Below are positions 1 to 41,888 of a DNA stretch of 41,888 nt, in pieces. A program made the translations under genes and the position numbers. Source of the DNA: Thiomicrorhabdus sp. (GTDB lineage Bacteria > Pseudomonadota > Gammaproteobacteria > Thiomicrospirales > Thiomicrospiraceae); the NCBI GenBank assembly GCA_015487015.1, contig WFQP01000114.1, positions 1-41,888 of the forward strand, written 5' to 3'. The stretch's first letter is position 1, and every line of letters starts with the position of its first letter. Below the pieces are notes generated by a model, which saw only the letters and a list, made by a program, of their open reading frames with translations, had not been told where the DNA came from and ran no database searches.

Positions 1-130
1 AAAATTGGCGGCTTATCCTGCGGATTATTTTATTGAAATAGCTCGAAATGCATGTGGAACCTTAGAGTTTGATCGGGCTTCTGAGATGATTGAGCTTGGA
101 TATAATAAGGCTCAAGAGAGCTTGGGATAA
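1..130 (+). CDS. Patatin-like phospholipase family protein, C-terminal fragment
   Basis: This open frame runs off the left edge and ends at TAA 128-130, leaving about 42 residues. It reads ...YPADYFIEIARNACGTLEF..., then a DRASEMIELGY segment and a short tail. The pattern 'IEI(A/P)RNxCGTxxFxRAxEMIxxGY' resembles the end of bacterial NTE/RssA-type patatin-like serine hydrolases. The catalytic Ser and Asp would lie outside the window, so enzymatic function cannot be checked. The assignment rests on recalled family resemblance only. The gene is followed by a long non-coding gap and is probably not co-transcribed with tmk. Confidence 0.5.
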   Translation, partial: KLAAYPADYFIEIARNACGTLEFDRASEMIELGYNKAQESLG

Positions 131-607
131 GTCGCTTGCTCTGCTATGTAAAATGATAACAAATAGGATAAAAAACCATGGTATATTGAAAATAAATTAT
201 GTTAAGTCAAGATTTGACCCCTTGTGCTTTAAATTATGTTCAGTCAAGATTTGACCCCTTGTGCTTGACCCCCCTTTTGTTTTCATTTAAGTAAAGTCTA
301 TTCACGGCATTCTCTGATATCATTAATTTTTTATCCAAATTTTGTTACGGTACATAAGGGGGAGGAATTTTTGATATTAACTCTCTTATCCATTTTTACG
401 CAATGACCTATCTTATAATGTCTTTTTGTAGGAGGGTCCAAATCAAAAAAATAGAGATATTTTGGTTTTTAATCTGATAGGAGCACTTGGGTCGAAGTTA
501 AATTCCGTGTACCATGCAGGTAAATTTTCTTGCTTTCTTTTTGGTTACATTTTTTTCTGTTTTAGTGGCTGATATAAGGGGGGGGAAAAAATTTGGAGAA
601 GGTATTG
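131..607. other. Non-coding gap upstream of tmk
   Basis: No convincing gene is visible in this stretch of about 475 bases. It holds a 37-bp tandem repeat (193-266), a short C6 run directly after it, AT-rich sequence with an isolated TATAAT at 414-419 that lacks a recognisable -35 element at proper spacing, and a G8 tract at 578-585 just ahead of the tmk ribosome-binding site. Confidence 0.6.
193..266. repeat. Two tandem copies of a 37-bp repeat
   Basis: Copy 1 is 193-229 and copy 2 is 230-266. They differ at one position (A204 versus C241). Each copy contains GTCAAGATTTGACCCC, in which GTCAA and TTGAC form a 5-bp inverted repeat around GAT. A third partial start (TTGACCCCCC) follows at 265-274. 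From memory, similar GGGGTCAAATCTTGAC motifs occur beside REP-associated tyrosine transposases. No transposase gene is present here, so this may be a remnant or a non-autonomous unit. Confidence 0.85.
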
Positions 608-1240
608 ATGCAAGGTCAGTTTATAACGTTGGAAGGCACTGAAGGGGGGGGGAAATCCACCAATTTAGGCTTTATTGAATCTTTTTTGCTTGAACAAGGT
701 ATGGATGTGGTGGTTACCCGCGAACCAGGGGGTACGGATATTGGTGAGGCTATTCGTGCGATTTTACTGAATAAAGATTTTTCTGAAATGTGTGATGATG
801 CGGAGCTGTTGTTGATGTTTGCAGCTAGAGCACAGCATATTCAAGAAAAAATTAAGCCCGCTTTGGCGGCGGGTAAGTGGGTAATTTCAGATCGTTTTAC
901 TGATGCGACCTATGCCTATCAAGGGGGTGCTCGGGGCGGGGACTTTGAGCGTATTGCACAGATTGAGCAGTGGGTGCAACAAGGGTTCCAGCCAAATTTA
1001 ACCTTTATTTTTGACCTATCCGTTAAGGAGGGAATGGCGCGTGTGTTAAGTCGTTCTCAACAAACAGGGCAAACTATTGATCGTTTTGAGCAAGAGAAGC
1101 AGGCTTTTTTTGAAAAAGTGCGCGCGACTTATTTAGATCGAGCAAAGAGGTGTCCTGAACGTTATGAGGTATTGGATGCCAGCCAACCGTTAGAGCAAGT
1201 GCAGCGGTGTATTCAAGCTCGTTTACTGCGTGACTTGTGA
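608..1240 (+). CDS. tmk: Thymidylate kinase
   Basis: Phosphorylates dTMP to dTDP with ATP in the cytoplasm, an essential step of dTTP synthesis. The protein is 210 residues, the usual family length. The P-loop GTEGGGKS is at residues 10-17 and a DRFTDATYAYQGGARG nucleotide-binding segment is seen near residue 97. The frame is open from a TTG at 593, but ATG 608 is preferred because GGAGAAGG (595-602) sits 5 bases upstream and the resulting N-terminus MQGQFITLEG fits the family. The P-loop glycines are all GGG codons, forming a G9 homopolymer (644-652). The stop codon overlaps the holB start, so tmk, holB and tatD are very likely one operon, the common gammaproteobacterial arrangement. Confidence 0.95.
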   Translation: MQGQFITLEGTEGGGKSTNLGFIESFLLEQGMDVVVTREPGGTDIGEAIRAILLNKDFSEMCDDAELLLMFAARAQHIQEKIKPALAAGKWVISDRFTDATYAYQGGARGGDFERIAQIEQWVQQGFQPNLTFIFDLSVKEGMARVLSRSQQTGQTIDRFEQEKQAFFEKVRATYLDRAKRCPERYEVLDASQPLEQVQRCIQARLLRDL

Positions 1241-2259
1241 TGGACTCTGTGATGAATTCAATCTATCCGTGGTTGCAAACACAATGGGCACAATGGAATA
1301 AACATGTACGTCCATTGGGGCATGCGTATCTATTATCATCTCCTAAAGGCATTGGAATTGAACAGTTTGTGGCTCGTGTTTTGCAGAAAACACTGTGCCA
1401 CCAACCGACAACGCAAGGGGCTTGTTTACAGTGCCAAGGTTGCCGTTTGCAACAGGGAAACCAGCATCCTGATTTTTATCATTTAACGCGTTTAGATGAT
1501 AAAAAAGAGATTAATGTTGAGCAAGTTCGTACCTTGGTTGGCAAGCTTAATGAAACCTCTCATCAAGGGGGGTATAAGGTTATTTGGATTGATGAGGTTG
1601 AGTTATTAAACCAGTCGGCCTTTAATGCACTGTTAAAAACCTTAGAAGAACCTGCGCCGAACACGTTGTTTTTATTAACAACCAGTGATGTTGGACGTTT
1701 GCCTGAGACGATTAAAAGTCGTTGCCAACAATTAAATTTCCCCCCCCCTCTTTTAAAGGAGGCCGTTGATTGGTTACAGTTGGCGCTGCCTCAAACAGAC
1801 TTAAAATTGATTCAACGTGCGTTAAGGCTTAATTGGGGCGCCCCCTTAGATGCATTGGCGTGGATTGAGACCAAACAGTTTGAAGAAGATGCACAATGGA
1901 AAGAGGGCTTAAGTCAGTTACAGCAAGGCCAAAAAACGGCCTCACAAGTGGTGGCACTTTGGTTAAAGTGGCCCAACCCTGTTGTGGTGTTTGACTATTT
2001 TTATCTTTGGAGTGTGTCAGCGGTGCGTTCGGTGGTGTATGCCACGGAGCAAAATGTGCGTCTTGAACAGGGTGTCTTTTTGCAAAATGGCTTAGCTTTT
2101 CAACAAGCCACATTGCAGGCCAAGCAGTGTTGGCAGGGAAACGCGAATAAGGAGTTGGTGTTGGAAACCTTGTGTCTTGAGTGGTTAGAGGTGCAACAAA
2201 GCTCAGAATTTTTTAAATCTGTATTTCAATCAAATTATCAAAAAGGAATGTTATCGTGA
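1240..2259 (+). CDS. holB: DNA polymerase III subunit delta-prime
   Basis: Clamp-loader subunit that helps load the beta sliding clamp during replication. The protein is 339 residues from ATG 1240, whose A is the last base of the tmk stop codon. GTG 1237 and ATG 1252 are alternative starts, and no clear ribosome-binding site decides among them. Visible features are a Zn-binding cysteine cluster (CLQCQGC with a preceding Cys), the AAA+ segment VIWIDEVELLNQSAFNALLK, TLEEP and the sensor-1/SRC motif (SRCQQL). The nucleotide-binding loop is degenerate (SSPKGIGIEQ), as is usual for delta-prime. A PPP stretch just after SRCQQLNF is encoded by a C9 homopolymer (1740-1748). Confidence 0.92.
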   Translation: MDSVMNSIYPWLQTQWAQWNKHVRPLGHAYLLSSPKGIGIEQFVARVLQKTLCHQPTTQGACLQCQGCRLQQGNQHPDFYHLTRLDDKKEINVEQVRTLVGKLNETSHQGGYKVIWIDEVELLNQSAFNALLKTLEEPAPNTLFLLTTSDVGRLPETIKSRCQQLNFPPPLLKEAVDWLQLALPQTDLKLIQRALRLNWGAPLDALAWIETKQFEEDAQWKEGLSQLQQGQKTASQVVALWLKWPNPVVVFDYFYLWSVSAVRSVVYATEQNVRLEQGVFLQNGLAFQQATLQAKQCWQGNANKELVLETLCLEWLEVQQSSEFFKSVFQSNYQKGMLS

Positions 2260-3041
2260 TTGTGGACTCTCATTGCCATTTAAATATTTTGCCTGAAGAG
2301 AAAGTAGGCAACTTGGATGACGTGATAGCAAAAGCCCGTGAGCTTGGGGTTAATCGTATTTTATGTGTGGCGATTAATCCTGGCCAGTGGCAAGACGTTT
2401 TGGATTTAGCCGATCGATATGAAGAGGTTTATGCCTCCATTGGTGTGCATCCGTGTGAAGATAAGGATGTTGTGGTAACGGATGAAGCGCTGATTGCTGC
2501 GGCTTCTCACCCAAAGGTGATTGCCATCGGTGAAGTGGGTTTGGATTATTTTCATTTTGAAGAGATGTGTGCGGTAGAAGGGGGTATGAAGTGGCAACAT
2601 GATCGTTTTACACAACACATTCGCATTGCAAAACAGCTCAATAAACCATTAATTATTCACACTCGAAACTCGACTCCTGACTGTTTAGCGATGTTAGCTA
2701 AAGAGGGTGCGGAGCAGGTGGGTGGTATTATGCACTGTTTTGTGGAAGACTTGGATACGGCGGAACAGGCGATAGCTCTGGGCTTTTACATCTCTTTTTC
2801 TGGAATTGTGACCTTTAAAAATGCGAAAGCGTTGAAAGCGGTTGCGACCGCTCTGCCACTGGATAAAATTTTGGTGGAAACCGATGCCCCTTATTTAGCA
2901 CCAATGCCTTTTCGAGGCAAGACGAATCAACCGGGATATACCCGTTATGTGGTGGAAGAAATTGCTAAGTTGAAAGAGCTGCCATTTGAAACCGTTGCCG
3001 AAGCCACCACCGCCAACTTTAATCGTTTATTTAATTTATAA
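2256..3041 (+). CDS. TatD family metal-dependent deoxyribonuclease
   Basis: Metal-dependent hydrolase of the TatD/YcfH group, a TIM-barrel enzyme of 261 residues that typically trims DNA 3' ends. Metal ligands are visible: HCH near the start (DSHCHLN), Glu in GEVGLDY, His in LIIHTRNS, His in GIMHCF and Asp in ETDAPYLAP. The start is GTG 2256, overlapping the holB stop by 4 bases, with AAAAGG about 9 bases upstream. It follows tmk-holB as in many gammaproteobacteria, but the small PilZ gene often found between holB and tatD is missing. Which TatD paralogue (TatD or YcfH type) this is cannot be settled by eye. Confidence 0.9.
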   Translation: MIVDSHCHLNILPEEKVGNLDDVIAKARELGVNRILCVAINPGQWQDVLDLADRYEEVYASIGVHPCEDKDVVVTDEALIAAASHPKVIAIGEVGLDYFHFEEMCAVEGGMKWQHDRFTQHIRIAKQLNKPLIIHTRNSTPDCLAMLAKEGAEQVGGIMHCFVEDLDTAEQAIALGFYISFSGIVTFKNAKALKAVATALPLDKILVETDAPYLAPMPFRGKTNQPGYTRYVVEEIAKLKELPFETVAEATTANFNRLFNL

Positions 3042-3063
3042 AAAGTTATAAAAAGTCCTCCTT

Positions 3064-4887
3064 ATGCGTCCAACCTCTTACTCTTCTGCTCAGCCCGTTA
3101 AAGTAACTGCTACCTCTGAACGATCTTATACGTGGCAGCGTATTTTTGATTTAGTATTGCAACATAAACCTGCTTTAATTAAAGCACATATTATTGCTTT
3201 TTTTGCGACCTTGGCGATTGTACCTTTGCCGTTGTTATTACCCTTTTTAGTGGACGAGGTCTTGCTGGATAAGCCCGGAGTGATCGTGCATTTTTTAAAT
3301 CAGTGGGTGGACAGTGATTGGCACACTCCGGTGTATTACATTGTGGTGATTACGCTAATTACCATTGTGTTGCGGCTAGTTGGTTTGGTACTGGGTGTTT
3401 GGCAGATGCAGCAATTTACGGTGATAGCCAAAGAGGTGGCGTACCAAATTAGGCGTGATTTATTGGCGCGGGTTCAGGGTGTCTCTATGGCGCAATACGA
3501 AACCTTGGGCAGTGGTAGTGTATCGGCCACTATGGTGAATGATGTCAATACCATTGATGGCTTTTTAGGCACAACGGTCGGTAAAATTATTATTGCGGTG
3601 TTCTCGTTGGTGGGAATTTCGATTGTATTGTTTTGGTTACACTGGCAATTGGCGGTATTTATTTTATTGCTTAATCCATTGGTGATCTATTTTACGATGC
3701 GTTTAGGGCGTAATGTTCAGCGGCTTAAAAAAGATGAAAATACGGCGTTGGATGTCTTTCAGCAATCGCTGACTGAGACACTGGATGCGTTGCAACAAGT
3801 GCGTGCAGCCAACCAAGATAAGGCCTTTTTTGATCGTATTCGAGGTCATGCCGATACCATTCGTCAGCAGTCTGAAGCGTATACTTGGAAGAGTGATGCG
3901 GCGAGTCGTTTCTCGTTTATGGTGTTTTTGATTGGATTTGATGTATTTCGTGGTGCAAGCATGTTGGTGGTGGTCTTCTCTGGGTTATCCATCGGTGAGA
4001 TGATGGCCATTTTTGGCTACCTCTGGTTTATGATGGGGCCAGTTCAAGAAATTTTAGCAATTCAATATGGCTACAGTGCTGCCAGTGGTGCACTGCAACG
4101 CATTAACGATGTGTTGGATTTGGATCAAGAGCCACAGTACCCCGCCAAAGTGAATCCATTTAGGGAAAATTCTCCTGTCTCTGTTGCGGTAAAAGACCTC
4201 TCGTTTCGATATTCGGATAAAAAAGAGTGGGTACTCAATAAGCTGAATTTTGAAATCAAGCGGGGTGAAAAACTCGCACTGGTTGGTGAGAGTGGGGGGG
4301 GGAAAACTACTTTGGTTCAGCTCTTACTGGGCTTTTATCAAGCCAACTCTGGAGCTGTTTGTTACGGTGATGCATCGATTACCGAAATTGGTCAGTCGAC
4401 CGTTCGAGAACATGTGGCCACGGTACTGCAACACCCTGTGTTATTTCATCAAAGTATTCGATTTAACTTGACCCTAGGGCGCGAAATGTCGGAGGAGGTG
4501 ATGTGGCAAGCACTGGAGCAAGCACAGCTGGCAAATGTGGTAAAAGGCCTTGATAAGCAGCTTGACTCGATTGTGGGGCGTAATGGCATTAAATTATCTG
4601 GCGGGCAGCGGCAACGTCTGGCTATTGCTAGGATGATTTTACAAGACCCCAGTGTGGTCATTATGGATGAGGCCACATCGGCTTTAGATATGGAAACCGA
4701 ACGTCAGCTGTATCAAGATTTAGCCCCGTTTTTTGAAAATAGAACCACGCTTATTGTGGCACATAGATTAAGCTCGATTAAGCAAGCAGACCGAATTTTG
4801 GTGTTTGAAAAAGGCCGTATTATTGAGTCGGGAACGCATGAGAATCTATTGGATTTAAAGGGGGTTTATGCCTCGCTTTATGCCTGA
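3064..4887 (+). CDS. ABC exporter, fused membrane and ATPase domains
   Basis: A 607-residue half-transporter, presumably a homodimeric inner-membrane exporter. About residues 35-335 form the six-helix transmembrane domain and about 365-607 form the nucleotide-binding domain. Walker A GESGGGKTT is near residue 408, the signature LSGGQRQRLAIARM near 511, Walker B VVIMDEATSALD near 531 and the H-loop LIVAHRLSS near 560. The substrate cannot be read from the sequence; lipid, peptide or drug export are possible. ATG 3064 lacks a good ribosome-binding site. The gene begins 22 bases after tatD and may share its transcript. The Walker A glycines form a G9 tract (4294-4302). Confidence 0.9.
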   Translation: MRPTSYSSAQPVKVTATSERSYTWQRIFDLVLQHKPALIKAHIIAFFATLAIVPLPLLLPFLVDEVLLDKPGVIVHFLNQWVDSDWHTPVYYIVVITLITIVLRLVGLVLGVWQMQQFTVIAKEVAYQIRRDLLARVQGVSMAQYETLGSGSVSATMVNDVNTIDGFLGTTVGKIIIAVFSLVGISIVLFWLHWQLAVFILLLNPLVIYFTMRLGRNVQRLKKDENTALDVFQQSLTETLDALQQVRAANQDKAFFDRIRGHADTIRQQSEAYTWKSDAASRFSFMVFLIGFDVFRGASMLVVVFSGLSIGEMMAIFGYLWFMMGPVQEILAIQYGYSAASGALQRINDVLDLDQEPQYPAKVNPFRENSPVSVAVKDLSFRYSDKKEWVLNKLNFEIKRGEKLALVGESGGGKTTLVQLLLGFYQANSGAVCYGDASITEIGQSTVREHVATVLQHPVLFHQSIRFNLTLGREMSEEVMWQALEQAQLANVVKGLDKQLDSIVGRNGIKLSGGQRQRLAIARMILQDPSVVIMDEATSALDMETERQLYQDLAPFFENRTTLIVAHRLSSIKQADRILVFEKGRIIESGTHENLLDLKGVYASLYA

Positions 4888-4973
4888 AAATACTGGAAAT
4901 AACGAACTCATTTAGTAAGGCTTTTTATTTTTTTGTGGCAAACATAAAAATGTTTGATAATAAAATATTGCTG

Positions 4974-4988
4974 AACCATGATATGGTT
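4974..4988. repeat. Inverted repeat in the first rhodanese leader
   Basis: Perfect 6-bp arms AACCAT and ATGGTT flank a 3-base centre (GAT), about 65 bases upstream of the rhodanese start. It could be an operator half-site pair or a weak hairpin. No family consensus was recognised. Confidence 0.4.
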
Positions 4989-5053
4989 TTATACCGATCT
5001 GATTTTATAAGTTAGTAACTCATTTAAAAAATGATTAATATGGAGAATACAGT

Positions 5054-5482
5054 ATGAAAGCAGTATTACAAACAACCTTAAAAACAGCACTGATTGCCAG
5101 TGTATTAACGTTATCAACTTGGACGCATGCTGCGACCTCACCTATGACCGTTAATGGAGCCACAACGGTGAATGCCGCTGAGGCAAAACAGCTTTGGGAG
5201 GACGGAGCTGTTTTTCTAGATTCAAGAAAGGCGACTGACTGGGAGGCGGGTCATATTCCAGAAGCGGTGCATTTAGACCGTAAAAATCCAGCAGTATATA
5301 ACCTAGATGCTTTGAATGATTTGGCGGCAAAAGATGAAGCGATTGTTTCTTATTGCAATGGTGAGCGTTGTTTGCGTTCTTCAAAAACGGCGGATGATCT
5401 TGTTAAATTAGGATTTAAAAAAGTCTATTATTTTCGAGATGGTTTTCCCGCTTGGAGTGATATGGGCTACCCTATTGAATAG
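5054..5482 (+). CDS. Exported single-domain rhodanese, paralogue 1
   Basis: A 142-residue rhodanese-like sulfurtransferase with an N-terminal signal peptide (residues 1-26, ending THA), so probably periplasmic. The rhodanese fold is shown by FLDSRKATDWEAGHIPEAVH (54-73) and the active-site loop YCNGERCLRSS with Cys101. A second cysteine (Cys106) sits in the loop, giving CxGxxC. It ends FPAWSDMGYPIE, a typical rhodanese C-terminus. The ribosome-binding site GGAG (5042-5045) is 8 bases before ATG 5054. It is roughly half identical by eye to the protein at 8101-8532, and the two enclose a chemoreceptor gene. Rhodaneses move sulfane sulfur between donors and thiols; the partner here is unknown. 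Confidence 0.88.
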   Translation: MKAVLQTTLKTALIASVLTLSTWTHAATSPMTVNGATTVNAAEAKQLWEDGAVFLDSRKATDWEAGHIPEAVHLDRKNPAVYNLDALNDLAAKDEAIVSYCNGERCLRSSKTADDLVKLGFKKVYYFRDGFPAWSDMGYPIE

Positions 5483-5677
5483 TGCTGTTTGATAATTCTT
5501 TCAACGAGGCTTAGTCACTTTTTGCTTGCCTTTATGTGAATAAAATTAATCGCTAGATGTTAAGGGGCTTGTTTAGAAGTTCCTTAAATCTTTCGCTTAA
5601 AACAACACTCTTAAATTTGATATTTACTGAGGGTGGAGAATTTAGGGTATAGACTTATTGTGATTAAAAGGTGCAAT

Positions 5678-7987
5678 ATGAATTTAAAAACAAAAATGGT
5701 TATTGGAAGCATCGCCAGTATCTTTTTAACGGTTCTTATTTTATGGATTATTTTTTCTTTTGAAAAAGGCTTTTTAGAAGAGTCCTATGATAAAAGCCGG
5801 CAAAATGGTTTAAACATTGCCCACCTCTCTTATTTAGACAATACAAAAGCAACGCTTAAGAATCAGCAAGTTACGATTACCCGAAACCGAAAGTTGAAAT
5901 CAGCTATCCGTAAAAAAGACATACAGAAAATCAGTGGAGAGATCTCTCCCTTGCTTAATCGTTTATCTGCCACGCATGTGGTTTCCGATATTTTTATTAT
6001 TGACCCAGATGGTTTGATTCTTTTTGCCTCAGATAGCGCACTGCTTCAAAAAACATTTGATAGTTCATTGGTACGCCAATCTTTAAGTGAGGTTAAGACA
6101 ATCTCTGGACTGGAGAAAAATTTAGATGGCCATATCTCTATCAACACGGTGATTCCGATTAATTCTCGCGGAAAAATATTGGGTGGTGTGATTTTAGCTC
6201 GTTACTATTTTGAGCTTTTACCCAGAATGAAAGCGACGATTAGTGCTGATGTCGCGCTATATGATAGTGGGCGTAACCATTTAATTGCATCAACCAATGA
6301 AGTACTGTTTAAAAAAATAACGGATGGTGTATCGGTTGTTGCTGAAAATCGGGTAATTGGTGATGAAACGTATGATATGGCAGGTGTTCATTTAACCGAT
6401 ACACAAGGCGTAAAGATCGCTCATTTAGTGCGTTTATTTGATGCAACGGCGGCAGCTAAAAAACAGCAGCAATATGTTATCTGGGGCATTGTAGCCATTG
6501 TTGTTTGGTTAATATTGATGATTGTTTTGGTCAACTTGTTTGCAAGAAAGGCCTTTAAACCGTTGAATGAAATGTTAAATGTGGCACAAAAAATTCAGCA
6601 AACAGGCAATATGTCATTAAGAATACAGGTCTCCTCTCAAGATGAAATCGGTCAAGCAGCAACCGCTGTTAATCACACATTAGACTCTGTTAGCACAGTG
6701 ATTGAGGATGCAAATGAAACCTTAAATAAAGTGGCAAAGGGGGACTTTAGTGTTCGTATGTCAATGGCCGCAGAGGGCGATTTAAAAACATTAGAAGTGG
6801 CTGTGAATGAGTCTGTCAGTGCGCTTGATCGAACGATGCAAGCCATTTTAAAAGTGGTGAAAGGCATTGATACTGGTGATTTTTCAGTGCGAATGGATCC
6901 TTGTGTGGAAGCCACAATTCGAGAGCCTGTTGACCAAGCGATGAATCGTATTAGCCACGTTATCGAGGAGGTTAATGCGGTTTTATCAGGCATGGCAAAA
7001 GGGGACTTTTCTCAGAAGGTACAAGTGGCGGCAGAAGGTGAATTAAAAGCGCTGTCAGACAGTACCAATGACAGTGTTCATCAGGCTGAATTGGCGTTAG
7101 AAGAAATTTTGCAGGTTGTCTTTGCATTATCACAAGGGGATTTGGCTCAAACGGTAAAAGGGGCGTATTCTGGAAAATTTGGAGAGGTGGCTAATGGGTT
7201 AAATACCTCTTTAAAAAACCTTTCTTGTTTAATTGCGGATACGCGTTTAAGCATTCATAACTTAGTGGATAATGTGGATCAAATTTACCAAGGCAGTCAG
7301 GATTTAAATGAGCGTACTCAACAGCAGGCGGCTTCATTGGAGGAGTCGACTGAGACAATGGCGAATATTACACAGGCGGTGAATCAAACCAGTGAAAATA
7401 CTCAGTTGGCCAACGAGTTGTCTGATTCGGTTAAAACTCAGGCGGATAAAGGGGCAGAAGTGATGCTCTCTACCATTCAGTCGATGGAAGATATTCGGGA
7501 GGCCAGTCATAAAATTGAGGAAATTATTAGCCTTATTGATAGTATTGCGTTTCAAACTAACTTACTGGCATTGAATGCAGCGGTTGAAGCGGCCAGAGCA
7601 GGTGAGCATGGACGTGGATTTGCTGTGGTAGCCAGTGAGGTGCGTAATTTGGCAGGAAAATCATCCGAAGCCGCAAGTGATATTAAAGGGTTAATTGAAA
7701 ATGCGGTGCAAGCGGTTGAGCAGGGAACTCAGCGTGCAGAACAGTCTGATAAAGCACTGAAAGAGATTGTATTGGGTATTCGAAAAGTCAGTGAGGTGGT
7801 GGCTGAAATTAGCGATGCTTCTTCTGAGCAGTCAACGTCGATCAATCAAATCAGTATTGCGGTGAATGAAATTGATGTGGCCACACAGCAAAATGCAGCT
7901 TTAGTTGAGGAGGCAACGGCTGCATCGGAATCGATGAAAAATGAGACAGAGACTTTAAGTGAATTGGTTAAAAGGTTTAAAGTATAA
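5678..7987 (+). CDS. Methyl-accepting chemotaxis protein with multiple HAMP repeats
   Basis: A 769-residue chemoreceptor. TM1 is at about 7-28, a periplasmic sensor region of about 235 residues (probably Cache-like) follows, and TM2 is at about 266-288. A HAMP domain at 289-342 is followed by about four more HAMP-like units (345-520). These carry recurring motifs [27 protein letters not shown] and SQGDLAQTV. The C-terminal signalling helix has the conserved tip [19 protein letters not shown]. No CheR/CheB tether pentapeptide is seen at the C-terminus (ELVKRFKV). ATG 5678 is chosen over an upstream in-frame GTG (5633) because AAAAGG lies 6 bases before it and TM1 starts directly. It lies between two exported rhodaneses on the same strand, suggesting a link to sulfur-compound sensing (inference). 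Confidence 0.92.
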
Positions 7988-8011
7988 GGTGGTTGGTTAC
8001 ATCATTTTTTC

Positions 8012-8042
8012 TTGATCTTCATGAAAAGCTTGTTAGTATAAT
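8012..8042 (+). promoter_or_regulatory. Candidate sigma-70 promoter for second rhodanese
   Basis: A perfect -10 TATAAT (8037-8042) is preceded by TTGATC (8012-8017) with a 19-base spacer, longer than the optimum of 17. Transcription would start near 8049, about 50 bases before the rhodanese ATG. This would allow the gene to be expressed independently of the chemoreceptor. Confidence 0.4.
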
Positions 8043-8100
8043 GAGAGAAAATTTGATGGTTTCTTGTTGTTGAAATCACGTTTACAAAAGAGGTTATAAA

Positions 8101-8532
8101 ATGAGTATTAGATTGAAAAAAACAGCGGTTGGTTTTATTACAGCAAGTGTTTTAGCGTTTGCTTCATTGACACAAGCCGCGGCTCCCTTAAGTGTTCCTG
8201 GAGCAACAACGGTTACAACAGAAGAGGCTAAAAAATTATGGGATTCTGGCGCGGTCTTTATTGATTCCCGTAAAAAAGAGGATTGGGAAGATGGCCATAT
8301 TGCAAAGGCCGTTCACTTGGATCGTGGTGATCGTGAAAACTATACGCGTGATAAAGTGAGTAATATGTTCAAGAAAGATCAAGCGTTGGTCACGTATTGT
8401 TACGGAAAGGTTTGCACGCGTTCTTCACAAATGGCGGCAGATTTAGTAGGTGTGGGTTATACCAATGTCTATTTTTATCGTGAAGGGTTTCCGGGTTGGT
8501 CATTTGCTGGATACCCAATTGAGAGTAAATAA
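8101..8532 (+). CDS. Exported single-domain rhodanese, paralogue 2
   Basis: A 143-residue paralogue of the protein at 5054-5482. A signal peptide occupies about residues 1-27 (ending TQAAA), so periplasmic location is expected. Shared landmarks are PGATTV, AKKLWDSGAVFIDSRK, HIAKAVHLDR and the active-site loop YCYGKVCTRSS, with two cysteines again in CxGxxC spacing, then FPGWSFAGYPIE. AAAAGAGG (8086-8093) provides a ribosome-binding site 7 bases before ATG. It follows the chemoreceptor by 113 bases and ends before a bidirectional terminator. The substrate is unknown; thiosulfate, polysulfide or a protein persulfide are all possible. Confidence 0.88.
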   Translation: MSIRLKKTAVGFITASVLAFASLTQAAAPLSVPGATTVTTEEAKKLWDSGAVFIDSRKKEDWEDGHIAKAVHLDRGDRENYTRDKVSNMFKKDQALVTYCYGKVCTRSSQMAADLVGVGYTNVYFYREGFPGWSFAGYPIESK

Positions 8533-8581
8533 GGGTTAAAAAAGCTTTCAAAAGCTCTAAAAGCATTTTATCTTAGATAAG

Positions 8582-8620
8582 AAAGCCACATTGCACTGAG
8601 TTGTAATGTGGCTTTTTTTG
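8582..8620. terminator. Bidirectional rho-independent terminator
   Basis: The 11-bp arms AAAGCCACATT (8582-8592) and AATGTGGCTTT (8605-8615) form a hairpin followed by a T-run on the plus strand. A-residues flank the left side, so it can also stop transcription of the converging msr fusion gene. Confidence 0.8.
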
Positions 8621-8638
8621 TATGGAATGCGGTGTTTT

Positions 8639-9967
8639 TTACTCCTCTTTATCTGCAACAAATTTAAGCACATTGCCATTGATGCAATAGCGTTTAAAGG
8701 TAGGAGCCGGTCCGTCATTAAAGACATGGCCTAAATGAATGCCAGAGCTGGCACTGCGTACTTCAACGCGTTCCACTCCAAGGGTTTTGTCTACGTGTGT
8801 GGTGATTGCCCCTTCAACAGGGTTAAAAAAGCTTGGCCAGCCTGTGCCACTTTTAAACTTGGTGTCGCTTCTAAATAGGCGGGCTCCGGTAATTGGATCC
8901 ACAAAATACCCTGGACGAGTTTCGTCTAGGTGAGAGCCTGTAAAGGGACGTTCGGTACCCTCTTCAAAGGCAATTTTTCGTTGTTCAGGTGTGAGCAGGC
9001 GCTGCCCTAGCCACTTCCAAAATCGTGCTTTATCACCGTTATACCCCGTGTAGCGAGAGACTTCTTTACCTTGTTCAAATAACACAATGGTGGGGGTTGC
9101 AAAGAGTGGCTTTTCTAATGCCCACCCTTTAGGTGGATTGGTATTTAAGGTAGTGGTAATGGCCACACCAGATTGCCAGTGATTCAGTATTTCTTCTTTA
9201 AATTTTTGACAGTATGCGCACTCTTTTGATTCAAAAACAATCAATTGTCTTTTGCTGTTAAGTTCTTTTGAGTCGAGTTGTTTGACTGGGAGAGAAAGTG
9301 TATTGCTATTTGGGTAGGCCACATTTGTTCCTCCCAATCCACAATAACCATTAGGGTTCTTTTTCAGGTAGTCTTGATGGTAGGTCTCGGCTGTAATGTA
9401 GTTTTTAAGTGGTGCAATTTCCGTGGTAATTTCAGGATAGCCTGCTTTTGTTAAAGCAGTTTGATAGAGGGCTTTGGTTTGTTCGGCTACCTCTTTTTCC
9501 TTCACTGTTTGATAGTAAATGGCACTGCGATAATTGGTGCCGATGTCATTTCCTTGGCGATTGCCTTGAGTTGGATTGTGGTTTTCCCAGAATTTAATCA
9601 ACACTTGTTCAAGCGAAACGATTTCGGGTTGGTAGGTGACTTTAATCACTTCGGCATGATTTCGTTCAGTGCTTTGACCAGAGCGAATGTGTTTCTCTAA
9701 ATCAAGTACATCTTGATAGCTTGCTTGTGGATTATCTCCTCCTGCATAACCGCTTTCTACATTGGTGACACCGTTGAGTTCAGAGAGGCGTTTTTCGGCT
9801 CCCCAAAAACAGCCCATACCCAGTACAATTGTTTTAGTTTGAGGTGTTTGGGAGGGTTTGAGTGTTGTCATATTGGCTTCCTTGGCGTAGCTGTACGAGC
9901 TTAATAAAGTGATGGTAAACAGTGTTATAAAAAAATTGCGTAGCATTGTAATAAGGAGAGATGGCAT
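8639..9967 (-). CDS. Exported MsrA / thioredoxin-like / MsrB fusion protein
   Basis: A 442-residue methionine sulfoxide reductase fusion with a signal peptide (hydrophobic 8-26, ending SYSYAK), so likely periplasmic. MsrA occupies about 45-215 with catalytic Cys53 in GMGCFWG and a probable resolving Cys209 (NGYCGLGG). A thioredoxin-like segment at about 238-322 contains CAYC (250, 253) and TPTIVLF. MsrB occupies about 325-440 (GTERPFTG, SGTGWPSF, HLGHVF) with catalytic Cys428 in RYCINGN. The usual zinc CxxC of MsrB is replaced by YFVDPITGA, so this MsrB lacks that zinc pair. The order A-Trx-B differs from the Neisseria PilB-type Trx-A-B fusion. ATG 9967 is used; ATG 9946 is also possible. It repairs oxidised methionines in exported proteins (family knowledge). 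Confidence 0.93.
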   Translation of the reverse strand: MPSLLITMLRNFFITLFTITLLSSYSYAKEANMTTLKPSQTPQTKTIVLGMGCFWGAEKRLSELNGVTNVESGYAGGDNPQASYQDVLDLEKHIRSGQSTERNHAEVIKVTYQPEIVSLEQVLIKFWENHNPTQGNRQGNDIGTNYRSAIYYQTVKEKEVAEQTKALYQTALTKAGYPEITTEIAPLKNYITAETYHQDYLKKNPNGYCGLGGTNVAYPNSNTLSLPVKQLDSKELNSKRQLIVFESKECAYCQKFKEEILNHWQSGVAITTTLNTNPPKGWALEKPLFATPTIVLFEQGKEVSRYTGYNGDKARFWKWLGQRLLTPEQRKIAFEEGTERPFTGSHLDETRPGYFVDPITGARLFRSDTKFKSGTGWPSFFNPVEGAITTHVDKTLGVERVEVRSASSGIHLGHVFNDGPAPTFKRYCINGNVLKFVADKEE

Positions 9968-10183
9968 AAAGCGTAACCTTTTTTATGAGTATCATTATTG
10001 TACATCAGCGAATTGTTATTCGTTTTATTTGATATAAAGACACTTAATGTTAGTAATTTGTTTCATGATGAATGGGGGGGGAAGAAAATTGAAAGTGGCT
10101 TGTTGATTGCTATAGCTACTTTATGATTGATATGAATGTAGACGAATTACATGCCTGTATACATGGTAAGGGGTTGAAATAAA

Positions 10184-10684
10184 ATGAATTTTTATCGTAT
10201 TTTTATTATTTTATTAAGTGTCGCTTTTTTGGCAGCGTGCTCCAGTTCTCCACGTTATATAGGAAAATCGGTACAAAAAAATAAATCCATTTCTTCAATT
10301 TCGGTAACATCTTCTTCAGAGGTTAGGCAGCAGTTATTAAGGCAGTTTAAACGCTGGAAAGGCACGCCATATCGTTATGGTGGGGAGAGTTTAAGTGGGG
10401 TTGATTGTTCAGCCTTTGTTCAAAATACTTACCGAGCCAAGTTTAATAAACATATTCCTAGAACAACGCGAACTCAAATAAAGGTTGGAAAAAAAGTTAA
10501 AAAATCTCAGTTAAGGGTGGGGGATATTGTCTTTTTTAAAACAGGAAGAAACTCAATGCATAATGGTATTTATATGGGAAATTCAACCTTTATGCACGCC
10601 TCTTCCAGCAAGGGAGTGACCATCTCAAATTTGCATAATAATTATTGGCGAAAAAGATACTTAACTTCAAGGCGAGTCCTGTAG
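10184..10684 (+). CDS. NlpC/P60 family lipoprotein, putative murein endopeptidase
   Basis: A 166-residue lipoprotein with a signal peptide and lipobox LAAC (Cys19). The NlpC/P60 domain (about 50-166) shows the catalytic Cys75 in GVDCSAF, His126 in HNGIYMG and a third polar residue His138 in MHASSSKG. Enzymes of this group (MepS/Spr, NlpC) cut peptide crosslinks in peptidoglycan, and this one would act at the outer membrane. AAGGGG lies about 8 bases before ATG 10184. A G8 tract (10074-10081) and a possible weak promoter (TTGTTG 10100-10105, 16 bases, TATGAT 10122-10127) lie upstream. It stands alone, divergent from the Msr fusion gene. Confidence 0.88.
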   Translation: MNFYRIFIILLSVAFLAACSSSPRYIGKSVQKNKSISSISVTSSSEVRQQLLRQFKRWKGTPYRYGGESLSGVDCSAFVQNTYRAKFNKHIPRTTRTQIKVGKKVKKSQLRVGDIVFFKTGRNSMHNGIYMGNSTFMHASSSKGVTISNLHNNYWRKRYLTSRRVL

Positions 10685-10736
10685 TTTTTTTAAAGAAAAA
10701 AACTTGTAGTAAGTGCCTTTAAAAATAGGATTTGGC

Positions 10737-10765
10737 TAGACAAAAATAGGGTAATCGAGTAGAAT
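10737..10765 (+). promoter_or_regulatory. Strong candidate promoter upstream of carA (distal)
   Basis: TAGACA (10737-10742) and TAGAAT (10760-10765) are separated by exactly 17 bases. Transcription from about 10772 would run into the terminator at 10858-10897, giving a transcript of about 125 nt unless read-through occurs. Confidence 0.5.
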
Positions 10766-10771
10766 TCGCCT

Positions 10772-10897
10772 AATGAATTATTGTGACTGAAATTAAGCAG
10801 TTTTTGCTTTTACGGAGTATTTGGCGGAGATGATTAAAGTCATTTAGCAAACTAAAAAACGGAGTGAGCCTTTCAATGGGGGCTGGCTCCGTTTTTT
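10772..10897 (+). ncRNA. Candidate small RNA or attenuated carAB leader
   Basis: The segment is bounded by a good -35/-10 pair and a terminator and contains no convincing coding frame. A five-codon frame (MNYCD, 10773-10790) lacks a ribosome-binding site. Another (MIKVI, from ATG 10830) has its GGCGGAG directly abutting the start. It may be a leader that controls read-through into carA, or an independent sRNA. This is an inference from signals only; no Rfam family was recognised. Confidence 0.35.
10858..10897 (+). terminator. Rho-independent terminator in the carA leader
   Basis: CGGAG (10860-10864) pairs with CTCCG (10887-10891), and AGCC (10867-10870) pairs with GGCT (10881-10884) after a short internal mismatch. 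Seven T residues follow directly. It lies about 170 bases before carA, so it either ends an upstream small transcript or acts as an attenuator. Confidence 0.65.
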
Positions 10898-10930
10898 TGT
10901 ATGTGTACTTCTAAATCTCGAATTCCCAGA

Positions 10931-10980
10931 TAGAAAAACATTTTACAGTACAGCCGTTGTGCTTTAAATTTGTTTTTCTA
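10931..10980. repeat. 10-bp inverted repeat around putative proximal carA promoter
   Basis: TAGAAAAACA (10931-10940) and TGTTTTTCTA (10971-10980) are perfect inverse complements with 30 bases between them. The enclosed segment contains TTTACA (10942-10947), 17 bases, TAAATT (10965-10970), a plausible promoter. The arrangement could be an operator pair or an RNA stem. Confidence 0.5.
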
Positions 10981-11081
10981 AGCCAGTTGGCTGGGTAAGA
11001 GCATAGAGTGTTAAGCGCTTTTTTAAAGTTATTAGTTAGAGAATATCGTATCGTTAGTCAAACATTTGGATGGAAAAATCA

Positions 11082-12215
11082 ATGACACAAGCTTTGCTGG
11101 CTTTAGAAGATGGCACTCTGTTTTGGGGTGTTTCATTAGGTGCGGAAGGGGAGACGATCGGAGAGATTGTTTTCAATACCTCATTAACCGGGTATCAAGA
11201 GATCTTAACGGATCCTTCGTATTTTAAACAAATTGTCACCTTAACATACCCACATATTGGAAATGTTGGGGTGAATGCGGAAGATGAAGAGTCACCTAAA
11301 ATTATGGCTCAAGGGTTAATTGTTAAAGACTGCCCTGTTTTGATGAGTAATTTTCGTGCTGAAAAATCATTGCCAGATTACTTGAAAGAGCAGGATGTGG
11401 TGGCAATTTCAGATATTGATACTCGTAAGTTAACGCGTATTTTGCGCAGTAAAGGCGCACAGTCAGGTGTGATTGTAGCGGGTGATAATATTGATGCCGA
11501 TGCGGCCATTGCAAAAGCAAAAACATTTAGCGGCCTTAAAGGGCTGGATTTAGCCAAAGAAGTTACCACATCTGAAACTTATGTATGGACAGAAGGTTCT
11601 TGGGAGTTGGGTAAAGGCCATGCCGATTGTGCAGCAAATAATGACTATCATATTGTGGCTTACGATTACGGTGTAAAGCGTAATATTTTGAGAATGATTG
11701 TCGATCGTGGTTGTAAATTAACGGTTGTGCCTGCTAAAACCTCGGCCGAGGATGTGCTGGCGATGAATCCTGATGGGGTGTTCTTATCGAATGGTCCTGG
11801 TGATCCAGAGCCATGTGACTATGCTATTGAGGCGATTCAAACGATCTTGAAAACGGATGTACCTGTATTTGGAATCTGTTTGGGGCATCAACTGTTGGCT
11901 TTAGCCAGTGGCGCGAAAACACTCAAAATGAAATTTGGTCATCATGGTGCCAACCATCCTGTGCAAGATCTTAAAACCAAAAAAGTAATGATAACCTCTC
12001 AAAATCACGGGTTTGCAGTGGATGGAGAAAGTTTGCCAGATAATTTAGTGGCTACGCACAAATCTTTATTTGATGGCACGCTACAGGGAATTTCTCGTAC
12101 CGATAAATCGGCGTTTAGTTTTCAAGGGCACCCTGAAGCGAGCCCTGGTCCACATGATGTAGCGCCGTTGTTTGATCAATTTATAGATAACATTAAAACC
12201 GCAAAAAAAGCGTAA
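11082..12215 (+). CDS. carA: Carbamoyl-phosphate synthase small subunit
   Basis: Glutaminase subunit that supplies ammonia to CarB for carbamoyl phosphate, the precursor of pyrimidines and arginine. The protein is 377 residues from ATG 11082, preceded by GGATGG 8 bases upstream; an in-frame ATG at 11070 would add four residues. The N-terminal domain begins [13 protein letters not shown]. The class I amidotransferase domain shows SNGPGDPEP, the nucleophile elbow [13 protein letters not shown] and the catalytic His-Glu in [11 protein letters not shown]. carB follows after 24 bases. The dapB gene that often precedes carA is absent, and carA has a long leader with promoter and terminator signals. 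Confidence 0.95.
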
Positions 12216-12239
12216 CCGATAACGATTAGGAAAAGAGTA

Positions 12240-15200
12240 ATGCCCAAAAGAAGTGACTTAAAAAGTATTATGATTATTGGCGCTGGCCCTATTATTATCG
12301 GCCAAGCCTGTGAATTTGATTACTCTGGCGTTCAAGCGTGTAAAGCCTTAAAAGAAGAGGGTTACCGAGTTATTTTAGTAAACTCGAACCCCGCAACAAT
12401 CATGACGGATCACGAAATGGCGGATGCCACTTACGTTGAACCGATTGAGTGGCAAACGGTTGAAACGATTATTAAAAAAGAGCGCCCCGATGCGATTTTA
12501 CCTACCATGGGGGGGCAAACGGCTCTGAATTGTGCTTTGGATTTGAATGCGCAGGGTGTGTTGGAAAAGTACAATGTAGAGTTGATTGGTGCCAATGCCG
12601 ATGCCATTGATAAAGCGGAAAACCGTGATCGTTTTCGTCAGGCGATGACCAAAATTGGTTTAGATATGCCAGTTTCTGATGTGGCGCATAATATGGATGA
12701 GGCGTGGAAGATTCAGGAACAGGTCGGTTTTCCAACAGTCATTCGTCCTTCATTTACCTTAGGTGGCTCAGGTGGGGGCATTGCCTACAATAAAGATGAA
12801 TTTGAAAAAATTTGTAAGTTCGGCTTAAGCCTTTCACCCACCAAGGAACTCTTAATTGAAGAGTCGATTGAAGGGTGGAAAGAGTATGAGATGGAAGTGG
12901 TTCGTGACCGAAATGATAACTGTATTATCGTCTGTTCGATCGAAAACTTAGACCCGATGGGTGTGCACACAGGTGACTCGATTACGGTTGCACCGGCACA
13001 AACATTGACTGATAAAGAGTATCAAATTATGCGTAATGCCTCGTTAGCGGTATTGCGTGAGATAGGGGTCGAAACGGGTGGCTCTAATGTTCAGTTCTCG
13101 GTTCACCCTGAAACTGGTCGTATGATTATTATTGAGATGAACCCTCGTGTTTCTCGTTCATCGGCACTGGCATCGAAAGCAACAGGTTTTCCGATTGCTA
13201 AAATTGCAACTAAATTAGCCGTTGGGTATACCTTGGATGAGTTGTCCAATGACATTACCAATGGTGCAACGCCGGCTTCTTTTGAGCCAACGATTGATTA
13301 TGTGGTAACAAAGGTCCCTCGTTTTACGTTTGAAAAATTTCCTCAAGCACAAGAGCGTTTGTCGACTCAAATGAAGTCGGTGGGCGAAGTCATGGCAATG
13401 GGGCGTAACTTTCAAGAGTCGATTCAAAAAGCATTACGAGGCTTGGAGACAGATAAAACTGGTTTTGATGAAATTATGCCATTGGCTACAATGGATGAGA
13501 AAGAGATTAAAGACACTTTACGACAAGAGTTACGTAACCCAGGCGCAGAGCGCTTGTGGTATGTTGCGGATGCCTTTCGTGCTGGGTGGGACTTAGAAGC
13601 TGTTTTTGAAAGTTGTAAAATTGATCCGTGGTTCTTAGCTCAAATTAAAGAGCTGGTCGACATGGAAGATGATGTAAAGCAGCGTGGATTGGATGCTTTG
13701 GATGAGGTCTATTTACGTCAGTTAAAGCGCAAAGGGTTCTCAGATAACCGTTTGGCTAAACTGTTAAATACCGACGCTGCATTTGTGCGTAAATTCCGCC
13801 ATACATTAAATATTCGTCCAGTCTTTAAACGAGTAGATACCTGTGCGGCTGAGTTCGAAACCTCTACGGCATATTTGTACTCAACCTATGATGAAGAGTG
13901 TGAGGCGAATCCCACCGATAGAGATAAAATTATGATTTTGGGCGGTGGTCCTAATCGTATTGGTCAAGGGATTGAATTTGATTACTGCTGTGTTCATGCC
14001 GCGATGGCCATGAGCGAAGATGGTTATGAAACCATTATGGTGAACTGTAACCCTGAAACCGTTTCGACCGATTACGATACCTCAGATCGTTTGTATTTTG
14101 AACCGCTTACGTTGGAAGATGTACTTGAAATTGTGGAAGTTGAGCAGCCGAAAGGGGTCATTGTTCAATACGGAGGGCAAACGCCTTTAAAACTGGCTGA
14201 AGATTTAGAAGCGGCAGGCGTTCCTATTATTGGAACGTCTCCTGAATCCATTGATATAGCGGAAGATCGTGAGCGTTTTCAAAAAGTATTAAACGATTTA
14301 AATTTACTGCAACCGCCTAACCGTACTGCGACATCCGCAGACGAAGCCGCTGTTTTAGCTAAAGAAATTGGTTATCCTTTGGTGGTTCGTCCCTCTTATG
14401 TTTTGGGTGGACGAGGCATGGAAATTGTTTATGACGAAGCCAACTTAATGCGCTACATGCAAGCAGCCATTGATGTATCAAACGACTCTCCAGTGTTATT
14501 GGATCGTTTCTTAGACGATGCGGTTGAGCTTGATGTGGATGCAATTTGTGACGGTGAAGAGGTTGTGATCGGTGGCATTATGGAGCACATTGAGCAAGCG
14601 GGGATTCACTCGGGTGATTCGGCTTGTTCTTTGCCTCCGTATAGCATTTCAAAAGAGATTCAGGATCGTATTCGAGTTCAAGTGGCAGACATGGCTAAGG
14701 CGCTGGGTGTGGTTGGTTTGATGAATACTCAGTTTGCGGTAAAAGGTGATGATATTTATGTGCTTGAAGTGAATCCTCGTGCTTCTCGTACGGTACCGTT
14801 TGTATCGAAAGCCATTGGTTATCCCTTGGCTAAAATTGCGGCACGTTGCATGGTTGGTCAAAAGTTAGCCGAGCAAGGTTTTTCTCATGAAATTACACCT
14901 GAGCATGTGTTTGTAAAAGAAGCGGTCTTTCCATTCATTAAGTTTTTAGGGGTGGATCCTATTTTAGGGCCAGAAATGAAATCAACCGGTGAGGTGATGG
15001 GTATTGGTCAAAGCTTTGCTCAAGCGTATGCTAAGGCTCAGTTGGCTGCGGGTACAGTGTTGCCTCGCACTGGAACGGCCTTTTTAAGCGTGCGTAAGGC
15101 GGATCGTATTCAGGTGGTTGATCTTGCGAATCAGTTGATTGCAAAAGGCTTTAATATCGTAGCCACGCGTGGCACAGCCGCTTCGTTAACCGAGGCGGGT

Positions 15201-15455
15201 GTAGTGTGTGAAATTGTAAATAAAGTGACCGAAGGGCGTCCAAATATTGTGGACTCCATTGTGAATGAAGAGATTGCATTGATTGTAAATACTTCGGATG
15301 GTTCTGTAAGTATTCAAGACTCTTCCAGTATTCGACGTGAAGCGTTGATGCATAAAACGTGTTATACCACCACGATTGCTGGAGCATTTGCAACGGTTGC
15401 CGCGATGGACTATTTAGATGATCAGCCCGTCACTCGCTTACAAGATATTTATTAA
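12240..15455 (+). CDS. carB: Carbamoyl-phosphate synthase large subunit
   Basis: A 1071-residue ATP-dependent synthase subunit, full length for the family. Two homologous halves each contain an ATP-grasp domain (glycine-rich loops [10 protein letters not shown] in the first and [10 protein letters not shown] in the second; [18 protein letters not shown] and [18 protein letters not shown]). A C-terminal MGS-like allosteric domain (about 935-1071) follows, starting near [21 protein letters not shown] precedes ATG 12240. It forms a tight operon with carA and ends 22 bases before a strong terminator. In enterobacteria the enzyme is inhibited by UMP and activated by ornithine through the last domain; the same is expected but not shown here. 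Confidence 0.97.
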
Positions 15456-15477
15456 TATTTAACCGTTTAAAAATAAT

Positions 15478-15511
15478 CGCCAAAGCGTTATTTAATTGCT
15501 TTGGCGTTTTT
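15478..15511 (+). terminator. Terminator after carB
   Basis: Perfect 9-bp stem CGCCAAAGC (15478-15486) / GCTTTGGCG (15498-15506) with an 11-base loop and a T5 tail, 22 bases after the carB stop. Confidence 0.85.
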
Positions 15512-15543
15512 GTGTCAAAAAAATAAAAAAAGGAATGGGGTTT

Positions 15544-16020
15544 ATGCAAAAGCATCCTATGACAAAAGAAGGTGCAGATGCACTGCAAGCTGAGTTAACT
15601 AAATTAAAGAAAGTAGACCGTCCAGCGGTTATAGAGGCCATTGCAACAGCAAGAGATCATGGGGATTTAAAAGAGAATGCTGAATATCACGCGGCGCGCG
15701 AAATTCAGGGTTTGATTGAGGGACGTATTCAACAAATTGAGTCGGTGTTAAGTTTGGCACAAATTATTGATGTGAAACAGTTGTCTCCGAATGGAAAAGT
15801 TATTTTTGGTGCAACGGTGACCTTATTGAATATTGATACTGATGAGGAAGTGACCTATAAAATTGTAGGTCATGAAGAAGCAGATATTAAAGAAAATAAA
15901 ATTTCGGTGAACTCACCCGTTGCACGCGCATTGATTGGTAAAGAAGAGGCGGATGAGGTTGTCGTGATCGCTCCAAGTGGCAATATTGATTATGAAATTA
16001 TAAATGTTGAATATATTTAA
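15544..16020 (+). CDS. greA: Transcription elongation factor GreA
   Basis: Rescues backtracked RNA polymerase by stimulating cleavage of the nascent RNA 3' end. The protein is 158 residues from ATG 15544, exactly the E. coli length. The frame is open further upstream, but [14 protein letters not shown] aligns with the canonical GreA start. An AAAGGA element lies about 9 bases before it. The N-terminal coiled coil (about 1-75) carries the tip residues [14 protein letters not shown] (near 41-54), with the acidic pair needed for activity. The C-terminal FKBP-like domain follows. It lies downstream of carB behind a terminator, so it must use read-through or a promoter inside the 88-base gap. Confidence 0.95.
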
Positions 16021-16156
16021 TCTTTCTTCTTGGCAAGGCGATAAAAAAACTTTATAAGTGTTTGGTGATATTTAGTGCTTGATGAGTTGCTTTTTAAAAG
16101 CAAACCTATCAAAATTGAACATCAGAAATTAATGTAATAATTAAGGTTGAAGCAAG

Positions 16157-16510
16157 ATGAAAAACGTTACACTGAAGTCATTATTTATGTCGGCCATTAT
16201 CGTAGCATCCATGAATGCTCAAGCAATGAATACCTATCAGTTATGTCTTGATGATGCTGAACATGTGATTAGTACCGCTGTAAAAGAGGGATCTGATGCA
16301 GCTCAGGCCATTGAGCAAAAAGTAGATGTGGCCACTTGTATGAGTGAGTTGAGTCAAATAGAAGAAAAGTATGCAGATAAAACTGCAGGAGTAAACCCTT
16401 CTTCAGTAATGACGCCTGCTGATCGTGCAAAATGGGCTAAGTTATTTGATGCGGTGGATGCCAAGCAATATAAAGGGGTTCGTTACCTTCAAGCAGTCTA
16501 TTACCGTTAG
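16157..16510 (+). CDS. Small exported protein of unknown function
   Basis: A 117-residue protein with a signal peptide (about 1-23, ending NAQA) and two cysteines in the mature part (30 and 61) that could form a disulfide. The mature chain is predicted mostly helical and polar (LCLDDAEHVISTAVKEG, then CMSELSQIEEKYADK). No family was recognised. The start ATG 16157 is preceded by the purine-rich AAGGTTGAAGCAAG. It has its own strong terminator directly downstream and no obvious operon partner. Confidence 0.7.
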   Translation: MKNVTLKSLFMSAIIVASMNAQAMNTYQLCLDDAEHVISTAVKEGSDAAQAIEQKVDVATCMSELSQIEEKYADKTAGVNPSSVMTPADRAKWAKLFDAVDAKQYKGVRYLQAVYYR

Positions 16511-16535
16511 TATCTATTAATGGTACACTTTGAAG

Positions 16536-16561
16536 AAGCCAGTCATTGACTGGCTTTTTTT
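16536..16561 (+). terminator. Terminator after the small exported protein
   Basis: AAGCCAGTC (16536-16544), a three-base loop and GACTGGCTT (16548-16556) form a 9-bp stem followed by T residues. This is a strong rho-independent terminator. Confidence 0.85.
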
Positions 16562-16600
16562 GGTTTTGGGTTTAATCATTGTTGGGCAAGGGGAAAAAAA

Positions 16601-17416
16601 TTGAAGCAGAAAAGTATATTTGAATCGGCTTATGCGTGTTTAACAGAGTCTTGCTTAGATCAAAAAATTCATTTATTGGCACAACTGCAAGAGGACTGGG
16701 CGGAAGGAAGGTTTGATTTTACACCGTTAGCTTCAGTTAAGCGTATTAGTGATCCTGGGCGCCCTGAAAAACCCATGCTTGTTTCACCTAAAGAGCTGCC
16801 TAAAAGGCGCTTAGGATCACCAGAGGGGCATGCGGCCTTGATGCATGCCATTGCTCATATTGAGTTTAATGCGATTAACTTGGCATTGGATGCGATTTAT
16901 CGCTTTCAGAATATGCCAATGGGTTTTTACTTGGATTGGCTTGGAGTGGCGGGCGAAGAAGCGTTCCATTTTCAGATGGTTCGTGAGCACTTATCACGCT
17001 TAGGGTATGAATATGGGGATATGCCAGCACACGATGGTTTGTGGATGACTACCTATGAAACCGATCATGATCCATTAATTAGAATGGCATTGGTCCCCCG
17101 AACATTGGAAGCACGAGGGTTGGATGTAACTCCGCCAATGATTCAAAAACTACGTGCCATTGGGGATAAACGTGGTGTTGAGGTTTTAAAAATCTTATTA
17201 CGAGATGAAATTGGGCATGTTGAGGTTGGAACGCGTTGGTTTCGTTATTTATGTAAAGAGCGTGGCTTAAACCCTTTTGCTACCTTTCAAGAGGTGATTG
17301 AAACCTATTATCATGGTGATTTACGTGGCCCCTTTAATTATGAGGCCAGAGAGCAGGCGGGATTCTGTGCGGAAGAAATTTCTTGGTTAAAAACACTTAA
17401 TAGGCCAAAAAAATAG
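16601..17416 (+). CDS. DUF455 family ferritin-like protein
   Basis: A 271-residue protein matching the DUF455 pattern. A conserved N-terminal segment (RPEKPMLV, LGSPEGHAALMHAIAHIE) leads into a four-helix ferritin-like bundle. Candidate di-metal ligands are Glu88 (HIEFNA), Glu119/His123 (GEEAFHF), Glu170 and Glu203/His206 (RDEIGHVE). Biochemical function is unknown for the family. TTG 16601 is the start, with AAGGGG 7 bases upstream and no competing ATG nearby. The stop is directly followed by the ATG of the fructokinase gene, so the two are co-transcribed, and thioredoxin follows. Confidence 0.82.
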   Translation: MKQKSIFESAYACLTESCLDQKIHLLAQLQEDWAEGRFDFTPLASVKRISDPGRPEKPMLVSPKELPKRRLGSPEGHAALMHAIAHIEFNAINLALDAIYRFQNMPMGFYLDWLGVAGEEAFHFQMVREHLSRLGYEYGDMPAHDGLWMTTYETDHDPLIRMALVPRTLEARGLDVTPPMIQKLRAIGDKRGVEVLKILLRDEIGHVEVGTRWFRYLCKERGLNPFATFQEVIETYYHGDLRGPFNYEAREQAGFCAEEISWLKTLNRPKK

Positions 17417-18367
17417 ATGAACACCTTTTGTTTTGGCATTGATTTAGGGGGAACTAAAATTGAGTTGATTGCCTTATCCATGAATGATAACAAGCAAGGT
17501 TCTCGAAATAAGGCGCTGTATCAGAAGCGTATTGATACCCCTAAAGGTGATTATCAAAAAACGGTTAACGCCATAACGAAATTAGTGATGGAAGCCGAGG
17601 CACAATTAGGCGGTGTTGGAACGGTAGGTGTAGGCATTCCCGGTGCCATCTCATCTAAAACCGGGCGCATTAAAAATGCAAATTCAACCTGTTTGATTGG
17701 GCAAGATTTGCAAGGTGATTTGCAGCGCACTCTTCATCGTCCCATTTTTTTAGCCAATGATGCGAACTGTTTTGCGTTGTCAGAGGCCGTTGATGGTTCG
17801 GCAAAAGGTGCTGAGGTGGTTTTTGGCGTCATTATTGGAACAGGTTGTGGTGGTGGAGTGGTGGTTCGTGGAACTATTTTAAAGGGTGTGAATGCCATTG
17901 GTGGTGAGTGGGGGCATAACCCGCTTCCCTGGGCGACTGAACAAGATACGTTATTACCTTGCTATTGTGGGTTATCGGGCTGTAATGAAACCTTTTTATC
18001 GGGCAGTGGATTGGAAGCGCATTATGTAGATCGAACGGGTGAATATAAAAAAGCAGACGAAATTTTTTCTTTAAGTGATGCAGGAGATGAGATAGCGAGC
18101 CAGTTGGCTCAAGCGTATATTACTTGGTTAGCAAAAGGGCTGGCCAGTGTGATTAATTTAGTGGATCCAGATGTGATTGTGTTGGGTGGTGGAATGTCGA
18201 ATGTGGATCACCTGTACAGCGAAGTGCCTAAAATTTGGCAGCAGTGGGTTTTTAGTGATGAGGTGAATACCTTGCTTTTGCCACCTAAGTTTGGTGACTC
18301 AAGTGGAGTACGTGGTGCCGCTTGGTTGCCTCAATCTATGGCAGAGGAGTGGGGATGCAAAAAGTAA
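17417..18367 (+). CDS. mak: ROK family fructokinase (Mak-like)
   Basis: A 316-residue sugar kinase. The phosphate-binding DLGGTK is at 9-14, the catalytic Asp115 in LANDANCF, the GTGCGGG loop at about 141-147, and the ROK zinc site is formed by His167 (GEWGHNPLPW) and CYCGLSGC (182-189). Segments such as KNANST, GEWGHNPLPW, VDPDVIVLGGGMSN and GDSSGVRGAAWL closely match E. coli Mak, which phosphorylates fructose and mannose in the cytoplasm. ATG 17417 directly follows the upstream stop. The last 13 bases overlap the thioredoxin gene, implying translational coupling. Substrate preference is inferred from similarity. Confidence 0.88.
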   Translation: MNTFCFGIDLGGTKIELIALSMNDNKQGSRNKALYQKRIDTPKGDYQKTVNAITKLVMEAEAQLGGVGTVGVGIPGAISSKTGRIKNANSTCLIGQDLQGDLQRTLHRPIFLANDANCFALSEAVDGSAKGAEVVFGVIIGTGCGGGVVVRGTILKGVNAIGGEWGHNPLPWATEQDTLLPCYCGLSGCNETFLSGSGLEAHYVDRTGEYKKADEIFSLSDAGDEIASQLAQAYITWLAKGLASVINLVDPDVIVLGGGMSNVDHLYSEVPKIWQQWVFSDEVNTLLLPPKFGDSSGVRGAAWLPQSMAEEWGCKK

Positions 18368-18684
18368 CTTCCTTGGCTCAGTTAACGGATTTAAAAGCGC
18401 ACGAGCCGGGCTTGATGGTGTTATTTGGTGGAGAGAGTTGTGGCGTGTGTCAGGTTATTTTGCCAAAGCTAGAGGTCTTAATGGACGAACATTACCCTAA
18501 GATTAAAAGGGTGTATGTGGATTGTCATGCAACCGCAGAGGTCTGTGCGCAAGTAGGAGTGTTGAGCTTGCCGACTTTGCAAGTATTTTTAGAGGGACAG
18601 TGTATTCTGGAGGCGGTTCGTACTTTTAGTTTACAAAAGGTGGTGGAGGATATAAAGCGGCCTTACGAGCTAGTTTTTGAGTAG
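18355..18684 (+). CDS. Thioredoxin family protein (CGVC)
   Basis: A 109-residue thioredoxin-fold protein with the redox motif CGVC (29-32, context GGESCGVCQ) and the cis-Pro segment LSLPTLQVF. It lacks a signal peptide, so it is cytoplasmic. GAGGAGTGGGG lies immediately before ATG 18355, inside the 3' end of mak. CGVC differs from the classical CGPC, and the W before the first Cys is replaced by S, so its redox potential and partner may differ. It ends 9 bases from the converging SDR gene, with no clear terminator between. Confidence 0.82.
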   Translation: MQKVTSLAQLTDLKAHEPGLMVLFGGESCGVCQVILPKLEVLMDEHYPKIKRVYVDCHATAEVCAQVGVLSLPTLQVFLEGQCILEAVRTFSLQKVVEDIKRPYELVFE

Positions 18685-18693
18685 CAAAGTCCG

Positions 18694-19554
18694 TTAGCGT
18701 TTGCCGTCTCCGCCCGCTTTGGTTAATAGAATATCGAGCCAGCGATTGGGCAGTAAGCGTTTTAAGATAGCAAATATAATGGTGGGCACGGTGACACGAT
18801 AGCGGATTTTCGCACGAGGTTTTTGCAGCGCATGAATGACGCACTGAGTCACGGCTTCGGGTGGTAAAGTAAAAGGGGCGCTTGGCCCTTTCGTTTCTAA
18901 GCGGCTGACCATCGCTTGATAGTTTCGTTGGTGCGCACTCTCTTCCATATTGATCCACTGTTTAAACTGAATAAATGCATTTTTACGAAAGTCTGAAATA
19001 ATGGGACCGGGTTCGATTAAACTGACCTGAATATTATCTTGTTTTACTTCTAATCTAAGCGTATCAGCAAAGCCTTCGATGGCAAATTTACTGGCATTGT
19101 AAGCGCCTCGGTAGGGCATGGCTGCAAACCCAAGAATTGAGCTGTTGTAGAGTATTTTCCCCCCCCCTTGTTGTCGCATGATGGGAACAATGAGATTGGT
19201 TAGCTCTTGTGTGCCAAACACATTGGTTTGAAACTGGTACTCCATGGCCTCTCGGCTGAGGTCTTCGACTGCTCCGGGTAATCCAAATGCAGCGTTGTTA
19301 AAGAGAGCATCAATGCGTCCATTACTCAACTCAAGAATTTGTTTTAAGGCATGATTTATGGATTGGCTGCAAGCTAGATCTAGCTGAACACAGGTCAGGC
19401 CTTGCTCATTTAAGCGTTGAACATCGTGCTCTTTACGGCAAGTGGCAATTACTTGATAACCCATTTGTTGCAGTTGTTGGGCACATTGATAGCCAATACC
19501 CGTTGAACAACCGGTAATTAAGAGAGTGCTAGGGGGAAGGCATTTATGGGTCAT
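18694..19554 (-). CDS. Short-chain dehydrogenase/reductase
   Basis: A 286-residue classical SDR. The cofactor motif TGCSTGIG is at 14-21, NNAA at 86-89, and the catalytic residues are Ser139 (YNSSI), Tyr152 and Lys156 (YNASK). Arg40 after the second strand favours NADP(H). The C-terminal part (about 245-280) is hydrophobic and basic, possibly membrane-associated. The substrate is unknown. It starts 5 bases after the stop of the thioredoxin-like gene and probably belongs to the fumC transcript. A GGG-codon run (QGGGK) gives a C9 tract on the plus strand at 19159-19167. Confidence 0.87.
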   Translation of the reverse strand: MTHKCLPPSTLLITGCSTGIGYQCAQQLQQMGYQVIATCRKEHDVQRLNEQGLTCVQLDLACSQSINHALKQILELSNGRIDALFNNAAFGLPGAVEDLSREAMEYQFQTNVFGTQELTNLIVPIMRQQGGGKILYNSSILGFAAMPYRGAYNASKFAIEGFADTLRLEVKQDNIQVSLIEPGPIISDFRKNAFIQFKQWINMEESAHQRNYQAMVSRLETKGPSAPFTLPPEAVTQCVIHALQKPRAKIRYRVTVPTIIFAILKRLLPNRWLDILLTKAGGDGKR

Positions 19555-19559
19555 AAAAA

Positions 19560-19919
19560 TTAAGTATCACTTTGTGCTTGAATGAGGTCTTGGTGTACTT
19601 GGTTCATATTGAGTTGCTGTAGATCGTTAAGCACCTCTGTTAATGCCTCCTCTGAGATAAATCCTGAGTGCGAAAAAACAATAATGCCTTCTCGTATAAA
19701 CATTACACTGGGAACGGAGCGAACTTGAAGTAGGGTGGCAAGCGCTTCCTCTTCTTCAATATTCACTCGGCAATAGGTGATGTGCGGCATTTTTTTTGAA
19801 AGTGATTCAAAAATAGGTTCAAAGGGTGCGCACCAAGATGCCCAAAAGTCAAAAACAAGCATTTCATTGTCTGCAATGGTCTCTTCAAATTGTGCTTTAT
19901 TTAGATGAATAATGGCCAT
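19560..19919 (-). CDS. Monothiol thioredoxin-like protein (CAPF)
   Basis: A 119-residue thioredoxin-fold protein with FDFWASWCAPFEP, where Phe33 replaces the resolving cysteine expected after Cys30 (WCGPC in thioredoxin). The rest of the fold is intact: VNIEEEEALATLLQVRSVPSV includes the usual VRSVP cis-Pro loop. It cannot act as an ordinary dithiol reductase. A chaperone-like or mixed-disulfide role is possible. It lies 24 bases after fumC and 5 bases before the SDR gene on the same strand. Confidence 0.8.
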   Translation of the reverse strand: MAIIHLNKAQFEETIADNEMLVFDFWASWCAPFEPIFESLSKKMPHITYCRVNIEEEEALATLLQVRSVPSVMFIREGIIVFSHSGFISEEALTEVLNDLQQLNMNQVHQDLIQAQSDT

Positions 19920-19943
19920 ATTTTTTCCTATCTGGGAAGTAGG

Positions 19944-21347
19944 TTAAAGTTGAGGGTTGCCCCCCTCCGTTAAACGCTCGGGATTTAGGTAATTTTTTAA
20001 GGCCTCTTCATCTAAATCGGTCATCTCTAGCGCAACATCTAATACGGGGCGACCTGACTTATAAGCCTCTTTTGCAATGGCTGCCCCTTTTTCATAGCCA
20101 ACCACGGTATTTAACGCAGTCACTAAAATAGGATTAGCGCCCAGTGTTTTTTGTAGATTTTCTTCGTTTACGGTAAAGCCTTTTATGGCTAAGTTAGCCA
20201 GCTGAGTTGAGGCTGTTGACGCAATTTCAATGCTTTGTAATAAGTTTAAAGCCACAACTGGCAGCATTACATTGAGTTGAAAAGAGCCAGATTGTGCCCC
20301 AATTGTAATGGTGGTGTGATTGCCCATGATTTGAGCGGCGACCATACAAACGGCTTCGGGAATGACAGGGTTCACTTTTCCCGGCATGATAGAGCTGCCT
20401 GGCTGTAAGGTGGGCAGTTGAATTTCACCCAGTCCTGCAAGTGGGCCTGAGTTCATCCAACGTAAATCATTGGCGATTTTCATTAAGCTGGCCGCCAGTA
20501 CATTCAGTTGACCGCTGAGTTCCAGTGCGGTGTCTTGTGAGCTAAGCCCAATAAATAAATTATCCATTGGTTCAAATGATAGGTCGGTCATTTTAGACAG
20601 TTGTTTAGAGACCAGAGAACCAAATTTAGGGTCAGCATTGATGCCTGTACCAACGGCTGTAGCACCTTGTGGGAGTTTTTGAAGACGTTTTTGTGTGTCT
20701 TTTAGGCGTTGGATATTATCATTAATTTGCGCACGCCAGCAGGCTAACTCCTGACTGAGTTTGATGGGCATTGCATCCATTAAATGTGTACGCCCTGTTT
20801 TAACTACGTGGTTAAGCTCTTTTTCGCGCGTAGCAATTGTATCGTTTAAGAGGGTTAAAGCAGGAAGTAAATGTTGGCTTAAGGCGATATTGGCAGCGAC
20901 ATGAATGGCGGTTGGAATTACATCATTCGAGCTTTGGCTCATATTGAGGTCATCATTTGGGTGTGTATCAATGCCTGTCAGTTGCTTAGCTAACGTGGCC
21001 AACACTTCATTGGCATTCATATTGGTGCTGGTACCAGAGCCTGTTTGAAACACATCAATTGGAAAATGTTGGCTGTAATCGCCTTGAATAATCGCTTGTG
21101 TGGCTGCTTGAATGGCTTTTGTTTTATCGTCAGATAATAGCCCTAGCTGCTGGTTGCTTTCTGCACAGGCTTGCTTAACATAGCAAAGTGCCTTAATAAA
21201 TGTATTTGGCATTGGGGTGTTGCTGATGGGGAAATTATTAATCGCACGTTGCGTTTGTGCACCGTACAGCGCATTAGAAGGAACCTCTAAGGTGCCCATA
21301 CTGTCTTTTTCAAGCCGAGTTTCGGTTGTATTTATTGGATTTGACAT
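19944..21347 (-). CDS. fumC: Class II fumarate hydratase
   Basis: A 467-residue oxygen-stable fumarase that interconverts fumarate and malate in the TCA cycle. The superfamily signature GSSIMPGKVNP is clear, as are GSGTSTNMNANEV, SSNDVIPTAIH and GRTHLMDAMPI; the His of the last is catalytic in the family. The N-terminus ETRLEKDSMGTLEVP fits class II fumarases. Because class II enzymes lack an Fe-S cluster they are favoured under oxidative or iron-limited conditions. It is the first gene of a reverse-strand set with the CAPF thioredoxin-like and SDR genes. Confidence 0.95.
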   Translation of the reverse strand: MSNPINTTETRLEKDSMGTLEVPSNALYGAQTQRAINNFPISNTPMPNTFIKALCYVKQACAESNQQLGLLSDDKTKAIQAATQAIIQGDYSQHFPIDVFQTGSGTSTNMNANEVLATLAKQLTGIDTHPNDDLNMSQSSNDVIPTAIHVAANIALSQHLLPALTLLNDTIATREKELNHVVKTGRTHLMDAMPIKLSQELACWRAQINDNIQRLKDTQKRLQKLPQGATAVGTGINADPKFGSLVSKQLSKMTDLSFEPMDNLFIGLSSQDTALELSGQLNVLAASLMKIANDLRWMNSGPLAGLGEIQLPTLQPGSSIMPGKVNPVIPEAVCMVAAQIMGNHTTITIGAQSGSFQLNVMLPVVALNLLQSIEIASTASTQLANLAIKGFTVNEENLQKTLGANPILVTALNTVVGYEKGAAIAKEAYKSGRPVLDVALEMTDLDEEALKNYLNPERLTEGGNPQL

Positions 21348-21529
21348 AGTATTTTCGAAGATTCTCTATTATGATTGTAGGTGCAAAGAGAGCTTGTTCA
21401 AGAAAGAAGCTCTTTCACATTCTTAGACTTAATTGAGCGTTATTTTACGCTGGTTTACGTTAAAACCCAATCTCTACTTAACTTTTTTAAGGTAATTTAG
21501 GGGGGGTAAAAGTTAGAGAGAGTTAGCTA

Positions 21530-23626
21530 TTGAATAATAGTGCATTAGCCAACGAGTTGGTGAACAAGTCATTTTGGTGGCGTCATGCTTATGTTGATGG
21601 TCAAACATCACTGGTGTTATCGCCTTCATTTCAGAACTTTTTTTCTTCCCCTGTATCAGAATTAGTGGATATGACGGGGTGCTACACCACGCCTATTATT
21701 AAAATCAAAATTCAAGAAATACTTAATCATCCAGACGCAGATGTTCGATTTATTGCCTCGTATGATACGTGTCATGGCAAGCGTTCTTTTCAGCATCATC
21801 TGCATGTTTATACGGAGTTAAATCAACGTTATGTATTGGCCAGTTGTATGGATGTTACGGAGATGGTTGCGTTAGAGCGGGAGATTGTCGATGCTCAAGG
21901 ACGCCTCTCTCTCACCCAGTTAATAGAGCGCCAGTCACAACTCGAAGCACAAAACCAGTTTATTTCTGAGTCTTATCAGAAGCAGTCTCGTTTTTTAGCC
22001 ATGTTAAGCCATGAGTTACGTTCACCTTTATTGGGTATCAGCAGCTTGGTTCAACGTTTACGAGAAAATCAAACGGATGAAGCGGTACTTTCGGCTTTAA
22101 AAGCCATCCATATTACCGCAGAGCAATCGACCTTCTTAGTGAATGATATTTTGACCTACTCTCAAACAGAGTACGATGAAATTACGCTGCATCCGATGGC
22201 GTTCTCATTAAAAGAAACATTACAAAATGTGAAGCAACTTACACGGTCGATTGCTGCGGATAAAGGGCTAATTGTTTCATTAATTTACTTAGGATCCCGT
22301 GATCAAGTTGTGGGAGACAGTGTTCGTTTGTCACAAATATTGATTAATTTAATCGTCAACAGTATTAAATTTACACAATATGGTGGTGTGACTATTGAGG
22401 TTTCTCAGGGTGAAGGGAGTCGTTTTTCGTTTAAGATAACGGATTCAGGAGAGGGGATTGCAAGTGATCAATTGGAGCGTATTTTTGAACCCTATTCTCA
22501 ATTAGAAAGTATTGGAAGTACTCAAAATATTGGCTCAGGTTTGGGGTTATTGGTGGTTAAGAAGTTAGTGGCTCTCATGGGGGGGGAAATTTTTGTTAAA
22601 TCTACCCTAGGTGTGGGAACGTCTTTCTATTTTGACCTGCTGTTTGATGACTCTATGGAGGGGCATGATTCATTTAAAAGAATTAAAAGTTCCCCACAAT
22701 TAAAAAGCACCACGCTAGAAGCTGCGGCAACAAAAAATAGTGTTGAGCAAGTTAATGAACCGAGTGATCAAAAAACAGAGGGTGGCTCTTCCTATCAAAT
22801 TTTAATTGCAGATGACTCTAAAATTAACTTAATGGTACTGGGCGGGTATTTACAGGAGTTAAACTACACTGTTGTTGAGGCTAAAAACGGTCGAGAAGCG
22901 TGGGAATTATTTCAAAAAAACTCCTTTGATTATGTGTTTTTAGACATTCAAATGCCTTTTCTAGATGGCATTGAGGTCAGTCACAAAATTAAAGACTGTG
23001 TTGAGAGTGGAGGAGAGGCCGTTAAAAATCTTAAAAAAGTATTTGCGGTCACGGCGGGTGGTGATGAGTCGAACTTTACATTAGAAGGGGAGCCTGTGGG
23101 TTCTAATGGCTTTGATCATTGGTTTGTTAAACCTGTATCTAAAGAGCAAATTATAAAGGCCTTACAAGAGGGGGCAAAGAGTCCAAGTACGATTGAGCCT
23201 CCTACCGTCTTATTAGAAGAAGAATCTTTATCTGAAATAGTTCATACAATAGCCTCAGGTGAAGGGACGAAGGAATCGTTGCCTCAGGAGACATGGGAGG
23301 GTGTTGAGGATGTTCCTGAAGCGTTTAAAGGATTAATTGTAGACTTTATACAAGAGTCAAAAGAGGGCGTTTTAGTATTAGAATCACTGGTTGAAGCAGG
23401 TGATTCAGTTGGGGTATCTAAAAAAGCACACTATTTAAAAGGAAATTGCATGTTGTTGCAGCTAGATGGGATGGTTTCCGTTTTAAGAAGAATTGAAAAA
23501 ATAGCTGAAAAAAATGAGCTGTTAGTAGGTAATAAACAGAGTAAATTAAAAATAATGTTAGAAAAACTAAGGTTTGGACTGAAATACCTTGAGAAGTCTA
23601 TAAGGATTCGTCATAATGACGAATAA
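21530..23626 (+). CDS. Soluble hybrid histidine kinase (HisKA-HATPase-REC-Hpt)
   Basis: A 698-residue tripartite sensor kinase without membrane segments. Residues 1-115 resemble a degenerate PAS domain, and 120-152 are a coiled-coil linker. HisKA has the H-box MLSHELRSP (His161). The HATPase shows the N-box QILINLIVNSIKF, DSGEGI and GSGLGL. A REC domain (422-548) has DD at 428-429, phospho-Asp472 in FLDIQMP and Lys534. A C-terminal Hpt domain carries His634 in AHYLKGNC. The TTG 21530 start is supported by AGAGAG about 9 bases upstream; the next ATG is 47 codons inside the PAS-like region. The regulator gene follows 65 bases later and is the likely output. The G2 region is followed by a G8 tract (22579-22586). 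Confidence 0.88.
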   Translation: MNNSALANELVNKSFWWRHAYVDGQTSLVLSPSFQNFFSSPVSELVDMTGCYTTPIIKIKIQEILNHPDADVRFIASYDTCHGKRSFQHHLHVYTELNQRYVLASCMDVTEMVALEREIVDAQGRLSLTQLIERQSQLEAQNQFISESYQKQSRFLAMLSHELRSPLLGISSLVQRLRENQTDEAVLSALKAIHITAEQSTFLVNDILTYSQTEYDEITLHPMAFSLKETLQNVKQLTRSIAADKGLIVSLIYLGSRDQVVGDSVRLSQILINLIVNSIKFTQYGGVTIEVSQGEGSRFSFKITDSGEGIASDQLERIFEPYSQLESIGSTQNIGSGLGLLVVKKLVALMGGEIFVKSTLGVGTSFYFDLLFDDSMEGHDSFKRIKSSPQLKSTTLEAAATKNSVEQVNEPSDQKTEGGSSYQILIADDSKINLMVLGGYLQELNYTVVEAKNGREAWELFQKNSFDYVFLDIQMPFLDGIEVSHKIKDCVESGGEAVKNLKKVFAVTAGGDESNFTLEGEPVGSNGFDHWFVKPVSKEQIIKALQEGAKSPSTIEPPTVLLEEESLSEIVHTIASGEGTKESLPQETWEGVEDVPEAFKGLIVDFIQESKEGVLVLESLVEAGDSVGVSKKAHYLKGNCMLLQLDGMVSVLRRIEKIAEKNELLVGNKQSKLKIMLEKLRFGLKYLEKSIRIRHNDE

Positions 23627-23691
23627 ATTAAATTAAGCTGCCGCCCATTTCGGGTAGTAATGGATTAAAATCTTTAAACTGGGACCTTTAC

Positions 23692-24339
23692 ATGTCTGAA
23701 AAAATTAGTATTTTATTGGCCGAAGATCATGCACTTGTTAGAGCAGGGTTTAAATCAATTATTGATGCCGAAGAGGGATTTGATGTTGTTGGCGAAGCGG
23801 AGGATGGCTTAGAGTGTCTTGAGTTAGTCAGAGCGAAGTCCCCTCAAGTTGTTCTACTTGATTTGTCTATGCCAAAATTAAGTGGATTAAATGCAATAAG
23901 CCACATTAAAAAACGTTATAAAGAGACTAAGGTTATTGTCTTAACGGCCGCGGAAACGACCAATGTTTGGACGGAAGTCTTAGAGCTTGGTGTAGCTGGC
24001 ATTGCCATGAAGTCAATCTCTCCTAAAGAGTTGATTAAGGGTATTTACAGTGTGATGGAAGGTGAGCTTTTTATTCACTCTGAAATCCAGCCTATTTTAG
24101 ATGAAGCGGCAGGCTTAAATAATAAGCGTTTGTCTGTTCGTGAAAAGCAAGTTGTTAAGTTGGTGGCTGAAGGCTATAAAACCAAAGAAATTGCTGAAAT
24201 GTTAGAGATCAGTGATCGTACGGTTTCTAAGCATCGCGAAAACCTAATGACTAAAATGGGTGCAACCTCAACGGCTGAGTTAACCAACTATGCAAATGAA
24301 ACGGGTTTAACAAAAGTTAGACTGGAAGAGATTGAATAA
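23692..24339 (+). CDS. LuxR/NarL-type response regulator
   Basis: A 215-residue two-domain regulator. The receiver domain (1-120) has Glu11/Asp12, phospho-acceptor Asp57 (VVLLDLSMP), Thr85 and Lys107. The LuxR-type helix-turn-helix spans about 147-205 (LSVREKQVVKLVAEGYKTKE, ISDRTVSKHRENLM). It is expected to receive phosphate from the Hpt domain of the upstream kinase and act as a DNA-binding transcription regulator. The start ATG 23692 has no strong ribosome-binding site. Targets are unknown. Confidence 0.92.
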   Translation: MSEKISILLAEDHALVRAGFKSIIDAEEGFDVVGEAEDGLECLELVRAKSPQVVLLDLSMPKLSGLNAISHIKKRYKETKVIVLTAAETTNVWTEVLELGVAGIAMKSISPKELIKGIYSVMEGELFIHSEIQPILDEAAGLNNKRLSVREKQVVKLVAEGYKTKEIAEMLEISDRTVSKHRENLMTKMGATSTAELTNYANETGLTKVRLEEIE

Positions 24340-24370
24340 TGGGTTTATTTTAACGTGTTATTTTTTTGAT

Positions 24371-24396
24371 AAAAAGGGCTGTTGAAGCCCTTTTTT
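24371..24396. terminator. Terminator between response regulator and DUF5610 gene
   Basis: AAAAGGGCT (24372-24380), GTTGA and AGCCCTTTT form a perfect stem flanked by A and T runs, so it can serve both converging genes. Confidence 0.8.
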
Positions 24397-24405
24397 ATTG
24401 CCTAT

Positions 24406-25074
24406 TTATTGTGTTGGTTCATCAGGTCTAGCAGGGGAAAGGGGTTCTGTGTTTGTGGTATCCGAAATACCTAGGTATTGATTACGAAAATTTTGAAAGC
24501 CCTCTTGAACAAGTGTGTAAGTTTTTTCAATATTATCTGCAATACTGCCTTCCAATACGTCTAAATCACCTAATAAACCTTTGGCCTCTTCAAACCCTTT
24601 TGTTACGCCTCCACCAACGACTTCAATAAAGCGATCGACTAGAGCTTCACCTTCCAGTTCTGGATTAGCCGCTTGAAAGGCTGAAAATAAAGCCGTGCTG
24701 CCATCTACAATACGTTTTGCGGTATTTTCAGGTGTCCAATATTCCATGCCTCCTTGTTGTTTTAAGGTCTCTGCACTGATGGGCTCTGAGACACCCACTG
24801 CTAGATTTAGCTCTGCACTTAATACTTCATTTAATTGTTCAATGGCCGCTTGATAAGTCAGTTTTAAAGTATTCTCATTGGTGGATTGACCATCCCCAAA
24901 TAAGTGGGCAATTAAACTGGCTTGTTGTGCGGTCTTAAGCTCTGACGATGTGGAAGCTGTTTTTGGCTCGGTTGGTTCCACGGGTTTTGACTTATCACTT
25001 TGATTAACAGGGCTCAAATTGGCGTTGTTTTGATAAGCTTGAATGGGATTTGCTTTATTAATGTCAATCGCCAT
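24406..25074 (-). CDS. DUF5610 domain protein
   Basis: A 222-residue protein with a disordered, polar N-terminus (about 1-60) and a helical domain containing EYWTPENTAKRIVDGSTALF, GVTKGFEEAKGLLGDL and TYTLVQEGFQNF. This pattern matches what I recall of DUF5610, a family of unknown function. There is no signal peptide or membrane segment. It is a single gene divergent from prfB and converging on the response regulator gene. The assignment is by recalled motif only. Confidence 0.6.
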   Translation of the reverse strand: MAIDINKANPIQAYQNNANLSPVNQSDKSKPVEPTEPKTASTSSELKTAQQASLIAHLFGDGQSTNENTLKLTYQAAIEQLNEVLSAELNLAVGVSEPISAETLKQQGGMEYWTPENTAKRIVDGSTALFSAFQAANPELEGEALVDRFIEVVGGGVTKGFEEAKGLLGDLDVLEGSIADNIEKTYTLVQEGFQNFRNQYLGISDTTNTEPLSPARPDEPTQ

Positions 25075-25226
25075 GATGCGCTCCTTGTTTAGGTCGGTAG
25101 GGTATGCAGATTTATCTATAATTTTTTATCGGCCGTTTGTTTAAAAACGTTAGAAAAAAAGTAAGGGGTATTTTTTATAAGGCTTTGTTTTTTTAACAGT
25201 GCTCCCTTTCGTGTTAAGCACTCTAC

Positions 25227-25235
25227 TGGTATGAT
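25227..25235 (+). promoter_or_regulatory. Extended -10 promoter candidate for prfB
   Basis: TGGTATGAT (25227-25235) matches the extended -10 pattern TGnTAnnnT. No good -35 element is seen. Transcription would begin near 25242, about 30 bases before the prfB ATG. Confidence 0.4.
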
Positions 25236-25270
25236 TCGATTAATTTAATAGTAACTTGGAATAAAAGAAA

Positions 25271-26366
25271 ATGGAACTGAATCTCGTTTATACGCGCATT
25301 GAGGATTATAAAGCTCGCACAGAAGTGATTAGGGGGTATCTTTGACTACGATACCAAAGCTGAACGTTTAGTTGAGGTCTCGCGTGAGTTAGAGGATCCC
25401 AATATTTGGAATGACCAAGCGCTTGCACAAGCATTAGGTAAAGAGCAGTCTCAGTTAGAAATGATTGTTTCAACGATTGATGAGTTGCTTTTAGGTACTG
25501 AGTCGGTCAAAGAAATTTTAGAGATGGCAGAGATGGACGATGACCAAGAGATGGTGGATGAGGTTATCTCTGAACTGGATGTTCTCGGTGAAAAGCTTGA
25601 GAAACTTGAGTTTCAAAGAATGTTTTCAGGAGAGCTGGATCCAAATAATGCGTATGTCGAAATTCAGTCTGGTTCGGGTGGAACAGAGGCGCAAGATTGG
25701 GCCAATATGATGTTGCGGATGTATTTACGTTGGGCAGACAGTCGCGGATTTAAAACAGAAATTGTGGAGATCAGTGCAGGCGATGTGGCGGGCATTAAAG
25801 GTGCGACCATTCATGTGAAGGGCGACTATGCTTTTGGTTGGTTACGAACAGAGACTGGTGTTCATCGTTTGGTGCGTAAATCGCCGTTTGATTCCAGCAA
25901 TCGTCGCCACACCTCGTTTGCTTCGGTGTTTGTTTCACCTGAAATTGATGACAGTTTTGAGGTAGATATTAATCCTGCAGATTTACGAATTGACGTATAC
26001 CGTGCCAGCGGAGCGGGGGGGCAGCATGTTAATAAAACCGAGTCTGCGGTACGTATCACACATTTGCCAACCAATACTGTTACGCAATGTCAAAATGGAC
26101 GCTCTCAGCATCAAAATAAAGCAGAAGCGATGAAGCAGCTTCGAGCAAAATTGTATGAGTTGGAAATGCTCAGCCGTAATGCGGAAAAACAAGAGCAAGA
26201 AGACGCTAAATCAGACATCGGTTGGGGCAGTCAAATTCGTTCTTATGTGTTGGATTCAGGTCGAATTAAGGATTTAAGAACGAATGTGGAAACGGGGAAT
26301 ACGGGGGGTGTTTTGGATGGCGATTTAGATCAATTTATGGAAGCCAGCTTAAAAGCAGGGTTGTAA
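25271..26366 (+). CDS. prfB: Peptide chain release factor 2 with programmed +1 frameshift
   Basis: RF2 recognises UAA and UGA stop codons and triggers peptide release. The zero frame from ATG 25271 encodes 24 residues and stops at TGA 25343-25345. The slippery CTT (25340-25342) and the internal Shine-Dalgarno-like AGGGGG (25331-25336), three bases upstream, are the classic autoregulatory frameshift site. Translation resumes in +1 at GAC 25344 and yields 364 residues in total, the normal length. Visible family motifs are the peptidyl-transferase GGQ ([12 protein letters not shown]) and the codon-recognition SPF ([15 protein letters not shown]). The coding segments are therefore 25271-25342 and 25344-26366. 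lysS follows, as in many gammaproteobacteria. Confidence 0.97.
25331..25346 (+). promoter_or_regulatory. prfB programmed frameshift site
   Basis: The AGGGGG element, a TAT spacer, then CTT-TGA-C reproduces the conserved RF2 recoding signal. Low RF2 slows termination at TGA and favours slipping forward by one base. Confidence 0.97.
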
Positions 26367-26458
26367 CCCTCTATTTAGATTGTGTAATGCTGGTTTTTAA
26401 TGTCTTAAAGCCGTAAAATACGTCCTTTGTTATTGAAACTGTTTAAGAGAATTATCCC

Positions 26459-27967
26459 ATGTCGGAATCCCAAAAAAATGTGCCTAAAGTTGATGAAAAT
26501 AAAATTATTGCAGAGCGTCGAGCAAAATTAACGGCACTAAGAGAGGGCGGGCACTCTTACCCTAATTCTTTTCGCCGTGAAAACTATGCTGAAGAACTTC
26601 ACATGGCGTTTGATGCAAAATCCAAAGAAGAGCTAGCCGAGGCGGAGCCTGTTCGTGTAAAAATAGCGGGCCGTATGATGCTACGCCGCATTATGGGGAA
26701 AGCCAGTTTTGCAACCTTGCAAGACCCAACTGGACGTATTCAAATTTATGTAACGCGTGACGAACTGCCTACTGATTTTTATAATACCCAGTTTAAAAAA
26801 TGGGACTTAGGTGACATCGTGGGTGCCGAAGGGTATTTGTTTAAGACTAATACGGGCGAGCTTTCTATTCATGTTGAGCACATTGAGCTGATTACTAAGT
26901 CAATTCGTCCTCTGCCGGATAAGTTTCATGGCTTACAAGATCAAGAAATGCGCTACCGTCAGCGTTATGTTGATCTGATCGTCAATGAAGAGAGTCGTAA
27001 AACGTTTGTATTACGTTCTAAAATTGTTCAGCATGTGCGTAATTTCTTAATTCGTCACGATTTTATGGAAGTTGAAACCCCAATGATGCACGTCATTCCT
27101 GGGGGGGCAACCGCGAAGCCATTTAACACTCACCATAACGCTTTAGATATGCCGTTGTATTTGCGTATTGCACCTGAGTTGTATTTAAAACGTCTGGTTG
27201 TGGGTGGGTTTGAACGTGTCTTTGAAATTAACCGAAGCTTCCGTAATGAAGGGCTGTCAACACGCCATAATCCAGAATTTACTATGGTTGAGTTTTATGC
27301 TTCCTACACGGATTACCATCAGTTGATGGATTACACCGAAGAGTTGCTAAAAGAGTTGGCGGAGCTGTCTGTTGGTTCTACTAAAGTACCTTATCAAGGG
27401 CAAGAGTTTGATTTTGGTAAGCCGTTTGCACGACTCTCAATGAAAGAGGCGATTGTTCAGTACAATAAAGGCGTCACTTTAGAGCAGTTGGATACCTTGG
27501 AAGGCGCGCAATCGGTGGCACGATCGTTGAATGTTCATCTAGATGATAATTATGGTTTAGGTAAGATTTGGACTGAAATTTTTGAAGAGACGGTTGAAGA
27601 AAAATTGATGGACCCAACCTTTATTACGGAATACCCTGCTGAAGTTTCTCCTTTAGCACGTCGTAATGATCAAAATTCATTTATTACCGATCGTTTTGAA
27701 TTGTTTATTGGTGGCCGTGAGTTGGCGAATGGCTTTAACGAGTTAAATGATTCAGAAGATCAGGCGGAGCGTTTTAAATCGCAAGTGGCTGCAAAAGATG
27801 CGGGTGATGATGAGGCGATGCACTTTGATGAAGATTACATTAAAGCACTAGAGCATGGTATGCCGCCTACTGCTGGAGAAGGGATTGGAATCGACCGTTT
27901 GGTGATGTTATTTACCGATTCAGCCTCTATTCGTGATGTACTTTTATTTCCGCACATGCGCCAATAG
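26459..27967 (+). CDS. lysS: Lysyl-tRNA synthetase, class II
   Basis: Charges tRNA-Lys in the cytoplasm. The protein is 502 residues, normal for LysS. The N-terminal OB-fold anticodon-binding domain is at about 60-165 ([20 protein letters not shown]). The class II catalytic core carries motif 2 ([18 protein letters not shown]) and motif 3 ([20 protein letters not shown]). ATG 26459 is 92 bases after prfB. A weak AAGAGA precedes it, so it may depend partly on the prfB transcript. Two hairpins follow the stop. Confidence 0.96.
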
Positions 27968-27987
27968 ATTGTTCATAAATGTACATG

Positions 27988-28010
27988 TGAGGCTTACGCC
28001 TCATTTGTTT
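27988..28010 (+). terminator. Hairpin after lysS
   Basis: TGAGGC (27988-27993), TTAC and GCCTCA (27998-28003) form a tight stem-loop followed by TTTGTTTTT, a plausible rho-independent terminator for lysS. Confidence 0.65.
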
Positions 28011-28012
28011 TT

Positions 28013-28040
28013 AAATGGCCTCGTTTTTACGGGGCCATTT
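28013..28040. terminator. Second hairpin between lysS and the VF530 gene
   Basis: AAATGGCC (28013-28020) and GGCCATTT (28033-28040) form an 8-bp stem with a 12-base loop. It is placed to serve the converging reverse-strand gene and as a backup for lysS. Confidence 0.6.
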
Positions 28041-28054
28041 TATTTATACTTTCC

Positions 28055-28297
28055 CTAATTTGTTTTTGACTTGAGATAAAGGGCTTCAACTTTAGTTCTT
28101 GCCCAAGGCGTTTTACGTAAAAAGGTTAGGCTGGATTTTAAGCTTGGGTTACTTTTAAAGCAGTTGATTGGAATCAGTTCGGCTAGCTCTTCCCAGCCAT
28201 AGTTTGCCTCAAGTTGCGTCATAATTTCTTTTAAAGAGATGCCATGCAGTGGGTCTTTAGGGTGGCTTCTTTCGGTATTGTTTTTTGAGTCAGTCAT
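28055..28297 (-). CDS. VF530-type small DNA-binding protein
   Basis: An 80-residue protein with the VF530/DUF2132 pattern: [20 protein letters not shown], then [20 protein letters not shown] and [13 protein letters not shown]530 from Vibrio fischeri is a known small fold reported to bind DNA; the role in cells is not established. The gene overlaps the end of the glycosyltransferase gene by 8 bases, so it is translationally coupled to it. Confidence 0.78.
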
Positions 28298-29606
28298 CGT
28301 TAGTTAGGTCTCTGTTTTTTGCTTCGATCCATTGTGCCATATATTGAGTGCTTTTGTGATGGTGATGGTTGAGCATTAAGCCAATAAATAGGGTTTGGCG
28401 GTGTTTTTCGGGGTGTTGAATGATTGCATTAATCTGTTTAAATAAGTTGTCTTGGCTGTGGTGCGGGGCAAGATAGCGAGATTGTACAATATTAAATCCA
28501 GCCTGTTGAGCGGCCTTCCAGCACTGAAAATCTAGGTAGAGTTCGACAGAAGCTTGCGCAAACGGTTCTGCGCGATTGGAAATCCCCCCCCCCCATTCGG
28601 ACTGTTCTGTACTTTGCATGGATTCAACCCCAATGGAGGTGGTTACGCTTGGGGTGCCACAAAGCATCGATTCTGCCAGCTTACCTTTAATGCCTGCGCC
28701 AAAACGTAGGGGGGCTAAACATACTTTAGCTTGTCGAATTACGTCTAAGGCGTTGGGTGCCCATCCCTTGATTTTAAACCCCTGTTTGTCACTGTGAAGT
28801 TGCGTGGCTTTTGGGGGTGGATAGGCGCCATAAATATGGAGTTCAGCGTGTGGTAATTGTTGGCGAATAAGAGGCCAAATTTCTTGTTTTAACCACAGTA
28901 CTGCATCCCAATTAGGATCGTGTCTAAAGTTTCCGATGGCGATAAAGTGTTGGCGTTCTTCAAAGCAGGGAAGTGTTTGAGGCTGGAACTGTGTTTTTGA
29001 ATATAAAAATGGCAGGTAGCAAAGTTGTTGACTAGGAACTTGAAACTGTTGTTGCAGTAATTTCATTTCAAATTCTGAAATCATTAAAGTGAGATCGCAA
29101 CGAAAAATAGCCGCTATTTCTCGTTTGGCTAAATCGGTTTGTGCCATCTCTGTAAATAGGTGTGATGGGTTATGGAGAGGTACTTGTGTTAAATCGATGC
29201 TTTCTGGTTTTATTTTTAAATAGGTTTTAATCAGAGTTTGTCGTATAGCTCGCAAGCTATGAAGGTCCTCTGTGTTTAAAATTCGAAGCGTGGTTGGCAG
29301 GTGTTTTTCAATACGCCAGCCAAATTGCTCTTCCATCATAAAGCGGTCAAAAATAACCATAGAGGGGTGTAAGTCTTGAATGAAGGTATCAAAACAGGCA
29401 CTGTTTAGCTTAATCGGGTGTTCTTTAATCCCTAAATGAGTTAAATTGGTTTTATGTTCGCCTTGTTTTGCGGGGCTGGCAAAGGTAATTTGCCAGCCTT
29501 GTGCTTGAAACTGCGCAATGATTTGCATCATTCGAGTGCCCGCTGCGGATGAGTTAGGTTCTGGCCATACGTAGCCAATAATAAGCAATTTTTTTACAAA
29601 AACCAT
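28290..29606 (-). CDS. Glycosyltransferase (family 4-like) with internal G11 tract
   Basis: A 438-residue putative GT-B fold glycosyltransferase. The N-terminal half begins [20 protein letters not shown], and the C-terminal donor-binding half contains [20 protein letters not shown] (298-317), the usual group 1 signature region. Acceptor and sugar donor are unknown; surface polysaccharide or protein glycosylation are possible. Residues Gly339-341 are coded by GGG codons that, with the Trp before, give 11 consecutive G on the coding strand (28584-28594). Slippage there would remove about 100 C-terminal residues. A second tract (29632-29641) lies 26 bases before the start codon, in the promoter/5' UTR. 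Together these suggest phase-variable expression (inference). Confidence 0.82.
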
Positions 29607-29631
29607 TAACGTCGTTCGCCTTACAATATTA

Positions 29632-29641
29632 GGGGGGGGGG
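29632..29641. repeat. G10 homopolymer in the glycosyltransferase 5' region
   Basis: Ten consecutive G on the plus strand, C on the strand of the glycosyltransferase gene, located 26 bases upstream of its ATG and about 135 bases upstream of the divergent lipoprotein gene. Length change could alter the distance between promoter elements or the ribosome-binding region. Confidence 0.9.
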
Positions 29642-29777
29642 AAATAATGTTTATTTTAATGCTTTATTGAGTGTGTAGTGTTTTTGAATGTATTAAAATA
29701 TTCACTATAGGTTGTATAAGGCGTAACAGGTAAGTAACTTGCCAGATTAATGTGTATAAAATGAGGTAGTATCGAGT

Positions 29778-30092
29778 ATGTACATGAAAAAAATAGTATT
29801 GATGATTGCTTTTATTATGACCGCTTTTTTATTGACAGCATGTGATAAGGTTGCAAACAGTGCTAAGAATTTACAGTCAGATTGGGTTGGGTTGGATCGA
29901 AAAGTTGAGCTGTACAGTTGCATGACAGGTAAGCTGATTAAGGTGTATAAAGGGGATGTGCGACTGAACCCAGAAGATACTTTGGGAACCTCTTTATTAA
30001 TTGACGGAAAAAAATTACAAACAAATTTGTGCTTTGTGATTGCAGAAATTGGTGTTAAAGAAGAGTTTGTATCGAATAATTCAACACCGTAA
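29778..30092 (+). CDS. Small lipoprotein of unknown function
   Basis: A 104-residue protein with a lipoprotein signal peptide and lipobox LLTAC (Cys22 from ATG 29778; ATG 29784 is equally possible). The mature part is short, with SDWVGLDRKVELYSCMTGK, VRLNPEDTLGTSLLI and two further cysteines. No family was recognised. It is the first of four same-strand genes (lipoprotein, lipoprotein, diguanylate cyclase, FKBP). GAGGT at 29763-29767 is a modest ribosome-binding site. Confidence 0.7.
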   Translation: MYMKKIVLMIAFIMTAFLLTACDKVANSAKNLQSDWVGLDRKVELYSCMTGKLIKVYKGDVRLNPEDTLGTSLLIDGKKLQTNLCFVIAEIGVKEEFVSNNSTP

Positions 30093-30129
30093 GTTTTAGA
30101 ATCGCTTTCACCTTGTTCCAAAAATAAAA

Positions 30130-30582
30130 ATGAATATAAAAAATATGATTAAGTTTAATAGAGTTAAAAATTGGGTCAGCCAAGGAATATTGGCTGCCGT
30201 GTCAGTCACGGTTTTGTCGGGTTGTTCAAGTGTGGGTAGCGTTGCGGACAGCGTCGGTGCGTCTTTGGTTTCTGCTGGGGATAGTTTGCAGTCGGCGATG
30301 GGAAGTGTTCAGGCCGTTCAGGTGAGTGAAGATACCTTTGATTTAACTGAAAGGTATGATGAGCCTGTGACTGGCTTTGATAGTTGGTCAATGCGTGTTA
30401 AAGCGAAACAGGTGTGTAATGAAGGTTACATTTATCAGTCTCGCCATGCTTTTAAGGAGGGAGAGTTTGCTAAAAGTCATGAACCATGTGTGGAGGGAGA
30501 GTCTTGCCGTTATACGCTAGAGTGGCGTATTAAGTGTAAAAAAGTACCCTATGAGCCCTTTAGTTTGTTTGGAAAAACATAG
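30130..30582 (+). CDS. Second small lipoprotein of unknown function
   Basis: A 150-residue putative lipoprotein with an N-terminal basic stretch, a hydrophobic segment and lipobox LSGC (Cys32). The mature part holds four cysteines (QVCNEGYIYQ, EPCVEGESC, RIKCKKV), which may form two disulfides, after a Ser/Val-rich linker. No family was recognised. No ribosome-binding site is evident before ATG 30130, and ATG 30145 is an alternative. It starts 37 bases after the first lipoprotein gene. Confidence 0.65.
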   Translation: MNIKNMIKFNRVKNWVSQGILAAVSVTVLSGCSSVGSVADSVGASLVSAGDSLQSAMGSVQAVQVSEDTFDLTERYDEPVTGFDSWSMRVKAKQVCNEGYIYQSRHAFKEGEFAKSHEPCVEGESCRYTLEWRIKCKKVPYEPFSLFGKT

Positions 30583-30614
30583 TGGACGTTATGTTGTTAT
30601 TCAAGGGCTTTTAA

Positions 30615-31844
30615 ATGGTTGTTTTAAAACACTATACATGGCTAATTATTCTGAGCGTGTTTGCAATTTGGTCGTCGACTAAAATTTCATCTTGGCCAGA
30701 GTCAATTCAAGGTATTTTGGTTTTTTTCCCTTATGTAGCCGTTGCGTTAGGGCTTTTTATTGCGCTATGGTTAAATCGAATTCAGCCTGTACTTATTTTA
30801 TTGAGTCTAGGTTGTTTTAATGCTGTGTTATTCTACTTCTCCTCTTCAGCTTTTGGGTTGGATCTAACAGAAGAGACGCTTTTTCCTGTTTTAAGTATTT
30901 TATTGCCACTGAATATTTTACTGTGGATATTTTTGCCTGAAAAAGGCATTTTTAATAAACGTTTAAATTCACTGGTTGTTTTGATATTTTTGGTGCAAAC
31001 AGTGCTGCTCTACTGGTTATTAATAGGAGTTCCAGAAGAGTGGTTGATGTTATTAAGTGTGCCTGTTGTTCAAAGCTCGAGTATTATATTGCTCTCTTTT
31101 TCTGCGGGAATTATGTTCTTATTAACGCTCTTTTTTATTGTGTTAAAAATGAATCAATCTAGTTTTAAAATTCTTTATCATGCGGTATTTGTGGTGCTGG
31201 TTCTAATGTTAGTGGGAGTGGGGCAAGGCTTTAACTTAAATACACTGGCTTGGTTTTCAACCTTTTCAGCGATTGTTTTAACGTTAGCGATGATTTTTGA
31301 GGCACATCGTATTGCCTATACGGATGAGTTAACAGGAATTTTGGGGCGCCGAGCGCTCATGGAGCATTTTTTAGGGCTGGGTAAAAAATATGTGATTGCC
31401 ATGATCGATATCGATCACTTTAAAAAGTTTAATGACGAGTATGGCCATGACGTGGGTGATGAGGTTTTACGACGCGTGGCACGGGTATTGGATGGTGTAA
31501 AAGGTGGAAGTGCCTTTCGGTATGGCGGAGAAGAGTTTACGATCGTGTTTGCCAATAAAACTGTGAATGAAGTCATGGAGGAGTTGGAGTATATTCGCCG
31601 TAAAGTGGAGTCGGGTGTCATTGAGTTTCGAGTTGGTTTGAAGTCAATTAAAACCAATGTAACGATCAGTATCGGTGCCGCGCAATCGGATATCGATTTT
31701 AACGTGGCGAAGGATGTTTTAAAACTGGCTGACAAAGGGTTGTTCGAGGCAAAGCTGGCAGGGCGTAATCAGATTATTGTTCGTGAGTATGCCATTTCAT
31801 CATCCAAAGTAAATCATTACAAAGGCTCAAAATCGGATGAATAG
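30615..31844 (+). CDS. Membrane-bound diguanylate cyclase (GGDEF)
   Basis: A 409-residue protein that would make cyclic di-GMP. Residues 1-228 contain about seven hydrophobic helices with no recognised sensor family. The GGDEF domain (about 232-400) has TDELTGILGRRALMEHF, MIDIDHFKKFNDEYGHDVGD and the active-site GGEEF at 304-308 (FRYGGEEF), so it looks catalytically competent. The product-inhibition site RxxD expected shortly before GGEEF is not seen (KGGSAFRY there). AAGGG (30604-30608) precedes ATG 30615. The end overlaps the FKBP gene by 8 bases, and two lipoprotein genes precede it. Confidence 0.9.
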   Translation: MVVLKHYTWLIILSVFAIWSSTKISSWPESIQGILVFFPYVAVALGLFIALWLNRIQPVLILLSLGCFNAVLFYFSSSAFGLDLTEETLFPVLSILLPLNILLWIFLPEKGIFNKRLNSLVVLIFLVQTVLLYWLLIGVPEEWLMLLSVPVVQSSSIILLSFSAGIMFLLTLFFIVLKMNQSSFKILYHAVFVVLVLMLVGVGQGFNLNTLAWFSTFSAIVLTLAMIFEAHRIAYTDELTGILGRRALMEHFLGLGKKYVIAMIDIDHFKKFNDEYGHDVGDEVLRRVARVLDGVKGGSAFRYGGEEFTIVFANKTVNEVMEELEYIRRKVESGVIEFRVGLKSIKTNVTISIGAAQSDIDFNVAKDVLKLADKGLFEAKLAGRNQIIVREYAISSSKVNHYKGSKSDE

Positions 31845-32283
31845 CCGTTCAATATTAGTGGTCAAAGAGCGTAGTGAGATCGACATTGAATTTCAACTTA
31901 CTTTTTTAGACGGTACAATTATTGAAGAGACCCCAAAAGGGGAGGTACTTCACTTTTCTCTAGGAGATGGCACCTTTTTACCCCAGTTAGAAGAGATGTT
32001 AATTGGCTTGGAAATTGGTACGGTAGCCAAGTTAACGCTCTCACCAGAGCGTGCATTTGGGATGTCGGACCCTGAAAAAATTCACTGGATGGATCGTGAA
32101 AACTTTTCTGAAAGTATGAACTTACAGGAAGGGTTTGTGATTGGTTTTCAGACCCCAAGTGGGGAGGAAGTGCCAGGAACCATTAAAGCGATCAATGAAA
32201 GTCAGGTAGAGGTTGATTTTAACCACCCTTTAGCGGATCAAACCATTGTTTTTGAAGTCACGATTAAAGCCATTTACGGTTAG
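31837..32283 (+). CDS. fkpB: FKBP-type peptidyl-prolyl isomerase (SlpA/FkpB-like)
   Basis: A 148-residue FKBP-type PPIase of the SlpA/FkpB kind. The FKBP core begins FQLTFLDGTIIEET, has FSLGDGTFLPQLEEMLIGL and, as in SlyD/SlpA proteins, an inserted flap domain (about 70-125: LSPERAFGMSDPEKIHWMDR). It catalyses Xaa-Pro isomerisation and assists folding in the cytoplasm. The start overlaps the end of the diguanylate cyclase gene by 8 bases. In many proteobacteria this gene sits near ispH or lspA, which are not present here. Confidence 0.85.
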   Translation: MNSRSILVVKERSEIDIEFQLTFLDGTIIEETPKGEVLHFSLGDGTFLPQLEEMLIGLEIGTVAKLTLSPERAFGMSDPEKIHWMDRENFSESMNLQEGFVIGFQTPSGEEVPGTIKAINESQVEVDFNHPLADQTIVFEVTIKAIYG

Positions 32284-32292
32284 CTTTAAAAT

Positions 32293-32302
32293 CCCCCCCC
32301 CC
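32293..32302. repeat. C10 homopolymer between converging genes
   Basis: Ten consecutive C lie 10 bases after the FKBP stop and 8 bases before the end of the reverse-strand PP0621-like gene. It has no obvious terminator structure. Confidence 0.9.
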
Positions 32303-32309
32303 TTATTTT

Positions 32310-32579
32310 TTATTCAGCACTCTTCTGTTTGGCATGAAAATCCTGCATGTGTCCTTCACTGCAAAAGGTATCTTTACCGTCGTAATAGGCGTTAGACTGA
32401 GGCAGGTGAACTCCGCATTGAGCACATTGAACCATCGATTCACTGGTGGTGCTTTTGTCTGTAGCAGGCGTGTCTTCAAGAGGTTGTTGTTTACTGCGAA
32501 TTTCAATGATTCGATTCAATGTAAATCGAATGATTAAAAAGACGAACACAATAAAGATTAAAAAAATAATGGCTTTCAT
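32310..32579 (-). CDS. PP0621-type small membrane protein
   Basis: An 89-residue protein with one N-terminal transmembrane helix (about 3-19) and a cytosolic or periplasmic tail. The tail carries CAQCGVHLPQSNAYY and FCSEGHMQDFH, a compact zinc-ribbon-like cysteine/histidine pattern. It resembles the PP0621 family of unknown function. The gene is alone on the reverse strand and divergent from sucC. Confidence 0.72.
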   Translation of the reverse strand: MKAIIFLIFIVFVFLIIRFTLNRIIEIRSKQQPLEDTPATDKSTTSESMVQCAQCGVHLPQSNAYYDGKDTFCSEGHMQDFHAKQKSAE

Positions 32580-32920
32580 TTTTAGGGGGCTTTTGGTTTG
32601 GAATTAATTTAAGTATAGAGCTTATTGATGCACGATCATAAAGGAATCTTTAATCATTATACGTTCCAATAGGAGTATTCATTAACTATTATGGGTGGCC
32701 ATAAGATTTGTTAATGCAATCTTGCTCTAAAAATCATACAATGATAACAATTTTTATCTTTTAATTCATCTTAACGCGCTTCTGCAATTTTGTTTGTATA
32801 GAGACAAATAATAAACCCAAAAAATTATGGATTTATTTTAGGAAGTGCATTTAAAAACGCTATTTTTATAGCTGGCATTTACGGCTCAAATAATAGGGTA
32901 GGTTGGAGACATTTCGTTAC
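32580..32920. other. Regulatory gap between PP0621-like gene and sucC
   Basis: No gene is visible in these 341 AT-rich bases. A perfect inverted repeat TTATGG-GTGG-CCATAA is at 32689-32704, and a short one, TTTGT-ATAGAG-ACAAA, at about 32792-32807. Either could be an operator for sucCD or the divergent gene. No clear -35/-10 pair was found. Confidence 0.5.
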
Positions 32921-34084
32921 ATGAATTTACATGAGTATCAGTCCAAAGCACTTTTTTCTGAATATGGTATCGGCATTCCTAAGGGCTGTTTAATTACAGC
33001 ACTCAGTGAACTTGATTCTGCTTTAAAGCATATCGACAGCTCAGGGTGGGTTGTTAAAGCACAAATTCATGCTGGTGCGCGTGGGAAAGCAGGGGGGGTA
33101 AAACTGGTTAAAACTCCTCAAGAAGCGCATGAGGTTGCAAGTGCCTTATTGGGCAGTTCGCTGGCGACGATTCAAACAGCAGGCAAAGCCCTGCCCATTA
33201 ACAGTGTGTTGATTGAAGAGACATTAGCGATTGAAAGTGAGCTGTATTTAAGTTTGCTGGTAGATCGTGTGACCCATACACATACCTTTGTGATCTCCTC
33301 AGAAGGGGGGATGGATATTGAAGAGGTGGCGGAAAAAACGCCTGAAAAAATTCTGTCCATTCATATTGACCTTACGGTAGGCGTAATGCCTTATCAGTGT
33401 CGAGAAGTGGGGTTTGCGCTGGGTTTAAAAGGGGAGGCCTTTAAACAGATTGGCGTGTTAATGAAACAGTTTTATCAATTAGCATTAGATAAAGACATTT
33501 CACAACTTGAAATTAACCCTCTTGTGCGTACGACTGATAACCAGTTGATTGCACTGGATGCCAAAGTCAATATTGACTCCAATGCGCTATACAGACAACC
33601 AGACTTGGTTAAGATGCGAGATACCACTCAGGAAGATGCACGAGAGGTGAAAGCCGCAGAACATGAACTGAATTACATTGCACTGGATGGTGATATTGGT
33701 TGCATGGTAAACGGTGCAGGCTTGGCCATGGCGACGATGGATTTAATTAAATTGAATGGCGGCGAACCTGCTAATTTTTTAGATGTCGGCGGAGGGGCAA
33801 CCCCTGAGCGAGTAGCCGAAGCTTTTAAGCTTATTTTATCTTCATCTGAAGTAAAATCCATTTTAGTCAATATTTTTGGCGGCATTGTACGCTGTGATTT
33901 GATTGCCGAAGGCATTATTAAAGCCGTGCAAGAGGTTGGACTAACCATTCCTGTTGTGGTGCGCTTAGAAGGCACAAATGTTGAATTAGGGCGTGAAAAA
34001 TTAGCGCAAAGTGGCTTACGCATTATCACCGCAGACGGATTGGCCGATGCCGCAGTTAAAGCCGTTGATCTAGCAGGAAAATAA
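32921..34084 (+). CDS. sucC: Succinyl-CoA ligase, ADP-forming, beta subunit
   Basis: Beta subunit of succinyl-CoA synthetase, converting succinyl-CoA to succinate with nucleotide triphosphate formation in the TCA cycle. The protein is 387 residues from ATG 32921; the N-terminus [17 protein letters not shown] is canonical, so the in-frame TTG at 32903 is not used. The ATP-grasp segment has [16 protein letters not shown]. The C-terminal ligase-CoA domain contains [12 protein letters not shown] and [16 protein letters not shown]. sucD follows after 5 bases. A malate-CoA ligase (MtkA) is related, but the close SucC match favours SucC. GGTTGGAG lies 12 bases before the start, rather far. Confidence 0.93.
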
Positions 34085-34089
34085 AAAGA

Positions 34090-34974
34090 ATGAGTATTTT
34101 AATCAATCACAACACAAAAGTTATCTGCCAAGGATTTACCGGAAAACAGGGCAGCTTTCACTCCGAACAAGCGATTGCTTACGGCACCAAAATGGTGGGT
34201 GGCGTTACCCCAGGAAAAGGTGGCCAAACGCATTTGGGATTGCCTGTTTTTAATACGGTAAAAGAAGCGGTTGCACAAACGGGTGCAGAAGCGTCGATGA
34301 TTTATGTGCCGCCTGCCTTTGCAGCAGACTCCATTATTGAAGCGATTATGGCGGGTATTAAAGTTATTACCTGTATTACCGAAGGCATTCCAGTTGCGGA
34401 CATGTTAAAAGTTCGTGCAGTGTTAGAAAACTCTGGCTCCTTCTTAATTGGTCCAAATTGTCCTGGTTTAATCACTCCAGGAGATGACAAACAAGCGGGT
34501 TGTAAAATTGGCATTATGCCGGGGCACATTCACTTGGTTGGTAAAGTGGGCGTGGTTTCACGTTCAGGTACTTTAACTTATGAAGCGGTGCATCAAACCA
34601 CTCAAAATGGCTTAGGGCAATCGACCTGTGTGGGGATTGGTGGCGATCCGATTCAAGGCATGAATTTTATTGACTGTTTGGCACTGTTTCAAGAAGACCC
34701 CCAAACCGAAGGTATTATTATGGTCGGTGAGATTGGTGGGCAAGCTGAAGAGGATGCCGCAGAATTTATTCAAGCGCATGTGACCAAACCCGTTGTGGCG
34801 TATATTGCGGGTGTTACTGCTCCAGCCGGCAAGCGCATGGGTCATGCGGGTGCAATTGTAAGTGGTGGAAAAGGAACCGCTGAAGCTAAATTTGAAGCAT
34901 TGGAATCGGCGGGTGTGATTATCGTATCTTCCCCCGCAGAGTTAGGCAGTGCGATGTTAAAGGCTCTGTCTTAA
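34090..34974 (+). CDS. sucD: Succinyl-CoA ligase, ADP-forming, alpha subunit
   Basis: A 294-residue alpha subunit that carries the phospho-histidine intermediate. The CoA-binding N-terminal domain begins [29 protein letters not shown] follows, and the active-site His252 lies in [17 protein letters not shown]. It pairs with sucC directly upstream. The stop is 2 bases before the nadE start, so the NAD synthetase gene is probably part of the same transcript. The usual upstream sucAB (2-oxoglutarate dehydrogenase) genes are not adjacent. Confidence 0.95.
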
Positions 34975-34976
34975 TT

Positions 34977-36605
34977 ATGAGTTCGCATGTTACGGTGGTC
35001 ATGGCTCAAATAGACCCAGTAGTGGGGGATATTTTGGGCAACACTCAACGCATTATTTTGGCCTGTCATCAGGCAAGAGATGAGCAATCGGCAGATGTTG
35101 TGGTATTTCCTGAAATGACCATTACAGGCTACCCCCCCGAAGATCTTTTGCTCAGAGATGGCCTGTACCCTCAAGTTAATCAAGCACTCTCCACCATTTG
35201 TAAGCAAGTAAGCGATGTGGTATGCGTGGTGGGTTATCCCATGAAAGACCAGTTGGGAGAGTGTTTTAATATGGTCGCTTGGATTGAAGAAGGCATGATT
35301 CAAGCCAGCTATATGAAACAAAACCTCCCTAATTACAGTGTCTTTGATGAGCAGCGTTATTTTGAGGCGGGTGATCGACCTTGTGTAGTGGAATTTAAAG
35401 GCATCTGCTTTGGCTTGTTGATTTGCGAAGATATTTGGAAAATTAGCCCCGTTACCCAAGCGAAAGAAGCGGGTGCAGAGGTGATTTTATCGTTAAATGC
35501 TTCGCCTTTTTCAGCTGAAAAACATCAAGACCGTTTAAAAATGATTCAACGTCGCGTGGATGAAGTGGGCTTGCCCGTTATTTACGTAAATCAAGTGGGC
35601 GGTCAAGATGAGTTGGTGTTTGATGGCGGTTCTTTTGCCATGAATGCTTTGGGCGATGTGTGTGTTCAAAGCCCTGAATTTGCAACCGCTCTTACGCCTG
35701 TGATCTTGGTGAAACAAGCGCAAGCAGTGGGTCTAAAACAGGGTGACATGGCTGAGCTGTATGAAGATGAGGCTCGTGTTTACCAAGCATTAAAAATGGG
35801 TTTGAGAGACTATTTGGTTAAAAATGGTTTTTCAGGTGTATTGCTTGGTTTGTCAGGGGGGATCGATTCGGCTCTAACACTCGCCATTGCTGTTGATGCA
35901 CTCGGTGCGGATAAAGTGGAAGCGGTGATGATGCCTTTTCGGTATACCGCAGACATCAGTAAACACGATGCTGCAAAACAGGCTGAAATGTTAAACGTTC
36001 ATTACCACTCCATTCCCATTGAAGAGACCTATATAGCCTTTGAACAGGCGCTTTCTTCTAGGTTTTTAGGTATGGAAGAGGACGTAACCGAAGAGAATCT
36101 TCAGGCACGTATCCGTGGTACGATGCTGATGGCAATCTCGAATAAGTGCGGTAAACTGGTCTTGGCCACCAGTAATAAGAGTGAAGTGGCCGTTGGTTAC
36201 TCCACGCTTTATGGTGATATGGTAGGCGGGTTTTCGCCTTTAAAAGACATTCCAAAAACATTGGTGTATCGTTTGGCCGAGTATCGCAATACGATTTCGC
36301 CAGCGATTCCTGAGCGAGTGATTACCCGTGCGCCCTCGGCAGAGTTGCGCCCTAATCAAGAAGATCAAGACTCACTGCCTGAATACGACGTGTTGGATAC
36401 GATCATTAAAGCGTATGTAAAAGAGGATAAAACACCCGAGCAGATTTGTGCATTAGGGATTCCAGAAGAGGAGGTGCGTAGAGTGATTAAGATGATTGAT
36501 CGTAATGAATACAAACGCCGACAAGCGGCACCGGGAGTCAAAATAACACACCGTGCATTTGGGCGTGATCGTCGTTACCCCATCACTAGCGGGTATTCAG
36601 AGTAA
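34977..36605 (+). CDS. nadE: Glutamine-dependent NAD+ synthetase
   Basis: A 542-residue two-domain enzyme that makes NAD+ from deamido-NAD+, ATP and glutamine. The N-terminal nitrilase-type glutaminase domain has the triad Glu46 (FPEMTITGYPP), Lys114 (MKQNLPNY) and Cys150 (LLICEDIW). The C-terminal synthetase domain has the P-loop LGLSGGIDSALTLA near 292 and KLVLATSNKSEVAVGYSTLYGD. No ribosome-binding site is visible in the 2-base gap after sucD, so translation likely depends on coupling. The weak hairpin at 36605-36640 follows. Confidence 0.95.
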   Translation: MSSHVTVVMAQIDPVVGDILGNTQRIILACHQARDEQSADVVVFPEMTITGYPPEDLLLRDGLYPQVNQALSTICKQVSDVVCVVGYPMKDQLGECFNMVAWIEEGMIQASYMKQNLPNYSVFDEQRYFEAGDRPCVVEFKGICFGLLICEDIWKISPVTQAKEAGAEVILSLNASPFSAEKHQDRLKMIQRRVDEVGLPVIYVNQVGGQDELVFDGGSFAMNALGDVCVQSPEFATALTPVILVKQAQAVGLKQGDMAELYEDEARVYQALKMGLRDYLVKNGFSGVLLGLSGGIDSALTLAIAVDALGADKVEAVMMPFRYTADISKHDAAKQAEMLNVHYHSIPIEETYIAFEQALSSRFLGMEEDVTEENLQARIRGTMLMAISNKCGKLVLATSNKSEVAVGYSTLYGDMVGGFSPLKDIPKTLVYRLAEYRNTISPAIPERVITRAPSAELRPNQEDQDSLPEYDVLDTIIKAYVKEDKTPEQICALGIPEEEVRRVIKMIDRNEYKRRQAAPGVKITHRAFGRDRRYPITSGYSE

Positions 36606-36640
36606 ACCAATAAAGGCTTTTATAGCCTTGGTTGGTTTTT
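36605..36640. terminator. Terminator between nadE and bamD
   Basis: AACCAA (36605-36610) and AGGCT (36614-36618) pair with AGCC and TTGGTT around 36624-36633 with a 3-base bulge. T5 follows. It lies between converging genes. Confidence 0.55.
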
Positions 36641-36660
36641 AGGTTTTTATTTTAGTGTGC

Positions 36661-37500
36661 TTATTTAGTCACACCATCAAAGAAGTCGGTTGTTTTTTCC
36701 CACCAGCTTTTATTCTGGTTTTCAAGCGCTTTTTGCTTAGCCGCTTGCAGGGTCGGGGTCAGTTTTTCTTGGTTTAAAAGCATCACTTGTCGTACGTTGT
36801 TGGCTGTTTCAGGCATTTCAAGCTTAGTATACGCTTGCTCTAATAGCATTAATGCTTCTAGAGTTACAACGGCTTGAGGGTAGTTCTCTAAAATATAGGT
36901 GGCACGGTTGGCCGCAGCCAAGTAGGCCTGCTTATTAAAGTAAAATTTTGCAACTAAGAGTTCATGGCGTGCAATTTGGTTTCGCAACACAATCAAGCGT
37001 TTTCTTGATTCAGGTGCATAGCGGCTGTCTGGAAAGCGCTTAACTAACTCATTATAATATTGAAACGTTCGTAAAGCCGACTTCGTATCACGGTTAGCTG
37101 GATCGGTTACCCATTTATCCAGCCAGCTTTTATTAATGGAGTCGGCAGAAAGGGCTTTAAGATACAAAGCATAATCAATGTTAGGGTGCTTGGGAAAAAG
37201 ACGCATAAACTCGTCTAACTCTCGAATGGCCGATTCTGGTTCACTGTAACGGTAGTAGGCATACGCCAGTTCCGTATAGCTCTGCTCAGTATAGTCGCCA
37301 TAAGGGTAAAATGACTTGAGTTTTTCATACTCTTTAATCGCCGCATCCCACATCCCTGCTTTAAAAGCTGTGGTGGCTGAGTTGTAAAACTCTTCTGCGC
37401 TCTTTTCAGAGTCCTCTTTTGCAACTAGAGAGGTGATAGAAGAGCAACCTTGTAAGCTTAAAAGGGCAATTAAGAGAGTGGATAACAGCGTTTTCTTCAT
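36661..37500 (-). CDS. bamD: Outer membrane protein assembly factor BamD
   Basis: A 279-residue lipoprotein of the BAM complex, which folds and inserts beta-barrel outer membrane proteins. The signal peptide ends in lipobox LQGC (Cys19). Tetratricopeptide-like helices follow (SAEEFYNSATTAFKAGMWDA, YTELAYAYYRYSEPESA, RFPDSRYAPESRKRLIVLRN). The start ATG 37500 is preferred over an upstream TTG because it gives a standard lipoprotein signal. It is divergent from rluD, the conserved gammaproteobacterial arrangement. Confidence 0.95.
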   Translation of the reverse strand: MKKTLLSTLLIALLSLQGCSSITSLVAKEDSEKSAEEFYNSATTAFKAGMWDAAIKEYEKLKSFYPYGDYTEQSYTELAYAYYRYSEPESAIRELDEFMRLFPKHPNIDYALYLKALSADSINKSWLDKWVTDPANRDTKSALRTFQYYNELVKRFPDSRYAPESRKRLIVLRNQIARHELLVAKFYFNKQAYLAAANRATYILENYPQAVVTLEALMLLEQAYTKLEMPETANNVRQVMLLNQEKLTPTLQAAKQKALENQNKSWWEKTTDFFDGVTK

Positions 37501-37651
37501 GTTTCTTCGGTACAATACACATTAATAAAAAATTGATACGATTGTACCACCCGAACCCTTATATAGAAAGTACGTTTAGCTACACAAGCCCAAGCCATCG
37601 CTTTCTATATGTGGACAACGTATTTAAAAAGATCAATCAGAGGTTACTTCA

Positions 37652-38698
37652 TTGAATAAACAAATATTAACAGCGGTTCTTTCGCATGACGCATTAGGCG
37701 AACGACTTGATATAGCGATTGTACCGCTCTTTTCAGAATACTCCAGAAGTCGCATTCAAAAATGGATTAAAGAGGGCAATGTAACCCTTGATGGCGTGGT
37801 ATGGAATAAACCCAAACAAACTGTTTTAGGCGGCGAGCGTGTTGAATTAAAAGTCGAAATTGAGACCGACTTAAATGCACCAGCACAGGACATCCCTTTA
37901 AATATTGTCTATGAAGATGACAGCGTCATGATTATTAATAAACCCGTTGGCATGGTCGTGCATCCAGGGGCAGGTAATCCAGATGGAACAATTATGAACG
38001 CGTTGTTATTTCATAATCCCGATTTAAGAGATGTACCGCGCGCAGGGATTGTACACCGATTAGATAAAGATACCTCAGGGCTCATGGTGGTCGCCAAAAC
38101 CATTCCTTCACAAACTCACTTAGTGGATCAACTGCAACGTCATGATGTAGAGCGAATTTATGATGCCGTTGTCGTCGGGAAGGTGAGCGTAGGTGGTAGC
38201 GTGGATAAACCCATTGGCCGTAGCCCTAAAGATCGAACTAAAATGGCCATTCGAGAGTTTGGGGGTAAAGACGCCGTTTCACACTACCGCGTTTTAGAGC
38301 GTTTTAGAGAGTACACCCGTATTCGGGTTAAATTAGAAACAGGAAGAACCCACCAAATTAGAGTGCACATGGCTTCATTAGGATTTCCGTTGGTTGGCGA
38401 TCAAACTTACGGAAAGCGCTTTAGAATTCCTAAAGGTATGGACAATGAATTGGTCGATTTTTTACGTAACTTTAAACGCCAAGCCCTACACGCTGGCGCC
38501 CTGAGCTTTGAACATCCCGTAACAGGACGAAAAGTAAAGTGGAAAGCCGAAATGCCTGATGATATGTTTGAGCTAATCGACGTACTGCGTGAAGACATCG
38601 AGCTTTATGAATCTAAAATGCTTGGAAAGGATGGCTTTGACTACGACTATGGTGTGGAAGTGGCTTGGGTAACCGATGAAGACATTCCTGATAAATAG
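37652..38698 (+). CDS. rluD: Ribosomal large subunit pseudouridine synthase D
   Basis: A 348-residue RluA-family enzyme expected to form pseudouridines in helix 69 of 23S rRNA. An S4 RNA-binding domain (about 14-75: ERLDIAIVPLFSEYSRSRIQ) precedes the catalytic domain with HRLDKDTSGLMVVAK and catalytic Asp138. ETGRTHQIRVHMASLG and VGDQTYG complete the fold. The start is TTG 37652, with AGAGGT about 7 bases upstream; no ATG gives a full N-terminus. It is divergent from bamD and followed by pgeF 42 bases later, as is common. Confidence 0.95.
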   Translation: MNKQILTAVLSHDALGERLDIAIVPLFSEYSRSRIQKWIKEGNVTLDGVVWNKPKQTVLGGERVELKVEIETDLNAPAQDIPLNIVYEDDSVMIINKPVGMVVHPGAGNPDGTIMNALLFHNPDLRDVPRAGIVHRLDKDTSGLMVVAKTIPSQTHLVDQLQRHDVERIYDAVVVGKVSVGGSVDKPIGRSPKDRTKMAIREFGGKDAVSHYRVLERFREYTRIRVKLETGRTHQIRVHMASLGFPLVGDQTYGKRFRIPKGMDNELVDFLRNFKRQALHAGALSFEHPVTGRKVKWKAEMPDDMFELIDVLREDIELYESKMLGKDGFDYDYGVEVAWVTDEDIPDK

Positions 38699-38740
38699 TC
38701 TCAACAAATTATGTGACGATAGGGGCTTGCTGGAAAACAG

Positions 38741-39526
38741 ATGTTTATAACTCCCAACTGGCCAGCACCTAAACAGGTTAAAGCACTTTGCACAACGCGA
38801 GAAGGGGGTGTGAGTGCACCGCCTTTTGACTATTTTAATCTGGCGTTGCATGTGGGTGACGACCCTCAATGCGTTGAGGAAAATCGTCGCCTATTAGTCG
38901 CTCAAGCTAACCTTCCTTCTCCCCCTTTTTGGTTAGATCAACAGCATACCGATATAGTAATCAAGCTATCAAAAAACAGTTCAAACACGCCCAAGCTCAA
39001 AATTTCCCCCCCCCCTATTGCAGATGCCTCATGGACAACAGAAAAAGGCTGTGTTTCAGTGGTGATGACCGCCGATTGTTTACCGCTTTTAATTACCAAC
39101 CAACAAGGCACACTGGTTTGCGCCATTCATGCGGGCTGGAAAGGCTTGCAAAAAGGCATTGTACAAAAAACCATCCTAGAGTTTTCAAGTCAAGTAAACG
39201 GCTGCTCACCTCAAGAGCTTTTAGTCTGGATCGGCCCCGCCATTCAGCAAAACTGTTTTGAAGTAGGGCAAGATGTATTGGATCTATTTCTAGAAAGCGA
39301 CCCCTTCAATAAAACCTTTTTTACCCCGTTACCAATAGGGGGGGGGGGAAAACCTCAAAAGTACTTGGCAAACCTTGTCGGGTTAGTTACCAAAGAGTTG
39401 AATGTATTAGGTATTACCGCCGTATTTGGTGGCGATCTATGCAGTTACTCACAAAATGATCTTTTTTACTCCTACCGCCGCTCAGGCCAAACGGGGCGCA
39501 TGGCCTCCTTGATTTGGATAGAATAA
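38741..39526 (+). CDS. pgeF: Laccase-domain protein PgeF/YfiH
   Basis: A 261-residue YfiH/DUF152 protein. The family has been reported to edit wrongly made peptidoglycan precursors and to act on purine nucleosides. Conserved residues are His69 (DQQHTD), Cys113 (MTADCLPLL) and His130 (CAIHAGWKGL), with WIGPAIQQNCFEVG later. It begins 42 bases after rluD. It carries two long homopolymers: C10 (39006-39015, SPPP) and G11 (39338-39348, IGGGGK). Slippage in either would truncate the protein, the second removing about the last quarter. Confidence 0.92.
   Translation: MFITPNWPAPKQVKALCTTREGGVSAPPFDYFNLALHVGDDPQCVEENRRLLVAQANLPSPPFWLDQQHTDIVIKLSKNSSNTPKLKISPPPIADASWTTEKGCVSVVMTADCLPLLITNQQGTLVCAIHAGWKGLQKGIVQKTILEFSSQVNGCSPQELLVWIGPAIQQNCFEVGQDVLDLFLESDPFNKTFFTPLPIGGGGKPQKYLANLVGLVTKELNVLGITAVFGGDLCSYSQNDLFYSYRRSGQTGRMASLIWIE
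39338..39348. repeat. G11 homopolymer inside pgeF
   Basis: Eleven consecutive G encode Gly200-203 in a loop between domains (PLPIGGGGKPQ). Together with the C11 tract at 28584-28594 this is the longest G/C run in the window. Confidence 0.95.
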
Positions 39527-39553
39527 TTTATTCCCCTCCCTCCTTTCCCTTGA

Positions 39554-39594
39554 TATACGTAATAAGCTATATAATTTATTTACTTTTACGTATA
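39554..39594. repeat. 9-bp inverted repeat upstream of the orphan gene
   Basis: TATACGTAA (39554-39562) and TTACGTATA (39586-39594) are perfect inverse complements, 23 bases apart. TATAAT sequences lie between (39570-39575) and at the right end (39591-39596), so the repeat may mark a regulated promoter. Confidence 0.5.
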
Positions 39595-39725
39595 ATTAAT
39601 ACCTTAAGACTAAATGTTAGGTTTATTGGTACTGAACTCAGAAAAAATTGCATCACTGTAAACGTTTGATGTTGTCGTACTCAGTAGCAACAAGTGCATG
39701 TTTGTAATAATTTTAGGAGAATAAA

Positions 39726-40124
39726 ATGTCTGATACTGTCGCGACTTTCTGGATAATTTCAAAGCAAGGTGAGTTTTTTGAACTGGGTGATAGCCCAAAA
39801 TTAAGAAAAAAAGAACTTTTATTTAATTTGACCGAAGAAAATTATAATAGCTGGGGTTACATAACGCTCCAAGTGAAAGGGGTTAATTTTACAAAAAATA
39901 GAGTCATATTAAATGATCACTTTATCGGTTATTTAGATCCAACGCCCAATAATATATGGGTAGAGCAAACACTTATTATTGAAGTTTACGGTAATCAACT
40001 ATTTGGTGATGGACCGACTAATAAACTTGTTATTGAGTCTAATAATAGCACTGGAGGCAGTGATGGAAATTTAGATGATTTTAGTTTTAAGCATGTAATA
40101 TTCCATTATCGAACTAATAGGTAA
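39726..40124 (+). CDS. Orphan protein with possible jelly-roll domain
   Basis: A 132-residue protein without signal peptide or membrane helix. The pattern VILNDHFIGYLDP, NIWVEQTLIIEV, NKLVIESNNSTGGSDGNLDD and FSFKHVIFHY resembles a galactose-binding-like beta-sandwich in which an Asn/Asp-rich loop could bind calcium or sugar. This is a weak, pattern-based view; no family was named with confidence. AGGAG lies 7 bases before ATG 39726. Its codons are more A/T-rich than neighbours (many AAT, AAA, ATA), hinting at recent acquisition. It has its own inverted-repeat promoter region and terminator, so it is a single-gene unit. Confidence 0.65.
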   Translation: MSDTVATFWIISKQGEFFELGDSPKLRKKELLFNLTEENYNSWGYITLQVKGVNFTKNRVILNDHFIGYLDPTPNNIWVEQTLIIEVYGNQLFGDGPTNKLVIESNNSTGGSDGNLDDFSFKHVIFHYRTNR

Positions 40125-40182
40125 TATTATCTAAAAAGCCATATATCACGACTTTTTTTATCTAAATTTTATCATTGCAGAT

Positions 40183-40224
40183 AAGGAGGAGGGGGTTAAA
40201 AATCTCCCCCCTCCTCATTTTTTT
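40183..40224 (+). terminator. G-rich terminator after the orphan gene
   Basis: GAGGAGGGGG (from about 40186) and CCCCCTCCTC (about 40207-40216) form a 10-bp GC stem followed by ATTTTTTT. This is a strong rho-independent terminator on the plus strand. Confidence 0.8.
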
Positions 40225-40249
40225 GTATAATCAAATTATCAAAATACGC

Positions 40250-41437
40250 CTAATCTAAGGCAAGTGTTGGGCCAAACAGTTCATAGTGCAACTGCTCCTC
40301 ATTAAAGCCTATTTTTTGTAAGGTACGGTTGATTTCAGCCATAAAGGGTTTGGGACCACAGAAGTAAACGGGTGCTTGTTTATTCTCTAACCATTGGTTT
40401 AATTGCTCTGCGGTTAAACGTCCTTCTGTGTCGGCACCTGAGCCTTGTTCGTAGCTAACAAGGTATTTAAAGCCATGTTTTTCTTGCAATGACTTTAGCT
40501 CTTCTGCAAAGATATGGTGGGTTTTATCTCGACAGCACTGAATGAAGGTTACGTTAGAGACATCTTCTTCTTTTTCAATTTTATCTAATAGCATACTTAT
40601 TAACGGTGTAATGCCCACGCCGCCTGCGATAAAGGTTAGATTATCATTGGCTTCTTTAATGATAAATTCCCCAGTAGGTGGTTGTAACAATAATGTATCG
40701 CCAACGGTTAGTTGGTGTAAGAAGTGAGAGACAATGCCAGCTGGGTTTCCTGAGTGTGTTTCAGCGCGTACTGTAATGCGGTAGGTGTGGTTATTGGGGG
40801 CATTTGATAAGGAGTATTGGCGAATTTCAGTAAACTCGGCGTTATCAGGCATGATTTTTATTCCGACATACTGACCAGGTAAGAAGCTGGCAATGGGCTG
40901 ACCATCTTTTGAACTGAGGTAGAGTGATCGAATATCATCTCCTTCCTGTTTAATGTCTGTGATGACAAATTCACGATCACCACGCCAGCCTCCTAGTTTC
41001 TCTTCGTTGTCTTTGTAGATGGCTTCTTCGGTGTTGACAAAAATAGCGGCCAATGCACCATAGGCTTCTGCCCAAGCGGTTAATACGGGATCGTTGTCTG
41101 GTAAGGATAGGTGTTCTTGAATGGCTTCCAGTAAAAATTTACCTACAATTGGATAGTGCTCAGGGGCGACTTGAAGGCTGGCATGTTTATGTGCAATTCG
41201 ATTTACGGCATCGCCTAAGGCTTCTAGCTTATCAATGTGTACGGCATACTGAAAAATAGAGTCGGCCAAAGCTCTGGCTTGTTCGCCTTTGCTTTGGTTG
41301 GTCATATTAAAAATATTTTTTAATTCAGGGTGATTTGCAAATAATTTTTTATAAAACAGCTGTGTAATCGCCTCTCCCTCTTTGGCTAAAATAGGGGATG
41401 TTGATTTGACAATTTCTAATGTTTTTTCTGAGATCAC
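40250..41437 (-). CDS. hmp: Flavohaemoprotein (nitric oxide dioxygenase)
   Basis: A 395-residue enzyme that oxidises NO to nitrate using O2 and NAD(P)H. GTG 41437 is preferred because GGAGA (41444-41448) lies 6 bases before it and MISEKTLEIVKSTSPIL is the canonical Hmp start; an upstream ATG 41509 would add a 24-residue tail. The globin domain has Tyr29, Gln53 and proximal His85 at E. coli Hmp positions. The FAD domain contains IRQYSLSNAP, and the NAD domain has GGVGITPLISML and YFCGPKPFM. The NsrR-like operator and FNR-type box upstream indicate nitrosative and oxygen-linked control. Confidence 0.95.
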   Translation of the reverse strand: MISEKTLEIVKSTSPILAKEGEAITQLFYKKLFANHPELKNIFNMTNQSKGEQARALADSIFQYAVHIDKLEALGDAVNRIAHKHASLQVAPEHYPIVGKFLLEAIQEHLSLPDNDPVLTAWAEAYGALAAIFVNTEEAIYKDNEEKLGGWRGDREFVITDIKQEGDDIRSLYLSSKDGQPIASFLPGQYVGIKIMPDNAEFTEIRQYSLSNAPNNHTYRITVRAETHSGNPAGIVSHFLHQLTVGDTLLLQPPTGEFIIKEANDNLTFIAGGVGITPLISMLLDKIEKEEDVSNVTFIQCCRDKTHHIFAEELKSLQEKHGFKYLVSYEQGSGADTEGRLTAEQLNQWLENKQAPVYFCGPKPFMAEINRTLQKIGFNEEQLHYELFGPTLALD

Positions 41438-41606
41438 TTTATTTCTCCAACGTTTTTTAGGGATCACCTGATGTGTGATCATTTTTGTTTCATTGAGGGA
41501 TCTTTGCATAAGTGGCTGAACGAATAAAAAGGGTCAAAATTTTATTTCGTACTTCACCTGTATAAAGATATCATTGAATAAATGTTTTATCATCATTAAC
41601 TTAAAT

Positions 41607-41629
41607 AACATGCATAAATAATGCATGTT
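41607..41629 (-). promoter_or_regulatory. NsrR-type operator overlapping the hmp promoter
   Basis: A perfect 9-bp inverted repeat AACATGCAT / ATGCATGTT with a 5-base AT spacer spans 23 bases. The NsrR consensus is AAnATGCATTT-n-AAATGCATnTT, and this site matches its length and core. On the hmp strand a -10-like TATAAA (41633-41628) overlaps its edge, so a bound repressor would cover the promoter start. NsrR is a NO-sensing Fe-S repressor known to control hmp. Confidence 0.8.
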
Positions 41630-41658
41630 TATAGTTAGCTGCATGGTACAGTGAATTA

Positions 41659-41672
41659 TTGATCTAAGTCAA
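41659..41672 (-). promoter_or_regulatory. FNR/DNR-type box upstream of hmp
   Basis: TTGACTTAGATCAA on the hmp strand has one mismatch to TTGAT-N4-ATCAA. Its centre lies about 41-45 bases upstream of the start predicted from TATAAA, the position of a class II activator site. The regulator (FNR, Anr or NO-responsive Dnr) cannot be decided from the sequence. Confidence 0.65.
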
Positions 41673-41742
41673 GTTTTTAAAGCAATGCTTTGAAGGACTT
41701 TTTTAATAAAGGGTTAGTAAGAGATGGATTACTTGTACAAGA

Positions 41743-41789
41743 GGGGGGGAAAATAGTTATTCAAAGAATTTCCCCCCCCTTTTTTTTTA
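41743..41789 (+). terminator. GC-tract hairpin with T-run, orphan terminator
   Basis: GGGGGGGAAA (41743-41752) pairs with TTTCCCCCCC (ending 41778), and about nine T residues follow. No plus-strand gene is seen upstream between hmp's promoter and this structure, so what it terminates is unclear. Confidence 0.6.
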
Positions 41790-41827
41790 TATAGGGAAGA
41801 GGTGTAATGGTCATGGTTATATTGGTA

Positions 41828-41888
41828 TTAATTTGGCTTTAACTTACCTGTTTTAAAGTAAAACTCGGCTCTTTTTGTATCTTCGGGT
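41828..41888 (-). CDS. C-terminal end of an unidentified reverse-strand gene
   Basis: An open reverse frame enters from the right edge and stops at 41828-41830. It encodes PEDTKRAEFYFKTGKLKPN as the final residues. The length is too short to name a family, and the frame may be fortuitous. It would be transcribed toward hmp. Confidence 0.3.
   Translation of the reverse strand, partial: PEDTKRAEFYFKTGKLKPN

Follow-up and report, generated by a model that had tools for sequence, protein, structure and literature searches.

The genes analyzed here lie on the plus strand of a 41,888-nucleotide stretch of DNA, referred to as the window, from Thiomicrorhabdus, a bacterium with sulfur-oxidizing relatives. 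The first, rhoA (5054..5482), assigned from the open reading frame list, a Pfam match and a signal peptide seen by eye, encodes an exported single-domain rhodanese of 142 aa. Alignment placed its active-site loop C101-N-G-E-R-C106-L-R108, of the form C-x4-C-x-R, at 5354..5377. The second gene encodes a poly-HAMP chemoreceptor (MCP), assigned from its frame and Pfam matches. The frame was listed as opening at a GTG codon (5633..7987); however, the homologue in genome G044 (locus L038) is 769 aa long, which suggests that the start is ATG 5678 rather than GTG 5633 and that the gene spans 5678..7987. The third gene, rhoB (8101..8532), encodes a second exported rhodanese of 143 aa, which the open reading frame list, Pfam and the tree described below indicate to be a derived duplicate of rhoA; its loop C-Y-G-K-V-C-T-R was aligned at 8398..8421. 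With the loops CNGERC and CYGKVC and the Pfam matches, the arrangement described in the initial annotation, two exported CxGxxC rhodaneses around a poly-HAMP MCP on one strand, was confirmed, and so was the terminator that it placed at the end of the cluster. Folding revealed a hairpin followed by a T run at 8579..8618 (no strand assigned), 3' of rhoB and in the interval to the convergent gene msrAB.

The terminator hairpin has a 17-pair stem and a 6-base loop, and the 96-base stretch containing it folds with -26.9 kcal/mol (z -3.42), a value equalled by 1 of 200 shuffled sequences. A terminator scan, which missed the rhoB terminator, listed no terminator-like site on the plus strand between rhoA, the MCP gene and rhoB. 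Since the gaps are about 195 bp between rhoA and the MCP gene and 113 bp between the MCP gene and rhoB, the three genes may have separate promoters. A promoter scan of the window gave fewer promoter-like sites than shuffled sequences did, Rfam and tRNA scans of the window yielded no matches, and alignments of the upstream and intergenic regions revealed only short conserved blocks. The methionine sulfoxide reductase gene msrAB (8639-9967) is found just downstream of rhoB in convergent orientation. It was rejected as a part of the module, being convergent and adjoining only window-type clusters among the family regions.

The two rhodaneses share 51% identity over 142 aa. Both carry predicted Sec-type signal peptides by eye (...WTHA/ATSP and ...LTQA/AAPL), and both match the Pfam family Rhodanese (PF00581) with E-values of 2.4e-16 and 1.9e-16 and scores of 60.5 and 60.8 bits against a gathering threshold of 22.2. 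Residues C101 and C106 are invariant in the 47 aligned rows, so that the catalytic cysteine of the Rhodanese superfamily is kept throughout. The residue following the first loop cysteine is a near-invariant Asn in the aligned rows and a Tyr in rhoB. Residues D56, R58 and R108, which are cited as pointers to sulfane-sulfur chemistry, are also present. Three narrower assignments were rejected, as the scores fell below the respective cut-offs: the GlpE equivalog (NF001195; 38.8 and 38.0 bits against the NCBIfam cut-off of 102), the rhodanese-related (seleno)protein LYCAU (NF041203; 51 and 58 against 115) and the PQQ_CXXCW protein (TIGR03865; 45.1 and 45.5 against 128.05).

In the receptor, Pfam recognized HAMP and HAMP_2 at 6536..6829, with further HAMP-like repeats on their 3' side by eye, and the signalling domain MCPsignal (PF00015) at 7415..7879, which scored 165.9 bits against a gathering threshold of 34.6. 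The window's genome holds 13 MCPsignal matches in total. No input domain was named by Pfam, as dCache_3 (PF14827) gave no match in the window MCP at E ≤ 0.001, and a sequence search of the PDB with the sensor profile found nothing below E 0.6. The AlphaFold2 model, structural matches and hydropathy together predict two tandem PAS-like modules between two membrane helices, making up a periplasmic dCache input domain of 240 aa (5756..6475), and the linked relatives at L136 and L127 match dCache_3 above its cut-off. Most rhodanese-linked sensors possess a periplasmic domain of about 240 aa, which is free of cysteine in 46/50 of them. The window domain also contains no cysteine; therefore the transfer of a persulfide onto the receptor is unsupported for the window, and covalent transfer was rejected here. 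A related group of rhodanese-linked sensors, mostly with kinase and GGDEF outputs, has an input domain with two cysteines, in which covalent sulfur exchange is possible.

A rhodanese tree (74 rows, 120 columns) was used to place rhoB. The rhoB sequences, carried by five members of the genus (G000, G044, G045, G039 and G038), form one clade (100/100) on a stem of 0.58, nested within the window-type rhoA group (98/91). For rhoA, six pairs gave dN/dS values of 0.06-0.10; for rhoB, the five pairs that could be computed gave 0.03-0.08, one further pair giving no value. In both cases dS is near saturation. This nesting, together with the low dN/dS, indicates that rhoB is a kept, diverged and lineage-specific younger duplicate of rhoA. 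Judging from its CYG instead of CNG loop, it is probably adapted to a different sulfur species or redox range. Within the genus, the order rhodanese-MCP-rhodanese recurs in three other genomes (G045, L037; G044, L038; G039, L039, where the contig breaks off within rhoB), and it was reached independently in another family (G277, L123). Therefore it is not confined to this genome and is unlikely to have arisen by chance. In G038 (L044) rhoB stands without a receptor. The two rhodaneses around the receptor were rejected as the functional unit, because rhoB is nested in rhoA and most family loci hold one rhodanese per MCP. The duplication around the receptor, which the initial annotation had singled out as unusual, thus gives way to a conserved unit of one rhodanese directly 5' of the receptor.

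This unit is widespread. At E ≤ 1e-18 the rhodanese was found in 25 of 62 family genomes. All of these except G038 have an adjacent MCP gene on the same strand (24/25); at L060 the contig ends before the signalling domain of the MCP is reached, and the rhodanese frame of L046 contains a stop. The gap between the two genes in the family is often below 35 bp, or the frames overlap, and the surroundings vary, many loci lying 3' of an ABC exporter gene like that in the window and others elsewhere. Three genomes carry two pairs, which are in tandem in G036 (L043, ordered rho-MCP-rho-MCP), dispersed in G061 (L041, L042) and at L056 and L150 in G054. Searching 369 genomes of the class with the rhodanese profile A1 at E ≤ 1e-25 gave matches in 27 genomes including the window's, and the other 26 contributed 33 loci. 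At 27 of these 33 loci a transducer gene is the direct same-strand neighbor, namely an MCP at 20, a GGDEF or GGDEF-EAL protein at 4 and a histidine kinase at 3 (at L129 the contig covers no more than the sensor part, and L132 was read in two frames). The transducer is usually downstream of the rhodanese and lies upstream in L137 and L138. The six loci without a direct transducer are L121, where a phosphonate-binding-like protein and then a PAS-GGDEF-EAL protein follow, L128, L134, L135, L139 and L145, the last with a HAMP-PAS protein in which no output was found. A phylum sample of 398 genomes added 10 loci, 4 inside the class, with CDSE-type loops, and 6 outside, and only one of the ten (L169) is MCP-linked. 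Given 27/33 linked loci in the class against 1/10 in the phylum sample, the linkage appears strong for CNG-type rhodaneses near the A1 profile and fades with distance. In a contig scan the cluster was found on two Thiomicrorhabdus MAG contigs, which by length and match are G045:C215 and G044:C142 and thus not independent; the scan also gave a Haliea contig on which a long frame has a rhodanese at its end. A plasmid search gave one distant match.

The control rhodaneses were the best 30 of 127 matches, not a random draw, inspected with 1.5-kb flanks; after L224 was dropped as a module locus, 29 remained in 10 genomes. None of these 29 has an MCP gene in the flanks, and a GGDEF-EAL gene adjoins 3/29, leaving uncounted a GGDEF frame some 800 bp away at L214. 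Three controls (L198, L201 and L202) have no sensor gene beside them although they match A1 at 1e-22 to 1e-23. Taken together, the pairing of rhodanese and receptor is well supported by these genomic data, and its core unit is best described as one rhodanese directly 5' of a receptor with an MCP or other output. The export signals and the linkage far beyond this genome thus bear out part of the initial annotation, whereas the receptor need not be an MCP. It might be argued that the neighbors are merely co-regulated and functionally independent, an exported detoxifying rhodanese having been inherited by chance beside an MCP gene. The gap of about 195 bp in the window and the retention of a rhodanese without a transducer at L044, L128, L134 and L135 would fit such an accident, which we nevertheless regard as very improbable, because the pair recurs in unrelated genomic contexts, with overlapping frames or short gaps and with several output types, and because its members co-occur in the family.

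This co-occurrence was assessed with A2, a profile of the sensor domain built from linked loci only. In the family, A2 gave 25 matches in 22/60 genomes at E ≤ 1e-12, of which 24 adjoin a rhodanese. The remaining match, in G048, belongs to an MCP interrupted by a stop, and a frameshifted relic lies where its rhodanese would be expected. Across the 60 genomes, both members are present in 21, the rhodanese only in 3 (G038, G003 and G004), the sensor only in 1, the genome with the relic, and neither in 35. In the class, A2 gave 76 matches in 56/369 genomes, the window's included. Among these, 27 are already-known loci and 20 were examined; the count leaves out 28 lower-scoring matches and G214:C69, which is truncated at the end of its contig. 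A CNGxxC rhodanese is adjacent at 11/20 of the examined loci. The other nine have none; by eye, three of them neighbor CheW/CheR-like genes and three precede a further MCP gene. The sensor domain therefore goes only with rhodaneses in the family and not in the class, and the domain family appears to be older or wider than the partnership.

The members of the pair have diverged in parallel. A Mantel test of the pairwise distances of rhodaneses against those of sensor domains gave an r of 0.853 over 46 pairs, compared with a maximum of 0.227 in 5000 permutations. The value is 0.89 for 22 family pairs and 0.86 for the other 24, a set that includes L150 of the family genome G054. The linked transducers L061, L062, L137 and L169 were omitted, as were two cut by a contig end (L060 and the second MCP of L043). 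Shared ancestry of the genomes accounts for part of this correlation. Better evidence comes from the paralogous pairs of G061, G054 and G070, in each of which the nearest relatives are identical or almost so whichever member is compared; for the two kinase pairs of G097 such matching is unclear.

Carriers of the rhodanese are enriched in SoxB (TIGR04486 at E ≤ 1e-60), which is also present in the window's genome. SoxB was found in 23/26 rhodanese-bearing class genomes versus 13/51 without (Fisher p 1.3e-7), counted per genome although genomes of one clade are not independent, and in 22/25 versus 7/16 of those with at least 5 MCPs (p 0.0043). The 51 non-carriers are G062-G117 minus the carriers. 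As G082 and G095 among them in fact hold a weaker module, the count was repeated with both as carriers, giving 24/28 versus 12/49 (p 2.2e-7) and, with at least 5 MCPs, 23/27 versus 6/14 (p 0.0097). By family label the figures are 18/21 versus 13/51 (p 3.3e-6). This enrichment would fit a sulfur signal. The loop cysteines could alternatively sense redox state and not sulfur, opening and closing as a disulfide according to the periplasmic oxidant level, with the receptor reading them for energy or redox taxis. Such a role would account for the invariance of both cysteines in the aligned rows, the two cysteines in the input domains of some rhodanese-linked kinases and GGDEF proteins, and the methionine sulfoxide reductase gene just downstream. 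However, msrAB accompanies the cluster in window-type genomes only, and the rhodanese fold, D56, R58, R108 and the SoxB enrichment point to sulfane-sulfur chemistry, so that we consider redox sensing improbable.

Based on the linkage, export leader, two-cysteine loop, cysteine-free dCache domain, parallel divergence, SoxB enrichment and purifying selection observed above, we propose that the rhodanese encoded beside sensor genes in many bacteria probably helps these sensors detect sulfur compounds. Specifically, and with reasonable though not high confidence, by analogy with LuxP and LuxQ it would be a dedicated periplasmic partner that reports sulfane-sulfur chemistry to the receptor. The upstream gene would provide a periplasmic rhodanese with the loop C-x4-C-x-R, whose first cysteine, C101, would accept a sulfane sulfur from a compound such as thiosulfate or polysulfide, and C106 would make this loading reversible. 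The neighboring dCache domain would then read the state of the rhodanese (persulfide, disulfide or free thiol) non-covalently, by docking, and relay this information along the poly-HAMP stalk to the chemotaxis output. The ligand, the sulfur loading, the docking and the direction of taxis are what we infer. The main rival holds that the receptor binds a small molecule, for example sulfite or sulfide made from thiosulfate, in a CitA-like distal pocket, and that the rhodanese makes, removes or buffers this molecule without touching the receptor. We judge it unlikely, though worth weighing, as the close pairing and parallel divergence exceed the needs of a shared metabolite. In addition, in a weak profile alignment (probability 13.6%) the citrate contacts T58, R66 and H69 of CitA correspond to F, I and A of the window receptor, which is also weak evidence against citrate-type binding. 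Returning to the docked rhodanese, a more general form of the proposal, which we put forward only tentatively, is a class of enzyme-gated receptors in sulfur-oxidizing Gammaproteobacteria, in which a dedicated dCache domain, plugged into chemotaxis, cyclic-di-GMP and two-component outputs, recognizes the loaded two-cysteine exported rhodanese as its ligand; in the subclass with two cysteines in the input domain the sulfur may be handed over covalently. To our knowledge, receptor-level sensing of reduced sulfur by sulfur oxidizers, and of extracytoplasmic sulfane sulfur by any cell, is little understood, and the module offers a defined gene pair and variants with different outputs for testing sulfur sensing directly.

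The window rhodaneses resemble GlpE and YgaP, both of which are among their PDB matches, in belonging to the rhodanese family by sequence. PspE is likewise a single-domain rhodanese, and the usual loop of single-domain rhodaneses is C-x4-R. Compared with GlpE, PspE and YgaP, the window loop C-x4-C-x-R is longer and holds a second conserved cysteine, and the proteins are exported and receptor-linked. The receptor resembles the dCache chemoreceptors Tlp3, Mlp24, PctA and TlpA in fold, position of the input domain and MCP output; several of these were solved with amino acids bound according to their structure titles, whereas the window receptor is paired with an exported rhodanese gene. It differs from CitA/DcuS-type sensor PAS domains in that three citrate-contact positions are apparently not kept, as far as the weak alignment tells. 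Another sulfur oxidizer, Acidithiobacillus caldus, has RsrS-RsrR, in which a membrane EnvZ-like kinase is the proposed periplasmic tetrathionate sensor (PMC5093147). In the part of that study considered here, the kinase has no rhodanese as a sensor partner, and rhodanese genes appear only among the sulfur-metabolism genes whose transcripts were measured (PMC5093147). Searches of open-access full-text literature found no paper on a rhodanese-receptor pair and no receptor for reduced sulfur or extracytoplasmic sulfane sulfur. A close known system is the Vibrio pair LuxP-LuxQ, in which the periplasmic binding protein LuxP reports on AI-2 to LuxQ, whose receiving domain is a tandem PAS. The window receptor shares its periplasmic two-PAS arrangement over about 200 residues (3c30, 3c38 and 2hje; complexes 2hj9 and 1zhh), and the modules are alike in having a separate soluble partner, the docking of which we infer for the window. 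The partner itself sets them apart: the window protein matches Rhodanese only, with two loop cysteines and no binding-protein fold, so that a LuxPQ-type assignment by partner fold was rejected, and the rhodanese-linked outputs comprise MCPs, cyclic-di-GMP enzymes and kinases. Partner-assisted tandem-PAS receptors are thus already known, whereas a partner of sulfurtransferase fold common to several output types appears to be new.

The input domain family of the window's chemoreceptor includes a subgroup carrying two cysteines (loci L136, L147, L148, L169, L284-L289, L292, L294 and L295). The transducers bearing these domains are kinases or GGDEF/EAL proteins, except at L169, where the transducer is a chemoreceptor (MCP), and at L286, where the domain lies on an open frame with no output detected. 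A rhodanese partner with the CNGxxC loop is present for most members of the subgroup; no rhodanese was found near the L287 domain. In genome G670, a nucleotide-cyclase/TPR protein (L163, 5351-7849) carries a rhodanese of the window-module type at its C-terminal end, and a comparable long frame in a Haliea MAG (L036, 3125-5557) likewise has a rhodanese at its C-terminus. At L121 (5893-10760) in genome G154, a rhodanese precedes a periplasmic protein of the phosphonate-binding type, after which comes a PAS-GGDEF-EAL protein.

Within the bacterial family of the window, the sole sensor domain lacking an intact rhodanese was found in genome G048 (L196), where a frameshifted rhodanese relic (about 4117-4460) lies upstream of an MCP gene with an internal stop (1756-4059). 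Both members of this pair seem to have decayed jointly. In genome G038, rhoB (L044, 8305-8736) directly follows the gene for the ABC exporter, and rhoA and the MCP are both missing beside it; a deletion reaching from one rhodanese copy to the other may account for this. In the window itself, rhoB is convergent with a gene at 8639-9967, named by eye as a methionine sulfoxide reductase fusion, which comprises MsrA, a thioredoxin-like stretch and MsrB after a signal-peptide-like start.

The window's own genome encodes another rhodanese, which has tandem domains and a signal-peptide-like start (contig C140, L209, 901-1890); its gene overlaps a HAMP-GGDEF-EAL gene (1824 onward). Similar arrangements were observed in G033 and G055 (L229 and L230). 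The L209 type is a rhodanese class other than that of the window, once more linked to a sensor.
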